Shown here: positions 1 to 64,000 of the stretch, piece by piece | How the letters are laid out: every line of letters starts with the position of its first letter | Numbering within the stretch: position 1 is the first letter of the stretch | Source of the DNA: Hyphomonas beringensis | GTDB taxonomy: Bacteria; Pseudomonadota; Alphaproteobacteria; Caulobacterales; Hyphomonadaceae | Length of the DNA: 64,000 bases | Assembly (NCBI RefSeq): GCF_000682755.1 | Contig: NZ_AWFF01000032.1 | Coordinates: 62,001-126,000 of the forward strand | Direction of reading: 5' to 3' | Made by a program: the position numbers and the translations under genes | Notes under the pieces: model-generated | What the model saw: the letters and a program-made list of their open reading frames with translations, nothing else | Told to the model about the DNA's origin: nothing | The model's database searches: none

Positions 1-545
1 GCCGCTTCCAGCACATCCACGCCATCGCCGTTTTCTGCGGAGATCATGAAGACCTCTTCATAGACGCCAGTGTCATTCAGCTCAGCGATGATTGGCAGAA
101 CCTGGTCGTGCGGGAACAGGTCAATCTTGTTCAGGGCAAGGAAGGCCTTGCTGCCGGATTGTTTCAGCTGTTCGATAACGCGGCGATCATCCTCGATCGA
201 ATTCTTCTGCGCGCCAGTCAGGGCGTTCTCGCGCTCGGCCACCCAGGCAGACGCATCGATCAGGTGCACGATGGCATCGGCATCTTCCGCGCCGCTCCAG
301 GCTGCCTTGACCATGGCGCGGTCCAGGCGGCGCTTGGCCGCGAAGATACCGGGCGTATCGACCAGCACGATCTGGGCACCATCCCGCTGCGCCACGCCGC
401 GCACGGGAAAGCGCGTCGTCTGCACCTTATGGGTCACAATGGCCACCTTCGCGCCAACCAGGCGGTTCGTCAGCGTCGACTTGCCGGCATTCGGCGCGCC
501 GATGATGGCGGCAAATCCTGCATGGGTGATGGGCGTATCTGTCAT
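1..545 (-). CDS. era: GTPase Era, C-terminal part cut by window edge
   Basis: Era is a Ras-like GTPase that binds 16S rRNA and assists 30S subunit maturation at the inner membrane. The 181 codons visible start ATG followed by [10 protein letters not shown]. They contain the G1 P-loop GAPNAGKST, the G3 motif DTPG and the G4 motif NKID, so the GTPase domain is nearly complete. The KH RNA-binding domain lies beyond the left edge. The ATG overlaps the rnc stop codon in an ATGA arrangement, so translation is probably coupled to rnc, as in many bacteria. Nothing looks damaged; the truncation is only the window boundary. Confidence 0.95.
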   Translation of the reverse strand, partial: MTDTPITHAGFAAIIGAPNAGKSTLTNRLVGAKVAIVTHKVQTTRFPVRGVAQRDGAQIVLVDTPGIFAAKRRLDRAMVKAAWSGAEDADAIVHLIDASAWVAERENALTGAQKNSIEDDRRVIEQLKQSGSKAFLALNKIDLFPHDQVLPIIAELNDTGVYEEVFMISAENGDGVDVLEA

Positions 546-1297
546 GTGTCTCCGGTGAGGCTTTTCAGTAGAAGCGCGGCAGCATTACGCTCAGCATCGC
601 GCTTTGACGAGCCCGCGGCAACAGCAGAGCCTCGATCCGTCACGCTGGCTTCGACTTCATAAGTGGGTTGGTGATCCGGTCCAGAGCGGCTGAGAACGGT
701 GTAATCCGGCAGGGGAAGGCCCTGCCCTTGCGCCCATTCCTGTAGCAGCGTCTTGGGATCCTTGGTTTCTGACGGGGCCGCGCTGAATTGCGGGGCCCAG
801 CCCTTTTCGATGAATTTGCGGGCCTGGCTGAGGCCTGCGTCCTGATAGATCGCGCCGATAATAGCTTCGCAGGCATCGCCCAAAGTAGACTCCCGCTCGC
901 GGCCACCGGAAGAAATCTCGCCATCCGACAGGATGATGAAGCGTTGCAATTCGAGGTGCCGCATGGCTGTGGCGCAGGCACCTTTCTTGACCAGACTGTT
1001 CAGGCGCGGGGCAAGATCGCCCTCACTTTCCATCTTGCGCCGGTCAATCAGGCGCTCGGCGATGACAAGGTTCAGCACCCGGTCGCCCAGAAATTCCAGC
1101 CGCTGATTGGACAGGCGCACAGAGTCCGCAGATGACACGGCGCTGGGGTGCGTCACCGCGCGGATCAGCATGTCAGGCGACTTGAATCGATGCCCGATAA
1201 TCTCCTGCAGCGCCTTCAGCTCATTCTCGGTGAGCGACGGCATTTCGGGCTTCGCCTTGCTGCGCAGACGGGTGCGTTTTGGACGGGCCGGCTTCAT
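542..1297 (-). CDS. rnc: Ribonuclease III
   Basis: Double-strand-specific endoribonuclease that processes rRNA precursors and structured mRNAs. The RNase III signature [14 protein letters not shown] lies near residues 64-77 and the second acidic motif [14 protein letters not shown] near 140-153. A C-terminal double-stranded RNA-binding domain follows (roughly residues 180-248, with the YEVEASV and [10 protein letters not shown] segments). At 251 residues it is slightly longer than the usual 225-230 because of a basic N-terminal tail ([14 protein letters not shown]). It overlaps acpS and era by four bases each (ATGA). In many alphaproteobacteria lepB sits between acpS and rnc; here it is absent. 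Confidence 0.95.
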
Positions 1298-1704
1298 TTG
1301 CCTGCCACCGGCAGGGCTTCAATAATCACCTGGGCTTCCGCCCACGGATGGTCATCGGTGATGGTGAGATGCACGACAGCCTCATAGCCTTCGGGCACCA
1401 TCTTGGCCAGACGCTCGGCCGCGCCGCCGGTCAGCTCAACCGTCGGCTTTCCGGTCGGCAGGTTCACAACGCCCATATGTTTCCAGTGCACGCCCCGGCG
1501 CGGAACACCGGTGCCCAGCGCCTTGGCGCAAGCCTCCTTGGCCGCAAACCTTTTGGCGTAGGTCTCTGCCGTGCGACGGCGCCGGCGCGCCAGTGCGATC
1601 TCGGTTTCGGTGAAGACACGATTTTCAAAACGCTCGCCAAAGCGCTCCAGCGTCTTTTCCACGCGTTCGATATTGCACAGATCATTCCCGATACCGATGA
1701 TCAT
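1294..1704 (-). CDS. acpS: Holo-[acyl-carrier-protein] synthase
   Basis: Transfers 4'-phosphopantetheine from CoA to the serine of apo-ACP, activating it for fatty acid synthesis. The N-terminus [16 protein letters not shown] carries the metal-binding aspartate, and the second motif [15 protein letters not shown] is present near residues 52-66. At 136 residues the length is normal for the AcpS family. It overlaps pdxJ upstream and rnc downstream by four bases each, so it is inside one translationally coupled operon with the usual alphaproteobacterial pdxJ-acpS pairing. Confidence 0.95.
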
Positions 1705-2456
1705 GCGCCCGCCCCGTCCCGGGCCTCATCCATCAGGCGGCGCATTTCCTTGATCGCGGCATCAAGGCCGATGAAGATCGCCTCGCCAATCAGGAAGTGA
1801 CCGATATTGAGCTCGGCAATTTCGGGGATGGCGGCGACAGGGCCGACATTCTCGAATGTCAGGCCATGGCCGGCATGTGGCTCGATCCCGCGTTTGCGGG
1901 CCTCCTGGGCTGCGCGCTTCAGGCGCTCCAGCTCATCGGCTGCAGCCTCCTGCCCGCCTTCGATCCATAGTTCGGCATAGCGACCCGTGTGCAGTTCCAC
2001 GACCGGCGCCTGCAGCACTTCCGCAACCGCAATCTGCACCGGGTCTGGCTCAATAAACAGGGAAACGCGCGCGCCCACTTCGCTGAGGCGTCGCACGACG
2101 GGCGCGATCTGATTGTGCAGACCCGCAACATCCAGGCCGCCTTCGGTCGTGCGCTCTTCACGCTTTTCCGGCACGATACAGGCCGCATGCGGACGAAACC
2201 GGCTGGCGATCACGGTCATCTCTTCGGTCGCAGCCATTTCCAGATTGATCGGCAGGCTGGACGCCGCACGTATGGCATCCAGATCCCCGTCACGGATGTG
2301 GCGGCGGTCTTCGCGCAGATGAATGGTAATGCCGTCTGCCCCGGCAGTTGCCGCAATCGCCGCTGCGCGCATGGGATCCGGATGATCCCCGCCCCGAGCA
2401 TTCCGGATCGTGGCAACATGATCAATGTTCACGCCCAGGCGCAGACGGTCAGTCAT
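1701..2456 (-). CDS. pdxJ: Pyridoxine 5'-phosphate synthase
   Basis: Condenses 1-deoxy-D-xylulose 5-phosphate with 3-amino-2-oxopropyl phosphate in the last ring-forming step of vitamin B6 synthesis. The sequence begins [20 protein letters not shown], the classic PdxJ start, then shows [12 protein letters not shown] near residues 43-54 and [11 protein letters not shown] near 193-203. This is the expected TIM-barrel pattern, and 251 residues is normal. It shares one base with pyrE upstream (TGATG-type junction) and four with acpS downstream. Confidence 0.95.
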
Positions 2457-3037
2457 CAGGCGAGACCTCGCGATCCCGGCTTGACCGCATCCATTGCGGC
2501 AAGCTCTGGCGGCAGATCATTTGCGTCATAGTCCGGGAAGTCCACCGCCGCGAGAGAGACAAGCTCACAGCCGACATCAGCGCGGCCATTGGAGCGGTCG
2601 ATGATGCAGGCCCCGCCAACCACTTCGCCCGGCAGGCTCTCAAGCGCCTCAACGGTTTCGCGGAACGACAGGCCCGTCGTCACGATATCTTCGGCGATCA
2701 GGACACGCTCGCCCTCAGCGATGGAAAAGCCGCGGCGGAATTGCAGCTGGCCATCCACGCGCTCGGCAAAGATGGACCGCGCGCCCAACTGGCGCGCCAG
2801 TTCATAGCCCGGAATGATGCCGCCCACAGCCGGGCCGGCAACCACATCAATCTGGCCGAACTTCGCTTTCAGCTTCTCCGCCAGCGCTTTGCACAGCTTT
2901 TCCGAAAGGTCCGGCTGGGAGAAGACCAAGGCCTTCTGCAGGAAGACGGGGCTGCGGCGGCCGGATGACAGGATGAAGTGCCCCTCCAGCAAAGCCCCGG
3001 CTTCGCGGAACACATTCAACACATCATCATTCGTCAT
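2456..3037 (-). CDS. pyrE: Orotate phosphoribosyltransferase
   Basis: Converts orotate and PRPP to orotidine monophosphate in de novo pyrimidine synthesis. The PRPP-binding loop [13 protein letters not shown] is clear around residues 110-122, and [15 protein letters not shown] precedes it. I chose the ATG at 3035-3037 ([10 protein letters not shown]) over the one six codons upstream because AGGAG lies eight bases before it and the N-terminus then matches the family; the product is 193 residues. The start lies inside the end of rsh (11-base overlap), pointing to translational coupling. Confidence 0.93.
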
Positions 3038-5291
3038 TTTCACTCTCCTGGTCACGCACGGCCCGGTCGACCACAGCGAGCGACCGGAGTGCGGCCAGTA
3101 TCTGCGTCAAGCGCTTCAGGTCTTCAACCTCAATATCCATCAGGATTTCGGTAAAATCCTCATGCCGGTCCACGGTGTGGATGCTTGTAATGTTGCCATT
3201 GGCCTGCGCCACGGCGGCGCATAGTTTCGCCAGCACGCCGCGCTCATTGGAAGCGTTGATGCGGATACGCCCGATGGCGACGGCGCCCGTGCGGGCCAGT
3301 TCCGTCCAGCGCAGATCAATCCACAGTTCCGGCCGGTCATCAAACTCGGCCAGTTTTGCGCAGCTGGCGACGTGCACCACGATGCCCTTGCCCGGCTCAT
3401 GCACACCCATGATGCGGTCACCCGGCAGCGGGCGACAGCACTCACCTAGATGCAGGGTCACGCCCGGTGACATATCCGTGCCCGACACCATCAGCGGGGC
3501 ATGCTCGCCATCCACACGCATCTTGGAAGGGTCGCCAGCCAGATCCGGACGATATCCGGGGAAAGCCGCCTGGATCACATCATTGGAGCTGATCTTGCCG
3601 CGCCCAAGGGCCTCGTCCATCTCTTCGCGATCCGCAAAGCCCGCCAGGCGCGCCGTGTGGTTCATCTTCACATCGACAGGATCAATCCCCGCCCGGCGCA
3701 GCGCCATGTTGATGAGGCCTTCGCCCAGCCGGCGGAATTCCGTCGCCTCGCGGTCACGCACCAGCTTGCGCATGGCTGAGCGGGCCCGGCCGGTAATGGC
3801 CAGCGCTTCCCAACCATGGATCGCCTGGGGCACCTTGCCCCGAATGATCTCAACAACGTCGCCATTCTTCAGCGGGCGGCGCAGCGGTTTGACCTCACCA
3901 TTGATCTTGGCGCCAACGCAGGTATCGCCGACAGCCGAGTGCACGGCATAGGCAAAGTCCAGCGGCATGGCCCCGGCCGGCAGGATGATCAGCTTGCCTT
4001 TGGGCGTGAACGCGAAGACGTGCTCGCGATACATTTCCAGCTTGGCGTGTTCCATGAACTCGCTGGGGTCTGCGCCGTCCTGCAACAGCTCAGCAAAGGC
4101 TTCGAGGTTCGCAGCCGGGTCGAGCCCCACCGCGCGTGCGGATTCCACGTCAAAGCCATAGGAGCGGTTCTTGTATTTCCAGTGCGCCGCCACGCCGAAC
4201 TCGGCGGTGCGGTCCATCTCCTCTGTGCGGATCTGCAGTTCCACGCGGCGATTGCCGCTGGCGCGCACCGTCGTGTGCAGGCTGGCATAGCCATTCGGCT
4301 TCGGCACAGAGATGTAATCACGGAACCTGTCCGGAATGCAGGCCCACAGAGTGTGCAGTTCACCCAGCACTCGGTAGCAGTCTTCGACAGATCGCACGAT
4401 GATACGGAAGGCAAACAAATCGGCCACGTCGCGGAAGGAGATCGATTTCTTCTCCAGTTTCCGCCAGACCGAGTAGGGCTGTTTGCGGCGGCCCTTGATG
4501 CGATGTTCGATGCCGGACATTTCCAGAAGCTGGATAATGTCGCCGCGAATGCGTTCCAGATCGTCGGCATTCTCCTTGGCCAGTTCTTCCTGGCGGTAGA
4601 GGATGGCGCGGCGGGCCTCCGGGTTCAGTTCCTGGAAGGCCAGATCCTCCATCTCGGCAGCAATCTGGTAGAGGCCAACCCGGCGCGCGAGCGGACCGTA
4701 AATATCCATCGTCTCCCGCGCGGTGCGCTCACGGCTGGCCGCCTTCTTGCGGAAGTGCAGCGTGCGCATATTGTGCAGGCGGTCAGCCAGCTTCACGAGC
4801 AGGACACGAATGTCGCTTGTCGTCGCCAGGATGAATTTCTGGAAGTTCTCGGCCTGGGCCTCTTCCTTGGAGCTGTACTCAATCTTGTCGAGCTTGGTGA
4901 CGCCATCGACCAGCTCAGCGACATCCGCGCCGAAGCGGACTTCGATCTCTCCAATGTCGATATGGGTGTCTTCTACAACATCGTGCAGCAGGCCCGCCAC
5001 GATGGTGATCTCGTCGAGATGCACGTCTGCCAGCAGGCTGGCGACCTCTACGGGGTGGGAATAGTAGGCTTCGCCGGAGTCGCGCTTCTGCTCGCCATGA
5101 TGCGTCTTGGCAAAATCATAGGCCGAGCCGAGCAGCTCTGACTTCACCCGAGGGTGATAGGCGCGAACCTTGGATATGAGCTGCTCACGCGTGATGACAG
5201 CGCGTTCAGATGACTTGTCGTCAGCCGGAAGCGGTGCGCCAGCCTCGTCGCCAGCCCCTTTGTCCTTGGCGGAAAGGGCGCTGCCGTCCAT
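3027..5291 (-). CDS. rsh: Bifunctional (p)ppGpp synthetase/hydrolase, Rel/SpoT family
   Basis: Makes and degrades the stringent-response alarmone (p)ppGpp. Order of domains: HD hydrolase (about residues 65-190, with the diagnostic HDVVED at 103-108), synthetase (about 250-375, with [15 protein letters not shown] and [18 protein letters not shown]), TGS (about 415-475, from [10 protein letters not shown]), a helical/zinc-finger region with [11 protein letters not shown] near 630, and a C-terminal ACT domain (about 670-745). Intact HD residues indicate an active hydrolase, and the basic RxK segment before YSVW suggests an active synthetase. It is the only RSH gene in the window. AGGAGG precedes the ATG, eight bases after the rpoZ stop, the usual rpoZ-rsh pairing. 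Confidence 0.95.
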
Positions 5292-5299
5292 CAGGCCTC

Positions 5300-5650
5300 C
5301 TACAGCCGGTCGTCCCGTCCGGACTCCAGCTCAGCCTGGTAAGCACGCATAACGTCTTCTTCTGTAGCGGTCGGGGCCGCTTCAAGAGCCTGACGGTCAG
5401 CTTCGCGCTCATTCTCTTCACCTGGGCGGATATCCTGCAGGTTGGAGATCAGGGCTTCCTTGACGACTTTGAGATCGACAGACTCATCAGCAATCTCGCG
5501 CAGGGAGACGACCGGGTCCTTGTCGTTGTCACGATCCACAGTGATCGGCGAACCTTCGCGAATCATGCGGGAACGGTGAGCAGCAAGCAGGACAAGCTCG
5601 AAGCGGTTTGGGACCTTTTCGATGCAGTCTTCAACGGTAACGCGGGCCAT
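5300..5650 (-). CDS. rpoZ: RNA polymerase omega subunit
   Basis: Small subunit that helps assemble RNA polymerase and forms part of a ppGpp site. The N-terminus [28 protein letters not shown] (residues 1-28) is the conserved omega fold. I chose the ATG at 5648-5650; a TTG three codons upstream is only two bases from the AAGGAG ribosome site, whereas the ATG is eleven away and matches the family. The product is 116 residues with an acidic, poorly conserved C-terminus typical of alphaproteobacteria. Co-transcription with rsh links the ppGpp target and its synthetase. Confidence 0.93.
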
Positions 5651-5806
5651 GGGCAGCAAATCTCCTTTGAACCGCCCCTTATATGCAGCGCAGCACTCTG
5701 GCGCAACCCAGCGATTACCGCTGATTGCAGGTGATTTTTACGCCCCTTGGCATAGGGCAAAACCCCGCTACGGTACAGAGGACATCAGACCCGGAGGCTG
5801 ACCCCC

Positions 5807-7213
5807 ATGCTACGCAATGCTGCCCTGACTTCTCTCGCCCTTGTTCTTGCCGCCTATGGCGCCGGATACACGCAACCAGCATCGGCCGAGGCCGCACCGT
5901 CAGAAAGCAGCACTTCCAGCAGCAGCCTGCCCCATGCGGACCCGGCACTGATCGAGATCTACAAGCAGCTTCACGCCAATCCGGAACTTTCCTTCAAGGA
6001 AGCCAAATCCTCAGCGCTGATGGCTTCGGAGCTGAAGAAACTGGGCTTTGAAGTGACCACCGGCATGGGCCAGGAATGGGTTGTCGAGAAAGCCAAGAAA
6101 GATGTTGGCGAGGTCAAGGAAGGCGTTGGCGGCTATGGCGTCGTTGGCGTTCTGCGCAATGGCGACGGCCCGACCGTTCTGATTCGCGCCGACATGGACG
6201 CCCTGCCCGTGCCGGACAATACCGGCTTCCCGTTTGCCTCGAAGGTCCAGTCCACCACCTGGACAGGCGTCGAAAGCCCGGTCATGCATGCCTGCGGGCA
6301 TGACATTCACATGACCAGCTGGATCGGCACAGCCCGCGAACTGGTAGCCCACAAGGATGAATGGAGCGGCACGCTGGTCATGATCGCGCAGCCAGCCGAA
6401 GAGATAGGCCTGGGTGCGCAAGCCATGCTGGCGGACGGACTGTTCAGCCGCTTCCCCGAACCTGACTACAATCTGGCGCTTCATGTCTCCGCCGCAGCCC
6501 CGGCCGGCACCGTCGTCTACACCAAGGGCTATGCCATGGCGAATGTGGACAGCGTCGACATCAAGGTGAAAGGCGTTGGCGGCCACGGCGCCTATCCGCA
6601 CACTACGCGGGACCCGATCCTGATTGGCTCTCAGATTGTTGTCGCACTGCAAAGCCTTGTCTCACGCAACACCAATCCGCAGGATTCCGCCGTCGTGACG
6701 GTGGGCTCGTTCAAGGCGGGCGCCAAGCACAACATCATTTCCGACGAGGCGACGCTGCTGCTGACCGTGCGCTCCTATGATGATGCCACGCGCAAGATGC
6801 TGCTGGACGGTATCGAGCGGATCGCAAAGGCCGAGGCGATGGCGTTTGATGCGCCGGAGCCGGAAATCACGGTAGAGAAAGACTACACCCCGTCCCTGTT
6901 CAATGATGCGGACCTGACCGACAAGGCCACCGCAGCGATTGCCAAGGCAATCGGGCCGGAGAATGTGAAAGAAGTGGCGGCCGTCATGGGCGGTGAGGAT
7001 TTCAGCCAGTATGGCCGCACCGGTGAAAACATTCCGGGCCTGCTGTTCTGGGTCGGCGCGGTCGATCCGGCGAAGTATGAGGCGTCAAAAACCGGCAAAC
7101 TGCCCCTGCCTTCCCTGCACTCGCCTTACTTCGCACCGGATTATGACCCGACGATTGCGACGGGCGTAGAGGCCATGACAGCCGCAGCTATCGGCCTGTT
7201 TAACGAAGGTTAA
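5807..7213 (+). CDS. Secreted M20-family amidohydrolase/metallopeptidase
   Basis: Likely a dinuclear-metal hydrolase of N-acyl amino acids or small peptides (M20D group, related to IAA-amino acid and hippurate hydrolases) acting in the periplasm. A signal peptide covers about residues 1-27 (hydrophobic core LTSLALVLAAYGAG, cleavage near ASA-EAA). Metal and catalytic motifs are present: RADMDALPV, HACGHDIHM (metal-bridging Cys and His), QPAEE (catalytic Glu pair) and GGEDFS near the C-terminus. The substrate cannot be read from the sequence. GGAGG lies ten bases before the ATG. It stands alone, divergent from rpoZ. Confidence 0.85.
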   Translation: MLRNAALTSLALVLAAYGAGYTQPASAEAAPSESSTSSSSLPHADPALIEIYKQLHANPELSFKEAKSSALMASELKKLGFEVTTGMGQEWVVEKAKKDVGEVKEGVGGYGVVGVLRNGDGPTVLIRADMDALPVPDNTGFPFASKVQSTTWTGVESPVMHACGHDIHMTSWIGTARELVAHKDEWSGTLVMIAQPAEEIGLGAQAMLADGLFSRFPEPDYNLALHVSAAAPAGTVVYTKGYAMANVDSVDIKVKGVGGHGAYPHTTRDPILIGSQIVVALQSLVSRNTNPQDSAVVTVGSFKAGAKHNIISDEATLLLTVRSYDDATRKMLLDGIERIAKAEAMAFDAPEPEITVEKDYTPSLFNDADLTDKATAAIAKAIGPENVKEVAAVMGGEDFSQYGRTGENIPGLLFWVGAVDPAKYEASKTGKLPLPSLHSPYFAPDYDPTIATGVEAMTAAAIGLFNEG

Positions 7214-7344
7214 GCCAGAATTTAACGGTTTTGACTTGCCCGGAGCGGTTCCGGGCGTTAAATCCGTTTTGCTCAGAGTGCGCAAAAGCATAAAATTTTT
7301 GTCGCAACTCTACCCTGCTTCCGGACGTTTGAAGGCCGACACCC

Positions 7345-7372
7345 TTGAAGCGCGAAGTTTCAGGATTATATT
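7345..7372 (+). promoter_or_regulatory. Candidate sigma-70 promoter of nadA
   Basis: TTGAAG at 7345-7350 and TATATT at 7367-7372 are separated by 16 bases, a reasonable -35/-10 pair just upstream of nadA. Transcription would start near 7379, immediately at the inverted repeats described separately. Assigned by eye only. Confidence 0.4.
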
Positions 7373-7400
7373 ATACTCAGATCGAGCAAAAGGTCGATCT
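7371..7400 (+). promoter_or_regulatory. Overlapping inverted repeats upstream of nadA, candidate operator
   Basis: Two inverted repeats overlap here. TTATACTC (7371-7378) and GAGCAAAA (7384-7391) match as an imperfect dyad around a five-base centre. AGATCGA (7379-7385) and TCGATCT (7394-7400) are a perfect seven-base dyad with an eight-base spacer. They lie between the candidate -10 element and the AAGGAGG ribosome site (7407-7413), where a repressor would block transcription or an RNA hairpin would affect translation. Control of nadA by a NadQ-type repressor is known in some alphaproteobacteria; whether this is its site is an inference. Confidence 0.45.
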
Positions 7401-7419
7401 GCTACGAAGGAGGACGACA

Positions 7420-8562
7420 ATGGCACGTCTTATTGATTCCGGCCCTGGCTGCCCCACCCCAACTCCGCTACGCGGCGCATCTGCTGCAGAAGCGCGCGGT
7501 CTGGCCTATGACGATGCCGTCAAGGCCGAAACGGATGACCTGTACCCGCTGGTTCAGGACTTCATTACGCCTATGGAATGGCCAGCGATTGCGCCGCTTG
7601 TGGCCGCGATCAACCGCCTGAAGAAACAGAAAAATGCCGTCATCCTGGCGCACAACTACATGACGCCGGACATTTTTCGCCTGGTGGGTGACTTCCGGGG
7701 TGACAGCCTGCAGCTGGCACGCGAAGCCTCCAAGGTGGACGCCGACATCATTGTGCAGGCAGGTGTGCACTTCATGGCCGAGACCTCCAAGATCCTTGCG
7801 CCTGAGAAGACTGTCCTGATCCCGGATACGCGCGCAGGCTGTTCGCTGGCGGCCTCTATAACGGGCGCTGATGTGCGCCTGATCAAGGAGAAGTATCCGG
7901 ACTATCCGGTCGTCACCTATGTGAACACGACGGCTGACGTGAAGGCCGAATGCGACATCACCTGTACCAGCTCCAATGCGGCGCAGGTCGTCGAGGCCGT
8001 CGCCAAGGAATGGAACACGGATACCGTCATTATGGTGCCGGATCAGTATCTGGCGAAAAATGTCGCCGCGCAGACCAATATCCGCATCATGACCTGGCCG
8101 GGCGCCTGTGAGGTGCACGAAATGTTCAGCGCCGACGACGTGAACCAGCTGCGCGAAGCCCATCCGGGCGTCGTGATCCTGGCTCACCCGGAATGCCCGC
8201 CGGACGTTCTGGAAGCGGCCGACTATGCCGGCTCCACGGCTGCGCTGGCCAATTATGTGTCCGAGAAGAGCCCCAACAAGGTGGTTCTGCTGACGGAGTG
8301 CTCCATGAGCGACAATGTCGCCGCTGAGAACCCAGGCGTGAACTTCATCCGTCCGTGCAATCTTTGCCCGCACATGAAGCGCATCACGCTGGAAAACATC
8401 TATGACTGTCTCGTCAATGGCGAGTACGAAGTCACGATCCCGGAAGATGTGCGCGTGCGCGCCAAAAAAGCTCTGGATGCCATGATGGCTCTACCAAAAA
8501 TGGACAAGCCTCTCGACTTTGTGACCGGTCTTGAGCCTCTCGAACTCGAAATGGTCGGCTAG
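7420..8562 (+). CDS. nadA: Quinolinate synthase A
   Basis: A [4Fe-4S] enzyme that condenses iminoaspartate with dihydroxyacetone phosphate to quinolinate in de novo NAD synthesis. Three cysteine regions expected to hold the cluster are present: [18 protein letters not shown] and [20 protein letters not shown] near the N-terminus is the substrate-binding region. The start at 7420 ([10 protein letters not shown], 380 residues) is favoured over an in-frame ATG 25 codons earlier because AAGGAGG lies six bases before it. It heads a run with nadB and nadC, so the whole pathway from aspartate to nicotinate mononucleotide is here. Confidence 0.95.
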
Positions 8563-8628
8563 CAGCCAAACAGTTGTACACAACATGGGGACGGGCTTAA
8601 TGTATCTTCGGGCGCAAGGAGAGGTAGG

Positions 8629-9096
8629 ATGTTCGGAGGCATTACCCGTCTCGCTGCATTGGCAATGGCTGTCCTCATGGTCAGCACACCTGCCTATGCC
8701 GGGACCAATGGAGATGAAGACCCTGCCGATGTACTCGGCACGTGGAGCTTCCAGACAAAGCCCTATCGCAATGGGCAATGCATGATGTCTGGCACCATGT
8801 ATCTGTCTCCCCACCCCAATGAGGGCGAGTATGAGTGCGAGCTAACCGCTGTTGAGGTTTGCTCCATGTGGGGACGGTCCGTCGTGCGCCAATCCTGCAA
8901 GGCCCGCCGATTTGGTAACCAGATTTCCATCCGTTCCCAGGTGGAAGAAATGCTGGAAGCCAAGATTGAGGGCCTGATTTACGTACCGGACAATTTCACC
9001 CTGACCATTCAGTCTGCGGATCGCATGTTCGGCGCACTGGTTTCAGCCGTGACGGCACCGGCGGAATTTCGCCGCGCCAATGAAGGCATTTCCTGA
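8629..9096 (+). CDS. Secreted protein of unknown function between nadA and nadB
   Basis: I do not recognise a family. The 155-residue product has a clear signal peptide (LAALAMAVLMVSTPAYA, cleavage after residue 24 or so). A mature domain begins around VLGTWSFQTKPYRNGQC and has four cysteines (QCMMSG, YECEL, EVCSM, QSCKA) that could form two periplasmic disulfides. The GTW-containing start resembles small beta-rich lipocalin-like or DUF-type exported proteins. GGAGAGG precedes the ATG. It lies three bases before nadB and is presumably co-transcribed with the NAD genes, yet nothing ties it to NAD chemistry. Confidence 0.8.
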   Translation: MFGGITRLAALAMAVLMVSTPAYAGTNGDEDPADVLGTWSFQTKPYRNGQCMMSGTMYLSPHPNEGEYECELTAVEVCSMWGRSVVRQSCKARRFGNQISIRSQVEEMLEAKIEGLIYVPDNFTLTIQSADRMFGALVSAVTAPAEFRRANEGIS

Positions 9097-9099
9097 CCC

Positions 9100-10644
9100 G
9101 TGACCGGCCCCATACCCCAAACACTGACAGCCCGCGGGCCAGTCCAGGATGATGTATTGATCGTAGGGGCAGGCCTCGCAGGCCTGTTCCTGGCTTTGCA
9201 GCTGGCCCCGCGCCCCTGCACAGTCATCTCCCCCGCCCCACTGGGACAGGCCGCCTCATCTGCCTGGGCACAGGGCGGACTTGCCGCAGCCCTCCACCCC
9301 AAGGACAGCCCGGCGCAGCATGCTGCAGATACCGTGGCCGCAGGCGCAGGCCTGGTTGATCCGATCATTGCCCGCCTGATTGCCGAGGAAGGCCCGGCCC
9401 GCGTGCGAGACCTGATCGCCCTTGGCGTGCCCTTTGACCGCACACCCGATGGTGCGCTTGCCCTGTCGCTCGAAGCAGCACACTCTCACCCACGTGTCGC
9501 ACGCGTGGCTGGAGACCTGGCGGGCAAGGCCATCATGGACGCGCTGGTCGCAGCCGTGCACGCCGCGCCGCACATCCAGATCATTGAAGGCGTGCGCGCC
9601 ACAGGTCTGCTGCAGGATGAAACCCGCCGTGTGGCCGGGGTTATCCTGCGCGACCATGACGGCACGCTCAGCACACGCACAGCCCGTGAAACCGTTCTCT
9701 GCACAGGCGGCTCTGGCGGCCTGTTCCAGGTGACGACGAACCCGCCCGAAGCGCGCGGGGATGCCGTCGCCATGGCCTGGGAGGCAGGCGCCCTGATTGC
9801 GGATCTGGAATTTGTCCAGTTCCACCCGACCGCCATTGATATTGGACGCGATCCGGCGCCGCTGGCCACCGAAGCCCTGCGCGGCGAAGGCGCAACCCTG
9901 CACAATCGTGACGGCACGGCTTTCATGGCGAGCTATCATGAGCTGGCCGAACTGGCGCCACGGGACGAAGTCGCCCGCGCGGTCCACACAGAACGCATGT
10001 CTGGTCGTGGCGCATTCCTGGATTGCCGCAAAGCCGTTGGTGCCCACTTCCCAGAACACTTCCCGACCGTCTTTGCCGCGTGCAAATCCGCAGGCATCGA
10101 TCCGCGAACGGACATGATCCCGATTGCCCCGGCCGCGCATTACCATATGGGCGGCATTGTTCCGGATTTCTGGGGCCTCTCAACGCTGGACGGTCTTTCC
10201 GTCTGCGGAGAATGCACCTCAACCGGCGTACATGGCGCCAACCGCCTGGCCTCAAACTCTCTGCTGGAAGCGGTTGTTTTCTCTCACAGAATTGCCGAAA
10301 GGCTACGCGACGCGAAACTGTCCGATCCGGGCAGCGCCGAAGGCCATGTGCCCGCCGCCCTGCCCCATGCCGCGTTGCAGACATTGCGCAAGGCCATGTC
10401 CGAGAAGTGCGGCGTGGTGCGCAATGAGGCTGGCATGACAGAGGTTCTGAATCTGATCCTGGAGCTGCGCGACCAATATGGCCCGGCACGTGCGATCACC
10501 ACATCACGTCTGATCGTCACCTCTGCGCTGAACCGCAAGGAAAGCCGGGGCGGCCATTACCGGTCAGATTACCCGGATACAGGCGAACCGCACAGGCAGT
10601 TCATCCTGAAAGATACCCATACTGAGGAGCCCATACCCGCATGA
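9100..10644 (+). CDS. nadB: L-aspartate oxidase
   Basis: FAD enzyme that oxidises aspartate to iminoaspartate, the substrate of NadA. The Rossmann motif VLIVGAGLAGLFLALQL lies near residues 19-35, and QAASSAWAQGGLAAAL is the expected second FAD contact. HYHMGGI and GANRLASNSLLEAVV mark the catalytic and C-terminal FAD regions. At 514 residues the length is normal. The start is GTG, three bases after the previous stop, with no strong ribosome site, so translation probably depends on coupling. Its stop overlaps nadC in ATGA. Confidence 0.93.
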   Translation: MTGPIPQTLTARGPVQDDVLIVGAGLAGLFLALQLAPRPCTVISPAPLGQAASSAWAQGGLAAALHPKDSPAQHAADTVAAGAGLVDPIIARLIAEEGPARVRDLIALGVPFDRTPDGALALSLEAAHSHPRVARVAGDLAGKAIMDALVAAVHAAPHIQIIEGVRATGLLQDETRRVAGVILRDHDGTLSTRTARETVLCTGGSGGLFQVTTNPPEARGDAVAMAWEAGALIADLEFVQFHPTAIDIGRDPAPLATEALRGEGATLHNRDGTAFMASYHELAELAPRDEVARAVHTERMSGRGAFLDCRKAVGAHFPEHFPTVFAACKSAGIDPRTDMIPIAPAAHYHMGGIVPDFWGLSTLDGLSVCGECTSTGVHGANRLASNSLLEAVVFSHRIAERLRDAKLSDPGSAEGHVPAALPHAALQTLRKAMSEKCGVVRNEAGMTEVLNLILELRDQYGPARAITTSRLIVTSALNRKESRGGHYRSDYPDTGEPHRQFILKDTHTEEPIPA

Positions 10645-11498
10645 GCCCTGTTCCCCCGCCACTCCCAAGCATCATTCTGGACCCGATCGTGCGCCTGGCG
10701 CTCGCTGAAGACTTGGGCCGCGCCGGAGATCTGACTACAGACGCCACGATTGCGCCGGACACTCAGTTGAACGTCGTCATCGCCGCGCGCAAGCCGGGCG
10801 TGATTGCGGGCCTGGATGCGGCTGCGCATGCGCTGACCCTGGTGGACCCGTCCGTCTCGCTTGAGATTGTCCTGCAGGATGGCTCCGCCATTATGCCCGG
10901 CGATGTCGTGGCCAGACTGTCCGGCAGCGCCCGCTCCATCCTGACGGCGGAGCGCACCATGCTGAACTTCATCGGGCGTCTGTCCGCCGTTGCCACCATG
11001 ACGCGCGCTTATGTCGAAAAAGTCTCCCACACGAACGCCCGGATTGTTTGCACACGCAAGACCACACCTGGCCATCGCGCGTTGGAAAAGCGCGCCGTAC
11101 GCTGCGGCGGCGGCACGGCCCACCGCTATGGCCTGGATGACGCGATCCTGATCAAGGACAATCATATCGCCGCATGCGGTGGTTCCGTCGCGGTCGCCAT
11201 GCAGCGCGCCAAGGCCTATGCAGGCCATCTGCGCATGATCGAAATCGAAGTCGACACGCTGGAACAATTTGAGGAGGCGCTGAAACATGCCCCTCATGCC
11301 GTGCTGCTGGATAATATGGATACAGCGACGTTGCGGCGCGCCGTTGCGATGAATGAAGGCCGGGTCACACTGGAGGCGTCCGGCGGCGTTACGCTGGAAA
11401 CTGTGGCCGCAATCGCCGAGACGGGGGTCGATTTCATCTCAGTTGGCGCACTGACCCATTCCGCCCCCAATCTTGACGTGGGCATGGATGTGGCCTGA
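10641..11498 (+). CDS. nadC: Nicotinate-nucleotide diphosphorylase (carboxylating)
   Basis: Quinolinate phosphoribosyltransferase, which converts quinolinate and PRPP to nicotinate mononucleotide, CO2 and pyrophosphate. Family motifs are visible: ALAEDLGRAGDLTT near the N-terminus, ERTMLNFIGRLSAVAT near residues 104-119, CTRKTTPGHRALEKRAVRCGG near 137-157 (substrate-binding Arg/Lys), and LDNMD and SGGVTLE in the barrel. Its 285 residues are normal. It overlaps nadB by four bases. Confidence 0.95.
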   Translation: MSPVPPPLPSIILDPIVRLALAEDLGRAGDLTTDATIAPDTQLNVVIAARKPGVIAGLDAAAHALTLVDPSVSLEIVLQDGSAIMPGDVVARLSGSARSILTAERTMLNFIGRLSAVATMTRAYVEKVSHTNARIVCTRKTTPGHRALEKRAVRCGGGTAHRYGLDDAILIKDNHIAACGGSVAVAMQRAKAYAGHLRMIEIEVDTLEQFEEALKHAPHAVLLDNMDTATLRRAVAMNEGRVTLEASGGVTLETVAAIAETGVDFISVGALTHSAPNLDVGMDVA

Positions 11499-11545
11499 CA
11501 CTGACTGAAAGGGCATGAGTCCCTGACAGCAGGAAGGAATCGCCC

Positions 11546-12355
11546 ATGTCACATTCAGGTGGCCGAAAAAGTATTTTCATTACAGGTGCCGCCTCAGGCA
11601 TTGGCGCAGAAACGGCCCGGCTTTTCGCCAAGCGCGGCTGGTTTTGCGGCCTCTACGACGTCAACATGGACGCATTGAACGCCGTTCAGGAAGAGATTGG
11701 CGAAAACAACTGCATCATGGCCGGACTCAATGTCTGCTCTCGCAATGACTGGCGCGCCGCCGTGAAGGATTTTGGTGAGGCCACCGAAGGCGCCATGAAC
11801 GTGCTGTTCAATAATGCCGGCATCGGGCGTCATGGCTGGTTCGAGGATGTTTCCGGCGAAGACAATGATGCCATCATCGATGTGAATGTGAAGGGCGTGA
11901 TCAATGGCGTTCAGGCCAGCCTGCCGCTGCTGAAGGCCACCTCTGGTGCGCGCATCGTCAATACGGCCTCCACCGCTGGCATTGTCGGTTCGCCACAGCT
12001 GGCCGTTTACTCGGCATCGAAATTTGCCGTGCGGGGCCTGACAGAAGCGCTTGATGCAGAATTCCGCGACCTGGATATCCGCGTGACAAGCCTGATGCCC
12101 TGGTTTGTCGAGACCCCTATTTTGGAAATGGGCGACCGGGAAGGCTCCAACCACAAAATGTCTGACCAGCTGCGCGAGGCTGGCATGAATGTCTATCCGG
12201 TCTCCATGGCCGCCGAACGCGCCTGGGATGCCGCGCATGGCAAGGACATCCACTATATGGTCGGCAAGGATGCAGAGCGGGCAAAATTCATGACCCGCTG
12301 GCTGCCCGGGGGCATCCGCAAGCGGGTGCGGGATGGTGTGCCACCGCGCGACTAG
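11546..12355 (+). CDS. Short-chain dehydrogenase/reductase
   Basis: NAD(P)-dependent oxidoreductase with a complete classical SDR set: cofactor motif TGAASGIG (about residues 13-20), NNAGIG (about 89-94), the catalytic serine in IVNTASTAGIVG, and YSASK (about 154-158). The segment LMPWFVETPIL follows, as usual. The substrate is not evident. A good ribosome site (AGGAA) precedes the ATG 47 bases after nadC, so it may share the NAD-gene transcript. A strong terminator follows. Confidence 0.9.
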   Translation: MSHSGGRKSIFITGAASGIGAETARLFAKRGWFCGLYDVNMDALNAVQEEIGENNCIMAGLNVCSRNDWRAAVKDFGEATEGAMNVLFNNAGIGRHGWFEDVSGEDNDAIIDVNVKGVINGVQASLPLLKATSGARIVNTASTAGIVGSPQLAVYSASKFAVRGLTEALDAEFRDLDIRVTSLMPWFVETPILEMGDREGSNHKMSDQLREAGMNVYPVSMAAERAWDAAHGKDIHYMVGKDAERAKFMTRWLPGGIRKRVRDGVPPRD

Positions 12356-12380
12356 ATTTCCCATTCCGGGACGGGAAAAC

Positions 12381-12418
12381 AAAAAGGCCGCCGATGACAG
12401 TCATCGGCGGCCTTTTTT
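12381..12418. terminator. Bidirectional intrinsic terminator
   Basis: A perfect 12-base-pair stem (GGCCGCCGATGA, 12386-12397, with its complement at 12401-12412) around a three-base loop is flanked by five A residues on the left and six T residues on the right. It therefore works in both orientations. It sits between the converging SDR gene and the SleB-type gene. Confidence 0.93.
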
Positions 12419-12441
12419 GAGGCTCGCGGCGCGGCGCGAAG

Positions 12442-13641
12442 CTAGTTCATGCCGCCATAAGCACTAGAGCCCGGAGACAGGGCAGCCTTCTCGGCCTGGG
12501 CAGCAGTATAGGCCGCAACAGAATCCTTAGGCGGCAGCTTTTCAGACACCGGCACATCAGACGTAGCATTCGCGGACGCGCGAACAGTCGTCAGGCGCGG
12601 CGCACCATTGGTGATGGTGCGGGTCGAGGTCGTGACCGTCGCCGGGGCAATTGTCGCGGCATCTACGCCGGCAATCTTGGTGTCTTGCTTGTCTGCAGAG
12701 ACCGTGCGGATGACAGACGTAGCCGCCGCATTCTTGTCTTCTGCGGCCATGATGACCTGTTCGCGTTTGTTATTGTAGTTGCGGCGCACTTTCGCCCACT
12801 CAGATCCCCGTGGGAAGCGATAGAAGACGTGCAGGCCGATCTTGTCGGTCTTGATCAGGCCAGCGCTCCAGATCGGGTCCACATAAGTCGCGTGATAGTG
12901 GGTGGCCCCACCTGTACGCTGCTCATTGAGGTTCATCATGACGTGCGCGGCAACCTTCTGGGCGCTTTCCCAGTTGCGGCCACGTGGCTGACGATTCAGC
13001 GCGCCATCGCAGGTAAAAGTGAACTGACAGCCGGTTGTGCGCGTTGCCCCCTGGAAGACAACATCACAGACGCTGTCAGGATAGCGATGATCACGCACAC
13101 GATTCTTGATGACTTCGGCAACCGCCAGCTGGCCTTCGAGAGATTCGGTGCCAGCCTCATAATAAACGGCCTTGGCCAGGCAATCGGCCTCGGTATTGAT
13201 CTTTTCGGCGCGCTTGATGTGCTCCGGACGGAAAGACACCAGAGAAGACAGCGCGGCGCCATCACGGTCGCGCATGGCGTAACGGCTCATGGAGGAGTCC
13301 GTGTCGCGCTTCAGCGTGTATTCCACCGTGCGGATCCACGGGGAATCAAGCAGGCGCGGGGTGTGCGGGTCCGTACGGACCGTGACACCGCCGTCTTCGA
13401 TTGAGGCAAGACGCATCGCTTCGGCCCGGAAATCCGCCTCAGCCCGCTTTTCGAGCTGAACGTCGCCCAGAACCGGCAAGGTTACAGTCGCGGCGACGGC
13501 GCAGACCGCAATGGTCGCACCCCGCACGATTATATCTCGCTGCTCTTCGTTCGTCATAGCCATCCACCAACGCTTGAGCTGCCCTTGGAGCCCACGCATT
13601 GACGACAGCGTCGCCCTTCGTGGTTGAAGAACCCTTAACAT
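12442..13641 (-). CDS. SleB-type cell wall hydrolase, membrane-anchored or secreted
   Basis: Peptidoglycan hydrolase of the SleB/CwlJ (Hydrolase_2) family. The signature CLAKAVYYEAGTESLEG, then QLAVAEVIKNRV near residue 170, is decisive, followed by CDVVFQG, CQFTFTCDG and ATHYHATYVDPIW. A hydrophobic stretch (TIAVCAVAATVTLPVLG, about residues 43-59) should be a signal anchor placing the domain in the periplasm. The C-terminal 100 residues are Ala/Thr/Pro-rich and low in complexity. I prefer the ATG at 13639-13641, with GGGGAG upstream, over a GTG one codon earlier. In non-sporulating alphaproteobacteria such proteins are thought to act in wall remodelling. Confidence 0.87.
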   Translation of the reverse strand: MLRVLQPRRATLSSMRGLQGQLKRWWMAMTNEEQRDIIVRGATIAVCAVAATVTLPVLGDVQLEKRAEADFRAEAMRLASIEDGGVTVRTDPHTPRLLDSPWIRTVEYTLKRDTDSSMSRYAMRDRDGAALSSLVSFRPEHIKRAEKINTEADCLAKAVYYEAGTESLEGQLAVAEVIKNRVRDHRYPDSVCDVVFQGATRTTGCQFTFTCDGALNRQPRGRNWESAQKVAAHVMMNLNEQRTGGATHYHATYVDPIWSAGLIKTDKIGLHVFYRFPRGSEWAKVRRNYNNKREQVIMAAEDKNAAATSVIRTVSADKQDTKIAGVDAATIAPATVTTSTRTITNGAPRLTTVRASANATSDVPVSEKLPPKDSVAAYTAAQAEKAALSPGSSAYGGMN

Positions 13642-13987
13642 CACCGCTCCCCAATCCCCCGGCAGACGATATATTCCGTCACTTTGACCCGGGTGTTTTT
13701 GGTTTGACTTGTTAATTTATGGGATGATTTTTTCATCCCGTTCTGACTGGGGATATGCACCCCATTCGCTAAGTAGCAAGAAGCTCGCCAGTTCGGGGAG
13801 TGACATTTCTGTCAGAATGGCATTACGCGAATTTCATAAATAAAGGCGCCATCTCATGAGATGGCGCCCAAACTATTGTATTTTAGAGGAATATTTCCTC
13901 AATTTTCACGAATTTTGACGCGGTGCAAAAACACCCCTGTGGTCAAAATACAACACCCAAATGATGCCGATTCGAGCGCCAAGCTAC
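13642..13987. other. Intergenic region between ppdK and the SleB-type gene
   Basis: About 345 bases with no credible gene on either strand. It holds the ppdK terminator palindrome (listed separately) and a small dyad, GGGATGA (13721-13727) / TCATCCC (13733-13739), in the probable leader or promoter region of the SleB-type gene. The rest is relatively AT-rich and presumably contains that gene's promoter. I could not assign promoter elements with confidence. Confidence 0.6.
13837..13868 (-). terminator. Intrinsic terminator downstream of ppdK
   Basis: A self-complementary 24-base palindrome at 13845-13868 (half-site GGCGCCATCTCA) is followed, reading on the minus strand, by a T-rich run (TTTATTTATG). 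It lies 120 bases beyond the ppdK stop codon and should end the glyQ-glyS-ppdK direction transcripts. Confidence 0.75.
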
Positions 13988-16702
13988 CTATTTGTGCGAC
14001 TCCTTGAGGGCCGCATGTGCCGCTGCGAGACGCGCAATCGGCACCCGGTACGGCGAACAGGACACATAATCGAGGCCTGTGAGGTGGCAAAAATTAATGG
14101 ATGCCGGATCGCCGCCATGCTCCCCGCAAATGCCCAGCTTGATGCCCGGACGGGTGCTGCGGCCGCGCTCAGCAGCGGTGCGAACCAGCTCACCCACGCC
14201 CACCTGATCCAGCGTGACGAAGGGGTCTTTTTCGTAGATTCCCTTGTCCTCATAGACCTTCAGGAAGCGCCCGGCATCATCGCGGGAGATGCCCAGCGTG
14301 GTCTGGGTGAGGTCGTTTGTCCCGAAGGAGAAGAACTCGGCTGACTTTGCAATCTCACCAGCCTGCAGTGCGGCGCGGGGCAGCTCGATCATCGTGCCGA
14401 CCATATAGTCCAGCGTCACGCCCGTCTCTTCGAAGACAGACTTGGCCACATCATCTACCACAGCCTTCAGAATGGCGAGTTCCTTATGGGTCGCCACCAG
14501 CGGGATCATAACTTCCGGGATCGGCTTGCGGCCTGTCTCTCCGGCCACCTTCACAGCGGCTTCAAAGATGGCACGGGCCTGCATCTCGTAGATTTCAGGA
14601 TAGGTGATGCCCAGGCGGCAGCCACGGTGGCCAAGCATCGGGTTGCTCTCGTGAAGCTCCCCGGCGCGCTGGCGCAGCACGTCAACGCTGACACCGGAGG
14701 CCTTGGCCACGTCTTCCATGTCCTCATCGGTGTGAGGCAGGAATTCGTGAAGCGGCGGATCCAGAAGGCGGATCGTGGCCGGGCGGTCTTCCAGAATGCG
14801 GAAGATCTCCTCAAAGTCGCTGCGCTGCATCGGCAGCAACTTGTTCAGCGCGGCGCGGCGACCAGATTCGTTCTCCGCCAGGATCATGGCGCGCACTTCC
14901 GGGATGCGCTCTGCATCGAAGAACATATGCTCCGTGCGGCAGAGGCCGACGCCTTCAGCGCCGAATTCAACCGCGGTGCGGGTGTCGAGCGGGGTTTCCG
15001 CGTTGGCACGAACTTTCAGCTTCCGGGCCTTGTCAGCCCATTCCATCAGCAGGCCGAAATCGCCGGAGAGGTCTGGCTGAACCATCTCTACAGCGCCGAG
15101 CATGACCTGGCCGGTCGCGCCGTCCACGGTGATGATCTCACCCTTTTTCACTTCACGGCCCATGACGCGGAACACGCCATTCTTGCTGTCGATCTGAAGG
15201 CCACCGGCACCACAGACGCAAGGACGGCCCATGCCGCGCGCAACAACGGCGGCGTGGCTGGTCATGCCGCCGCGCGCCGTAACGATGGCGCGGGAAGCGT
15301 GCATGCCCTTGATGTCTTCCGGGCTGGTCTCGATCCGCACGAGAATGACGTCTTCGCCTTTCTCGGCCAGATCCCAGGCCTCATCGGATTCGAATACAAC
15401 CTTGCCGACGGCTGCGCCGGGGCTGGCTGGCAGACCGGTGATGATCACATCACGAGCAGCCTCTTCGGAAATGGTCGGGTGCAGCAGCTGGTCCAGCTGA
15501 GACGGCTCCAGGCGCAGCACGGCCTCCTCTTCCGTCACCAGGCCTTCGCGGGCCATGTCGACGGCGATCTTGAGCGCGGCAGCCGCCGTCCGTTTGCCGT
15601 TACGGGTCTGCAGCATGTAGAGGCGGCCATCTTCGACCGTGAACTCCAGATCCTGCATATCCTTGTAGTGTTGCTCCAGCGTGTTCGCGACATCGCGCAG
15701 CTGGGTGTAGACTTCCGGCATCGCCTCTTCGAGCGGCGCATCTTCAGAGCCGAGCTTGTCAGCCCGTTCACGGGAGATCGGCGCTGGCGTGCGGATACCC
15801 GCCACAACGTCTTCGCCCTGCGCATTGATCAGATATTCGCCATAGAAGACCGGGTCGCCATTGGACGGGTCACGTGTAAAGGCCACGCCGGTAGCGGAGG
15901 TTTCGCCCAGATTGCCGAACACCATGGCCTGAACGTTCACAGCCGTGCCCCATTCCTCCGGAATGTCGTTCAGCTTGCGATAAGTGATCGCGCGGTCATT
16001 CATCCATGAGCCGAAGACGGCGGTGATGGCGCCCCACAGCTGTTCCTTCGGATCATCCGGGAACGGGCGGCCAAGATTGTGCTGAACCGCGGATTTGTAG
16101 AGCGTGATGATCTTCTTCCAGTCATCGGCTGTCATCTCGGTGTCGAGATCATAGCCCTGACGGTCTTTATAATCGTCCAGAATGTGCTCGAACTCGTCAT
16201 GGCTGATGTTCAGCACGACGTTTGAGTACATCTGGATGAAGCGGCGATAGGAATCATAGGCGAACCGATCGCCGGCCTTTTTGGCAAGGCCTGCGGCGGC
16301 CGTCTCATTCAGGCCGAGGTTCAGGACCGTATCCATCATGCCCGGCATGGAGGCGCGGGCGCCAGAACGCACGGAGACGAGCAGCGGGTTTTCCGGATCG
16401 CCAAAGCCCTTGCCGGTTTCTTTCTCGATAGCTTCCAGCGCGATATCCACCTGCGCTTCCAGCGTGTCCGGATACTTCCGGTCAAGCTCGTAATATGCCG
16501 TGCACACAGCCGTGGTGATCGTGAACCCGGGTGGAACCGGCAGGCCAAGCTTCGCCATTTCCGCGAGGTTTGCGCCCTTGCCACCCAGCAAGTTCTTCAT
16601 TGAAGCGTCGCCATCTGCGCTGCCGCCACCAAAAGCATACACCCAGGTTTCGTCTGCGGTCTTAAGTGCTGCTTCACCCATGAATTCTGCCTTCCGATAC
16701 AT
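13988..16702 (-). CDS. ppdK: Pyruvate, phosphate dikinase
   Basis: Interconverts pyruvate, ATP and phosphate with phosphoenolpyruvate, AMP and pyrophosphate, acting in gluconeogenesis or pyrophosphate-driven glycolysis. The N-terminal ATP-grasp domain begins WVYAFGGGSADGD and KNLLGGKGANLAEM. The phosphohistidine domain has RGGMTSHAAVVARGMG (catalytic His in TSH). The C-terminal PEP barrel has GLCRTEHMFF and FSFGTNDLTQTTLG. The ATG at 16700-16702 has AGGGGA seven bases upstream (904 residues); an ATG seven codons later with GGAAGG is a close alternative. The glyQ-glyS-ppdK order is common in this lineage. Confidence 0.95.
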   Translation of the reverse strand: MYRKAEFMGEAALKTADETWVYAFGGGSADGDASMKNLLGGKGANLAEMAKLGLPVPPGFTITTAVCTAYYELDRKYPDTLEAQVDIALEAIEKETGKGFGDPENPLLVSVRSGARASMPGMMDTVLNLGLNETAAAGLAKKAGDRFAYDSYRRFIQMYSNVVLNISHDEFEHILDDYKDRQGYDLDTEMTADDWKKIITLYKSAVQHNLGRPFPDDPKEQLWGAITAVFGSWMNDRAITYRKLNDIPEEWGTAVNVQAMVFGNLGETSATGVAFTRDPSNGDPVFYGEYLINAQGEDVVAGIRTPAPISRERADKLGSEDAPLEEAMPEVYTQLRDVANTLEQHYKDMQDLEFTVEDGRLYMLQTRNGKRTAAAALKIAVDMAREGLVTEEEAVLRLEPSQLDQLLHPTISEEAARDVIITGLPASPGAAVGKVVFESDEAWDLAEKGEDVILVRIETSPEDIKGMHASRAIVTARGGMTSHAAVVARGMGRPCVCGAGGLQIDSKNGVFRVMGREVKKGEIITVDGATGQVMLGAVEMVQPDLSGDFGLLMEWADKARKLKVRANAETPLDTRTAVEFGAEGVGLCRTEHMFFDAERIPEVRAMILAENESGRRAALNKLLPMQRSDFEEIFRILEDRPATIRLLDPPLHEFLPHTDEDMEDVAKASGVSVDVLRQRAGELHESNPMLGHRGCRLGITYPEIYEMQARAIFEAAVKVAGETGRKPIPEVMIPLVATHKELAILKAVVDDVAKSVFEETGVTLDYMVGTMIELPRAALQAGEIAKSAEFFSFGTNDLTQTTLGISRDDAGRFLKVYEDKGIYEKDPFVTLDQVGVGELVRTAAERGRSTRPGIKLGICGEHGGDPASINFCHLTGLDYVSCSPYRVPIARLAAAHAALKESHK

Positions 16703-16883
16703 GTCAGTGTCCCCTGAGATTACCCCGGGGTGATTTGCAATTCCTATGCTGCATTGCAGCGCCATTGGCCAGTGTCCGAAAGGGCACTGGTGGTGTGACA
16801 ACGTTGTTTGTGACACATTGGCGCTATTGCGGGCAAAAGCGCCGTTCCACAGTGGGACAGCACCGACACGGGCTTAACCCAGA

Positions 16884-19106
16884 TCAGCCGTCAATCCTGG
16901 AGAAATCCGCCACGCGGTGCAGCGTGTCGCGGATCTGTGTGAGCAGAGCCAGACGATTCGCCCGCACGGCGGCATCGTCATCATTCACCATCACGGCCTC
17001 AAAGAAGGCATCGACCGGACCGCGCAGTCTGGCCAGCTCGGCCATGGCGCCGGTGAAGTCTTCTGCTTCAAGCGGGCCTTCGATGGCGGCCTGAACCTCG
17101 GTCAGCGCTTTGGCGAGGGCCTGCTCCTCAGCCGGGCCCTTGGCGATCAGGCCCGCATTGACGGAGAGGTCTTCAGGCAGCTCGCCCTTCTTCTCTTCCG
17201 CGCGCAGGATGTTCGCCGCGCGCTTGTAGCCTGCGAGCAGGTTTGCGCCGTCTTCGGTATCAAGGAACGCGCCCAATGCTTCGACGCGGCGGGTGATCAG
17301 CACCAGATCATCCTCACCGAGCGCGAACACGGCATCGATCAGATCATGCCGCTGCCCCTGGTCGCGGAGGTATTGCTTCAGGCGGTCAGCGAAGAAGGAG
17401 AGGAGGTCTTCGTGAACGAATTCAACTTGCGAAAACCAGTCATTTTCGGCCACCGGGTACTTCACCGCCAATGGGCCTGATACCTCATAAAATGTCCGCT
17501 CGGATATCTGGCCATCGCGATAGAGCGATAGCAACTCCCGATGGGCTTCGATATAAGCTTTGCGCTCGGTTTCACGTGACAAAAGATAATTCGTAATAGA
17601 GGCAGCCCTAAGAAAGTCTGATCGGAGTGGCAACCTCACCGCATTTTCCAAAAGGATTCGTACCACACCAAGCGCCGCGCGGCGCAAGGCGAACGGGTCT
17701 TTCGAACCGGTCGGTTTCTCATCAATCGCCCAGAAGCCGACCAGCGTGTCTAGCTTATCGGCGAGGGCGACAGCGATGCCCACCGAATTGGTCGGCACGG
17801 AGTCGCTTGGGCCCTGCGGCTTGTAGTGGTCACGGATCGCGTCAGCGACGGCAGCCGGTTCACCCGCTTCCAGCGCATAATAGCGGCCCATCATGCCCTG
17901 CAGTTCCGGAAACTCGCCAACCATTTCTGACACGAGGTCTGCCTTGGCAAGGCGCGCAGCGCGTTCGGCCAAGTCCGGATCAGCACCGACTTTCGGGGCG
18001 AGTTCGCGGGCCAGCGCCGCGACCCGTTCCACCTTGTCGCGCACACTGCCGAGGTTCTTGAAGGCAATCGTGGACAGCTTTTCGGCCATCTCTTCCAGCG
18101 GCTTCGCCTTGTCGAGATCCCAGAAGAAACGCGCATCATCGAGACGGGCGGAGAGGACGCGGGAGTTCCCCTCGGCCAGCTTCTTGCCGCCATCGGCCGC
18201 GTCAATGTTCGCCACGACGATGAAGTTCGGTGCAAGCTTGCCGGTCTTCTTGTCGTTCACGGCGAAGTATTTCTGGTGCGTGCGCATGGACAGCTGGATC
18301 ACTTCCGGTGGCAGGGCCAGGAAATCCGGGTCCATATTGCCGAGCACAACGACCGGCCATTCGGCGAGGCCGACGACCTCTTCCAGAAGGCCCTTGTCTT
18401 CGATCCATTCGAGGCCTGCCTCAGCACAGACTTTTTCGATGCCCTCCAGGATCACCTGACGGCGCTCATCGCGCGTCAGCTTCACATGGCCTGCACCGCC
18501 CAGCTGGGCTTCATAATCCTTGCGACTGGTAACCGTGTAGGGCCCACGGCCATGCACGCGATGGCCTTCCGTCTCATTACCGCTGGCAAGGCCATCGACA
18601 TCGAACGGCACGATCTGCCCGTCCAGAACGCAGGTGATGCGCTGTAACGGACGCACCCAGCGTAGCTCTCCCTTGCCCCAGCGCATGGATTTCGGCCAAT
18701 GGAAACCGCGAATGATGGCCGGCACAGCCTCTGCGATGATGTCTTTCGCGTCGCGGCCCGGCGTCTCGATCACGGCGACATAGAAATCGCCTTTCTTGGG
18801 ATCGGAGCGCACTTCGGCCTGGCTGATGTCGCTAAGGCCTGCGCTGCGCAGGAAGCCTTCAATCGCCTTGTCCGGTGCGCCGACCTTTGGGCCCTTGCGC
18901 TCTTCCTTTACATCGGCGGAGCGTTCCGTCAGGCCGTCAACGAACACGGTCAGGCGGCGCGGCCCGGAGGCCGTCTCCAGCGCAGACCAGCTGAGGCCCG
19001 CCTCGCCCAGCGCCTTTTCCAGCGCTGCGCCGAGATCACTCTCGGCCTTCGCCTGCATGCGCGCGGGGATTTCCTCGGAGAAGATTTCAAGAAGCAGCTC
19101 AGCCAT
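16884..19106 (-). CDS. glyS: Glycyl-tRNA synthetase beta subunit
   Basis: Beta chain of the heterotetrameric glycyl-tRNA synthetase, needed for tRNA recognition and aminoacylation. It starts MAELLLEIFSEEIPARMQ, the standard beta-subunit N-terminus, and contains FHWPKSMRWG, RTHQKYFAV and the segment DKLDTLVGFW with KPTGSKDPFALRRAALGVVR (the HD-like core) in the middle. The C-terminal DALR-type anticodon-binding region ends near FSRIDG. At 740 residues it is slightly long but within the alphaproteobacterial range. It follows glyQ by 54 bases. Confidence 0.95.
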   Translation of the reverse strand: MAELLLEIFSEEIPARMQAKAESDLGAALEKALGEAGLSWSALETASGPRRLTVFVDGLTERSADVKEERKGPKVGAPDKAIEGFLRSAGLSDISQAEVRSDPKKGDFYVAVIETPGRDAKDIIAEAVPAIIRGFHWPKSMRWGKGELRWVRPLQRITCVLDGQIVPFDVDGLASGNETEGHRVHGRGPYTVTSRKDYEAQLGGAGHVKLTRDERRQVILEGIEKVCAEAGLEWIEDKGLLEEVVGLAEWPVVVLGNMDPDFLALPPEVIQLSMRTHQKYFAVNDKKTGKLAPNFIVVANIDAADGGKKLAEGNSRVLSARLDDARFFWDLDKAKPLEEMAEKLSTIAFKNLGSVRDKVERVAALARELAPKVGADPDLAERAARLAKADLVSEMVGEFPELQGMMGRYYALEAGEPAAVADAIRDHYKPQGPSDSVPTNSVGIAVALADKLDTLVGFWAIDEKPTGSKDPFALRRAALGVVRILLENAVRLPLRSDFLRAASITNYLLSRETERKAYIEAHRELLSLYRDGQISERTFYEVSGPLAVKYPVAENDWFSQVEFVHEDLLSFFADRLKQYLRDQGQRHDLIDAVFALGEDDLVLITRRVEALGAFLDTEDGANLLAGYKRAANILRAEEKKGELPEDLSVNAGLIAKGPAEEQALAKALTEVQAAIEGPLEAEDFTGAMAELARLRGPVDAFFEAVMVNDDDAAVRANRLALLTQIRDTLHRVADFSRIDG

Positions 19107-19160
19107 TATGGGGTCCAGCCTGAGAATTCGGTGTTCGGATCATGGGGTGAAGTATGAGGG

Positions 19161-20063
19161 TCAAGCGCCCGCCCGGGCCTCTTCCTGTTCGGCCCATTGG
19201 GCGGCAGCGCCACGGGCCAGGTCTCGCACGCGGGCGATATAGGCCTGACGCTCGGTCGGGCTGATGGCGCCGCGCGCGTCGATCAGGTTGAAGGTGTGGG
19301 AGGCTTTGAGGGCGTAGTCATAGGCTGGCAGCGGCTTGCCGGCTTCGCGCAGCGCGTTGGACTGGTTTTCGCAATCGGCAAACCAGCGCTTCAGCATCTC
19401 GACATCGGAATGTTCGAAATTGAAGGCCGATTGCTGTTTCTCGTTTTCAAGGAACACATCGCCATAGGTCAGCGGCACGTCGCTGCCCGGATCGTTGAAT
19501 GGCAAATCGTAGACATTGTCGACGCCGAACACATACATGGCGAGGCGTTCGAGACCATAGGTCAGCTCGCCGGACACCGGGAATACATCCAGGCCGCCAA
19601 CTTGCTGGAAATAAGTGTACTGGCTGACTTCCATCCCGTCGCACCAGACTTCCCAGCCAAGGCCCCATGCGCCAACGGTAGGGTTCTCCCAATCGTCTTC
19701 CACGAAGCGAATGTCGTGAACGGTCGGGTCGATGCCGATCTCATAGAGGCTCTCAAGGTAGAGGTCCTGCAAATTGGCCGGGTTCGGTTTCAGGATCACC
19801 TGATACTGATAATAGTGGCCAAGACGGTTCGGGTTTTCGCCATAGCGCGCATCTTTCGGGCGGCGGGACGGCTGCACATAGGCGGCGCGCCATTCCTTTG
19901 GGCCAAGCGCGCGAAGCACGGTAGCCGGGTGAAGCGTGCCGGCGCCGACTTCCATGTCATAGGGCTGAAGGATCGCGCAGCCCTGCTTGGCCCAGTAATT
20001 CTGCAGCCTCAGAATGATGTCCTGAAAGGATTTTGGTTTGGATTTCGCTTCGGGTGCGGTCAT
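19161..20063 (-). CDS. glyQ: Glycyl-tRNA synthetase alpha subunit
   Basis: Catalytic alpha chain that activates glycine and transfers it to tRNA-Gly together with GlyS. Recognisable family segments include [17 protein letters not shown] near residues 13-29, [19 protein letters not shown] and [18 protein letters not shown] (class II motif 2 region), and [22 protein letters not shown]. Its 300 residues are normal. A small membrane-peptide gene lies immediately upstream on the same strand. Confidence 0.96.
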
Positions 20064-20136
20064 GGCTCTGATCCGGAAAGATGGTTCCGTGCGGGGTTAC
20101 AGCTGGCCGCGGAGTGACGCAAGCGCGGCAATGCGA

Positions 20137-20274
20137 TCAGAACATACCGCAGGATTCCTGATGATCATTTGATCCGGTGTCGCGCCCGGTCACAGCCTTG
20201 TAAAAACCGGCATGGCCCAGGGCGGCAACAATGACGCCACAGATCAGAAAGGCCCAGAACAAGAGACCGAACAT
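20137..20274 (-). CDS. 45-residue predicted membrane peptide
   Basis: Too short for standard gene tables but well supported. A near-perfect ribosome site, AAGGAGG, lies five bases before the ATG at 20272-20274, and the frame runs 45 codons to TGA at 20137. The peptide starts MFGLLFWAFLICGVIVAALG, a single transmembrane helix of about 20 residues. A polar tail follows (HAGFYKAVTGRDTGSNDHQE) that ends in SCGMF and has one cysteine. No homologue is recognised. It sits between the methyltransferase gene and glyQ on the same strand and is probably co-transcribed with one of them. Confidence 0.7.
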   Translation of the reverse strand: MFGLLFWAFLICGVIVAALGHAGFYKAVTGRDTGSNDHQESCGMF

Positions 20275-20351
20275 GGCCACCTCCTTTACAAGCGCCCTAC
20301 CCTCAGAGGCTTAAGGATACGCGCAAACGGCCATGGGCCCAAGACAATTCG

Positions 20352-21080
20352 CTACCAGGCGATTGGCAGACCGCGCCGAATATCGTCCAACGCCTTACTT
20401 GCAGTGCCATCTTCCTGGTGCGTGACCAGCGGTGCAAGCAGCCTGACCGGTCCGCGCTTGAGGCCCTTTCGGCCCCGCACAAGCACGCGCCTTGCCTCCT
20501 CACCGTGCTTGGATGCAACGGGCAGAACCGTAATGTCGCCGGTCTGACGCTCAAAAACCGACAGGATGCGCGCCAGCTCAGCCGCGCGGTGGATCATGAC
20601 CAGAGGTGCACGCGGCTTCGCGGCAAAGGCCATCGCCTTGATCCAGCTCTCCAGGCTGAGCGATTCCAGATAGGCGGCCTGTTTGCCCTCGCCCGGCGCG
20701 GTGATGCGTCCCGGCTGGAAATAGGGAGGATTGGAGAAGACAAGCTCAAAACGGTTTTCCTTGCCCCGCACCCAGAGGCCGGCATCGCCCGTTTCGACGC
20801 TTACGCGGTTTGTAAAACTGTTGGCCTCAGCCGCCAGTCTGGCGAGAGAGGCCATGCCGTCATCAATATCTATTCCGGTGAAGCTTACCCCCGGCATACG
20901 GAAAGCGGCCGTCATCAGCGCGCCGCCACAGCCACAGCCAATCTCCAGGGCGTGCCCTTTCGGCTTTTCCGGCAAGGCCGCGGCCAGCATCAGCGAATCG
21001 GTCCCCGCGCGGAACCCTTTCTCTGGCTGGAACAGCTTCACCCGCCCTTGATAGACTGTGTCTTGGGTAATGCCGCTCAC
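20352..21080 (-). CDS. SAM-dependent methyltransferase, TrmN6-like
   Basis: Small class I methyltransferase resembling tRNA1(Val) A37 N6-methyltransferase (YfiC/TrmN6). The SAM-binding motif ALEIGCGCGGALMTAA lies near residues 44-59, and NPPYFQPG near 118 is the NPPY signature of N6-adenine (or glutamine) methylation. Its 242 residues fit. It starts at GTG, sharing one base with the stop of the DUF2007 gene upstream (TAGTG). RNA as substrate is inferred from family resemblance. Confidence 0.85.
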   Translation of the reverse strand: MSGITQDTVYQGRVKLFQPEKGFRAGTDSLMLAAALPEKPKGHALEIGCGCGGALMTAAFRMPGVSFTGIDIDDGMASLARLAAEANSFTNRVSVETGDAGLWVRGKENRFELVFSNPPYFQPGRITAPGEGKQAAYLESLSLESWIKAMAFAAKPRAPLVMIHRAAELARILSVFERQTGDITVLPVASKHGEEARRVLVRGRKGLKRGPVRLLAPLVTHQEDGTASKALDDIRRGLPIAW

Positions 21081-21286
21081 TAGCCGCGCTCAACCTCTGC
21101 CAACGCGGCCTCGGCCTGAAGCTTCAGTTCTTCCGGCACCATCACCCGGCGCGGAAACGCCCCGATATTGCCTTCGATTGCCGAAATATGCTGGTCCGCG
21201 ATGAAATATCGAATGCCGGCTTCCTGAAGCAGATGTTCAATATAGCTCAGCTTGACCAGGTCATTGGTCCGGAAAACCTCTTCCAT
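21080..21286 (-). CDS. DUF2007-domain protein
   Basis: A 68-residue protein with the pattern of the DUF2007 (putative signal-transducing) family: MEEVFRTNDLVKLSYIEHLL at the start, then EAGIRYFIADQHIS and RRVMVPEELKLQAEAAL. This suggests a small alpha/beta, ferredoxin-like PII-type fold; the function is unknown. It is coupled to the methyltransferase downstream by a one-base overlap and follows the lipoprotein gene with a one-base overlap, so the three form a compact operon. Confidence 0.8.
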   Translation of the reverse strand: MEEVFRTNDLVKLSYIEHLLQEAGIRYFIADQHISAIEGNIGAFPRRVMVPEELKLQAEAALAEVERG

Positions 21287-21771
21287 TATTGCATCGCACT
21301 TCGAAGATTGATCTCGACCGAGCGGGCATCATAGGCATTCGGGCTATCCGGCTTTTCGCCAACGCCCGTTACAATTTCCAGCACTTCAGTAACTGTGCCG
21401 CCTGAACTGCCGCCGAGCGGAAGGCCGATCCCGACGCCTACGCCGACGCTGCTGCTACGGCCATAGGACCCTGTGCCGCCACCAATGGAGACAGAAGACC
21501 GGCTGCGCGGCTCCTGCGCCATATCAGTATAGCCGCTAACAATCTCGAACCAGTCACCGCCTTCAAGCAGGGTCAGCTCGGCAGCCCGCAGCAATGCATA
21601 GTCCCGCGCGCGCTGCGGATCGCTGTCAGTATAGGCGATCTGGAAGCGATTTTTCTCAATCTGTTGCGTTGTGTATCCATCCGCGCCCGTCTTGGCTGCA
21701 GGGCCATAAGGCGTGGTCGTCGTACATGCTGCCAATAGCAGGGCGGCGGACAGGCCAATCAGAATTCTCAT
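21286..21771 (-). CDS. Lipoprotein of the CC0125/CC1285 family
   Basis: Exported lipoprotein: signal MRILIGLSAALLLAACTTTT with lipobox LAAC at residues 13-16. The body contains QIEKNRFQIAYTDSD and ARDYALLRAAELTL, then a Gly/Ser-rich stretch (SIGGGTGSYGRSSSVGVGVG) before VEINLRSAMQ. This is the pattern of the conserved lipoprotein family first named in Caulobacter; its role is unknown. The ATG at 21769-21771 is preferred over an upstream TTG because GGGAG lies eight bases before it. Confidence 0.8.
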   Translation of the reverse strand: MRILIGLSAALLLAACTTTTPYGPAAKTGADGYTTQQIEKNRFQIAYTDSDPQRARDYALLRAAELTLLEGGDWFEIVSGYTDMAQEPRSRSSVSIGGGTGSYGRSSSVGVGVGIGLPLGGSSGGTVTEVLEIVTGVGEKPDSPNAYDARSVEINLRSAMQ

Positions 21772-21935
21772 ACGTTTCACTCCCAAGGCTCATTTGCTTT
21801 AACTGTCGCACAGGCGAGGCTGTCCTGCCATAACAGATATAGGTCACCTGCGGCCCGCTGCCACGTCGAGCTTGAAGCCTGGCGCGCCTAAGTATATTTC
21901 CGGAAACACGGCATTCAGGACAGGAGCCTTCAAAC

Positions 21936-22949
21936 GTGACCCTTTCGCCCAAGCCAAAAGGCAAAGCGGCCATCGGCTCCATCGTCGAGCGGATGCAAAC
22001 GCTCGTGTCCGAAGACCTTACGGCTGTCGAGACGCTGCTGGCCCAACGGGCAGCAAGCCCGGTGGCCATCATTCCTGACCTGTCCGGTTATATCGTCTCT
22101 GCAGGCGGCAAGCGGTTGCGCCCGCTGATTACGCTGATCGCCGCCCATGCGGTGGGCAAGGCAAACCCGGCGACACATGCCCTGGCCGCTGCGGTGGAGT
22201 TCATCCACACAGCCACCCTTCTGCATGACGATGTCGTCGACGAAAGCGATCTGCGCCGCGGCAAGCCGGCCGCAAAAGCCATTTGGGGCAACAAGGCCTC
22301 CATTCTGGTGGGGGACTTCCTGTTCGCCCGCGCCTTCAATTTGCTGGTCGAGGCCAACAGCCTGGACATCCTGAACCGGCTGGCCACAGCCTCTACCATC
22401 ATCGCCGAGGGTGAAGTCCGCCAGCTTGCCGCCATGCAGGCAGGCGACCTGCCCACCGAGGATTATCTGGCCATTGTCGAAGCCAAGACTGGCGCCCTGT
22501 TTGAAGCAGCGGCCGAAACCGGCGCGATGTCAGCGGGTGGCGACAAGTACGCGAATGCGTTGGCGACCTATGGCAAGAATCTCGGTCTCGCCTTCCAGAT
22601 CATTGATGACGTGCTGGACTATGGCGGCACGACATCCGTTATCGGCAAGTCCGTCGGTGATGACTTCCGCGAATGCAAGATCACCCTGCCGGTGATCATC
22701 GCCAAGCGCCGGGGCTCTGATGAGGACCGGGAGTTCTGGGACAAGGCCATGAAACCGGAGACGCAGGAAGAATCAGATCTGGCGCATGCTGTTCATCTGA
22801 TCCGCGCAACCGGTGCAGCCGAAGCCACGGTTCAGGAAGCCGAAGCCTATGCAGGCTTGGCAAAAAGCGCGCTGCGCACCCTGCCGGAAACCCCGTATCG
22901 CGAAGCACTGGTCGACCTTGCAGATTTCTGCGTCAGCCGCGCTTACTGA
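21936..22949 (+). CDS. ispB: Polyprenyl diphosphate synthase, probably for the quinone side chain
   Basis: Trans-prenyltransferase that elongates farnesyl diphosphate with isopentenyl units. Both aspartate-rich motifs are intact: LLHDDVVDESD near residues 93-103 and QIIDDVLDYGG near 223-233. GGKRLRPLI and KTGALFEAAAETGA are also typical. Product length cannot be read securely; octa- to decaprenyl for ubiquinone is the usual role of this group. The start is GTG with AGGAG nine bases upstream. Its end overlaps the convergent transferase gene by 17 bases. Confidence 0.88.
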   Translation: MTLSPKPKGKAAIGSIVERMQTLVSEDLTAVETLLAQRAASPVAIIPDLSGYIVSAGGKRLRPLITLIAAHAVGKANPATHALAAAVEFIHTATLLHDDVVDESDLRRGKPAAKAIWGNKASILVGDFLFARAFNLLVEANSLDILNRLATASTIIAEGEVRQLAAMQAGDLPTEDYLAIVEAKTGALFEAAAETGAMSAGGDKYANALATYGKNLGLAFQIIDDVLDYGGTTSVIGKSVGDDFRECKITLPVIIAKRRGSDEDREFWDKAMKPETQEESDLAHAVHLIRATGAAEATVQEAEAYAGLAKSALRTLPETPYREALVDLADFCVSRAY

Positions 22950-24000
22950 TCCGCCGGGACCGCTCCCACAGCCAAAGCCCAGCCCCCAGCACGGCAAGCC
23001 CTGCCAGAGCGACACCCTGCATTACGGGTAGCTTGCCTGCGGGTTTGATGTCGAAGAAAAGTGCGGCGGTTGCCGCCACGATGCACAGCGCCGTCATGCC
23101 CCACCAGACCAGAGCCGCCGTGACATGTCCCCAGCCTCTGGCCTTCAGGCGCTGATAGGCATGGTCGGTATGGGCCACCAGCAGATTGCGGCCTTTCATT
23201 GTCCGCCATACCAGGGTCAGCAGCACATCGATCAGGAATGGCAGGCAGAGCGTCAGGGCAAACAAGACTGCACGCAGCCCATCCAGAGTGGCTGAAACGT
23301 AATACAGCGTCATCAGTCCGATCAGGCCGCCAGACCCGAGCGACCCGGTATCCCCGGCATAAAGTACGCCGCGCATGTTCCAGAACAGAAACCCGGTGAC
23401 GGATCCGAAGAAAGCAAACTGCGCCAGCAAGCCCAGTCCGCCGACGGGGTCTGGTCCGCAGCCATTGTCGCACATCATCATGACCGCATAGAGCGGAAAC
23501 AGGCCAATCACGATAAGGCCGGCAGAGCCGATTGCCAGACCATTTGAGCCATCCATGAAGTTCACGGCATTGGTAATCACCACCAGCCAGCCAATCGCAA
23601 AAAGTCCGATGACAAATCCCGCCAGCGTGCCGGACAGCAAAAACGGGCTCGCCCCCGCAATGGCCCAAGCCAGCAGAAGACAGAGCTTGGTCAGGGCGCG
23701 AAGACCAAGCCAGTCATCCGCAAATCCGATCAGAAAGGGCGTGATGACCAGGGCGAACACGCCCACGACCTTCCAGGGAGCCACGCTTGTCCCGTCAAAC
23801 AGGCCAAGAGACACAGCGCCAATCGCCACGACGATAGAGAGACTCAAAAATATGCCGAGCCCGCCGGTCCGTGGAACTGGCGCAGCCTGCTGCTTGCGTC
23901 CGCCATCCGGCGCGTCGAGCAAGGGCAGATACTTCGCCAACCCGCACAGTAGAAAGGAGAGGACGGTGGCACCTGCGAATAGAGACAGCGCATTGTTCAT
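22933..24000 (-). CDS. WecA/MraY-type undecaprenyl-phosphate sugar-1-phosphate transferase
   Basis: Integral membrane enzyme of the glycosyltransferase-4 family, which transfers a UDP-sugar phosphate to undecaprenyl phosphate to begin synthesis of a surface polysaccharide. Roughly ten hydrophobic segments span the protein. Motifs: FADDWLGLRALTKL near residues 89-102, NAVNFMDGSNGLA in the middle (the catalytic Asp region), and AHTDHAYQRL near the C-terminus, like WbpL/WecA rather than MraY. The ATG at 23998-24000 overlaps the ispE stop (ATGA), which sets the start at MNNALSLFAG and gives 355 residues. Confidence 0.85.
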   Translation of the reverse strand: MNNALSLFAGATVLSFLLCGLAKYLPLLDAPDGGRKQQAAPVPRTGGLGIFLSLSIVVAIGAVSLGLFDGTSVAPWKVVGVFALVITPFLIGFADDWLGLRALTKLCLLLAWAIAGASPFLLSGTLAGFVIGLFAIGWLVVITNAVNFMDGSNGLAIGSAGLIVIGLFPLYAVMMMCDNGCGPDPVGGLGLLAQFAFFGSVTGFLFWNMRGVLYAGDTGSLGSGGLIGLMTLYYVSATLDGLRAVLFALTLCLPFLIDVLLTLVWRTMKGRNLLVAHTDHAYQRLKARGWGHVTAALVWWGMTALCIVAATAALFFDIKPAGKLPVMQGVALAGLAVLGAGLWLWERSRRISKRG

Positions 24001-24869
24001 CGCCCGTCCCCCAGCATGGTCGCCCGCACCCACCAGTCCGGCTGGCTCTGCTGCAGCCAGGTTTCCGCCCGCCGGGCGACATCCTCTGTCTCGAACAGGG
24101 CAAAGCATGTCGCGCCCGATCCGCTCATGCGCACGAGACGCGCGCCTTCAAGGCCGGAAAGCGTTTCCAGAACGTCCGCTATGGCGGGCACATTTGAAAT
24201 GGCTGACGCCTGAAGGTCATTTCTTTGATGCTGAAGCCAGTCGATAAGGCCTGGCGCATCCGCAAACTCTGGCAGGCTTGAGATTTCCTGAAAGCCGGCA
24301 CCACCGCCCGCCTCATCATAGGCCCTGAAAATCGGCCCGGTGGGGCAGTCCAGCCCCGGGTTTACCAGGATGGCGGGCAATTTCGGCAAACCGCTGACAG
24401 GTCTGACCCGTTCACCTTCGCCTTGCATCAGCGCGGTGCACCCAATCAGCGCGACCGGTACATCCCCGCCCAGACGCGGTGCAATTTCCTGCACCAGAGC
24501 GGCATCGACTTGCCACAGCTCCGTCAGCAGGCGCAGCGCAGCGCCAGCGTCTGCTGACCCGCCGCCAATTCCTGCAGCGACAGGCAGATGTTTTTCCAGA
24601 TTAAGGCGCGCACCATGTTGCGTTCCGCCTGCTGCATTCAGCGCTTCGGCGGCCCGAAGAACCAGATTTCTGGCGTCAGCCTCAAGCTCCTCGCCGCGCG
24701 GACCGGATACGATAAGAGACAGGTCTTCAGCCGCCTCCGCCGTCACAAGATCAGCCGCTTCCGAGCCTGCAAAGACAACCAGAGAATCCAAAGGGTGCCG
24801 CCCATTCGGTTGAACGGGACCAACATGCAAATAGAGGTTCACCTTGGCGGGCGCGCGCGATGTCAGCAT
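23997..24869 (-). CDS. ispE: 4-diphosphocytidyl-2-C-methyl-D-erythritol kinase
   Basis: GHMP kinase that phosphorylates CDP-methylerythritol in the non-mevalonate isoprenoid pathway. The N-terminal PAKVNLYLHV and the ATP loop AAGIGGGSADAGAAL are diagnostic, and RMSGSGATCFALF is the third GHMP motif. I start it at the ATG 24867-24869 (MLTSRAPAKVN, 290 residues); an upstream in-frame start would add 21 residues unlike the family and overlap the TPR gene. ispH, for the last step of the pathway, is elsewhere in this window. Confidence 0.92.
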   Translation of the reverse strand: MLTSRAPAKVNLYLHVGPVQPNGRHPLDSLVVFAGSEAADLVTAEAAEDLSLIVSGPRGEELEADARNLVLRAAEALNAAGGTQHGARLNLEKHLPVAAGIGGGSADAGAALRLLTELWQVDAALVQEIAPRLGGDVPVALIGCTALMQGEGERVRPVSGLPKLPAILVNPGLDCPTGPIFRAYDEAGGGAGFQEISSLPEFADAPGLIDWLQHQRNDLQASAISNVPAIADVLETLSGLEGARLVRMSGSGATCFALFETEDVARRAETWLQQSQPDWWVRATMLGDGR

Positions 24870-24885
24870 GCCGTGATGACCGCCT

Positions 24886-26646
24886 CTATGGCTGTTGTGG
24901 GATCGGCAAGCCATTGCTGCCGGATTCTGCACGCTGGATGGCGGGCATTTCAGGCCCGCTGACCAGCTTCACTTCGATCCGCTCTCGATCCGAAACGGAC
25001 GGATCAAGACTCAGCGAGCGTTGCCACTGGAAACGCGCCTCCAGCTTGCGGCCCGTCTGCCAATAGGCGTCCCCCAAATGATCGTTCAGCACGGCATCAC
25101 CGGGTTCCAACTCAACAGCACGCTCAAGATAGCGCACCGCCATCTCATAGCGGCCCAAACGATAGTGCGCCCAGCCGAGGCTATCCAGGATGAATCCGGA
25201 ATCAGGTTCAATCTCGGCAGCCTTGCGGATCATGTCGATCGCCGCGTCAAGATTCCTGCCACGGTCGACATAGGCATAGCCCAATGAATTCAGCAGGGAG
25301 GCATCGTTCGGGTTGATCGCCAGCGCCTCGGTCATGTCCATCTCGGCTTCCGGCCAGCGGCCCATTTCCTCTCTCGCCAAGCCTCTTGCAAACAGCAAAC
25401 GCCAGTCCTGCCGGCCAGCCTTGGCATCTTCTTCAATGATCTGAGTGAGGATGCTGTCTGCCTCGCCATAGCGGTCCAGCGAGCGGTAAAGATCTGCCAG
25501 TTGCACCTTCAGGGCGCGGTCTGGCTCATGCTGCAGGGCTTCAGCCGCCACAGACAGTGCTGCCTGATTGCGTCCGCTATGGCGCAGGGCCCAGGCGATC
25601 TGGCCACGCGATGTTGCATAGAAAGCCGACTTTTCAGGCACCCTGGCCAAGACGGCAATCGCCTCTTCATGGCGGCCGGCATTGTCCAGCGTCTGTCCCC
25701 AGAGAGAGCGGGCGACATGCAAATCGGGGTCGAGCGCCAGGGCCAGTACGAAATAGACCGCCGAGACATCATCCTCGGTCTGCGTCATCAGCGCTGCCGC
25801 CGGGATGTAGATGGCCAGCGCGGCCCCCTGCGACGGCTTCAAGCGTCTGATCTTGATTGTATCGCCCACCTCAATGGCAGTTTGCAGCCGGTCGAGCGAA
25901 GCATTCGTGCCCACTTCAGAGCGAAAAGTGCTGAGCAGACCGAGCGCCTCGGCCCTACGCCCCCGATTGGCCAGCAAGCGGGCATGCGCCTCCACCCCAA
26001 CCGCCAGTCGGGCGCCGGATTGCCAAAGCGTGTCAAAGGTTGCGAGTGCGGCGTCATCCTGCCCGGCAGACAATTGCACCAGCCCCATCATGTAAAGCGT
26101 TGCGCTATCCAGCCTCGGATCACCGGTCAGACCGTCATTGAGATAGCGGACTGCCGCGGCAGGCCCCTTCGTATCCACGACACGCCAGGCAGAGAGCCCC
26201 CGCGCAACAACGCGGTTGAAGGGCCCGAAGCGGGTTTCATCCAGCATTTCCTGTGCGGTCGAATCCTTGCCTCTGCGCATGGCATCAACACCAAGGGTCA
26301 GCCGGACAAGCGCGGCGTCACTGCCAAGTTCATCGGCGCGTCGGGCCAGCTTTACGCCTTCATCATAATTGCCTGACAGCAGCGACGCGAACAGCGCCCG
26401 GTCCGCAATGCCGGACTTTTCCGGTGCGCTATCAATGGCGGCGGCATAGTGCGCCGCAGCAATCTGTGGATCATTCGTCATGGCCGCATAGCGGGCAATC
26501 AGGAAGTCACTATAGGCTTTGGCATTATCCGGCCTGCCGGACTGGATCAGATGGCGATCCAGTACGCTTAAGCCCTCAGGCGCGCTCGCACAGGAACTCG
26601 CCAGCGCCAGGCAGACCGGAAAAATCAGGAAACGTAATGACATCAT
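24886..26646 (-). CDS. TPR-repeat lipoprotein
   Basis: 586-residue exported protein. The N-terminus MMSLRFLIFPVCLALASSCASAP carries a lipobox-like LASSC at about residues 15-19, so outer-membrane anchoring is likely. The rest is tandem tetratricopeptide repeats, clearest at the C-terminus: NPNDASLLNSLGYAYVDRGR, EPDSGFILDSLGWAHYRLGR and EPGDAVLNDHLGDAYWQTGR. Such proteins scaffold envelope complexes. The specific partner is unknown, but ispE and the polyprenyl-phosphate sugar transferase follow on the same strand and a peptidoglycan amidase precedes it. Confidence 0.83.
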   Translation of the reverse strand: MMSLRFLIFPVCLALASSCASAPEGLSVLDRHLIQSGRPDNAKAYSDFLIARYAAMTNDPQIAAAHYAAAIDSAPEKSGIADRALFASLLSGNYDEGVKLARRADELGSDAALVRLTLGVDAMRRGKDSTAQEMLDETRFGPFNRVVARGLSAWRVVDTKGPAAAVRYLNDGLTGDPRLDSATLYMMGLVQLSAGQDDAALATFDTLWQSGARLAVGVEAHARLLANRGRRAEALGLLSTFRSEVGTNASLDRLQTAIEVGDTIKIRRLKPSQGAALAIYIPAAALMTQTEDDVSAVYFVLALALDPDLHVARSLWGQTLDNAGRHEEAIAVLARVPEKSAFYATSRGQIAWALRHSGRNQAALSVAAEALQHEPDRALKVQLADLYRSLDRYGEADSILTQIIEEDAKAGRQDWRLLFARGLAREEMGRWPEAEMDMTEALAINPNDASLLNSLGYAYVDRGRNLDAAIDMIRKAAEIEPDSGFILDSLGWAHYRLGRYEMAVRYLERAVELEPGDAVLNDHLGDAYWQTGRKLEARFQWQRSLSLDPSVSDRERIEVKLVSGPEMPAIQRAESGSNGLPIPQQP

Positions 26647-26697
26647 CAGGTCCAGCTTCTCAGCAACCGGCTGCTACGGCAAGGGAATTCAAAGGGC

Positions 26698-27903
26698 TCA
26701 CCCCTGCCCTGCCAGCAGGACATCCTGCTTGTCAAAGAACCGGTCTATGCCCCGCTTGACCGCCGTCATGCTCTTGTCCATCGCCTTGTCAGACTGCAGC
26801 CGTTTGACATCTTCGCGATTGGTAACAAACCCCATTTCCAGCAGAACGGCTGGCACATCCGGCGCGAGCAGGACATAGAAACCGGCATTGCGGTGTGTAT
26901 TGCGCAGAACGGGACCGGACTTCTCCAACTCCGGCAACAGCATCTCGGCAAACTCGGCTGAGCGCGTCTTGGTTTCCCGCTTCACGAGATCTTTCAGAAT
27001 TCCACTCAACTGCTCGGGAGCACCATCCTCAATCGGGATGCGCCAATTGTTCTTGTTGGCTTCCTTGTCGATGCGGCGCTCTCCATTGGCCGAGATCGTA
27101 TAGACAGAAGCCCCAGATGTTTTGGGGGACATGGCTGCGTCAGCATGAAGAGAAATGAACAGGTCAGCGCCCCAGTCGCGCGCCATGGTCACACGGTCTT
27201 CATGCTCGATATAGATATCTGTGTCGCGTGTCAGTCGTACGGAGTAGCGCGGATCATTCTCCAGACGCTTCTTGAGCGCCAGTGCCGCTCGAAGGGTGAT
27301 GTCTTTCTCCTTGCCGCCTGTGATAGCAAGGGCCCCCGGATCTTTCCCGCCATGGCCCGCATCAATCACGACGACATATTTCTGGCCTGAGGCACGCTTG
27401 GACCGAACAACCGGCGCATCCGGACGCAGAGAGGCCATTTCGAGGTTCATGGCCGCCTTCTGCTCCTCAGCACGCAGCGCGCCGAGCTTGCGCATGTCAC
27501 GCTTGGCGACACTGCTGAAGCGCGCGGCCGAAACGGTCTGCAAATCGATGATCACCCGGTAAAGCGGCTCATTTCCCGCAGGGGGCAGGCTGAGCACACG
27601 CGCCACCATCAGCGGCTTGTCGAGGGCAAAGCTGAGCGTGTCATCGGACAGTGCCCAAGTCTCCACACCGCCCATACCATCGCCAGACCGGGGGGCAATC
27701 ACGCCAGTCAGAGGCAGGATCAAGCTGCGCGCACCATCAGATTCCGCAAGAAATGCCCGGGCATCCTGGGCTGTATCGCTCCATATGGTTATCCGTGTGG
27801 GCTCTCCATTGCCCACAACCTGCACACGGCGCACCTCTGCAGAGGCGGCCAATCCCGTGCAGAGACAGGCGATCCAAAGGAAAATCAAACGCAAACAGGG
27901 CAT
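26698..27903 (-). CDS. Periplasmic N-acetylmuramoyl-L-alanine amidase, AmiC type
   Basis: Zinc amidase that cleaves between N-acetylmuramic acid and the stem peptide during cell separation. A signal peptide (IFLWIACLCTGLAASA) is followed by an AMIN-like beta domain (about residues 25-130), then the Amidase_3 domain: VVIDAGHGGKDPGA with the first zinc His, RDTDIYIEHEDRV, FISLHADAA with another zinc His, and LLEMGFVTNRED with the catalytic Glu. The start is uncertain between an ATG at 27901-27903 and a TTG five codons upstream; neither has a strong ribosome site. Confidence 0.88.
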   Translation of the reverse strand: MPCLRLIFLWIACLCTGLAASAEVRRVQVVGNGEPTRITIWSDTAQDARAFLAESDGARSLILPLTGVIAPRSGDGMGGVETWALSDDTLSFALDKPLMVARVLSLPPAGNEPLYRVIIDLQTVSAARFSSVAKRDMRKLGALRAEEQKAAMNLEMASLRPDAPVVRSKRASGQKYVVVIDAGHGGKDPGALAITGGKEKDITLRAALALKKRLENDPRYSVRLTRDTDIYIEHEDRVTMARDWGADLFISLHADAAMSPKTSGASVYTISANGERRIDKEANKNNWRIPIEDGAPEQLSGILKDLVKRETKTRSAEFAEMLLPELEKSGPVLRNTHRNAGFYVLLAPDVPAVLLEMGFVTNREDVKRLQSDKAMDKSMTAVKRGIDRFFDKQDVLLAGQG

Positions 27904-28315
27904 CAGGCGATCACTCAAACCGGATTGAAGTGACTTCCTAACAGACCGAATATTAACCCAGCATTGACTACAGGAAACGTAATACAGCTGTCACTGCTCC
28001 CATTTTGGTCTTTTCTTGAGAGACAAAATTGGGCAGTATCAGACGGTAGCCGACAGATTGGCCTACCAAACAAGTTTCCCATAGTCGCGACAGCGATCCT
28101 GGCTTCACCGAAAAGGCAAGCGGGCGCCGCGCTCCGGAAAGCAAAGAAGATGTATACGGGTGCCGTAGTCAAAACCAACGAACCTGAGCTGCCATTGCTG
28201 CAGTCGGGCCGGTATGACGCCACCCTCCCCTTAAATTTACAGACCGGCCCTGAGGCTGGCTTGAGGTGCTCAAAGGCACCCTATGCCGCCCTGCCGGCTC
28301 AAAAGGTTCTCATAC
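27904..28315 (+). other. Divergent intergenic region and long rne leader
   Basis: About 410 bases with no convincing gene; a plus-strand frame entering rne from 27964 looks non-coding. The right part is predicted leader RNA of rne, with two hairpins: GGGCCGGT (28206-28213) pairs with ACCGGCCC (28243-28250), and GGTGC (28265-28269) pairs with GCACC (28276-28280). The second lies 36 bases before the rne ATG. Long, structured, autoregulatory leaders are known for E. coli rne. I could not assign a clear promoter. Confidence 0.5.
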
Positions 28316-31006
28316 ATGAGCAAACTCATGCTAATCGACGCCGCCCACCCGGAAGAGACCCGTGTGGCGATCGTCAACAATGGTCAGGTCGACGACTTCG
28401 ACTTCGAAACAACTGGTAACGAACAACTCCGCGGAAACATCTACCTGGCAAAGGTGACGCGCGTTGAGCCGTCCCTTCAGGCGGCCTTCGTTGAGTATGG
28501 CGGCAATCGCCATGGCTTCCTTGCCTTCAGCGAAATCCACCCGGATTATTACCAGCTTCCCGCCGAAGACCGCGAAGCCCTGCTCCGCGAGGCCGCAGAG
28601 GAAGCCGCCGCTGCCATCGAAGACGATGACGAAGATGATGATGACGACACCGCCGAGAATGGGGATGACGAGGCAGACGACGCCTCTGCATCAGATGATT
28701 CCGACAGCGATGATGACAGCGACGAGGCGGATGAAAACGGCGAAGCCAAGCCTGAAAAGGCGCGCAAGCCCAAGAAATCCAGCCGCACCTCTATCTCCAA
28801 GCGCTACAAGATCCAGGAAGTCATCCGCCGCCGTCAGGTGATGCTGGTGCAGGTCGTGAAGGAAGAGCGCGGCAACAAGGGCGCCGCCCTGACCACCTAT
28901 CTCTCTCTGGCTGGACGGTACTCCGTGCTGATGCCGAACACGCCGCGCGGCGGAGGCATCTCCCGCAAGATCGTGAATGGCGCAGACCGTCGCCGGCTCA
29001 AATCCATCGTTTCCGAACTGGACGTGCCGGACGGCATGGGTCTTATCGTGCGGACGGCTGGCGCAAAGCGCACCAAGGCCGAGATCAAGCGCGACTATGA
29101 TTACCTCTCAAAACTCTGGGAAACCATTGTCGAGAAGACGCTGTCTTCCGAAGCCCCGATGTTGATTAATGCCGAAGGCGGGCTGGTCCATCGTGCGATG
29201 CGGGACATGTTCGACAAGGAGATCGAGGAAGTCCTTGTCCAGGGCGAGGACGCCTATCGCGAGGCAAAGGATCTGGCCAAGCTGATCATGCCGAGCCAGG
29301 CCAAGAAGGTTCAGCACTGGAAGGATGAAGACCCGCTCTTCGTTGCCGAAGCAGTCGAGCAGCAGCTTGATTCCATCTACTCTCCGGTCGTTCAGTTGAA
29401 ATCCGGTGGCTATCTGGTGATCAACCAGACCGAAGCGCTGGTCGCAATTGACGTGAACTCCGGTAAATCCACGCGCGAACGCAACATTGAGCAGACCGCC
29501 GTGCGCACCAATCTGGAAGCGGCCGAAGAGGCCTGCCGCCAGATGCGTCTACGGGATCTGGCCGGCCTCATCGTGATCGACTTCATCGACATGGATGAGA
29601 ACAAGAACAACCGCGCCGTCGAGAAGAAGCTGAAAGAGCACCTCAAGGTCGATCGCGCGCGCGTTCAGCATGGCCGCATTTCCCAGTTCGGCCTGATGGA
29701 AATCTCGCGCCAGCGCCGCCGCCAGGGCGTGCTGCAGGCAACATCTGATCCGTGCGAGGCCTGTAACGGCACCGGGCGCCGCCGCTCCATCCCGTCTGCT
29801 GCGCTGCAGCTGATCCGGGCGATTGAGGCGCGCGCCTCCATGGGCGGCCTCAAGGCGATCTCTGTGAAGGCGCCGACAGATGTCGCGCTGTACCTGTTGA
29901 ATAACAAGCGGGAAGCGCTGGTGGAAGTTGAGCGCATGGCCGGCTTTGCCGTCTCCATCCATTCTTCCGAAGACATGCTGCCGGGCGATTTTGTGATCGA
30001 CGCAGAGCGCGACCCGAACGGCAAGCCGAAAAAACGCAAACCCCCGCGCTCTCTCGCCAAGCCTTCCAAGCAGGAAGTGATTGAAGACGAGGCAGACGAG
30101 GACGAAGACGACACCACTGCCGACTCCTCCGAACAGGAAGAGGAAAACACGGGCGGCCGCCGCAAGCGCCGTCGCCGGCGTGGCGGACGTGGCCGCAAAT
30201 CCGAAACGGCCGAGACAAATGACGACCAGTCCTCAGACGACAATGAGGACGATGACAGCGATGACGACGAGGCGGAAAACTCTTCGGAAAGCGACACAAA
30301 CGAGGATGGTTCGCCTCGCAAGCGCCGCCGCCGAGGCCGTCGCGGAGGCCGTCGGCGGCGCAAGTCCAACGAAAACCGCATCGACACAGGCGACGAAGCC
30401 CCCACAGATGGCGGCGCCTATCTGGACGGCCTGTCTGCGAGTGCTGCGGAAATGCTCGACGCTGTTCCGGCGAGCGAAGTAAAAGCCGCTGAAGAGGCTG
30501 AAGCCGCCAAGACCGCTGAAGCTGAACGGGCCGCCGCCAAAGCAGAGGCAGACGCTGCCAAGGCTGAGGCGAAAGCCGCTGAGAACAGCGACACCAAGAC
30601 CGAGACGGCGGACGAAACCAAGTCTGACGAAAAATCGCCAGAGGAAAAACCGAAGCGCGCGCGCCGCTCTCGCAAAAAGCCCGCCAAGGCTGAGGCAGAC
30701 GAGGCCCCGGCCGCTGCAGAGGAAACGCCTGCCAAGGAAGAAAAGGCCCAAGAGCAGATTTCTGAAAAGACGGAACCTGCGGCTGAGCCGGTTGAAGCGC
30801 CTGTTGCGGAGAAGTCAGAACCTGCTCCCGCGCCGGAAGCTGAAGCCAAACCTGAGCCAGAGCCTGTAGCAACGACCGAAAAGGTCGACGCAGAGCCCGC
30901 CCTGGCCGAGGCCGCTGAAACCAAACCCGCGGAGAGCGCCGAACCTGCGAAAAAGGATACGCGTCCCAAACGCACCGGCTGGTGGGCCCGCGCCAAGCGC
31001 GACTAG
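28316..31006 (+). CDS. rne: Ribonuclease E
   Basis: Endoribonuclease and degradosome scaffold. The S1 domain begins at MSKLMLIDAAHPEETRVAI and is split by an acidic insert (about residues 100-145, Asp/Glu runs, then a Lys/Arg patch), a known alphaproteobacterial feature. The RNase E/G core has VAIDVNSGK with its catalytic Asp, IVIDFIDMDENKNN with the second, and the zinc-link CEACNGTG near residue 480. The tail (about 570-896) is disordered: two Arg-rich RNA-binding blocks (near 30150-30200 and 30320-30370) and Ala/Glu/Lys-rich segments. It ends RTGWWARAKRD, a possible partner-binding motif. I chose the ATG at 28316 with AAAAGG upstream; 896 residues. Confidence 0.94.
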   Translation: MSKLMLIDAAHPEETRVAIVNNGQVDDFDFETTGNEQLRGNIYLAKVTRVEPSLQAAFVEYGGNRHGFLAFSEIHPDYYQLPAEDREALLREAAEEAAAAIEDDDEDDDDDTAENGDDEADDASASDDSDSDDDSDEADENGEAKPEKARKPKKSSRTSISKRYKIQEVIRRRQVMLVQVVKEERGNKGAALTTYLSLAGRYSVLMPNTPRGGGISRKIVNGADRRRLKSIVSELDVPDGMGLIVRTAGAKRTKAEIKRDYDYLSKLWETIVEKTLSSEAPMLINAEGGLVHRAMRDMFDKEIEEVLVQGEDAYREAKDLAKLIMPSQAKKVQHWKDEDPLFVAEAVEQQLDSIYSPVVQLKSGGYLVINQTEALVAIDVNSGKSTRERNIEQTAVRTNLEAAEEACRQMRLRDLAGLIVIDFIDMDENKNNRAVEKKLKEHLKVDRARVQHGRISQFGLMEISRQRRRQGVLQATSDPCEACNGTGRRRSIPSAALQLIRAIEARASMGGLKAISVKAPTDVALYLLNNKREALVEVERMAGFAVSIHSSEDMLPGDFVIDAERDPNGKPKKRKPPRSLAKPSKQEVIEDEADEDEDDTTADSSEQEEENTGGRRKRRRRRGGRGRKSETAETNDDQSSDDNEDDDSDDDEAENSSESDTNEDGSPRKRRRRGRRGGRRRRKSNENRIDTGDEAPTDGGAYLDGLSASAAEMLDAVPASEVKAAEEAEAAKTAEAERAAAKAEADAAKAEAKAAENSDTKTETADETKSDEKSPEEKPKRARRSRKKPAKAEADEAPAAAEETPAKEEKAQEQISEKTEPAAEPVEAPVAEKSEPAPAPEAEAKPEPEPVATTEKVDAEPALAEAAETKPAESAEPAKKDTRPKRTGWWARAKRD

Positions 31007-31028
31007 GGCCTCCCGGCACACCAGAAAC

Positions 31029-31062
31029 AAAAAGGCCGGAGCAATTTTGCTCCGGCCTTTTT
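31029..31062. terminator. Bidirectional intrinsic terminator after rne
   Basis: A stem of ten base pairs (GGCCGGAGCA at 31034-31043 with its complement at 31048-31057) around ATTT has an A-run on the left and a T-run on the right. It can end both rne (plus) and the lipoprotein cluster (minus), which converge here. Confidence 0.92.
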
Positions 31063-31084
31063 CATCTTATATAAAAGGCACCTA

Positions 31085-31795
31085 TCACTCCGATGCCTCA
31101 CCTGCAGGAAACTGTTGAAGGTCCATCTGGTAAACGTCTGGAAGATAGGGGCCTGCAGGAATGCCCTGCCCAGCCGTTCCAGCTGCGAGCGCGTTCGCCT
31201 GCCGTGCCAGTGGCATGTAATTCGGCGCTCCTTTTTCGATGGCAGCTATGATCGCTTGGGCGATCAGATCTGCCAAAGGATTTCCAGAACTACTTGCTTG
31301 CGGAGAATAAGATAATTGCTGGGTATGAGCCCACAGGCTCTCTCCTGACTTGCAGCTTCGAAGCTCATATTTAAAAGTAACATTGGTAGACGTGGCAATC
31401 ACAACATACTGAGATTCCCAACGCTCAATGGTCAGATACAGAGCCGTGTCGCACCCAAAAATAGGAGCCAGGCGCCTAGTATCTGCCGAGTAAAGAAGTG
31501 CCGGGTCAGACATCCCCTCGTCTTCAAGAAGAGACTTCACCATATTTGCAGGAAAGACGTAATATCCACGCTGAGCGAAGGGCTGTGAGACTGTAGACAG
31601 GAAAAATTCTGGGGCTTCTACAGCGCCAGAATTGTTGAGGACAGGTAAAACAAGAATCGACTTCGGGTTTTCAGCACGAAAATCAGAGTAGTCCTTGGGC
31701 TGAGGACCAGCTGCCACACAACCTGCCAAAACAGTAGAGAGCGCGACAAGCGATGCCACACACTTAAGCGAACCGATTTTATATAGAAAACTCAT
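31085..31795 (-). CDS. GNA1162/DUF799-family lipoprotein
   Basis: Outer-membrane lipoprotein: signal with lipobox VLAGC near residues 22-26, then ENPKSILVLPVLNNSGAVEA and FFLSTVSQPFAQRGYYVFPA, the hallmark start of the GNA1162 (DUF799) family first described in Neisseria. CDTALYLTIERWESQYVV and ANALAAGTAGQGIPAGPYLP also fit. At 236 residues the length is typical. Its alpha/beta fold resembles the periplasmic part of CsgG-like and TolB-N proteins; the function is unknown. Last gene of a four-lipoprotein cluster, joined to the DUF4810 gene by a one-base overlap. Confidence 0.85.
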   Translation of the reverse strand: MSFLYKIGSLKCVASLVALSTVLAGCVAAGPQPKDYSDFRAENPKSILVLPVLNNSGAVEAPEFFLSTVSQPFAQRGYYVFPANMVKSLLEDEGMSDPALLYSADTRRLAPIFGCDTALYLTIERWESQYVVIATSTNVTFKYELRSCKSGESLWAHTQQLSYSPQASSSGNPLADLIAQAIIAAIEKGAPNYMPLARQANALAAGTAGQGIPAGPYLPDVYQMDLQQFPAGEASE

Positions 31796-32238
31796 CAGAC
31801 ATCAGCCCCTTCTGCTGAACGCATCCCATCTATTGCATTCTCCGAAACCTTGACATCGTTCGATTCAGTCTCTTCTTCCTCTATAACGCCTTCACTTTCC
31901 TGACGAGTTAAGCGAGTTACAACTCCTGACATGAACACTTCAGATTCAGGGAAGGCTTGTGCTTCCTTGCGAAACAAATCAACTGCCCCTGCTTGGTCAC
32001 CTTGACTCAACTTCAGATATCCTAGTTCGGCATACATACCCGGTGCCAAACGGTCTGTTTCTTCACCTTTTTCAATAGCCTTCTGCAGAGCCGCTTCGAA
32101 TTTATCCGCCATTTCCGGCTTCTTGTAGTACGCATATAGAGCAGGCTCGTAACTCCCGTACTCAAAGCGCGGTGCTGCCACACATCCAGCAAGCACAGCC
32201 GAAGTCGCGCACAATAACAAAATATTTTTCTTAATCAT
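31795..32238 (-). CDS. DUF4810-family lipoprotein
   Basis: 147-residue lipoprotein with lipobox VLAGC at about residues 15-19. The body shows the DUF4810 pattern: YGSYEPALYAYYKKP, then APGMYAELGYLKLSQGDQAG and FRKEAQAFPESEVFMSGVV, a short TPR-like helical domain. The C-terminus is an acidic tail (EGVIEEEETESND). Family members regularly sit between CsgG-type and GNA1162-type lipoprotein genes, as here. It is coupled to the GNA1162 gene by a one-base overlap. Confidence 0.85.
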   Translation of the reverse strand: MIKKNILLLCATSAVLAGCVAAPRFEYGSYEPALYAYYKKPEMADKFEAALQKAIEKGEETDRLAPGMYAELGYLKLSQGDQAGAVDLFRKEAQAFPESEVFMSGVVTRLTRQESEGVIEEEETESNDVKVSENAIDGMRSAEGADV

Positions 32239-32247
32239 TTTCCTGCC

Positions 32248-32562
32248 TTAGCGAATAATCTTCAGTGCACTGTCACGATCAACATAGATTTTCTTGTCAT
32301 AAAGAAGCATCGATCCATCAGTAATTTGAACGGTATGGCTACCGGGGCTTACACTCAACGTTCGCTCTTTTCCGTCGAAATCCGCAACAGCTCCCATTGG
32401 CACTCCATCAAGGATAATTTGCGCGTTTTCAGGGAACGCTTCAAAATACACGGCGCCTGAACTTCCTCCTTGTACGATATTTTTTGTAGGATAAGCACAC
32501 CCAGAAAAGGTCGTCAGACAAATCAGAGCGCCGCCAGACACAATTATATATTTCAATGACAT
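32248..32562 (-). CDS. Small PEGA-like lipoprotein
   Basis: 104 residues: signal with lipobox FSGC near residues 19-22, then AVYFEAFPENAQIILDGVPMG, DFDGKERTLSVSPGSHTVQI and KKIYVDRDSALKIIR. This is the layout of a PEGA-type beta-sandwich (a VYID-like strand, a P-E-N-A turn, and PG-SH-V). The assignment rests on pattern only. It overlaps csgG-like upstream by one base and precedes DUF4810 by nine bases, so it is clearly part of the same transcript. It is not a usual member of the CsgG-DUF4810-GNA1162 trio as I know it. Confidence 0.75.
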   Translation of the reverse strand: MSLKYIIVSGGALICLTTFSGCAYPTKNIVQGGSSGAVYFEAFPENAQIILDGVPMGAVADFDGKERTLSVSPGSHTVQITDGSMLLYDKKIYVDRDSALKIIR

Positions 32563-33515
32563 TACTTCGCCTCCCGCACAACGAGTGGCTCAGATGCATC
32601 TTGCAGGTTTCCAGAAACAATTTTCGCAATCGCTCCTTCAGAATATTCAGTTTCACCAAAGAAAGAGACAACTTCAATTTCGGCAACGGTTTCGCCTGGC
32701 AGTGTAATTGGTAGTCCGGACTGTCCGCTCGTAAGCGTTTCGCCCAAGGTTTCGACCCTGAATCTATCGCCTTTGTTCAAACCTTGCCGCTCGCCACCGC
32801 TGATGAAAACACGATCACCTTCGATCTTCAGAATATCTGTGCTCCAGGGGCGATCTTCCAGATTGCCGATAATTTCTGACACCAGATTGGAAACGGCTGC
32901 AGAGATTGCCTCATCGTTTAAAGAAGCATCGTAAGCAGCCCGCGAGCCAAATCCCGCAACCTCTCCCGACTCTGTAGATACTTCCCCGCGGCCTGCCGCG
33001 CTGAAGAATGCCAATGCCGTTCTTGGATCAACCAGCCGCGCCTCAACTGCAGCCTCGACGGTCTGCTTTTTTGTTGAACTTAAAAAGCCTACTTGCCCTT
33101 CCGTCTTCCGACCGAACTCGGTGACAGAGCCGACTATAACTGCATCAACGCCGACAAGGTCGATACCTCTGCTGTCCCCGACCAGAGACTTCTCAAATGC
33201 AAGACCATCAAGATTATCCCTCTCGAAAACTAAGAAGCCTTCAGTTTCGACCAAACGCTTGACAAGCATATCCCGCGCTTGATCCGCGAGTGGATCATTC
33301 TCCCCGTCGTAGAGAAGGCCTTTACCGTAGCGCGTGCTATTCGAAAAACGAACAACCGCAATTTTGCGCTTCAGCGTAGGTTTCGAGACAACCGGAACGG
33401 ATTGGAGCGCGACAGATTCTGTCGCAGGTCCAGAAACACGCTCCGGCGGGTTCTGAACCGTAGCGCAAGCCGTTAGTGCCACGCCCCCCACGACCGCAAG
33501 CAATAAGTTTCTCAA
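32562..33515 (-). CDS. CsgG-family outer-membrane lipoprotein
   Basis: 317 residues with lipobox LTAC near residues 14-17. The CsgG core has KIAVVRFSNSTRYGKGLLY, ARDMLVKRLVETEGFLVFER, GVDAVIVGSVTEFGRK (the family's G-A-D-x-x-I-x-G-x-x-T/V signature) and EAAVEARLVDPRTALAFFSA. A C-terminal extension (about residues 225-315, KGDRFRVE... VAEIEVVSFFGETEYSEG) resembles the FlgT C-terminal domain. True CsgG forms the curli export pore, but no curli genes (csgA, csgB, csgE, csgF) are present. A role as an envelope lipoprotein scaffold is more likely. First gene of the cluster. Confidence 0.85.
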   Translation of the reverse strand: MRNLLLAVVGGVALTACATVQNPPERVSGPATESVALQSVPVVSKPTLKRKIAVVRFSNSTRYGKGLLYDGENDPLADQARDMLVKRLVETEGFLVFERDNLDGLAFEKSLVGDSRGIDLVGVDAVIVGSVTEFGRKTEGQVGFLSSTKKQTVEAAVEARLVDPRTALAFFSAAGRGEVSTESGEVAGFGSRAAYDASLNDEAISAAVSNLVSEIIGNLEDRPWSTDILKIEGDRVFISGGERQGLNKGDRFRVETLGETLTSGQSGLPITLPGETVAEIEVVSFFGETEYSEGAIAKIVSGNLQDASEPLVVREAK

Positions 33516-33596
33516 TGTGTTTCTCCCCGATAGCCCCTATGGATACTAAGATCAGATAGCACAGCATTCCCGCTTTGATTGCCATGGTCAAGAATT

Positions 33597-33632
33597 AAAA
33601 AGGCCGATCGCGAAATAGTCGCAATCGGCCAC
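33597..33632 (-). terminator. Intrinsic terminator of the fad cluster
   Basis: A twelve-base-pair stem with one wobble pair (GGCCGATCGCGA at 33602-33613 against 33619-33630) around a five-base loop is followed by T5 on the minus strand. It lies 41 bases beyond the FadB-like stop codon and insulates it from the lipoprotein cluster. Confidence 0.85.
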
Positions 33633-33673
33633 AAGTATTCCACTAAGCACCTGAAATACAGAAATACGTATTC

Positions 33674-35905
33674 TTACGCAGCCACTTTCTCTGCTTTTCC
33701 GGCAGGGGGGAAGCGGTCATAGAAGCCTTCGCCTTTCTCTGCCATTTCGCGGAGAAGCGCTGGCGGCTCGAAGCGTTCGCCATACTTCTTGGCGAGACGG
33801 TCTGCTTCGGCGACAAACTCCTTGATGCCCCAGATGAGGTCCACATAGGAACAGCAGCCGCCCGTGTACGGGGCAAAGCCCCAGGCAAGGATAGAGCCGA
33901 TGTCTGCGTCGCGTGCATCGGTGATGACGCCCTCGTCAAAGCAGCGAGCCACTTCGATGGCCTGACGTACCAGGAAGCGGTTCTTCAGCTCCTGCTTCAG
34001 TTCCGGCGGACATTCATCCACTTTTACTTCAAGCTGGGTGTTCAGGTCAGGCCAGAGCTGGTCCGGACGGCCCTTCTCATTGTAATCGTAGAAGCCTTTG
34101 CCAGCCTTGCGGCCAACGCGGCCCTGGTCTTCGACCAGCCAGGCCAGGAACTGAGTGCGGTCATCCGTCTGCAGATCGACACCTGCCGCTTCAGCGGTCG
34201 CCCGCGTGACTTTCAGAGCCGTATCAAGACCGACCGAGTCAGACACTTCGAGCGGGCCCATCGGCATGCCGGACTGACGGCCAACATTCTCGATGATGGC
34301 CGGCTTGATGCCTTCCGCCAGCATTTCCATGCCTTCACGAGTATAGGTGCCGAAGCAGCGGGAGGTATAGAAGCCACGGCTGTCATTGACAGCAATCGGC
34401 GTCTTGCGAATGGCCAGCACATAGTCGACCGCCTTGGCGAGCGTCTCTTCGCTGGTCTTCTCACCACTGATGATTTCCACCAACCCCATCCGCTCAACCG
34501 GGGAGAAGAAGTGAATGCCAATGAAATTCTCAGGGCGCTTGGAGGCTTTCGCCAGCCCCGTGATCGGCAGCGTGGAGGTGTTGGAACCGAACACCCCTGT
34601 CTCGTCCAGAACGGCCTCGGCCATCCCGGTGATCTTGGCCTTCAGCTCTTCATTCTCGAACACAGCCTCGATGACCAGGTCAGCACCTTTGACATCATCA
34701 TAATTGTCCGTGGTCGTGATCAGATCGAGCAGCTTGTTGCCCTTCTCCTGAGTGGACTTGCCACGGGAGACATCCTTTTCGACGAGACGGCGGGAGTAAT
34801 CCTTACCCTTCTCTGCATTCTCCTTGGAGACATCAACCAGCACGGTCGGGATACCGGCCTTTGCCTGAACATAGGCAATGCCTGCGCCCATGAGACCTGC
34901 ACCGATGACGGCGATCTTTTTGAACTCCGTCTTCGGATAACCTGCCGGGCGGTTGCCGCCTTTGGAGAGTTCCTGCATCGACAGGAAGAGAGAGCGGATC
35001 ATGGCTTTCGCTTCAGGGCGCTGCTGTGTGTTGATGAAGTAACGTGTCTCGATCCGCAGGGCGGCATCGATCGGCACCTGGATACCCTCATAGACACAGG
35101 ACAGAATATTCTTTTGGGCCGGATAATTGCCATAGGTCTTGGCAGCCAGCATGGCATTCGCCATGGTCTGGACCTGACCGGCGCCAGGGCTTCTGTGGGG
35201 TACGCCGCCAGGAACCTTGAAGCCTTTGACATCCCAAGGCGCCTTCGCCGTCGGGTTTGCTTTGACCCAGGCCTTGGCCTTGTCGACCGTCTCGGAAGAC
35301 GGTGCGAGTTCTTGCACCACTCCCATGGAGAGTGCTTTCTCGGCATTGAAGCTTTGGCCCTGAAGGATCAGGGGCAGAGCGGCCTGCACGCCGACGAGAC
35401 GCGGCAGACGCTGTGTGCCACCGGCACCCGGCAGGAGACCGATCTTGGCTTCCGGCAGCCCGAATTGCAGCTTCGGATTGTCGTTCGCGGCAACGCGGTA
35501 ATGGCACGCAAGCGCCACTTCCAGACCACCGCCAAGCGCAAGGCCGTTCAGTGCAATCGCCACTGGCTTTCCGCAGGTTTCCAGCTTGCGCAGGGTACCG
35601 TTCAGAGCAAAGCCCTGATCGAATTGCTGCTTCTTGAGCTCCGCTTCGGAGAGGTCTTTCTTCTCACCGCTGCCAGCGCGGTCGCCCATTTCGCCCAAGT
35701 CCGCCCCGGCGCAGAAGCCGCTCGGCTTGCCGGATGAGATGACCAGGCCCTTGATGGCATCATTGGAGGCGACTTCCTGGGAGATCGCGATGATGTCTGC
35801 GATAGCTTTCGCTGTCAGCGTGTTCATGCTGCGGCCGGGCACGTCAAAGACTGCGTGCGCAATGCCGTCACCATCGACGTCCCAACCGAATGTTTCGAGT
35901 TCCAT
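33674..35905 (-). CDS. fadJ: Fatty-acid oxidation multifunctional protein: enoyl-CoA hydratase / 3-hydroxyacyl-CoA dehydrogenase
   Basis: Performs the hydration and NAD-dependent dehydrogenation steps of beta-oxidation. The N-terminal crotonase half has [12 protein letters not shown] (oxyanion and catalytic region) and [17 protein letters not shown]. The second half begins with the Rossmann motif [19 protein letters not shown] near residue 350, then [18 protein letters not shown] with the catalytic His, and two C-terminal HAD domains. I start at [10 protein letters not shown] (743 residues); the longer frame adds a basic, non-family N-terminus. It ends the MerR-associated acyl-CoA cluster and is 29 bases after the thiolase gene. 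FadB versus FadJ naming is uncertain. Confidence 0.92.
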
Positions 35906-35934
35906 ATCGTGTATTCCGTTCGTCTGTATCTTGA

Positions 35935-37140
35935 TTAAACGCGTTCGATGATCGTGGCGGTGCCCATACCGGCGCCGACGCACAGCGTGATCAGAGCGGT
36001 TTCCTTGCCCGAGCGCTCAAGCTCGTCGACCATCGTGCCGAGGATCATGCCGCCGGTTGCGCCGAGCGGGTGACCCATGGCGATCGCGCCGCCATTCACA
36101 TTCATCTTGTCATGCGGGATGTTGAGGTTCTGCATCATCAGAAGTACGACCGAAGCGAAGGCTTCGTTCAGTTCATAAAGATCGATGTCTTCCGGGTTCA
36201 TGCCAGCTTTCTTCAGAACCTTTTGCGACACATAGGTCGGGCCGGTCAGCATGATGCCCGGCTCGGAGCCGATGGATGCCATAGCCTTGATGCGTGCGCG
36301 CGGTTTGAGGCCAAACTTCTCGCCCATCTCCTTGGACCCGAAGAGGACAGCAGACGCGCCATCCACGATGCCGGACGAGTTGCCCGCATGGTGGACGTGA
36401 TTGATCTTCTCGACTTCCGGATAGCGCTGCTTGATGACTTCATCAAAGCCCATTGCGCCCATGCCGGCAAAAGACGGGTTGAGGCCAGCAAGAGACTGCA
36501 TGTCAGCGTCGGGGCGCATATGTTCGTCATGATCGAGACGGATGCCGCCCATCTGATCCTTGACCGGAACAATGGATTTGGCAAAGCGGCCTTCTTTCCA
36601 TGCCGCCGCGGCGCGCTTCTGGCTTTCAACCGCGAAGGCGTCAACATCATCGCGGGAGAAGCCGTATTTGGTGGCAATCGTGTCAGCACCGATCCCCTGC
36701 GGCGCAAAATAGGTCTTCAGGGCAACCTGCGGATCCGTAGACCAGGCACCCCCGGAAGCGCCCATCGGCACGCGGCTCATACTTTCGACACCGCCGCCGA
36801 TGGCCATATCGGCTTCGCCGGTCATGACCTTGGAAGCGGCCATGTTGCAGGCTTCCAGGCCAGAGGCGCAGAAGCGATCCACCTGCACACCAGCCGTGGT
36901 TTCTGCGTACTCCGCATTGAGAACGGCGACGCGGGCAATGTCTGCGCCCTGCTCGCCCACCGGGCTGACACATCCAAGTACGACATCGTCCACATTGGAG
37001 GTGTCGATCTCGTTCCGGTCACGGATCGCTTGCAGAACCTGGGTTGCCAGGCTGAGCGATGTGATTTCGTGAAGCGCGCCGGAGGATTTGCCCTTGCCGC
37101 GGGGCGTGCGCACCGCGTCATAGATATATGCTTCAGTCAT
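35935..37140 (-). CDS. fadA: Acetyl-CoA C-acyltransferase (thiolase)
   Basis: Cleaves 3-ketoacyl-CoA with CoA to acetyl-CoA in the last beta-oxidation step. The nucleophilic cysteine is in [15 protein letters not shown] near residue 92. The catalytic His and second Cys are in [11 protein letters not shown] and [12 protein letters not shown] near the C-terminus. Its 401 residues are normal. Paired with the downstream FadJ-like gene to form the alpha/beta trifunctional arrangement; the family also includes biosynthetic acetoacetyl-CoA thiolases, but the neighbours favour degradation. Confidence 0.92.
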
Positions 37141-37167
37141 TGGAGAGGCTCCTTCTAGAACTGGTAA

Positions 37168-37596
37168 TCATTTGGCCGGTTTCAGCACCGGATTTAGGGT
37201 CAAACTCGCGGAAGAGCGGGCAGCTTCCTTGCCGCGGGAATCATAAAGCTCTGCTTCAGCAAACAGCATGGCGCGGCCCACATTTCGAAGGCGCGCAACA
37301 ACTTCAATAGCGCCCTTGCGAACCGGGCGCAGGAAGTGCGTGTGCAGATCTACCGTCGAGGGCAGCTTGGACTTGCCAGCTTTCATGCCGGCCAACATGC
37401 CGATTGTATCATCCATCATGGCGACAAGATAGCCGCCCTGGATCACACCTGCGGGATTGCAGAATTCCGGCCTGCCTTCAAACCGCACCCGCGTTGTCAA
37501 CTCCTTCATGTCCAGGGCCAACAACTCAAAGCCAAGAGACGTCGAGCTGGGGCTTGGCGTGGGAAAGACATCACGGATAAGATCTTTGTCAGGCAT
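37168..37596 (-). CDS. PaaI-type hotdog thioesterase
   Basis: 142-residue 4HBT-superfamily protein likely to hydrolyse acyl-CoA. The segment FCNPAGVIQGGYLVAMMDDTIGML near residues 45-68 is the hotdog helix with the PaaI-like Asn and Asp catalytic positions, and VDLHTHFLRPVRKGAIEVVARL the central strands. It sits between the acyl-CoA dehydrogenase and thiolase genes and probably releases CoA or clears dead-end acyl-CoA during degradation; that role is inferred. Confidence 0.87.
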   Translation of the reverse strand: MPDKDLIRDVFPTPSPSSTSLGFELLALDMKELTTRVRFEGRPEFCNPAGVIQGGYLVAMMDDTIGMLAGMKAGKSKLPSTVDLHTHFLRPVRKGAIEVVARLRNVGRAMLFAEAELYDSRGKEAARSSASLTLNPVLKPAK

Positions 37597-37602
37597 CGGA
37601 AC

Positions 37603-38769
37603 TTAAAGCGTCCTCGCGATCAGCATTTTCATCACTTCATTCGCACCGCCATAGATGCGCTGGACGCGGGCGTCGGCATACATCTGGGCAATAGGATATT
37701 CGTCCATATAGCCGAAGCCGCCATGAAGTTGCAGGCATTCGTCGATGATCTTGCACTGCAGATCAGAGATCCAGTATTTGGACATGGACGCAGTTGCCGC
37801 ATCCAGTTCCTCCTTCAGGAGGCGCTCCGTGCAATGATCAGCAAAAACTTTAGCGACGGTTGCTTCCGTCTTGCATTCGGCCAGTGTGAACTGGGTGTTT
37901 TGGAAGTCGAAGATCGTACCGCCGAAGGCCTTGCGGCCCTTCACATATTCCACGGTCTCGTGGATGGCGCGCTCGATCATGCCGACGCCCTGCAGGCCGA
38001 TGATGTGGCGCTCCTGAGGTAGTTTCTGCATCAGCTGGATAAAGCCTTTGCCTTCCACTTCGCCCAGCAGGTTGGAGGCGGGCACCCGCACATCGTCAAA
38101 GAACAGCTCGGACGTATCGGCAGCATGCTGGCCAACTTTTTCCAGATTACGGCCGCGGCGGAAACCTTCCACCTTGTCGGTTTCAACGCCGATAATGGAA
38201 ATGCCCTTGGCGCCTTGAGTCGGGTCGGTCTTCACGCAGAGCAGGATCAGATTGGCGGACTGGCCATTAGAAATGAAGGTCTTGGAGCCATTGATGACGT
38301 ACTCATCGCCGTCGCGCTTGGCCGTCGTCTTCATCCCCTGAAGGTCAGAGCCTGCGCCCGGCTCGGTCATCGCAATGGCGGTGACAATCTCGCCAGTGCA
38401 TATGCCGGGCAGCCAGAGGCGCTTCTGCTCTTCGGTACCATAGGCTGTGATGTAGGGTGCGATGATAGCGTTGTGCAGCGTGATGCCGAAGCCGTCGACG
38501 CCTTTCCATTGCTGCTGCTCGATGATGATCGCCTCATGGCGGAAATCACCGCCTGCGCCGCCATATTCTTCCGGCACGGACGCACCGAGCAGGCCCATCT
38601 CGCCAGCCTTTTTCCAAATTTCCAGCGGGACGACACCGTCCTTGCGCCATTGCTGGACATGCGGCACACATTCTTTCTCAAAGAACTGGCCCACTGCATC
38701 GGAGAATATGTCGAGTTCCTCTTCCTGACGCCAGGCTGGCTTCGGGACATCCAATGGGCTCTCGTGCAT
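37603..38769 (-). CDS. Acyl-CoA dehydrogenase, long-chain (LCAD-like)
   Basis: FAD enzyme for the first beta-oxidation step. MTEPGAGSDLQGMKT and KTFISNG mark the FAD-binding middle domain. QLHGGFGYMDEYPIAQMYADAR and IYGGANEVMKMLIARTL form the C-terminal helical domain. The GGANE motif, in place of the usual YEGT with catalytic Glu, suggests the LCAD/IVD-like type where the base sits on another helix. Its 388 residues are normal. A dyad TTACGT-TC-ACGTAA begins 38 bases upstream of the start, a likely regulator site. Confidence 0.92.
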   Translation of the reverse strand: MHESPLDVPKPAWRQEEELDIFSDAVGQFFEKECVPHVQQWRKDGVVPLEIWKKAGEMGLLGASVPEEYGGAGGDFRHEAIIIEQQQWKGVDGFGITLHNAIIAPYITAYGTEEQKRLWLPGICTGEIVTAIAMTEPGAGSDLQGMKTTAKRDGDEYVINGSKTFISNGQSANLILLCVKTDPTQGAKGISIIGVETDKVEGFRRGRNLEKVGQHAADTSELFFDDVRVPASNLLGEVEGKGFIQLMQKLPQERHIIGLQGVGMIERAIHETVEYVKGRKAFGGTIFDFQNTQFTLAECKTEATVAKVFADHCTERLLKEELDAATASMSKYWISDLQCKIIDECLQLHGGFGYMDEYPIAQMYADARVQRIYGGANEVMKMLIARTL

Positions 38770-38806
38770 ATTTTCCTCCAGTATTTATTCGGCTCAAGCT
38801 TGCCGC

Positions 38807-38820
38807 TTACGTTCACGTAA
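38807..38820. promoter_or_regulatory. Candidate MerR/LiuR-like operator upstream of the acyl-CoA dehydrogenase gene
   Basis: TTACGT (38807-38812) and ACGTAA (38815-38820) form a perfect six-base dyad with a two-base spacer, continued by AG. The core ACGT-N2-ACGT recurs upstream of the MerR gene at 41351-41360. LiuR, a MerR regulator of branched-chain and fatty acyl-CoA degradation in proteobacteria, recognises a comparable palindrome; identity with it is inferred. Confidence 0.6.
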
Positions 38821-38946
38821 AGATGTAGCGACTGGTCAGGCCTTTTCCAGCCCTCCCCTTGCGTCAAAACGGCTGGAATTACATGAAATTTTTGTGTGGT
38901 GGCGAACCCGGCACATGCCAGGTCCGCCGCCATGACTGGAAGTCTA

Positions 38947-40731
38947 TCAGAAAACGTCTGCCGGTAGCGCCATCATGGAGCTCGCGCCCGTTTTCACCTT
39001 AGCCAGGTGAGCGGCCGCGTCTGGCAGCATCCGGTCGAGGAAGTAGCGTCCGGTCGCCAGCTTCTCTTCATAATACGGATCGCCAGATCCCTTATTCTCA
39101 ACCGCGACCTGAGCCATGCGGGCCCACATATAGGCCAGCGCCGTAATACCGAAGAGGTGCAGATAGTCGTGGCTGGACGCGCCGGCATTGTTGAAGTCCG
39201 TCATGCCATTCTGCATCAGCCAGGTTGTGGCTTCCTGCAGCTGGTCTTTCGCCTGTGACAGACCTTCGGCAAACGGCTTCAGCTCTTCATTGCCCTCTAT
39301 GTCGCTGGCAAAGTCGTCCAGCTCGGCAAAGAAGCTGAATACTGCGCGGCCACCATTCGCAGCCAGTTTACGCCCCACCAGATCCAGCGCCTGAATGCCA
39401 TTCGTGCCTTCATAGATCAGCGTGATGCGGCAATCGCGGACGATCTGCTCCAGGCCCCATTCGCGGGTAAAGCCGGAGCCGCCATGCAGCTGCAGCCCCT
39501 GATTGGCGGTCTCAAACCCCTTATGGGTGAGGTAGGCTTTCACGACTGGTGTCAGCAGCGCCATATAGTCGCCTGCCTTCTCCCGCACTTTCTCGTCCGG
39601 AGACTTGTGCTGCAGGTCGCCCTGGAATGCCGTCCAGTAGGTGAAGGCACGGGCGCCTTCGATAAAGGCTTTCTGGTCCATCAACATACGACGCACATCA
39701 GGGTGCACGATGATCGGGTCTGCAGGCTTTTCCGGATCTTTCGCGCCGGTCAGGGAGCGACCCTGAAGACGGTCTTTCGCGAAGTCCACAGCGTTCTGAT
39801 ACGCGATCGAAGCTTGGGCCAGGCCCTGCAGGCCAACACCGAGGCGCGCCTCGTTCATCATGACGAACATGGTGCGCATGCCTTTATGTTCTTCACCGAC
39901 GAGCCAGCCCGTCGCACCATCATAGTTCATGACGCAGGTGGCATTGCCGTGAATGCCCATTTTCTCTTCCAGGCCACCACAGGAGCAGGCATTGCGCTCG
40001 CCCAGTGAGCCATCTTCGCCCACCATGTATTTCGGAACGAGGAACAGGGAGATACCCTTGATGCCTTCCGGGGCGCCTTCAATACGCGCCAGCACAAGGT
40101 GGATGATATTCTCCGTCAAATCCTGCTCACCGCCGGAAATCCAGATCTTCTGACCGGTCAGCTTGTAGGTGCCGTCAGACTGCGGGATGGCTTTGGTCTT
40201 GATCAGGCCGAGGTCAGTACCGCATTGCGGCTCGGTCAAATTCATTGTGCCGGCCCATTCGGCAGATGCCATTTTAGGCCCATATTTCTGCTTCAGCTCG
40301 TCAGAGCCGCCAGCCATCAGCGCCTGAAACGCGCCATGGGTGAGGCCCGGATACATGCCGAAGGCCATGTTCGAAGAGGACACCATCTCGGTCCACGCAA
40401 TGTTCACGACATGCGGCAGCCCCTGCCCGCCCATTTCGGGATCAGTGGACAGCAGCGGCCAACCACCTTCAACCAATTGGCGGTAAGCGTCCGGAAAGCC
40501 GTCAGGTGTCTTCACGCTGGCATCATCACTACGCTTGCAGCCCTGATGGTCTCCCACAGCGTTCAGCGGGAACAGAACCTCTTTGGCAAACTTGCCACCC
40601 TCTTCCAGAATGGCATTGACCAAATCCGGCGTTGCTTCTTCAAAGCCCGGCAGATTTGAGTAGTTCTGGATCTGCAGCATCTCCTGCAGGATGAACTTCA
40701 TATCGCGGACGGGAGCATCATAACGGGGCAT
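38947..40731 (-). CDS. Acyl-CoA dehydrogenase, large (DmdC-like) type
   Basis: 594-residue acyl-CoA dehydrogenase with an extended N-terminus ([19 protein letters not shown]) and an extra C-terminal domain (about residues 465-594), the architecture of the group containing DmdC and AcdB-like enzymes. [19 protein letters not shown] is the FAD-binding loop, and [19 protein letters not shown] carries the catalytic Glu and the FAD-contact helix. The substrate is uncertain: medium or long-chain acyl-CoA, or methylmercaptopropionyl-CoA as in DmdC. Transcribed with the MerR gene upstream or from its own promoter in the 110-base gap. Confidence 0.9.
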
Positions 40732-40809
40732 GAAAATTTTCCTGTTAAGTATGGAATGAATGGCTACGCTGAATAGCGCGCCATTCTGGAAAAGTCGTTC
40801 TAGAGACCA

Positions 40810-40833
40810 CTGCTTCCCGCTAACGGAAAGCAG
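40810..40833 (-). other. Hairpin in the gap after the MerR gene
   Basis: CTGCTT and AAGCAG (40810-40815 and 40828-40833) with an inner CCG/CGG pairing form a stem of about ten base pairs around a four-base loop, just past the MerR stop codon. There is no T-run, so a full intrinsic terminator is doubtful; it could attenuate read-through into the dehydrogenase gene. Confidence 0.35.
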
Positions 40834-40841
40834 TCAAGGCC

Positions 40842-41321
40842 CTAAACCTCGTCAAGCTGCCTGCGGGCAATCTCGTCATAAGCGGCCAACTGCCGCTTGT
40901 TCTCATCCGACGGGCCGGTATTCGCAATTTGTGTTTCCAGCCAGGCGATACCCTTGCGCAGCTCGGTAAGAGCGGTGTCGATATCGCTGCGCTGGATTTC
41001 CAGTTCCTTGGCCTGCTTGCGGAATTTCTCCAGCGACATGCGCATCTGCGCCCGCTGGCCGTCATCCAGTACATAAAGGTCAAGGATTTCGCGGATATCC
41101 GCGAGCGGCAGGCCGAGCCGTTTCAGCCTGACGATGATGGTGAGCCGGGCCCGGTCCCTGTTCGAATAGACGCGTGTCATGCCATCCCGCGCCGGGTGGA
41201 GCATGTCCTTGTCTTCGTAGAACCGTAGCGCCCTGGGCGTTACGCCGAACTCGCGAGCAAGCTCGGAAATTGTGTAGGTGCGAGAATCCGCTGCGGAGAT
41301 TTTGGAGAGCTTGTTGGTCAT
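40842..41321 (-). CDS. MerR-family regulator of the acyl-CoA degradation cluster
   Basis: 159-residue transcription factor. The winged-helix domain starts YTISELAREFGVTPRALRFY (about residues 16-35), followed by the RVYSNRDRARLTIIVRLKRLGLPL recognition and dimer region and a long coiled-coil (about 90-155). There are no metal-binding cysteines in the C-terminus, so it is unlike CueR/SoxR and closer to LiuR-type regulators that sense acyl-CoA. No ribosome site precedes the ATG. A TTGACG-N18-TAGATT promoter would start almost at the ATG, suggesting a leaderless mRNA. Location and the shared operator-like dyads argue for control of the downstream cluster and itself. Confidence 0.85.
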   Translation of the reverse strand: MTNKLSKISAADSRTYTISELAREFGVTPRALRFYEDKDMLHPARDGMTRVYSNRDRARLTIIVRLKRLGLPLADIREILDLYVLDDGQRAQMRMSLEKFRKQAKELEIQRSDIDTALTELRKGIAWLETQIANTGPSDENKRQLAAYDEIARRQLDEV

Positions 41322-41342
41322 GGCGCAAATCTAGATCAGCCC

Positions 41343-41364
41343 TTACGCGAACGTCAACGTAAAC
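41343..41364. promoter_or_regulatory. Candidate autoregulatory operator and promoter of the MerR gene
   Basis: ACGT-CA-ACGT lies at 41351-41360, within TTACGCGAACGTCAACGTAAAC. Read on the minus strand it is GTTTACGTTGACGT, close to the site before the dehydrogenase gene. TTGACG inside it could be the -35 element, with TAGATT 18 bases on as the -10. That places the operator in the promoter, as MerR proteins require. Confidence 0.55.
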
Positions 41365-41434
41365 TTTTATTTGCTCTGAACTGGCCGCCTCATATCCGCA
41401 CCAATATTACCAATTTCTCTGATTTTCTTTACGT

Positions 41435-41449
41435 TTAACCCAGTTTTAA
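41435..41449 (+). promoter_or_regulatory. CtrA-type box upstream of the PodJ-like gene
   Basis: TTAA-CCCAGTT-TTAA is an exact match to the full CtrA consensus TTAA-N7-TTAA, 90 bases before the podJ-like start. Two GANTC sites (41483-41487 and 41514-41518), the CcrM methylation target used with GcrA, lie between box and gene. In Caulobacter, podJ is cell-cycle controlled, so this placement is consistent; binding itself is inferred. Confidence 0.7.
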
Positions 41450-41538
41450 CACGGCGCCTGTCATCAAGAGTTAAATGTGAACGAATCTGCCCGATCGGTT
41501 AATCCCGATGGGCGATTCAGCCTGTTTAGGAGATGGGG

Positions 41539-44500
41539 ATGAGCCAGACAGGGCCCTGGAGCGTTAAAGGGATCGACCAGCGCGCAAGAGATGCCGCGCG
41601 GGAGGCCGCCAGTGCGGAAGGCCTGACGCTGGGAGAATATCTAAATCGCCTTCTGATGTCTGCGGAAGCGCCCCGACCGAACGAAGTGTCCGCGCCGTAT
41701 GAGAGCCGCCGCCTGAGACCTGACGCGGCCTCCAGCACCATCGACAAGCTGACCAAGCGTATTGAAGCGACAGAGGCGCGTTCGACCCTTGCCATCACCG
41801 GCATGGATCACACGATCCTTGGGCTCGTCGCCCGGCTTGAGGACTCCGAGCACAATACGGCCTCCATGACAGGCCATGTCGAAAGCCTGCTGGACGAGCT
41901 GCGCGAAACGCATGAGGCGCTGCAGGCCAAGGTCCGCCGAATGGAGCAGGACAATTCTGCCCGTGAGAATCTTGAAGCGCTGAAATCTCTGGAAGAGGCC
42001 CTCGGCAAACTCGCCAGCCATGTCTTCGAGGAAAACGAACTCGCCCAGAACGAAGCCCAAGCCATCAAGGGCCGGGTGGAGGCGGGCTTCTCCAACCTGA
42101 ACGAACGTGTGGAAGGCGTGGAGACGCGCGTTGAGGACACACTTTCCAAAGCTGCCGCCCGAGTGGAAAAGGCCGTCGAGCAGGCTGAGCTACGCGCCGA
42201 AGGGACTGCGCGTCAGCTTTCCGAACGCCTCACCGCTCTGGAAGGCCAGGTCAATGAGAGCATGTCGACCTCCGGGACGGAAGCGCCAGATCTGGAGGCT
42301 ATGAACGCCAGGATCAGTGAGGCGGTCAACTCCATGGATTCCAAGATGGAAGGCATCCAGAACCGTCTCAACCGCGCCGAAGCCGCCACAGACACCGCCC
42401 TGCAGAGCCTGGAATCGACCTACAGTCAGCTGGACGAGAAAATCGGCACTCTGTCTGAGAGCGTCGATCCGGACATCGCCCAAAAGCTGCGCGAAGAATT
42501 CAATGCGCGCTTTGAGGATATCACGCGCTCCGTACGCGAAACGGTCGACAAGGCACGCCAGGACCTGGTGGAAGAGATTTCACGCGCAGCGTCTGCGGAT
42601 TCCTCCGAAGCCGTTGACGAGCTCCGCTCTCAACTCGGCACGGTGGAAGAGCGCATCAGTTCCAGCGAAGAGCGTCAGAACCGCGCCATTGAAGATGTCT
42701 CCGGCAAGGTCGGCGACCTGTCGTCCAGCTTGGACCAGCGCCTGCAGGACATTGAAAGCCGCGATGATGCCCTGACGAGCGATACCATACGCCAAGAGAT
42801 CAGCCAGTTTGGCGATATGGTCAGTGAGCGTATGGATGATATGGCAGGCCATGTCGATAAACGCGTCAAGGAAAGCGAACAACGCAGCGCTGATGCCATA
42901 TCCCAGATTGGTGATCAGGTGGCCAAGGTCGCCACGCGCCTGCAAGTGCGCCAAGACAAGGCCTTGCAGACACTCGCCACACAAATCGATGAAAATCGCA
43001 AGGATTCAGACAACCGGCTGTCGGATGCCCTGTCAAATGTGTCTGAACGCCTAGAGCAAATTCAGACACAGACAACAAATTCCCTCTCGCCGCTTCAGAA
43101 GGCTATCACCTCTCTGGCGACACGCCTTGAAAGCCTGGAAGACGTGACCGCCCCGGCCTATGGCACACCCTTGATGGACACCCCTTCGGCAGGTGCCGAT
43201 TTGACAGGTGGCGCATCCAGTTTCGACGAACCCCGTACCGAAGAAATTGAAACATCCGAATTTGAAGCTGATTTCGAACCTGGAATTCCGGACACGGACT
43301 TCCCTGAACCGGAACAGCCTGCGCAAAACGACGAATGGGGCCTGACCGATCATCTTGCTCAAAAGCGCTCCCCTTATGAGGAGGATATAGAGGAAGACGG
43401 CGCCCCCTTCATGGAGCTTGAGGACGAGAACGAGGACGATGATGAACTCGGCCTGTTCTTCGAAACGGCATCCGACTTTGACACGACTGGAAACATACAA
43501 GCTACGGAAGGACATGACAGCGAAGGCGACCCTCTTTTTGCATTGATTGATCCCGACGACAGCCATACCGAAGCCCGCGATTCAGACATCTTCGACTCAG
43601 AAGCCTTTGAAGATGGTATCGACACGCAGGACTTCATGGACGAAGCCGAAGAGCACGAAACGACAGAAGCAGAGACAGAAGCCCCGTCTGAAGCTCACCC
43701 TGAAGAGGCCGAGAATTATATCGCAATGGCGCGCCGCGCAGCGATTGCCGCCTCGACCGGCGCGCCCTCTGCACGTAGGGACAAGACGGTCCCCGCCAAG
43801 GCAAACCGCTCCAACAGCAAGATGCCGCTTTATGCGGCCGCGTCTGCCGTTGTGATCACCGGCGCCGCTGTTGGGGGATATTTGTACCTGCGGGGCACTC
43901 AGGACGCGCCACAAGTATCAACTGCCGCAACACCCCAGGACACGCCTTCTGCAATCCCCGCTTCTGAAGATATTGCTCCGGAGACGGAAGATGTGTCTTT
44001 CGGAGCAGACTTGCCCCAGGCTGCAGAAACAGAGGCTGAGACGCCATCTCCTGCGACTGGCGACATGGATGACATACTCTTTGACCGTGAAGCAGAGGCC
44101 GCGCCTGTTACAGAAACCAGCCCGGAAACGGCTATTAGCCCTGACGCCGCTGCAAACCCGTCAATCATGTCCGCCACGATTGTTCAGAAGGCTCCCACCT
44201 ATGAGCCGATCCCGGAGACGGATACGCTGGAAGGCGCCGCCTCAGCAGGCAACCCCGTCGCGCGCTTTACGCTCGCGCAACAATACCTCTCTGAAGGACA
44301 GCTTCAGGAAGGCGCGGACCTCATGCAGGAGGCGGCGGCCAGCGGCCTAGCTATAGCGCAATACAGGCTTTCGAAACTGCATGAAAAAGGCACGGGCGTT
44401 CCGAAGGATCTCGCCCTTGCACGCCAATGGACCGAGCGCGCTGCCGTTAATGGTAACGTCAATGCGATGCATGACCTTGCCGTCTTCATGGCGCAAGGCG

Positions 44501-45009
44501 ATGGCGGACCGCAAAGCTATGCCGGCGCGGTCGAATGGTTTCGTCAGGCTGCGGAATATGGCATCGTGGATAGCCAGTACAATCTCGGTATCCTCTATGA
44601 GGAAGGCCTGGGCATCAGCCCGAACCTGAGCGAGGCACTCTACTGGTTCAGCGTGGCCGCCCAAAATGGAGATGCCGCCGCCCCGGCGAAAGTACGTGAA
44701 CTAAGCGCCAAGCTTTCACCGCAAGCCGCAGCGACTGTCCAGAACCGTGCTGAATTGTGGAATGCCGCCCCGTCCAACAATATGGTGAATGGCCATTTTG
44801 CCCTTCAGTCCTGGCAACTCGGCAACCCTCAACAAGTCAGAGCCATTCAAACCGCCCTGAACACACTGGGTTATAATGCGGGCACGCCGGATGGCATTCT
44901 TGGGGCATCCACCGCCACAGCGATCCGCGAGTATCAGTCCGACAGCGGATTGAAAACAAGCGGCCGCGTGACAGAAGAACTGATTGAGCAGCTCAACGCA
45001 GGTGCCTGA
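41539..45009 (+). CDS. podJ: PodJ-like polarity protein
   Basis: Large polar-organiser homologue. The N-terminus WSVKGIDQRARDAAREAA and LGEYLNRLL matches the conserved start of alphaproteobacterial PodJ-type proteins. Residues about 60-540 are long cytoplasmic coiled coil, 550-740 an acidic disordered linker. One membrane helix (LYAAASAVVITGAAVGGYLY) lies near 762-781. The periplasmic part has Sel1 repeats (about 900-1060, e.g. AGNPVARFTLAQQYLSEGQL) and a C-terminal peptidoglycan-binding domain (YNAGTPDGILGASTATAIRE). I use the ATG at 41539 because AGGAG lies six bases before it, whereas it abuts the earlier ATG. 1156 residues, somewhat longer than Caulobacter PodJ. Confidence 0.8.
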   Translation: MSQTGPWSVKGIDQRARDAAREAASAEGLTLGEYLNRLLMSAEAPRPNEVSAPYESRRLRPDAASSTIDKLTKRIEATEARSTLAITGMDHTILGLVARLEDSEHNTASMTGHVESLLDELRETHEALQAKVRRMEQDNSARENLEALKSLEEALGKLASHVFEENELAQNEAQAIKGRVEAGFSNLNERVEGVETRVEDTLSKAAARVEKAVEQAELRAEGTARQLSERLTALEGQVNESMSTSGTEAPDLEAMNARISEAVNSMDSKMEGIQNRLNRAEAATDTALQSLESTYSQLDEKIGTLSESVDPDIAQKLREEFNARFEDITRSVRETVDKARQDLVEEISRAASADSSEAVDELRSQLGTVEERISSSEERQNRAIEDVSGKVGDLSSSLDQRLQDIESRDDALTSDTIRQEISQFGDMVSERMDDMAGHVDKRVKESEQRSADAISQIGDQVAKVATRLQVRQDKALQTLATQIDENRKDSDNRLSDALSNVSERLEQIQTQTTNSLSPLQKAITSLATRLESLEDVTAPAYGTPLMDTPSAGADLTGGASSFDEPRTEEIETSEFEADFEPGIPDTDFPEPEQPAQNDEWGLTDHLAQKRSPYEEDIEEDGAPFMELEDENEDDDELGLFFETASDFDTTGNIQATEGHDSEGDPLFALIDPDDSHTEARDSDIFDSEAFEDGIDTQDFMDEAEEHETTEAETEAPSEAHPEEAENYIAMARRAAIAASTGAPSARRDKTVPAKANRSNSKMPLYAAASAVVITGAAVGGYLYLRGTQDAPQVSTAATPQDTPSAIPASEDIAPETEDVSFGADLPQAAETEAETPSPATGDMDDILFDREAEAAPVTETSPETAISPDAAANPSIMSATIVQKAPTYEPIPETDTLEGAASAGNPVARFTLAQQYLSEGQLQEGADLMQEAAASGLAIAQYRLSKLHEKGTGVPKDLALARQWTERAAVNGNVNAMHDLAVFMAQGDGGPQSYAGAVEWFRQAAEYGIVDSQYNLGILYEEGLGISPNLSEALYWFSVAAQNGDAAAPAKVRELSAKLSPQAAATVQNRAELWNAAPSNNMVNGHFALQSWQLGNPQQVRAIQTALNTLGYNAGTPDGILGASTATAIREYQSDSGLKTSGRVTEELIEQLNAGA

Positions 45010-45035
45010 CGCGACCCGCGTTGAGCCATTGATCA

Positions 45036-46307
45036 TCAGGGCTTGTGATACGCCATCGGGCGCTCACTTTCATCAAGATTGAGATACCGGTCCCGCAGGC
45101 GCGTCTGACGGGATTCGAGAGACTGCGTTTCCCCATCAATGATGACGGCGACCGGGCCGGAAGTAACTTCCAGCGGGTCCCCATCCCAGGCGACAACATC
45201 TGCGTGCGCGCCTGGTGCAAGCGTTCCGTATCCGGTCATGTTGAATATCTCGGCCGGTGTGACGGTCAGTGCGGCCAGCGCATCATCAAAGTCCAGCCCA
45301 TTGGCCACCGCATTGCCGGCAATCTGGCTCGCCAGACGTGCCTGCTCGACAGAATCCCCGACATTTGCAATCGCAAAAGTGACGCCTGCATCGGCCAGTC
45401 GGCTGGCATTCTCTGACGTCGCCGCCAGATGCTCGAAGCTGGAGGGCAGATTGGAGAACGCGTCCACGATAACCGGAATATCAAGCTGGGCCAGGCGCGG
45501 CGCAACACGCCAGGCCTCATCTGCGCCCACAATCACAAATTTCAGATTAGGTTGTTCTTCCGCCAGATCCATCACCGCGTTCAGGTCGCTCGCGCGGTTA
45601 GCCCGCACCATAATCAGCTGCTGACCCCGTGCGGCCGGGCTGAAGGCCTGGGCATCCAAACGCTTGAGTGCGTCGCCTTCGCTATTGGCTATGTAACGCG
45701 TCGGATAGGACCGGCCATCGTCCAGAGCGGCCTTGAGTGTTGCCATGGCAGACGCGCGCGAACCACCTGTCAGGCCTGCGCCGGCCTCGCCAAGTGCGAT
45801 GACGGTGAACGCTTTCTCCTCAAGCGGCGTGTCGAGATCGCCGCTCGTATCCGCGATGAAGCCCTGTCCGCCGAACATTGTATTGCCTGTCTGCGGCGCA
45901 ACGACCAGACGCGTAAAGCCTTCGATACGGGTCACATCAATCGCCGTCGCGTCAGGATTGAACCCGTCTGCGGCATTGAGTGAGATGGAATATACGGATG
46001 CCCCCGCCCGGGCGTCATTGGTCGGGTCTTCGGCCCCGACCTCAACCAGTCCTGTCTGCGAATAGGCAGAGATCAGTCCGGGGGTTACCCATTTCGCGGA
46101 TATCTCGGAGGCCCCATCCGGCACAGATGTGCTGGCGCCGCCAACGGCCGTAATACGGTCATCTTCGATCACCACAACGCCGTTCTTGATGGTGCCCTGG
46201 CTTGTGCCAGTCCATACATTCTCTCCACGGATGACATATGTGTCTGCCAGTGCGGGCGCGGTCAGGCAGGTAAAGGCCGCGAGGGCTGTTGCAAGACTCT
46301 TCCTCAT
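45036..46307 (-). CDS. Exported amidohydrolase-like protein lacking metal ligands, probable pseudoenzyme
   Basis: 423 residues with a signal peptide ([17 protein letters not shown]). The amidohydrolase frame is clear: [37 protein letters not shown] and the C-terminal [21 protein letters not shown]. The metal-binding HxH expected after PGLI is replaced by AYSQ. The whole protein has only three histidines (in FEHLAA, GAHADV and the terminal YHKP), so none of the usual His ligands is left. It overlaps its intact paralogue by four bases (ATGA). A structural or regulatory partner role is inferred. Confidence 0.82.
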
Positions 46308-47719
46308 TTGCGGTCTCCTTCACCAGGTTGGCCAATTTCAAAATCCATCACCGGATCAGCGTCTGGATTGTCACGGTCATACATCAAGGCCCCGTCGATG
46401 AAGACCTGGTCTGCCTTTGTGTAGACGCTGAACGGATCGCCCGACCAGATCACCACATCGGCCATCTTGCCTGGTTTCAGGCTGCCGGTGCGGTCGTCAA
46501 TGCCGAGAGACTTTGCAGGGTTGAGGGACAGCCATGTCCAGGCCTCTTCCTCCGGAATATCGATGCCGATCTTGCGGCCATCCGACCACGCCTTGGCGGC
46601 CTCCTGGTTCAGGCGCTGGATGCCGACATCGCTATCGGAGTGCACGATAGCACACGCACCTGCCTTGTGGACCAGCGGAATATTCTCGCGAATGCCGTCA
46701 TAGGCTTCCATCTTGAAGCCCCACCAGTCCGCCCACATGGAAGAACACGCGCCATACTCGGCCAGCTTGTCGGCAATCTTGTAGCTCTCGACCGCGTGGT
46801 GGAAGGAAGAGACCTTGTAGCCAAACTCCTTCGACATATCCATGATCTGGGCCATCTCGTCGGCGCGGTAGCAGTGCATATGCACCAGAATGTCGCCATT
46901 CAGTACGCCCGCCAGCGTATCCAGCTCCAGGTCGCGGGCCGGCGGCTCGCCGCCCTCTTTCTCATACTTGTCCCATTTGCGCTTGTATTCCGTCGCGCGG
47001 ATCCAGGCCGTGCGATAGCCAGCCATATTACCCATGCGGGAATAGGGTGCGCCGCCGGGAAAGGATCCATTACCATAGCCGTAGACGCGCTTCGGGTTTT
47101 CGCCGCAGGCCATTTTCAGCGTGTAGGGCGCATCCGGAAATTTCATGCCTTGTACGGTACGGCTTGGCACGTTCTTGACGATCACGCCGCGCCCACCGAT
47201 CAGGTTCGCACTGCCTGGCAATATCTGCAGGGAGGTAATGCCCCCGGCCAGCGCGCGGGTGAAGCCCGGGTCCTGCGGCCAGACGCCATGCTCGGACCAG
47301 ACCTCAGCCGTTACAGGCCCGGAAATCTCATTACCATCGCCATGGGCGCTGACGCCGGGCGAGGGATACACGCCCAGATGGCTGTGATTGTCGATAATGC
47401 CTGGCGTCACCCAACGACCTGACGCATCAATCGTCGTGGCGCCTTCCGGCGCTTCCAGGTCACTGCCAATGGCGGAAATCTTGCCATCTTCCAGCAAGAG
47501 GCTGCCATTCTCGATCAGCGCGCCTTCGCCATCCATGATGGTGGCGTTGGTGATCAGAACCGGCGCATTTGGATAGGGTGAATATGTGGAGGGATATGGG
47601 TTTTTGTCGAACGCTACCTCCGCTTCCTTCTTGTCGGCAGGTTTGTCCTCACCGCCACCGCAAGCCGACAGCACAAAAGCTGCCGCCACGCCGGCGACCA
47701 GTCGGTGTGATATTCTCAT
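46304..47719 (-). CDS. Exported amidohydrolase (imidazolonepropionase-like), lipoprotein
   Basis: 471 residues; the N-terminus [23 protein letters not shown] is a lipoprotein signal with lipobox LSAC. Metal-binding motifs are intact: [16 protein letters not shown] (HxH), [26 protein letters not shown] and [11 protein letters not shown] (His and Asp). The C-terminus [19 protein letters not shown] is typical. Members of this group include periplasmic prolidase- or dipeptidase-like hydrolases; the substrate is unknown. First gene of a two-gene operon with the histidine-less paralogue. Confidence 0.87.
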
Positions 47720-47846
47720 TTCATCTGAGCCCCATATTACCGCAATCTTGTGGCTATAGTGCTTACATTTGGAACTATCGCAAGTGTCACAGCGGCCTGG
47801 CTCTGCATCAGGCGGCAGAATGGACGCGCCGGTGAGAAATCAGACA

Positions 47847-48197
47847 CTATTTGCCGTCGGGGCGGACATCTCTCTTCTCACGACCGAAGACCAGCCGCAT
47901 CAGCCAGTTTGGGGCGAAGCGCTCCACGCGCGGATGGCGGCTGAGCACACCTTCCATCCAGCGGCGTCCCCACATGGCATTCCGCCCCAGCAGAACAACG
48001 CCAAGGATCGCGATGGGCAGGCCAACCGGAATCACCGGTGTCAGAAAGGCAATAGGTATGGCCACGGCAATCATGATCAGGCCCAGCAGAGCCAATAGCT
48101 GGCGAAAGGCTATATGCACCCCGTTGCGCAGGGGGCTGACCGGTTTGACTGCGGCTGTAGTCTGCTGATTATCCAAGGAAGTCTCGTCGTCCACCAT
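47847..48197 (-). CDS. Small membrane protein, PGPGW-like
   Basis: 116 residues with two adjacent hydrophobic segments (LLALLGLIMIAVAIPIAFL and VGLPIAILGVVLLG, about residues 34-70) joined by TPVIP, then a basic cytoplasmic tail (HPRVERFAPNWLMRLVFGREKR). This resembles PGPGW-type two-helix membrane proteins; the function is unknown. Divergent from the acyltransferase gene across a 122-base promoter region. Confidence 0.65.
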   Translation of the reverse strand: MVDDETSLDNQQTTAAVKPVSPLRNGVHIAFRQLLALLGLIMIAVAIPIAFLTPVIPVGLPIAILGVVLLGRNAMWGRRWMEGVLSRHPRVERFAPNWLMRLVFGREKRDVRPDGK

Positions 48198-48319
48198 TCT
48201 GGAAATATGATACTCGTAACAGGCCGCGCCACATAAAACAGCAGGTTGCCTTCAAACTCTGGCGTGGACGTTACCTGATTGCTACACCAGAGCGAACTCC
48301 CAAGTGGAGAGGTAGTTGC

Positions 48320-49711
48320 GTGAGGCCCCTGATGAAGCTGCAGTCCATACAGGTATTGAGAGGTCTGGCTGCCCTTCTCGTCGTTCTCTACCATATTCGG
48401 TCTCTGGAAAGCCTCAGTATCCAAGCCAATGGCCTGACCGAACATGGCATTATCAGCGGCATGTTCTCCAATGGCTATGCCGGCGTGGACCTGTTCTTCG
48501 TCATCTCCGGTTTCATCATGGTCTATGTGACCGATGACCTGAAAGCAGGTGTAAAAAGTGCCGCCGACTTCCTGTTTGCGCGGATTACCCGCATCTATCC
48601 GGTCTGGTGGCTGTTTGCCGGTATGATGACCGTGTACATGGTGTGGATGCATGGCCTCTCTGGCCATGGCCAGGGCTGGCAGGCCATCTCTCGCAGTGAG
48701 CCGCTGATCCCATACCTGCTGAAGTCCTTCGCACTGGTGCCACAACAGGAACACCCGATCCTAGGTGTCGGCTGGACCTTGGTGCATGAAGTCTACTTCT
48801 ACTTCGTCTTCGCCCTGATGCTGCTGCTGCCGCGGCGATGGCTGCCTGCTCTGCTGCTGATCTGGGGTGGCTGGGTGATAGGCGGTTCACTGTTGGGGCT
48901 GTCGGGCCCGCTGGCTGTCGATCTGCCTGCCCTGTTCTTCTACCCGATGACGATGGAGTTCATCCTTGGCGCAGCTGTTGGCCTGATCATCATGTCCGGC
49001 CTGCATTGGCGTGCGGGTGCGGTGACGTTGCTGGCCACGCTGTGGCTGATGGCGGCGCTGTGTTACCAGGGTCTGGAAACGACGCATACGCTCGAATGGG
49101 GCCGGGTCATGTGGTTTGGCCTGCCCAGCGCAGCGCTGATCTACGGCCTGGCCATGCTGGACCTGCAGCAGCGTCTTGCCTGGCTCGTACCCGCCGCAGT
49201 CGGCATTATCGCCTGCACGGTGATTTACCAACTCTACGGCCTGGATGACAAAAGCGCTGACGGCCTGCGGCAGAGCGCAACCCTATTGGCTATCCTTGTC
49301 GGCGCGGTGGCCATGATGGTGACGATCTGGATCGGCTGGCTCGGCGGGCAATCCATGCCGGAACGGATGCTGGCCCTGAGGGCACCGCTCAACAAGGCAT
49401 TAGGCGCCTTTGTGCGTCTCGGCGACTGGTCCTTCTCGCTCTATCTCTGCCACATGATCGTGCTCAGCCTGCTTCGCCATGTGTTTGAAATACTCGGCAA
49501 GACCGGGCCTCTGGCACCGATGTTCCAGCTGGGGCATCCAGGCCCGCTGGACAATATCACCTTCGCGGTGATTGGCCTTGCCATCAGCATTGCCTCAGCC
49601 GGTCTCGTCTACAAATTCTATGAGAAACCGTGCATCATTCTGTTCGGACGGCTTCGCAAGAAGATGTTTGGCCGTGACAAGCGCGAACTCGCTGAGCCTG
49701 CCACGGCCTGA
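48320..49711 (+). CDS. Acyltransferase 3 family membrane protein (OafA-like)
   Basis: Integral membrane O-acyltransferase that typically acetylates surface polysaccharides. The N-terminal motif QVLRGLAALLVVLYHI and GVDLFFVISGFIMVYVT are the family hallmarks, with the catalytic His in LYHI. About ten transmembrane helices follow, and FSLYLCHMIVLSLL lies near the C-terminus. The GTG at 48320 has GAGAGG seven bases upstream; an ATG four codons later is possible. Its stop is only three bases from that of convergent gcvPB, so no terminator separates them. Confidence 0.88.
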   Translation: MRPLMKLQSIQVLRGLAALLVVLYHIRSLESLSIQANGLTEHGIISGMFSNGYAGVDLFFVISGFIMVYVTDDLKAGVKSAADFLFARITRIYPVWWLFAGMMTVYMVWMHGLSGHGQGWQAISRSEPLIPYLLKSFALVPQQEHPILGVGWTLVHEVYFYFVFALMLLLPRRWLPALLLIWGGWVIGGSLLGLSGPLAVDLPALFFYPMTMEFILGAAVGLIIMSGLHWRAGAVTLLATLWLMAALCYQGLETTHTLEWGRVMWFGLPSAALIYGLAMLDLQQRLAWLVPAAVGIIACTVIYQLYGLDDKSADGLRQSATLLAILVGAVAMMVTIWIGWLGGQSMPERMLALRAPLNKALGAFVRLGDWSFSLYLCHMIVLSLLRHVFEILGKTGPLAPMFQLGHPGPLDNITFAVIGLAISIASAGLVYKFYEKPCIILFGRLRKKMFGRDKRELAEPATA

Positions 49712-49714
49712 TAT

Positions 49715-51289
49715 CTATTCCGCTGCTACGCTGTCCGCGTTCGGCTCCACCCATTTCAGAACGGGTTTCCGGGCGGCTTTGGTCTCGTCCAGACGCCGCA
49801 TCGGGGCCAGATATGGCGCGCCTTTCAGCGTTTCGTCGCCTTGGGCTGCACGACGGGCGATAGACTCCAGCGAGTCGCAGAAGCGATCCAACTCGGCCTT
49901 CGATTCCGATTCCGTCGGCTCGATCAGCATCGCGCCATGTACCACCAGCGGGAAGTACATCGTCATCGGGTGATAGCCCTCATCAATCAGGGATTTCGCG
50001 ATGTCGATGGTTTCGATGCCCTCAGCCGTGAACGCGTCAGAGAACAGCGCCTCGTGCATGCAATAGCCATCAAAGGCGGGCGTCATGACCGATTTCAGGC
50101 GCGACTGGATGTAGTTGGCATTCAGCACAGCATCTTCTGACGCCTGCTTCAGACCATCTGCACCATGGCTGAGAATGTAGGTCAGCGCGCGCACGAACAT
50201 GCCCATCTGGCCATGGAAGGCCACCATGCGGCCAAAGCTTTCGCTCGCATCGCCTTCCATATCCTCGACCAGACGGAAGACGCCGTCTTCATCCTTCACC
50301 ACGAACGGTACCGGCGCATAAGGCGCCAGCGCTTCAGACAGCACTGTCGGGCCAGAGCCCGGGCCGCCGCCGCCATGCGGGGTGGAGAAGGTCTTGTGCA
50401 GATTGATGTGCATCGCATCAACGCCAAGATCCCCCGGGCGCACCCGGCCGACAATCGCGTTGAAGTTTGCGCCGTCGCAATAGAAATAGCCGCCTGCCTC
50501 GTGGATCAGGTCGGCAATCTCGCGGATGTCACTTTCGAACAGGCCGCACGTGTTCGGATTGGTCAGCATGATGCCGGCAATGTCGTCGGAGGTCTGCAGC
50601 TTCTCGCGCAGCTGCTCCATGTTCACACGGCCGATTTCATTGGCCTTGATCTCATCCACGACAAAGCCGCACTGCACAGCCGTCGCCGGGTTTGTTCCGT
50701 GGGCGGAGGCCGGCACCAGGACACGCTTGCGGGTTTCGCCCTCACCGCGCGCGATAAGCGCTTGGCGGATCGCCATCATGCCGCAGAACTCGCCATGCGC
50801 GCCAGCCTTCGGGCTCATCGCCACAGCGGGCATGCCGGTCAGCGTTTTCAGCCAGGCGGCCAGTTCGTCGATCAGCTCCAGCGCGCCCTGCACCGTGGCT
50901 TGCGGCTGCAGCGGGTGAATGTCGGCAAAGCCCGGCAGGCGAGCCAGCTTCTCATTAAGGCGCGGATTGTGCTTCATCGTGCAGCTGCCCAGCGGGAACA
51001 GGCCAAGATCGATGGCATAATTCTTCTGGCTGAGGCGCATGTAGTGACGTACCGCCTGCGGCTCCGACAGGCCCGGCAGGCCGGTGCCTTTCTTACGCGC
51101 AACACCGCCTAGGCGCCCGGTACGGTTCTTTGGCTTGGGCAGGTCCACGCCGGTCGTGTCAGGCGTGCCGACCTCGAAGATCAGGCCTTCGGCCTGAAGC
51201 AATCCGCGAGAGCCGGAAACAGTGTCGAGGTTCCGGTCAGACGGAACATGATCAGGAGATGTTGGGCGGCCGTGATTGTTCATGGTCAT
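49715..51289 (-). CDS. gcvPB: Glycine dehydrogenase (decarboxylating) subunit 2
   Basis: Second half of the P-protein, which decarboxylates glycine and passes the aminomethyl group to lipoyl-GcvH. The pyridoxal-phosphate lysine lies in HINLHKTFSTPHGGGGPG near residue 260. GLFPLGSCTMKHNPR and AGAHGEFCGMMAIRQA are further P-protein signatures. The start ([10 protein letters not shown]) shares one base with the gcvPA stop in a TGATG junction, giving 524 residues. A split P-protein (PA plus PB) is one of the two known arrangements. Confidence 0.94.
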   Translation of the reverse strand: MTMNNHGRPTSPDHVPSDRNLDTVSGSRGLLQAEGLIFEVGTPDTTGVDLPKPKNRTGRLGGVARKKGTGLPGLSEPQAVRHYMRLSQKNYAIDLGLFPLGSCTMKHNPRLNEKLARLPGFADIHPLQPQATVQGALELIDELAAWLKTLTGMPAVAMSPKAGAHGEFCGMMAIRQALIARGEGETRKRVLVPASAHGTNPATAVQCGFVVDEIKANEIGRVNMEQLREKLQTSDDIAGIMLTNPNTCGLFESDIREIADLIHEAGGYFYCDGANFNAIVGRVRPGDLGVDAMHINLHKTFSTPHGGGGPGSGPTVLSEALAPYAPVPFVVKDEDGVFRLVEDMEGDASESFGRMVAFHGQMGMFVRALTYILSHGADGLKQASEDAVLNANYIQSRLKSVMTPAFDGYCMHEALFSDAFTAEGIETIDIAKSLIDEGYHPMTMYFPLVVHGAMLIEPTESESKAELDRFCDSLESIARRAAQGDETLKGAPYLAPMRRLDETKAARKPVLKWVEPNADSVAAE

Positions 51290-52632
51290 CAGATGATCTC
51301 CTTCAGCGCTGCGGCATAAGCGGCGATGTCTTCGGGCGTTGTACATTCGGTGGCGGCGCAGAGGATCACGTCGCCCATATGGCCGTCCGGGAACAGACGG
51401 CTGGCGCGGACCCCGCCGACCACGCCGGCTTCGTCCAGCATGGCGAGCACGGCTTCCGCGTCCATCGGGGTGCGGAAGGCAAACTCGTTGAAGAAACGCG
51501 GCGTCAGGATCTCGACCCCGTCAATCGCGTCCAGCGCATCGGCCAGGTCACAGGCGGCTTCATGGTTCAGCAGAGCCATCTGCTCCAGGCCCTTGCCGCC
51601 CAGCAGTGTCATGTGCGCCGTAAAGGCCAGCGCACACAGGCCGGAATTGGTACAGATATTGGACGTCGCCTTGTCGCGGCGGATATGCTGTTCCCGCGTC
51701 GACAGCGTCAGCACAAAGCCACGCTTGCCGTCGGCATCTTCCGTCTCGCCACACAGGCGGCCCGGCATCTGGCGGACCAGTTTCTGCGTGCAGGCAAACA
51801 GGCCGACATAGGGCCCGCCAAAGTTCAGGCCGTTGCCAATGGACTGGCCTTCGCCAACCGCAATGTCTGCGCCCATTTCGCCCGGAGGCGTCACGAGGCC
51901 CAGCGAGACCGCTTCGGTGAAGACGGACACCAGCAGAGCGCCTTTGTCATGCGCGGCTTCGGCAGACTTGGAAAGATCCGTCACCGTGCCGAACACGTTC
52001 GGACTCTGACCAATCACACAGGCCGTCGCATCATCGACCGCATCGGCCAGCGCGTTTTCATCATCTATGGCTGCCGGCAGCTGAACCACTTCAAAGCCCT
52101 GTGCCTCGCACACCATCTTGGTGGCGGCGGCATAGTGCGGGTGCAGGCCGCCAGACAGGATCACTTTTTTACGGCGCGTCACGCGGGTCGCCATGATGGC
52201 GGCCTCGGCGCAGGCGGTGGAGCCGTCATACATGGAGGCGTTGGCCACATCCATCGCCGTCATGGCCGCAACTTGCGTCTGGAACTCGAACAGGGTCTGC
52301 AATGTGCCCTGCGCGATTTCCGGCTGGTAAGGTGTATAGGTCGTCAGGAATTCCGAACGCTGAATGATCATGTCGACCGTTGCCGGCACGTGGTGCTGAT
52401 ACGCACCAGCGCCGACGAAGAACGGGCCGGAAGAGGCAGAGCGGTTCTTCGCCGCCAGCTTCGACAGATGACGCTCAACGGCCAGCTCCCCCTGATAGTT
52501 CGGCAGGCCTTCGATGGTGCCTTTCAGGCGGGCGGCCTCCGGCACATCAGCGTAGAACTCATCAACGGATTTCGCGCCGATGACGTCCAGCATCTCGGCA
52601 CGGTCTTCCGGGCTCAGGGGGAGGTATCTCAT
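51289..52632 (-). CDS. gcvPA: Glycine dehydrogenase (decarboxylating) subunit 1
   Basis: First half of the P-protein of the glycine cleavage system. It begins [19 protein letters not shown], the standard PA start, followed by [20 protein letters not shown] and [19 protein letters not shown], which are highly conserved. At 447 residues the length is normal. It lacks the Schiff-base lysine, which is on PB, and works as a heterotetramer with it. Third gene of the operon, 30 bases after gcvH. Confidence 0.95.
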
Positions 52633-52662
52633 AATCGTTACTCCGTCAGAGTGACAGGGGCC

Positions 52663-53052
52663 TTACAGGCCTTCGCAGAATGCCTTGTAGGCTTCTTCAT
52701 CCATCAGTTTGGCGATTTCTGCGCCATCCTTGATTTCCAGGACACAGAACCAGCCTTTTTCGCGAGGGGATTCATTCACCGTCTCCGGCTTGTCAGCCAG
52801 CACCGGGTTCACTTCGACCACTTTGCCAGCGATCGGTGCGTACACGTCAGATGCGGCCTTCACGCTCTCGACGACGGCCATGTCATCACCGGTCGAGAAT
52901 TCAGCGCCAACGTCCGGCAGTTCGACAAATACAATGTCACCCAGTTGGTTCTCGGCGTAATGGGTGATGCCGACCGTTGCGAGGTCGTTATGAACGGTCA
53001 CCCATTCATGTTCCTTGGTGTAGAAAGTGGTGGGCTGAGTATAGCGGGTCAT
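52663..53052 (-). CDS. gcvH: Glycine cleavage system H protein
   Basis: Lipoyl carrier protein that shuttles the aminomethyl intermediate between P, T and L proteins. The lipoylated lysine lies in DDMAVVESVKAASDVYAPIAG near residues 55-75, and HEWVTVHNDLATVGITHYAE is the usual N-terminal part. At 129 residues the length is normal. It follows gcvT by 11 bases; the L-protein (dihydrolipoamide dehydrogenase) is not in the window. Confidence 0.96.
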   Translation of the reverse strand: MTRYTQPTTFYTKEHEWVTVHNDLATVGITHYAENQLGDIVFVELPDVGAEFSTGDDMAVVESVKAASDVYAPIAGKVVEVNPVLADKPETVNESPREKGWFCVLEIKDGAEIAKLMDEEAYKAFCEGL

Positions 53053-53063
53053 GAGGGACGCTC

Positions 53064-54221
53064 CTATCGCTTGTAATTATGTGGAACAAATGGAAGCGAA
53101 ACCACTTCCGCCGGGCGGGCCTTGCCCCGCACCATGAGATCAATCTTCGTGCCGGGCTCAGCCAGATCGCTGCGCACATAGCCCATGGCGACCGGGTGAT
53201 CGACGCTAGGGCCAAAGCCGCCGGAGGTGACGATACCAACTGGCTCGCCGCCAACTTCGATCATCGTGCCTTCGCGGGCCGGGGCGCGCTCCAGTGGGCG
53301 AATGCCCACGCGCTTCTCGGCCGGGCCTTCAGCGCGGGCCTTCAGAATACGATCCGCCCCCGGAAAGTCTGCGCGTTCACGGCGCACTTTCTGGATAACC
53401 CAAGCAAGGTCAGCTTCGACCGGGTCGCGAGTTGGGTCCATGTCATGACCGTACAGGCACAATCCAGCCTCCAGACGCAGGGAGTCCCGCGCGCCCAGAC
53501 CAATCGGCTGCACGCGCTCATCGGTCAGCATTTCCTTCACCAGAGGCAGCCCTGCTTCCGGCTTCACAAGCACTTCAAACCCGTCTTCGCCAGTATAGCC
53601 ACAGCGGGACACGATGCAGCTGGTGCCGTTCAGTTCGAACGGCATGTGGTGCATGAATTTCAGATCTTCACAGCCGGGGAAGAAGTCGCTCATCACGTCG
53701 ACAGCCTTCGGCCCCTGCAGGGCGAACAGGATGCGGTCATCGGCGCGCGTCAGCACGGCCTTGCCCTGAAAGCTCCGCTCAAAGAGCGCCCAGTCGGCAT
53801 CCTTCACGGCACCATTCACGACAATGTAGAGAGAGCCCTGGGCCGCTTCGCCAATCGGACGGGTGATAATCAGATCATCCAGAATGCCGCCATCCTCGTT
53901 CAGCAGAACGGTCAGGCGGGCCTGACCTTCCTTCAGGCCGGCAATGTCAGACGGCACCAGCGTTTCGACCAGCGCTGCGATCTTCGCATGCGCCTCGTCT
54001 CCGCCGCCAATCCCGTCCTCCAGAGACAGGAAACACGGGCCCATGTGAGACACATCAAACAGACCGGCTTTTTCGCGGGTCCACAGATGCTCGTCCTTCA
54101 CGCCCATCGGGTATTGCACAGGCATCTCATAGCCTGCGAACGGCACGAGCTTTGCGCCATGTTCCACATGCACATCGTATAGCGGTGTGCGCTTCAGATT
54201 CTCTGTCGTCTGGTCAGACAT
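53064..54221 (-). CDS. gcvT: Aminomethyltransferase, glycine cleavage T protein
   Basis: Transfers the methylene group from GcvH to tetrahydrofolate, releasing ammonia. RTPLYDVHVEHGAKLVPFAG and FDVSHMGPCFLS near the N-terminus, RCGYTGEDGFEVLV near residues 207-220, and ARDSLRLEAGLCLYGHDMD are family motifs. At 385 residues the length is normal. First gene of gcvT-gcvH-gcvPA-gcvPB and directly behind the glycine riboswitch. Confidence 0.95.
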   Translation of the reverse strand: MSDQTTENLKRTPLYDVHVEHGAKLVPFAGYEMPVQYPMGVKDEHLWTREKAGLFDVSHMGPCFLSLEDGIGGGDEAHAKIAALVETLVPSDIAGLKEGQARLTVLLNEDGGILDDLIITRPIGEAAQGSLYIVVNGAVKDADWALFERSFQGKAVLTRADDRILFALQGPKAVDVMSDFFPGCEDLKFMHHMPFELNGTSCIVSRCGYTGEDGFEVLVKPEAGLPLVKEMLTDERVQPIGLGARDSLRLEAGLCLYGHDMDPTRDPVEADLAWVIQKVRRERADFPGADRILKARAEGPAEKRVGIRPLERAPAREGTMIEVGGEPVGIVTSGGFGPSVDHPVAMGYVRSDLAEPGTKIDLMVRGKARPAEVVSLPFVPHNYKR

Positions 54222-54276
54222 GACGCCCTTTCATAGGTGACGGAGCAGCCCCGTGGCTGCGCTTCGTCGCCCCCGC

Positions 54277-54458
54277 TGTCTTGGGCGCCTGAGAGATTCC
54301 GCCCGGCATGCGGGCTTGCTCCTTCGGCGAGACGGCACAATCAGCCCGTCTCTTTCCAGCGTGTTTCCTTCTCTCCCGGCCCTTTTGCCTGAGCGTTTCC
54401 GGGGCGGTTGCGCCTTCGGCGGCGGGACTTGATACCCGCTCTCTCCCGGGAGGAAGCT
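54277..54458 (-). promoter_or_regulatory. Tandem glycine riboswitch controlling the gcv operon
   Basis: Two aptamers are seen on the minus strand. Each has the conserved order: GGGAGAG at the 5' side, a GCCGAAGG-type internal loop (CCGCCGAAGGCGCAACC in the first, CTCGCCGAAGGAGCAAGCC in the second), and the closing motif (GGAAACGCTCAGGC in the first, GGAATCTCTCAGGC in the second). They follow one another with a short linker, the typical cooperative tandem form that switches on gcv genes when glycine is high. The expression platform must lie in the roughly 55 bases before gcvT. Boundaries are approximate. Confidence 0.92.
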
Positions 54459-54553
54459 TGTTCTGCGCTCCGGTTAGCGCGGATTCCTGACATCAGCAAG
54501 CGCGTCTTGATCAAATACCTGTCGTAAAATGCCGCCTGCCAACCCAATGGGCA

Positions 54554-55606
54554 TTATTGCGTGCTGACGGGCGCTGCGGCCTCCTCGCGGTGGCGCAATT
54601 TGAGGATCACGGGCTGGTGGTCTGTGTATTCAAACCCAAGATCCAGCCCCTCTGCCGACACGATCTCCACATTCGGGGAAACAACCAGCCCGTCGATATT
54701 GGTCGTGTAGTTCACGCCGGGCGTATAGGGCTGCTCATTGGTGCGTACGCTCGGCACACGCGTGTCGACCGCAATCTGCCAGCCTTCATCCAGTTCATCT
54801 CGCGGGAAGTCATGAATCCAGAACTGCGCGGAATCATCTGCGGTATAGGCATAATCTGTCGGCGCCAGGCGCATGTTCCAGTCGCCGCCCACAGCCACCG
54901 CCTTGCCCGCCGCGTAATAGGACCGCGCCAGATTGAGCACCGCCGTCAGCTGCTGCATCCGCGTATTCGCCCCCTCGTCGAAGGCAGAGAGGTGCACATT
55001 GATCAGCGCCCAGTCCTGACCGTCAGCGGTCAGCTCCGTCACCTGCACATGATAGCGGCGGCGGATGATGCCCATCATCGCTTCGGGCTCTTCCGGAATG
55101 CGCTCGATTTGGGTGCCATCATTGGCGACTTTCAGGAACGTTCCCAGCCCATGCTTCAGCGACAGCGGCCCTGGAAACAGGCGCGTGCGAATGTCTGAGG
55201 AGAAGAACATGGAATAGTCCGGCAGCGCCTTCTCGACACCGCCGACCACATTCACGCCGCGCGTCAGGAAACCAGGCCCGGCCAGTTCCTGCATCAGAAC
55301 GACATCCGGCTGCTGCTCGCGCAGGACGCCTTGGATGCCCTCCAGATTCTTGCGGACAATCGCCTTGCTCGGCGGGCGCAGCATGGAGCCGCCATCGGCC
55401 TTGAAGTCAGATTCCTTGCCGAGGCCTGAATAGCCGATATTCCACGTCATGATCGTCAGCGGCTCGCTGGCAGGCTTCAGCGCTGCCGCAGGGCTCGCCT
55501 GCTCAACGGGAATGGATTTGTCGGTCAAGGTCACACACCCCGCTAGCGCCAGATAAACAATGGCTAAGCCAATCACGATGATCGGTATATAAAGTTTCCG
55601 CATCAT
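54554..55606 (-). CDS. Exported endonuclease/exonuclease/phosphatase-fold lipoprotein
   Basis: 350 residues with an N-terminal hydrophobic segment (YIPIIVIGLAIVYLALAGC) ending in a lipobox-like LAGC. The EEP domain has IMTWNIGYSGLG, PDVVLMQELAGPG (metal-binding Glu), INVHLSAFDEG, VAVGGDWNMRLAPTDYAYT (Asp and Asn) and YTDHQPVILKLR (catalytic Asp-His). All the metal and catalytic residues look intact. The substrate may be a nucleic acid, a phospholipid or an inositol phosphate; I cannot tell. It overlaps the preceding membrane-protein gene by four bases. Confidence 0.82.
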   Translation of the reverse strand: MMRKLYIPIIVIGLAIVYLALAGCVTLTDKSIPVEQASPAAALKPASEPLTIMTWNIGYSGLGKESDFKADGGSMLRPPSKAIVRKNLEGIQGVLREQQPDVVLMQELAGPGFLTRGVNVVGGVEKALPDYSMFFSSDIRTRLFPGPLSLKHGLGTFLKVANDGTQIERIPEEPEAMMGIIRRRYHVQVTELTADGQDWALINVHLSAFDEGANTRMQQLTAVLNLARSYYAAGKAVAVGGDWNMRLAPTDYAYTADDSAQFWIHDFPRDELDEGWQIAVDTRVPSVRTNEQPYTPGVNYTTNIDGLVVSPNVEIVSAEGLDLGFEYTDHQPVILKLRHREEAAAPVSTQ

Positions 55607-56616
55607 GCTTCCGCCGGCTCATGGGCATGTGCCGGGCTCTCCTCCTGCTCGGGACGATTGAACTGTTCCACAATCCACTGTGTCACACCCAGGACGGCGG
55701 CAACACCACCCCATTCATTGCTGATCCGAGTCACAAAGCCCAACAAGGCCTTCTGATCGATCATCTCGACATAGATATCGGAATACCTCTCCAGGGCGTC
55801 TGGATTGGCCGTCACGATAAAGGGGCGAAACTCCGCCAGCGCAGCCAGATAGTCATTTATGAAGGAGGAGTAATAGCCGATATAGGTCCACGCCCCGACC
55901 ACCAGTACGGCAATCACGCCAATGATAGTCGTCACGATGGTCAACAGCACGGCATTGTTGATGAACAGGCTGCGCAGTGGGGTCAGGCGGATCGCCAGAT
56001 TGATCGTGAAGATGCCCGCCATGAACACGAAGACCGGCGACATGCTGTCCTCGGCTTTGGACAACAGCAATTGCGTATCGAGATAAGACAGCTCCAGCCC
56101 GCGCTGCAGCGCATCGGTGTCCGCTGCGCCGGACATGGGCAGCTCCGCAATGGCCGCCTCAGACAGTTGGGAAAAATTGCTCGCATCGGCCAGCGCCTGC
56201 GTCACGACCAACGCGATCAGGGCAAGACCGCCCGCAAAGAAGACCGTGCTGAACACGCCATAGATCGAATAGGTAAAGCCAAGGCGTCCGCGCTCCCCCA
56301 CGTCGGCGGCCATGGCCGTGCGGATGCCATGCACATACACCACCAGCCCCACAAGGATCAGCGCGCCAAGCGAGACCATAGGCCAGGCCATGACCAACTC
56401 GTCCACCGTCGTGCTCGGGCTCGACTGATCGATCAGGTAGACCAGCATCGCGCCGAATGTGACCAGCGCGATCTCGCCATACATGCCGCTACACCGGCGT
56501 AGCGTATGGCCCACACGGAAGCGCAGCGAATGCCGCTTCACCCAGATCGGCCCGGCGATGACATATCCGATCGCCACGGTAATCACCGCAATTGCCCAGC
56601 CTACAAGCAGGATCAT
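55603..56616 (-). CDS. Unrecognised multi-pass membrane protein
   Basis: 337 residues, family not recognised. Hydrophobic segments: the N-terminal MILLVGWAIAVITVAIGYVI, two more within residues 45-110, one near 135-155 (VFFAGGLALIALVV), then VFVFMAGIFTINLAI and LLTIVTTIIGVIAVLVVGAW. A non-hydrophobic loop lies at about 155-205 and a His/Glu-rich tail ends the protein. The start at 56616 is set by AGGAGG eight bases upstream. Coupled by ATGA to the EEP lipoprotein gene, so the two probably work together in the envelope. Confidence 0.7.
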   Translation of the reverse strand: MILLVGWAIAVITVAIGYVIAGPIWVKRHSLRFRVGHTLRRCSGMYGEIALVTFGAMLVYLIDQSSPSTTVDELVMAWPMVSLGALILVGLVVYVHGIRTAMAADVGERGRLGFTYSIYGVFSTVFFAGGLALIALVVTQALADASNFSQLSEAAIAELPMSGAADTDALQRGLELSYLDTQLLLSKAEDSMSPVFVFMAGIFTINLAIRLTPLRSLFINNAVLLTIVTTIIGVIAVLVVGAWTYIGYYSSFINDYLAALAEFRPFIVTANPDALERYSDIYVEMIDQKALLGFVTRISNEWGGVAAVLGVTQWIVEQFNRPEQEESPAHAHEPAEA

Positions 56617-56715
56617 CCCGCGCCCCTCCTCTACAGGTCCACCAATCCCATCTGACTTTTTGCCAAGGAAAACAGCATCAGGCAATCCGAATACGAACAG
56701 GGCGTTCGCCTGTCG

Positions 56716-57846
56716 TCAGGCGCTCGATGGCTTGCGCCCGAACCAGCTCTGCACCAGTGACCAGGCATTGCGAGAGCCGGACATCGTTCGTTCCGCCGCC
56801 CAGGCTGCGCGAGAGGTCAGCCCGCCGCAGGCCTTCAGCAGATCGGTCGCGACCGAACCGGATTCGCGTTTCACCCGCTCCAGCGCCTCAGCAGAGATCG
56901 ACCGCGCCTGACGCGCAGACCAGCCCTTGAAGGCCCGGCAGCGGCGCTTGGCCAGATAGCCGAGCTTCAGTGTCAGCATGGCGTTCACGGCGCCGTCCAT
57001 CACCGGGCCCGCGATCAGCCCGCCCATGCGGCCCAGCAATCCACCGATCACGTCCCCTGTCATGTCAGTCACGTCTTCCAGCGCGCGGCTGATCACGACG
57101 ATGGCCATCACATCGCGCAGGATCAGCAAGGTGCCGCCCAGATGCGGCCGTCCGAAATAGATCTGCGAGATCTTCGCCACGAGATTCACATTGCGCCATA
57201 GCACGATGAACGCATCCACCGTACCATTCATGGAGAATGCCGTGGCGACGCCCACACCCACGGCTTCGGAATGGATCAGCTTGTCGACGCGCGCATCCAG
57301 CTTGCGCAGATGCCCCTCGATATGCGCCTGCTGGAAAGCTTCCAGCGCCATGGCCAGTTCTGCCGCCTCGCTCAGCTGCGCCTTGCCCATGCGCGCCAAC
57401 AGGGCTCGCCCCTCGATCAGGCCAGCCTGCATGGCCGGCAATTCTTCCTTCAGCAGCGGATTGCGCTTCAGCATGTTCAGATATTTGAGGTCATATTTCA
57501 GACGGTCCGACAGGACCAGAATGTCCGGATCCTCAATATCGAACAGAGTGTGCGGCGGCTTGGCCGCAACCGGCATCGACAAAAAAGAGGCAATCGGCCG
57601 GCCCACCAGCATGATCAGCAACCCGGCCAACAGCAGGATGAAGCCATAGCCCAGCAAAGGGTGCACGTCGTCGAACATGCGGTAGAACAGAAAGCCCTGT
57701 CCGATCACGGTCAGGAAGGCCAGCGCCAGCAGGGCAAAGCCGGACCATTTGATCACGCGCCAGGCCTTCGCCCATTGCGAGGCAAACTCCCAGTCCGGTG
57801 CGGGGCGCGCGGCTGCGTCTGGAACCTTGGGGACCTGCGTGGCCAT
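56716..57846 (-). CDS. DUF697-domain membrane protein (YcjF/UPF0283-like)
   Basis: 376 residues. Two transmembrane helices lie near residues 34-55 and 66-84 (GYGFILLLAGLLIMLVG), followed by a helical cytoplasmic region. A DUF697 domain covers about 205-310 (TAFSMNGTVDAFIVLWRNVN, ISQIYFGRPHLGGTLLILRD, GLIAGPVMDGAVNAMLTLKLG). E. coli YcjF-type proteins share this; the function is unknown, sometimes paired with a GTPase (YcjX), which is not adjacent here. GGAGGAG lies just before the ATG. Confidence 0.78.
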   Translation of the reverse strand: MATQVPKVPDAAARPAPDWEFASQWAKAWRVIKWSGFALLALAFLTVIGQGFLFYRMFDDVHPLLGYGFILLLAGLLIMLVGRPIASFLSMPVAAKPPHTLFDIEDPDILVLSDRLKYDLKYLNMLKRNPLLKEELPAMQAGLIEGRALLARMGKAQLSEAAELAMALEAFQQAHIEGHLRKLDARVDKLIHSEAVGVGVATAFSMNGTVDAFIVLWRNVNLVAKISQIYFGRPHLGGTLLILRDVMAIVVISRALEDVTDMTGDVIGGLLGRMGGLIAGPVMDGAVNAMLTLKLGYLAKRRCRAFKGWSARQARSISAEALERVKRESGSVATDLLKACGGLTSRAAWAAERTMSGSRNAWSLVQSWFGRKPSSA

Positions 57847-57864
57847 GTCTGAACTCCTCCATGG

Positions 57865-57915
57865 GCTGTTTCAGATAACAGCTTAGAGGGATCAGGCGGG
57901 ATCGAACATCCCGCC
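57865..57915 (-). other. Two hairpins downstream of argS
   Basis: GGCGGGAT (57895-57902) pairs perfectly with ATCCCGCC (57908-57915), and GCTGTT (57865-57870) pairs with AACAGC (57877-57882). Both lie in the 93-base gap between argS and the DUF697 gene. No T-run follows either on the minus strand, so they may attenuate or protect the argS mRNA end rather than terminate strictly. Confidence 0.4.
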
Positions 57916-57939
57916 GCTGACAGGCCTTCGCATTACAGT

Positions 57940-59748
57940 CTACATGCGTTCCGGAATCTTGATGCCCAGAATGCCGAGGCCCGCTTCCAGCTGGTTTAGC
58001 ACGGCGGCCGACAGGGACAGGCGGCTTGCGCGCAGGGCGGGGTCGGTTTCAGACGCAATCGGCACCGCCGCATAGAATGCGCTGAAGGCCTGCGCCAGAT
58101 TGTAGACATGCTCGCACAGGATATGCGGCATCCGCTTCTCGCGGGCCTGCAGCAGCGCCAGCGCGAAGCCGTCCAGCTGCAGCACCAGCGCGCGCTCGGC
58201 GTCATGGCCGATCACGATCTCGCCCTGCTCCAGCCCTTCTTCCTGCGCCCGGCGCAGCAGGGATTTCACCCGCACAGCCGCGTAAAGCAGGTAAGGCCCG
58301 GTCTTGCCTTCAAAGCTGGTGAAGCGATCCAGATCGAACACGTAATTGCCGGTCCGCGTATTCTGCAAGTCAGAGAAGCGCAGCGCCGCCAGTGCCACTT
58401 TCTTCGCCACATCCAGGCGCTCGTCTTCCGGCATGTCGTCCGGCAGTTTGCCTGCCTCGGTGATCTTCCTCTGTGCTTCTTCCAGCGCCATCGCGTTCAG
58501 ATCAGCCAGTCGCAGCATGCCGCCTTCGCGCGTCTTGAAGGGCTTGCCGTCCGGTCCGTTCACCGTGCCGAAGCCGATATGTTCAAGGTGGCCTTCATCA
58601 ATCAGGCCCAGCTTTTCAGCCGCGCGGAAGACCTGCGTGAAGTGCAGCGCCTGACGCTGGTCAACGACATACAGCATCAGTTCCGGCGTCGGCTCCAGAT
58701 TTTCCATCCGGTCTTCAATCGTCGCCAGATCGGTCGTGTGATAGCCCGTCCCGCCGCGGCTGTTGACCAGCATGATTGGCGGCATCGGGTTCTTGAGATT
58801 GACCTTGCCATCCTTCTCGACCGGCACATTCTCGCCCTCGCGGGCAATATCCACGATCCATGCGCCATCATCTTCACGCGCCAGGTCTGCCGCCTTGAAC
58901 TTCTCGATCAGGCCGGGGATCAGATGGTCGACATCGCTTTCGCCCTTCCACAGGTCGAAATGCACGTTCAGGAATTCATAATCGACCTTCAGCGCAGCGA
59001 CCGACACGTCGATGAAATGCTTCAGCAGCGCGCGGTAGCCCGGGCGTCCGGCCTGCAGCTCTGCGACAGCTTTCTGGCTGCGTTCCAGCCGTGCGGGGTC
59101 TTCCTTCGCTTTTGCGCTGGCGGCAGGATACATCCGGGCCAGATCTTCAATCGTGACCGGCGGCTCTTCGGGATACGGGCCTTCATAGCTCGCATCGAAA
59201 TAGATCAGATCCGGCTGCTCGTCATACAGCTCCGTTACGAGGTGGCCCATCTGCAGGCCCCAATCGCCCAGATGCGTATCGCCGGTGACATGATCGCCCA
59301 GAAAGCGCAGCAGGCGCACTAGCGTATCGCCGATCACGGCAGAGCGCAGATGGCCGACATGCATCGGCTTGGCCACGTTCGGGCCGCCAAAGTCGATCAC
59401 CGTCACCTTCGGGTCTGCCGCAGGCTCGCCGCCCGCCAGCTCGCTGGTCAGCACATTGATCGCGCGCTCTGCCAGGGCCTCGTCAGACACGCGGATATTG
59501 ATAAAGCCCGGCCCGGCCACTTCCGCAGACAGGACGAACGGATAGGCCTTCAGCGTAGCGGCCACGTCGCCCGCAACTTCGCGCGGGTTCTTGCCGGCGG
59601 ATTTCGCCGCGCCCATCGCGCCATTGCACTGGAAGTCCGCAAATTCGGGCTTGTCGGACCGGCGAACATCACCCCACCGCGCTTCAAAGCCCAATGCTTC
59701 AAAGGCGGCACTTGCGGCCGCCGTCAGGTCTTTCGTCAGGCTGGCCAT
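57940..59748 (-). CDS. argS: Arginyl-tRNA synthetase
   Basis: Class I synthetase charging tRNA-Arg. The HIGH motif appears as HVGHLRSAVIGDTLVRLL near residues 132-149; the KMSKS region is replaced by GKPFKTREGGML, as usual for ArgRS. The N-terminal Add1 domain starts MASLTKDLTAAAS and the C-terminal DALR anticodon-binding domain ends near GLGILGIKIPERM. At 602 residues the length is normal. It begins two bases after the stop of the lipoprotein gene, so the two are co-transcribed. Confidence 0.95.
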   Translation of the reverse strand: MASLTKDLTAAASAAFEALGFEARWGDVRRSDKPEFADFQCNGAMGAAKSAGKNPREVAGDVAATLKAYPFVLSAEVAGPGFINIRVSDEALAERAINVLTSELAGGEPAADPKVTVIDFGGPNVAKPMHVGHLRSAVIGDTLVRLLRFLGDHVTGDTHLGDWGLQMGHLVTELYDEQPDLIYFDASYEGPYPEEPPVTIEDLARMYPAASAKAKEDPARLERSQKAVAELQAGRPGYRALLKHFIDVSVAALKVDYEFLNVHFDLWKGESDVDHLIPGLIEKFKAADLAREDDGAWIVDIAREGENVPVEKDGKVNLKNPMPPIMLVNSRGGTGYHTTDLATIEDRMENLEPTPELMLYVVDQRQALHFTQVFRAAEKLGLIDEGHLEHIGFGTVNGPDGKPFKTREGGMLRLADLNAMALEEAQRKITEAGKLPDDMPEDERLDVAKKVALAALRFSDLQNTRTGNYVFDLDRFTSFEGKTGPYLLYAAVRVKSLLRRAQEEGLEQGEIVIGHDAERALVLQLDGFALALLQAREKRMPHILCEHVYNLAQAFSAFYAAVPIASETDPALRASRLSLSAAVLNQLEAGLGILGIKIPERM

Positions 59749-59750
59749 GA

Positions 59751-60308
59751 TTACTTACCGGCATCCAGGCGGAAGCGGTTGCCCGCGCGGTTGAACTCCA
59801 GCTGCTCCGGCGTCAGGTCAAACCCGACGATGACTTCGAAGTTCGATCCGGAGATTGATTCGTCGACCCGCGGGATCTTGATCTTGTTGACCACCTCGGT
59901 CTTGCCATCCAGCTTGCCGCCATTGAAATCCGCAGTGACGCTGAAATACTTCTTCGCCAGAACTTTGCCGTTCCGGCGGGTCACAGCCACATAATACGGA
60001 TAAACATGGCCATCAGAGGTCGCTGTCGGGCCCTTGCCGAAGGCGAAATCCACCTCGACTTCGGCTTCCAGCGGGTTATCGCCGACATAGCGGCAATACA
60101 GGCGTGCGCCGATGATTTCCCCTGTATATTCAATGTCGCTGTAAAGTTTTGAGTCGCCATCAAACTCGACATAACGTGCAGAATCATACAGCGCAGCGAC
60201 CGAAGGGCACGGGCCTGCATTCTGGCGTGTATCAAGGCTGTCAGCGATTTTGCTGGTACAACCTGTCGTAAGAATGGCCGCGGCGAGAAGTGGGGCATAT
60301 TTGATCAT
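59751..60308 (-). CDS. Lipoprotein of unknown function upstream of argS
   Basis: 185 residues: signal MIKYAPLLAAAILTTGCTSK with lipobox LTTGC-like near residues 13-17. The mature domain includes GPCPSVAALYDSARYVEF, YTGEIIGARLYCRYVG and NPLEAEVEVDFAFG, then a basic patch (TRRNGKVLAKKYFSV) and a PRVDESISGSNFEVIVGFDL segment. It looks like a beta-rich outer-membrane lipoprotein conserved in this lineage. No function is assigned. Leads the argS transcript. Confidence 0.78.
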   Translation of the reverse strand: MIKYAPLLAAAILTTGCTSKIADSLDTRQNAGPCPSVAALYDSARYVEFDGDSKLYSDIEYTGEIIGARLYCRYVGDNPLEAEVEVDFAFGKGPTATSDGHVYPYYVAVTRRNGKVLAKKYFSVTADFNGGKLDGKTEVVNKIKIPRVDESISGSNFEVIVGFDLTPEQLEFNRAGNRFRLDAGK

Positions 60309-60420
60309 GCGTCGGCGAGTCCTTCTTGGCCTTGTGCAATGGCGTGTCCATGTGTTGGTGGAGATGTGTTAAAGGCCCAATCGCCTCGGCGCAACGCCTG
60401 CAGGCAGGAGACTGGATGAA

Positions 60421-61380
60421 ATGACCGACCGCCGCCCTCTTACCATACGCCTGGCCGCCCCGCGGGGATTCTGCGCAGGCGTCGACCGCGCGATCCAGAT
60501 TGTCGAGGAAGCGCTCGGCAAATGGGGCGCGCCCGTCTATGTGCGCCACGAGATTGTCCACAATGCCCATGTCGTCTCCCGGCTGGAGGAAATGGGCGCC
60601 GTATTTGTCGAAGAGCTGGATGAATGCCCGGAAGACCGCCCGGTCATCTTTTCTGCCCATGGCGTGCCGAAATCCGTTCCGGCCGAGGCCCAGCGCCGCA
60701 ACATGATCTTTGTCGACGCCACCTGCCCGCTGGTCTCCAAGGTACATGTCGAGGCAGAGCGCCATCATCGTGAGGGCCGCGAGATCGTCCTGATCGGCCA
60801 TGCCGGACACCCTGAAGTCATCGGCACGATGGGCCAGCTGCCGAATGACACGATCACCCTTATCGAAACCGTGGAAGATGTCGCAAAGTTTGAGCCGAAA
60901 GACGCGGCCAATGTCGCCTTCGTCACACAGACCACGCTGTCTGTAGACGATACAGCAGACATCGTCGCCGCCCTTCAGGCGCGCTTCCCCGGCATTGCCA
61001 GCCCTCACAAGGAAGACATCTGCTACGCCACCACCAATCGCCAGGATGCGGTCAAAGTGATCGGCCAGGGCGCAGACCTCGTTCTGGTGATCGGCGCAGA
61101 GACCAGCTCCAATTCCAAGCGCCTGGTCGAGGTGGCCGTACGCGCCGGGGCCAAGCGCTCCGAACTGATCGCCAGCGCCGAAAATATCGACTGGGATTGG
61201 TTTGACGGCGTGAACCTACTGGGCCTGACCGCCGGGGCCAGCGCGCCGGAAGATCTGGTTCAGGGCGTCATCAATGCCTGCCGCGAGCGCTTCGACGTCA
61301 CCCTGGACAGCGTCGAGACCGCCCGCGAAACCGTCACCTTCAAGCTGCCGCGCGTCCTGTCAGAGCCTGAACAGGCCTGA
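60421..61380 (+). CDS. ispH: 4-hydroxy-3-methylbut-2-enyl diphosphate reductase
   Basis: [4Fe-4S] enzyme giving isopentenyl and dimethylallyl diphosphates, the last non-mevalonate step. The three cluster cysteines are in [12 protein letters not shown] (residue 19 or so), [12 protein letters not shown] and [11 protein letters not shown]. The substrate-binding His residues are in [11 protein letters not shown] and [11 protein letters not shown]. Its 319 residues are normal. AGGAG lies ten bases before the ATG. Divergent from the argS-side lipoprotein gene. Confidence 0.95.
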
Positions 61381-61468
61381 TCCGAGCCAGAATGCGAGTG
61401 CCTGCCAGAAGGCGCGCCCTGCACCCCTCATGTTCAAATTCGCCCTATAATCTGCCATAAGTACCGCC

Positions 61469-62461
61469 ATGACCTACACGATTGCCGCCTTCTACAAATT
61501 CTTTTCCTTTCCGGACTTTGAGTCCCATCGCGCCCGGCTGGCGGACACGCTGGACGCGGCCGGCGTCAAGGGCACGGTCCTGATTGCAGCTGAGGGCGTG
61601 AACGGCACGATCGCCGGCACCGCCGAGGGCATCGAGACCGCGCTGGCAACGCTGCGCGCCCTGCCCGGCGCGGAGACACTGGAAGCGAAATTCTCCGAGG
61701 CTGACGAGATGCCTTTCCTGCGCCTGAAAGTGCGCCTGAAGAAAGAGATCGTCACCATGGGCATCCCGGGCACAGACCCGAACGCCCTGGTCGGCACCTA
61801 TCTGGACCCCAACGCCTGGAACGAGCTGATCGCCGATCCCGACACCGTTCTGATCGATACCCGCAACGACTATGAATACGCCATCGGCACATTCGAAGGC
61901 GCGATCGACCCACGCACCAAAACCTTCCGGGAATTTCCGGACTGGTTCCGTGACTTCCGCGAAAAACTGGAAGCCGAAGGCCGCAAGCCGAAGATCGCCA
62001 TGTTCTGCACCGGCGGCATCCGCTGTGAGAAGGCGACCAGCTTTGTGAAGGCCGAAGGCATTGATGATGTCTATCACCTCAATGGCGGCATCCTGAAATA
62101 CCTCGAAACCGTCCCGGAAGAGAAAAGCCTGTGGCGCGGCGAATGCTTCGTCTTCGACGAGCGCGTCTCGGTAAAGCATGACCTGACCCCTGGCAGCTAT
62201 GACATGTGCCATGCCTGCAAGCGCCCGATCACCGAGGAAGACAAACAGGCCGCATCCTATGTGCCCGGCGTCTCTTGCCCGCACTGTATCGACGAAATGA
62301 CCGCCGAACAGAAACGCCGCTTTGCCGAGCGCCAGAAGCAGATCGACCTCTCCCGCAAGCGCGGCGAAGCGCATATGGGCCCGGACGCGGCCGCCATTGC
62401 CGCCCAGCGCAGAGAAGAGGCGCTTGCGGCCAAGGAAGCCGCTGGAGCTGAAGATGCTTGA
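61469..62461 (+). CDS. trhO: tRNA uridine(34) hydroxylase, rhodanese family
   Basis: Oxygen-dependent hydroxylase for U34 of certain tRNAs (formerly YceA). The N-terminal domain IAAFYKFFSFPDFESHRA and GTVLIAAEGVNGTIAGT is the family hallmark. The rhodanese domain follows with the active cysteine in FCTGGIRCEKATSF near residue 178. A C-terminal Cys-rich segment has CHAC and CPHC pairs, probably a zinc site. At 330 residues the length is normal. It ends inside the start of the GFA gene (eight-base overlap). Confidence 0.92.
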   Translation: MTYTIAAFYKFFSFPDFESHRARLADTLDAAGVKGTVLIAAEGVNGTIAGTAEGIETALATLRALPGAETLEAKFSEADEMPFLRLKVRLKKEIVTMGIPGTDPNALVGTYLDPNAWNELIADPDTVLIDTRNDYEYAIGTFEGAIDPRTKTFREFPDWFRDFREKLEAEGRKPKIAMFCTGGIRCEKATSFVKAEGIDDVYHLNGGILKYLETVPEEKSLWRGECFVFDERVSVKHDLTPGSYDMCHACKRPITEEDKQAASYVPGVSCPHCIDEMTAEQKRRFAERQKQIDLSRKRGEAHMGPDAAAIAAQRREEALAAKEAAGAEDA

Positions 62462-62855
62462 GGGCAGCTGCCTGTGCGGCGTCGTCCGCTATGAAGTGAA
62501 CACCGCCGCAGGCCCGATTGTACATTGTCATTGCCAGACCTGCCGCAAGGCACATGGCGCGGCATTTTCTTCCGTCATGCCTGTGCCGCGGGATGCCTTC
62601 CGCTGGACCGCCGGCGAGGAAGCGCTGAACCGGTTTGAATCCAGCGCAGGCAAGTTCCGGAACTTCTGCGGCAAATGCGGATCGCACATCATGGCGGATC
62701 GCCCCAATCAGCCTGTTATTCTGTTGCGGCTCGGCTGTCTCGACACCGAAATCGAAGGCAATTCGCTGGGCCATATCTGGCGGTCGGATTGCGCCAGCTG
62801 GTATGATCCGAAACAGCAGCTTCCGGAATTTCCGGAAGGCTTCCCCGCGAAATGA
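62454..62855 (+). CDS. GFA-family (glutathione-dependent formaldehyde-activating type) protein
   Basis: 133-residue zinc-binding protein of the GFA/CENP-V family. Cysteine motifs are EGSCLCGVVRYEV at residues 3-15, HCHCQTCRKAHGAA near 26-39 and NFCGKCGSHI near 75-84, enough for two zinc sites. The start at 62454 follows from these motifs; the longer frame adds a basic non-family stretch. Most members have no proven enzyme activity. It overlaps trhO by eight bases and the next gene by four (ATGA). Confidence 0.88.
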   Translation: MLEGSCLCGVVRYEVNTAAGPIVHCHCQTCRKAHGAAFSSVMPVPRDAFRWTAGEEALNRFESSAGKFRNFCGKCGSHIMADRPNQPVILLRLGCLDTEIEGNSLGHIWRSDCASWYDPKQQLPEFPEGFPAK

Positions 62856-63520
62856 TGCCGGACGCCGCCGCCGCTCATACCCTCTACAGTTTCCGCCGCT
62901 GTCCCTATGCCATGCGCGCCCGGATGGGCCTGTCCATGGCCGGAATTGCCGTGCGTGTCCGCGAAATTGTCCTGAGGGACAAGCCCGCCGAGATGCTGGA
63001 AGCCAGCCCGAAAGGCACGGTGCCGGTTCTCGTCACCCTGTCCGGAACGGTTGTCGATGAAAGCCTGGACGTGATGCGCTGGGCCCTCGCCCAGAACGAC
63101 CCCGAAGGCTGGATGACCGCAGACCCGCAGGCGACCGCGGAACTGATCAGCCGCAATGATGGCCGCTTCAAGCAGGCGCTGGACCGCTACAAATATCCGA
63201 ACCGCTATGAGGCGGAGAGCCTTGTGCCGGGCGCCGCGCGCTCGGAAGGGCTGGAAGTGCTCGCCGATCTCGACTCGCGCATCGCCGCGAATGGCGGGCA
63301 GCTCGTCCGCAAGGAGCGCAGCCTCGCCGATATCGCGATCTTCCCCTTCGTGCGCCAGTTCGCCCATACCGATATGGACTGGTTCAATGACCAGCCCCTG
63401 CCCTATGTCCAGTCCTGGCTGGAAGGCCACAAGCAGAGCCATCTCTTCAAGGGCGTCATGACAAAGTATGAGCCCTGGAGCCCCGGCGCAGACGAGCCGC
63501 TGCTGCCTGTTGTCGGCTGA
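62852..63520 (+). CDS. Glutathione S-transferase-like protein
   Basis: 222 residues. The N-terminal thioredoxin-fold domain has SFRRCPYAMRARMGLSMAG, with CPYA as redox or glutathione-binding cysteine, and KGTVPVLVTLSGTVVDESLD, the cis-Pro and gamma-Glu contact (PVL...ES). The C-terminal helical domain begins near residue 90. CPYAMRAR is close to glutaredoxin-2/GST-like proteins. The substrate is unknown. Coupled to the GFA gene, suggesting both handle thiol adducts; that is an inference. Confidence 0.85.
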   Translation: MMPDAAAAHTLYSFRRCPYAMRARMGLSMAGIAVRVREIVLRDKPAEMLEASPKGTVPVLVTLSGTVVDESLDVMRWALAQNDPEGWMTADPQATAELISRNDGRFKQALDRYKYPNRYEAESLVPGAARSEGLEVLADLDSRIAANGGQLVRKERSLADIAIFPFVRQFAHTDMDWFNDQPLPYVQSWLEGHKQSHLFKGVMTKYEPWSPGADEPLLPVVG

Positions 63521-63587
63521 GGCAACGAAACTCAGATTGCCCCCTTGCAAAATCTGCCGCGCGGCGTAAACAGCCCGTTCTTCGGCA

Positions 63588-63664
63588 CGGAGTGTAGCTC
63601 AGCCTGGTAGAGCACTGTCTTCGGGAGGCAGGGGCCGGAGGTTCGAATCCTCTCACTCCGACCA
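63588..63664 (+). tRNA. tRNA-Pro (anticodon CGG)
   Basis: A full cloverleaf fits: acceptor CGGAGTG with CACTCCG, a D-arm with GCTC/GAGC, anticodon stem CTGTC/GGCAG around TTCGGGA (anticodon CGG, reading proline CCG codons), a T-arm GGAGG/CCTCT around TTCGAAT, discriminator A and an encoded CCA. 77 bases. One G-T wobble sits in each of the anticodon and T stems. Confidence 0.95.
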
Positions 63665-63725
63665 TTCTCAAATGGTGACGCGCAGCGACAGAAATCGATC
63701 CAATGGATCGATTTCAGTTTGAGAA
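63665..63725 (+). repeat. Nested palindrome directly after tRNA-Pro
   Basis: An outer perfect eight-base inverted repeat (TTCTCAAA, 63665-63672, and TTTGAGAA, 63718-63725) encloses an inner perfect eleven-base one (GAAATCGATCC, 63691-63701, and its complement at 63705-63715, loop AAT). It begins at the base after the encoded CCA. It has no T-run and is not a simple terminator; it may be a processing signal or a palindromic repeat element. Confidence 0.8.
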
Positions 63726-63945
63726 TGCCTGAAGCGCAAGCGAGAGCTTACCCATCCCCAATTGACAGCCCCCTCGCCCTGGCCTATTGGCCCTGCGCAA
63801 GGTTCTGAACACCTGCCGCCTGCAGACATATGTCCCGGTGAAGTTCAGTCACAAGACGATCTCCCCTCCCTCACCCTCGAAGCATTTCGGCGGTGGGCAA
63901 TGCAGGCCCCCATCATGGTCGGAATGCGCTCTTGAGGAGTGAGTG
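63726..63945. other. Non-coding stretch at the right edge
   Basis: About 220 bases between the tRNA palindrome and the last gene start. No gene, tRNA or clear terminator is visible on either strand; it probably contains the promoter of the following gene. Confidence 0.5.
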
Positions 63946-64000
63946 ATGTCTTTGCGACCATCGCCCGAAAATAAATTTCTGTATCAATCGCCGCTGCGTG
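63946..64000 (+). CDS. Start of an unidentified gene, cut by the window edge
   Basis: An ATG at 63946-63948 is preceded six bases earlier by GAGGAG, a strong ribosome site, and the frame stays open to the edge, giving MSLRPSPENKFLYQSPLR. Eighteen residues are too few to identify a family. Confidence 0.55.
   Translation, partial: MSLRPSPENKFLYQSPLR

Follow-up and report, generated by a model that had tools for sequence, protein, structure and literature searches.

Why do four lipoprotein genes stand head to tail between rne and fadJ in Hyphomonas beringensis, and do their products work together? These questions arise from a stretch of 64,000 nucleotides (the window, contig NZ_AWFF01000032.1), in which an earlier note had seen a single unit and proposed an outer-membrane complex. 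One of the products belongs to the family of GNA1162, a meningococcal surface antigen; the papers that we found contain no study of its operon partners. The function of GNA1162 itself is unknown, and its resemblance to TolB and LptE suggests a role in transport (PMC6497663). Our results show that the genes form a real, conserved and mobile operon, which is a distinct variant of a known trio of lipoprotein genes. A search of the literature available to us found no paper on this four-gene form, on DUF4810, or on FlgT, CsgG and TolB together.

The four genes and their products

The genes run on the minus strand, from 33515 to 31085, in the order CsgG, PEGA-like, DUF4810 and GNA1162.

32562..33515, minus strand: CsgG-domain lipoprotein, 317 aa, TTG start; Pfam CsgG 2.9e-28 at residues 44-226; lipobox LTAC-A, Cys17
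32562..32855, minus strand: FlgT_C-like C-terminal extension of the CsgG protein, residues 221-317, from alignment and profile matches
32248..32562, minus strand: PEGA-like lipoprotein, 104 aa, small all-beta domain; lipobox FSGC-A, Cys22
31795..32238, minus strand: DUF4810 lipoprotein, 147 aa; Pfam DUF4810 2.9e-20; lipobox LAGC-V, Cys19
31085..31795, minus strand: GNA1162 (DUF799) lipoprotein, 236 aa; Pfam 4.7e-39; lipobox LAGC-V, Cys26
31029..31062, no strand assigned: bidirectional intrinsic-terminator-like hairpin between the 3' end of the operon and the convergent rne; 15-pair stem, T tracts on both strands

All four products are predicted lipoproteins, as in operons of the trio type, and the residue at position +2 is always Ala or Val, since the lipoboxes read LTAC-A, FSGC-A, LAGC-V and LAGC-V. 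The junctions are equally tight: CsgG and PEGA-like overlap by one base at 32562 (TAATG), DUF4810 and GNA1162 by one base at 31795 (TGATG), and PEGA-like and DUF4810 are separated by nine bases (32239-32247). The earlier note had described both traits in the same way. CsgG, DUF4810 and GNA1162 thus keep the order of the trio on one strand, with one extra gene after CsgG. The hairpin behind rne is also present in relatives that lack the operon.

The family names given in the earlier note hold. The CsgG domain is clear, and the profiles PF05643 (GNA1162/DUF799; 134 bits for a gathering score of 25.9) and PF16068 (DUF4810; 73 bits for 34.7) scored above their cut-offs. That of PEGA did not (0.008, 16.5 bits, below the gathering cut-off of 20.8), which is why "PEGA-like" is the right label; PEGA was matched by 5 of 16 homologues of this protein, at best with 2.2e-4. 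Comparison of the PEGA-like model with the PDB gave weak and uninformative matches (best E 0.019, carboxypeptidase D). The GNA1162 protein matches the solved structure 4hrv (1.7e-22), and the DUF4810 protein has a weak similarity to TPR repeats (TPR_16 0.019, below the cut-off). The window's CsgG-domain gene is the only one in the genome. A search for CsgF gave no match in this 99.99% complete genome, with a positive E. coli control, and we noted nothing resembling a curlin gene beside the operon.

Two types of a mobile operon

The four-gene order is more than a chance arrangement, as it recurs in 20 loci besides the window, and the view of the four genes as one unit was therefore well founded. 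A protein search across the genomes of 84,980 species returned four loci with the same order, in which CsgG identity is about 69%; identical matches came from two of the four. We also searched for GNA1162 at the level of the class (385 genomes) and of the phylum (299 genomes) and then read the surroundings of the matches. At the class level, 4/4 loci with full-length GNA1162 operons had the four genes. A further one (L152) came from the PEGA search, and four more from plasmid-collection records: a replicon of Paraburkholderia sp. PREW-6R, Polaromonas pPNAP04, Novosphingobium pLA5 and Prevotella sp. oral taxon 299, the last being a member of the Bacteroidota and thus of a second phylum with this operon. 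Altogether the 21 distinct loci, window included, span Alphaproteobacteria, other Pseudomonadota, two plasmids, the large Paraburkholderia replicon and one Bacteroidota. Distant PF05643 matches (L053-L058) were discarded because no operon surrounds them.

Comparison of these loci with the trio reveals two operon types. In type A (21 loci), a CsgG protein of about 310-350 residues is followed by PEGA-like, DUF4810 and GNA1162. In type B (16 loci, including one from Neisseria gonorrhoeae and one from Acinetobacter), CsgG ends right after the CsgG domain (about 225 residues), and DUF4810 and GNA1162 follow, leaving no space for a PEGA gene. Type B is the recurring trio to which the earlier note had referred: its three genes are homologous to those of the window and in the same order, but it lacks the PEGA-like gene and the CsgG extension. 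On the Acinetobacter islands G19ST25 and G19ST78, three lipoproteins, one of them CsgG-like, were reported to be encoded in an operon for which an effect on outer-membrane permeability was proposed (PMC3224125); from Acinetobacter contig L183 we infer that this is the same trio. Contig L183 is labelled Acinetobacter phage MD-2021a, a label that we do not follow: the trio sits there among ordinary metabolic genes, and the record is probably bacterial DNA misfiled as phage.

The PEGA-like gene and the CsgG extension always come together. The extension, of about 80 residues and with the motif ISGG..QG...GD, is present in 21/21 type A and 0/16 type B loci; in one type A copy (L063) CsgG is interrupted by a stop. 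Across the 30 loci compared, Fisher's test for the association of extension and PEGA gene gives 7e-9. Among the 299 phylum genomes, strong matches to PEGA (E <= 1e-24) and to the extension (E <= 1e-35, plus a split copy in G678) occur in exactly the same 10. Profile searches with the PEGA-like protein gave strong matches confined to this operon type, and in 372 class genomes such matches lay solely within known operons. The trees of CsgG and GNA1162 split into the same PEGA-bearing and PEGA-less groups, with all type A sequences on one side of a single branch (100/100 and 100/99, respectively) and the trio operons in a separate clade. As one branch separates the two lineages in each tree, the perfect co-occurrence may reflect a single evolutionary event whose outcome was kept ever since. 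A local insertion of the PEGA-like gene into a trio, as the earlier note had supposed, is ruled out, because the gene is fixed throughout an old operon lineage. The same note had held that absence of this gene from all homologous loci would speak against a dedicated four-part complex; the gene is present in 20/20 loci sharing the CsgG extension, so there is no such absence.

The operon is horizontally mobile. Its G+C content is 46-52%, against 56-63% in the surroundings, it occupies the rne-fadJ interval, in which relatives have no operon, and it was found in only 2 of the 37 genomes of the genus that we searched, at different sites; the second copy (G049) is on a contig other than that of fadJ. 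The remaining four-gene loci adjoin unrelated genes, some of them on plasmids, and across lineages no neighbour families are shared beyond the four genes, save incidental pairs, and the neighbours give no hint of function. The plasmid copies are not consistently AT-rich.

A possible ring complex and its alternatives

The nature of the extension bears on what the operon may encode. Taken alone, it matches FlgT_C at 0.091 and 13.7 bits, under the Pfam cut-off of 27, and 10 of 15 CsgG homologues match FlgT_C with a best value of 0.0027, also below the cut-off. About 80 further genomes contain proteins that weakly match a profile of the extension; we checked four of them, and three contain LysM and one of these three also FlgT_C (8.2e-6). 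The profile of the whole protein reaches the C-terminal part of the LysM protein of PDB 6ve2 (0.0021). These LysM proteins, which we take to be TsaP-type, have the FlgT_C-like C-terminal module in common with our protein by profile match, but carry LysM on the N-terminal side where CsgG is found here. The full-length CsgG model (pLDDT 61.8, the low-confidence parts being the signal region, loops and hairpins) best matches in Foldseek the FlgT of the LPHT ring 8z5n (E 1.5e-14, TM 0.59, 278 columns) and FlgT 3w1e (1.7e-13), followed by curli CsgG (8.3e-7); PelC rings and GNA1162 4hrv were also listed. At this pLDDT of 62, the model has a FlgT-like fold over its middle and C-terminal domains, and the predicted fold is nearer FlgT than curli CsgG. 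Fold comparison and weak sequence matches thus agree with the FlgT-like extension described in the earlier note.

Several known systems offer partial parallels. In Vibrio, FlgT occurs in the flagellar H-ring with the lipoproteins FlgO and FlgP (PMC7990780). The likeness extends to a CsgG/TolB-like domain followed by a FlgT_C-like one and to outer-membrane lipoprotein partners, and FlgT is the best fold match; yet the CsgG protein here is itself a predicted lipoprotein, its FlgT_C matches are below the Pfam cut-off, and in an unsystematic reading we noticed no flagellar gene beside the loci examined. Curli CsgG has the same Pfam domain and a lipoprotein anchor, but our protein has shorter hairpins, an additional C-terminal domain, other partners and no CsgF. 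PelC, which forms a dodecameric ring in solved structures of Pel polysaccharide export, is a lipoprotein of similar fold, but its sequence is too distant for family membership and no pel genes were noticed beside the loci examined.

We give about even chances to the idea that this mobile operon encodes a ring or scaffold complex of four lipoproteins anchored in the outer membrane. The CsgG domain, fused to an FlgT_C-type domain, would assemble into an oligomeric ring on the side of the outer membrane that faces the periplasm. Instead of a complete 36-strand barrel of the curli type, a lipid and short, hydrophobically tipped hairpins would hold each subunit in place. GNA1162, of the TolB_N/CsgG/PelC-like fold class, could form or cap a second ring, and the TPR-like DUF4810 and the PEGA-like lipoprotein might be small adaptors. 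The PEGA-like protein would serve the FlgT_C extension as its dedicated partner, since no locus found has one without the other. The probable task of the complex would be to brace or gate the passage of a polymer or protein across the outer membrane. This reading draws on single-chain models of modest confidence (pLDDT 62 and 67), and the operon has no substrate or partner genes encoded nearby. The missing CsgG lipobox in two lineages (L064 and L181) and the single branch behind the pairing of extension and PEGA gene also count against it. Such a complex would probably be related to, yet clearly different from, the curli-exporting channel.

The closest competitor is a true secretion channel of the CsgG type, with CsgG as a barrel pore through the outer membrane, gated by its three companions or supplied by them, as chaperones, with a substrate encoded elsewhere. 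The clear CsgG domain, whose whole-protein profile matches E. coli CsgG at 4.5e-9, fits this explanation, as does the presence of both hairpin segments, shortened by comparable amounts. However, hairpin 1 has 14 residues in 15/15 intact type A proteins and 17 in type B, about 6 and 3 fewer than the approximately 20 of E. coli CsgG in the alignment, and its type A sequence (KTEGQVGFLSSTKK) is mostly polar around a hydrophobic middle. For hairpin 2, counted by hand, the deficit against E. coli comes to about 6 residues, hairpin 1 having been measured automatically. Such short hairpins make a full 36-strand barrel less likely, as far as the sequences tell. The genome has no match to CsgF, no conserved neighbour stands out as a candidate substrate, and the fold is nearer FlgT than CsgG, so that we consider a channel rather unlikely.

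Weaker still, and in our opinion quite improbable, is a role as regulator of an envelope enzyme, in which the lipoproteins would reach through the periplasm to a synthase and activate it, forming neither pore nor stable ring, much as LpoB activates a peptidoglycan synthase. Matches of CsgG homologues to LpoB (5/15, best 2.2e-4) and TolB_N (7/15, best 2.7e-6), together with the TPR similarity of DUF4810, are in line with it, but the former reflect a common fold class and a synthase gene is linked in no locus examined. Finally, the genes could be a fortuitous run at a site that collects lipoprotein genes, given that the rne-fadJ interval holds others in about 14 of 35 relatives; this has hardly any probability left, because plasmids and distantly related bacteria have the identical order, at sites with no relation to one another, which rules out chance clustering.

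A four-lipoprotein ring or scaffold therefore remains our preferred reading, and it permits a bolder version that we put forward tentatively, as somewhat improbable: a previously undescribed mobile machine, present in two phyla, in which CsgG-FlgT_C rings with a dedicated PEGA-like lipoprotein are stacked with GNA1162 and DUF4810 and export or anchor a polymer. If true, curli channels, flagellar H-rings and the secretin scaffolds of type IV pili would be a single modular family. Of the two ancient forms of the operon, one adds a C-terminal domain of CsgG and a PEGA-like lipoprotein together, and this joint addition provides a concrete partner prediction and suggests a possible ring architecture akin to the outer-membrane scaffolds of flagella and pili. 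In two type A loci (L064 and L181) CsgG has no lipobox and the PEGA-like protein keeps its own, for which reason the latter might provide the membrane anchor there.

The rne-fadJ interval and a plasmid copy

Independently of the operon, the interval between rne and fadJ (31006-33674 in the window; L085-L137 in relatives) is variable within the genus. Among the 35 loci compared, it consists of only about 80-190 bases in 13, contains a different predicted lipoprotein gene, from several families, in about 14, and other genes in a few. In a close relative (G009, fadJ protein 97-99% identical), the operon site is occupied by a lone PEGA-like lipoprotein gene (CATVTKGT..., L085:3759-4408), whose product has no match to the operon's PEGA-like protein at E 1e-3. 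On the Polaromonas plasmid pPNAP04 (L179:3854-8766), the surroundings of the operon include an IS5-family transposase and stress-response genes of the VWA/TerD kind.
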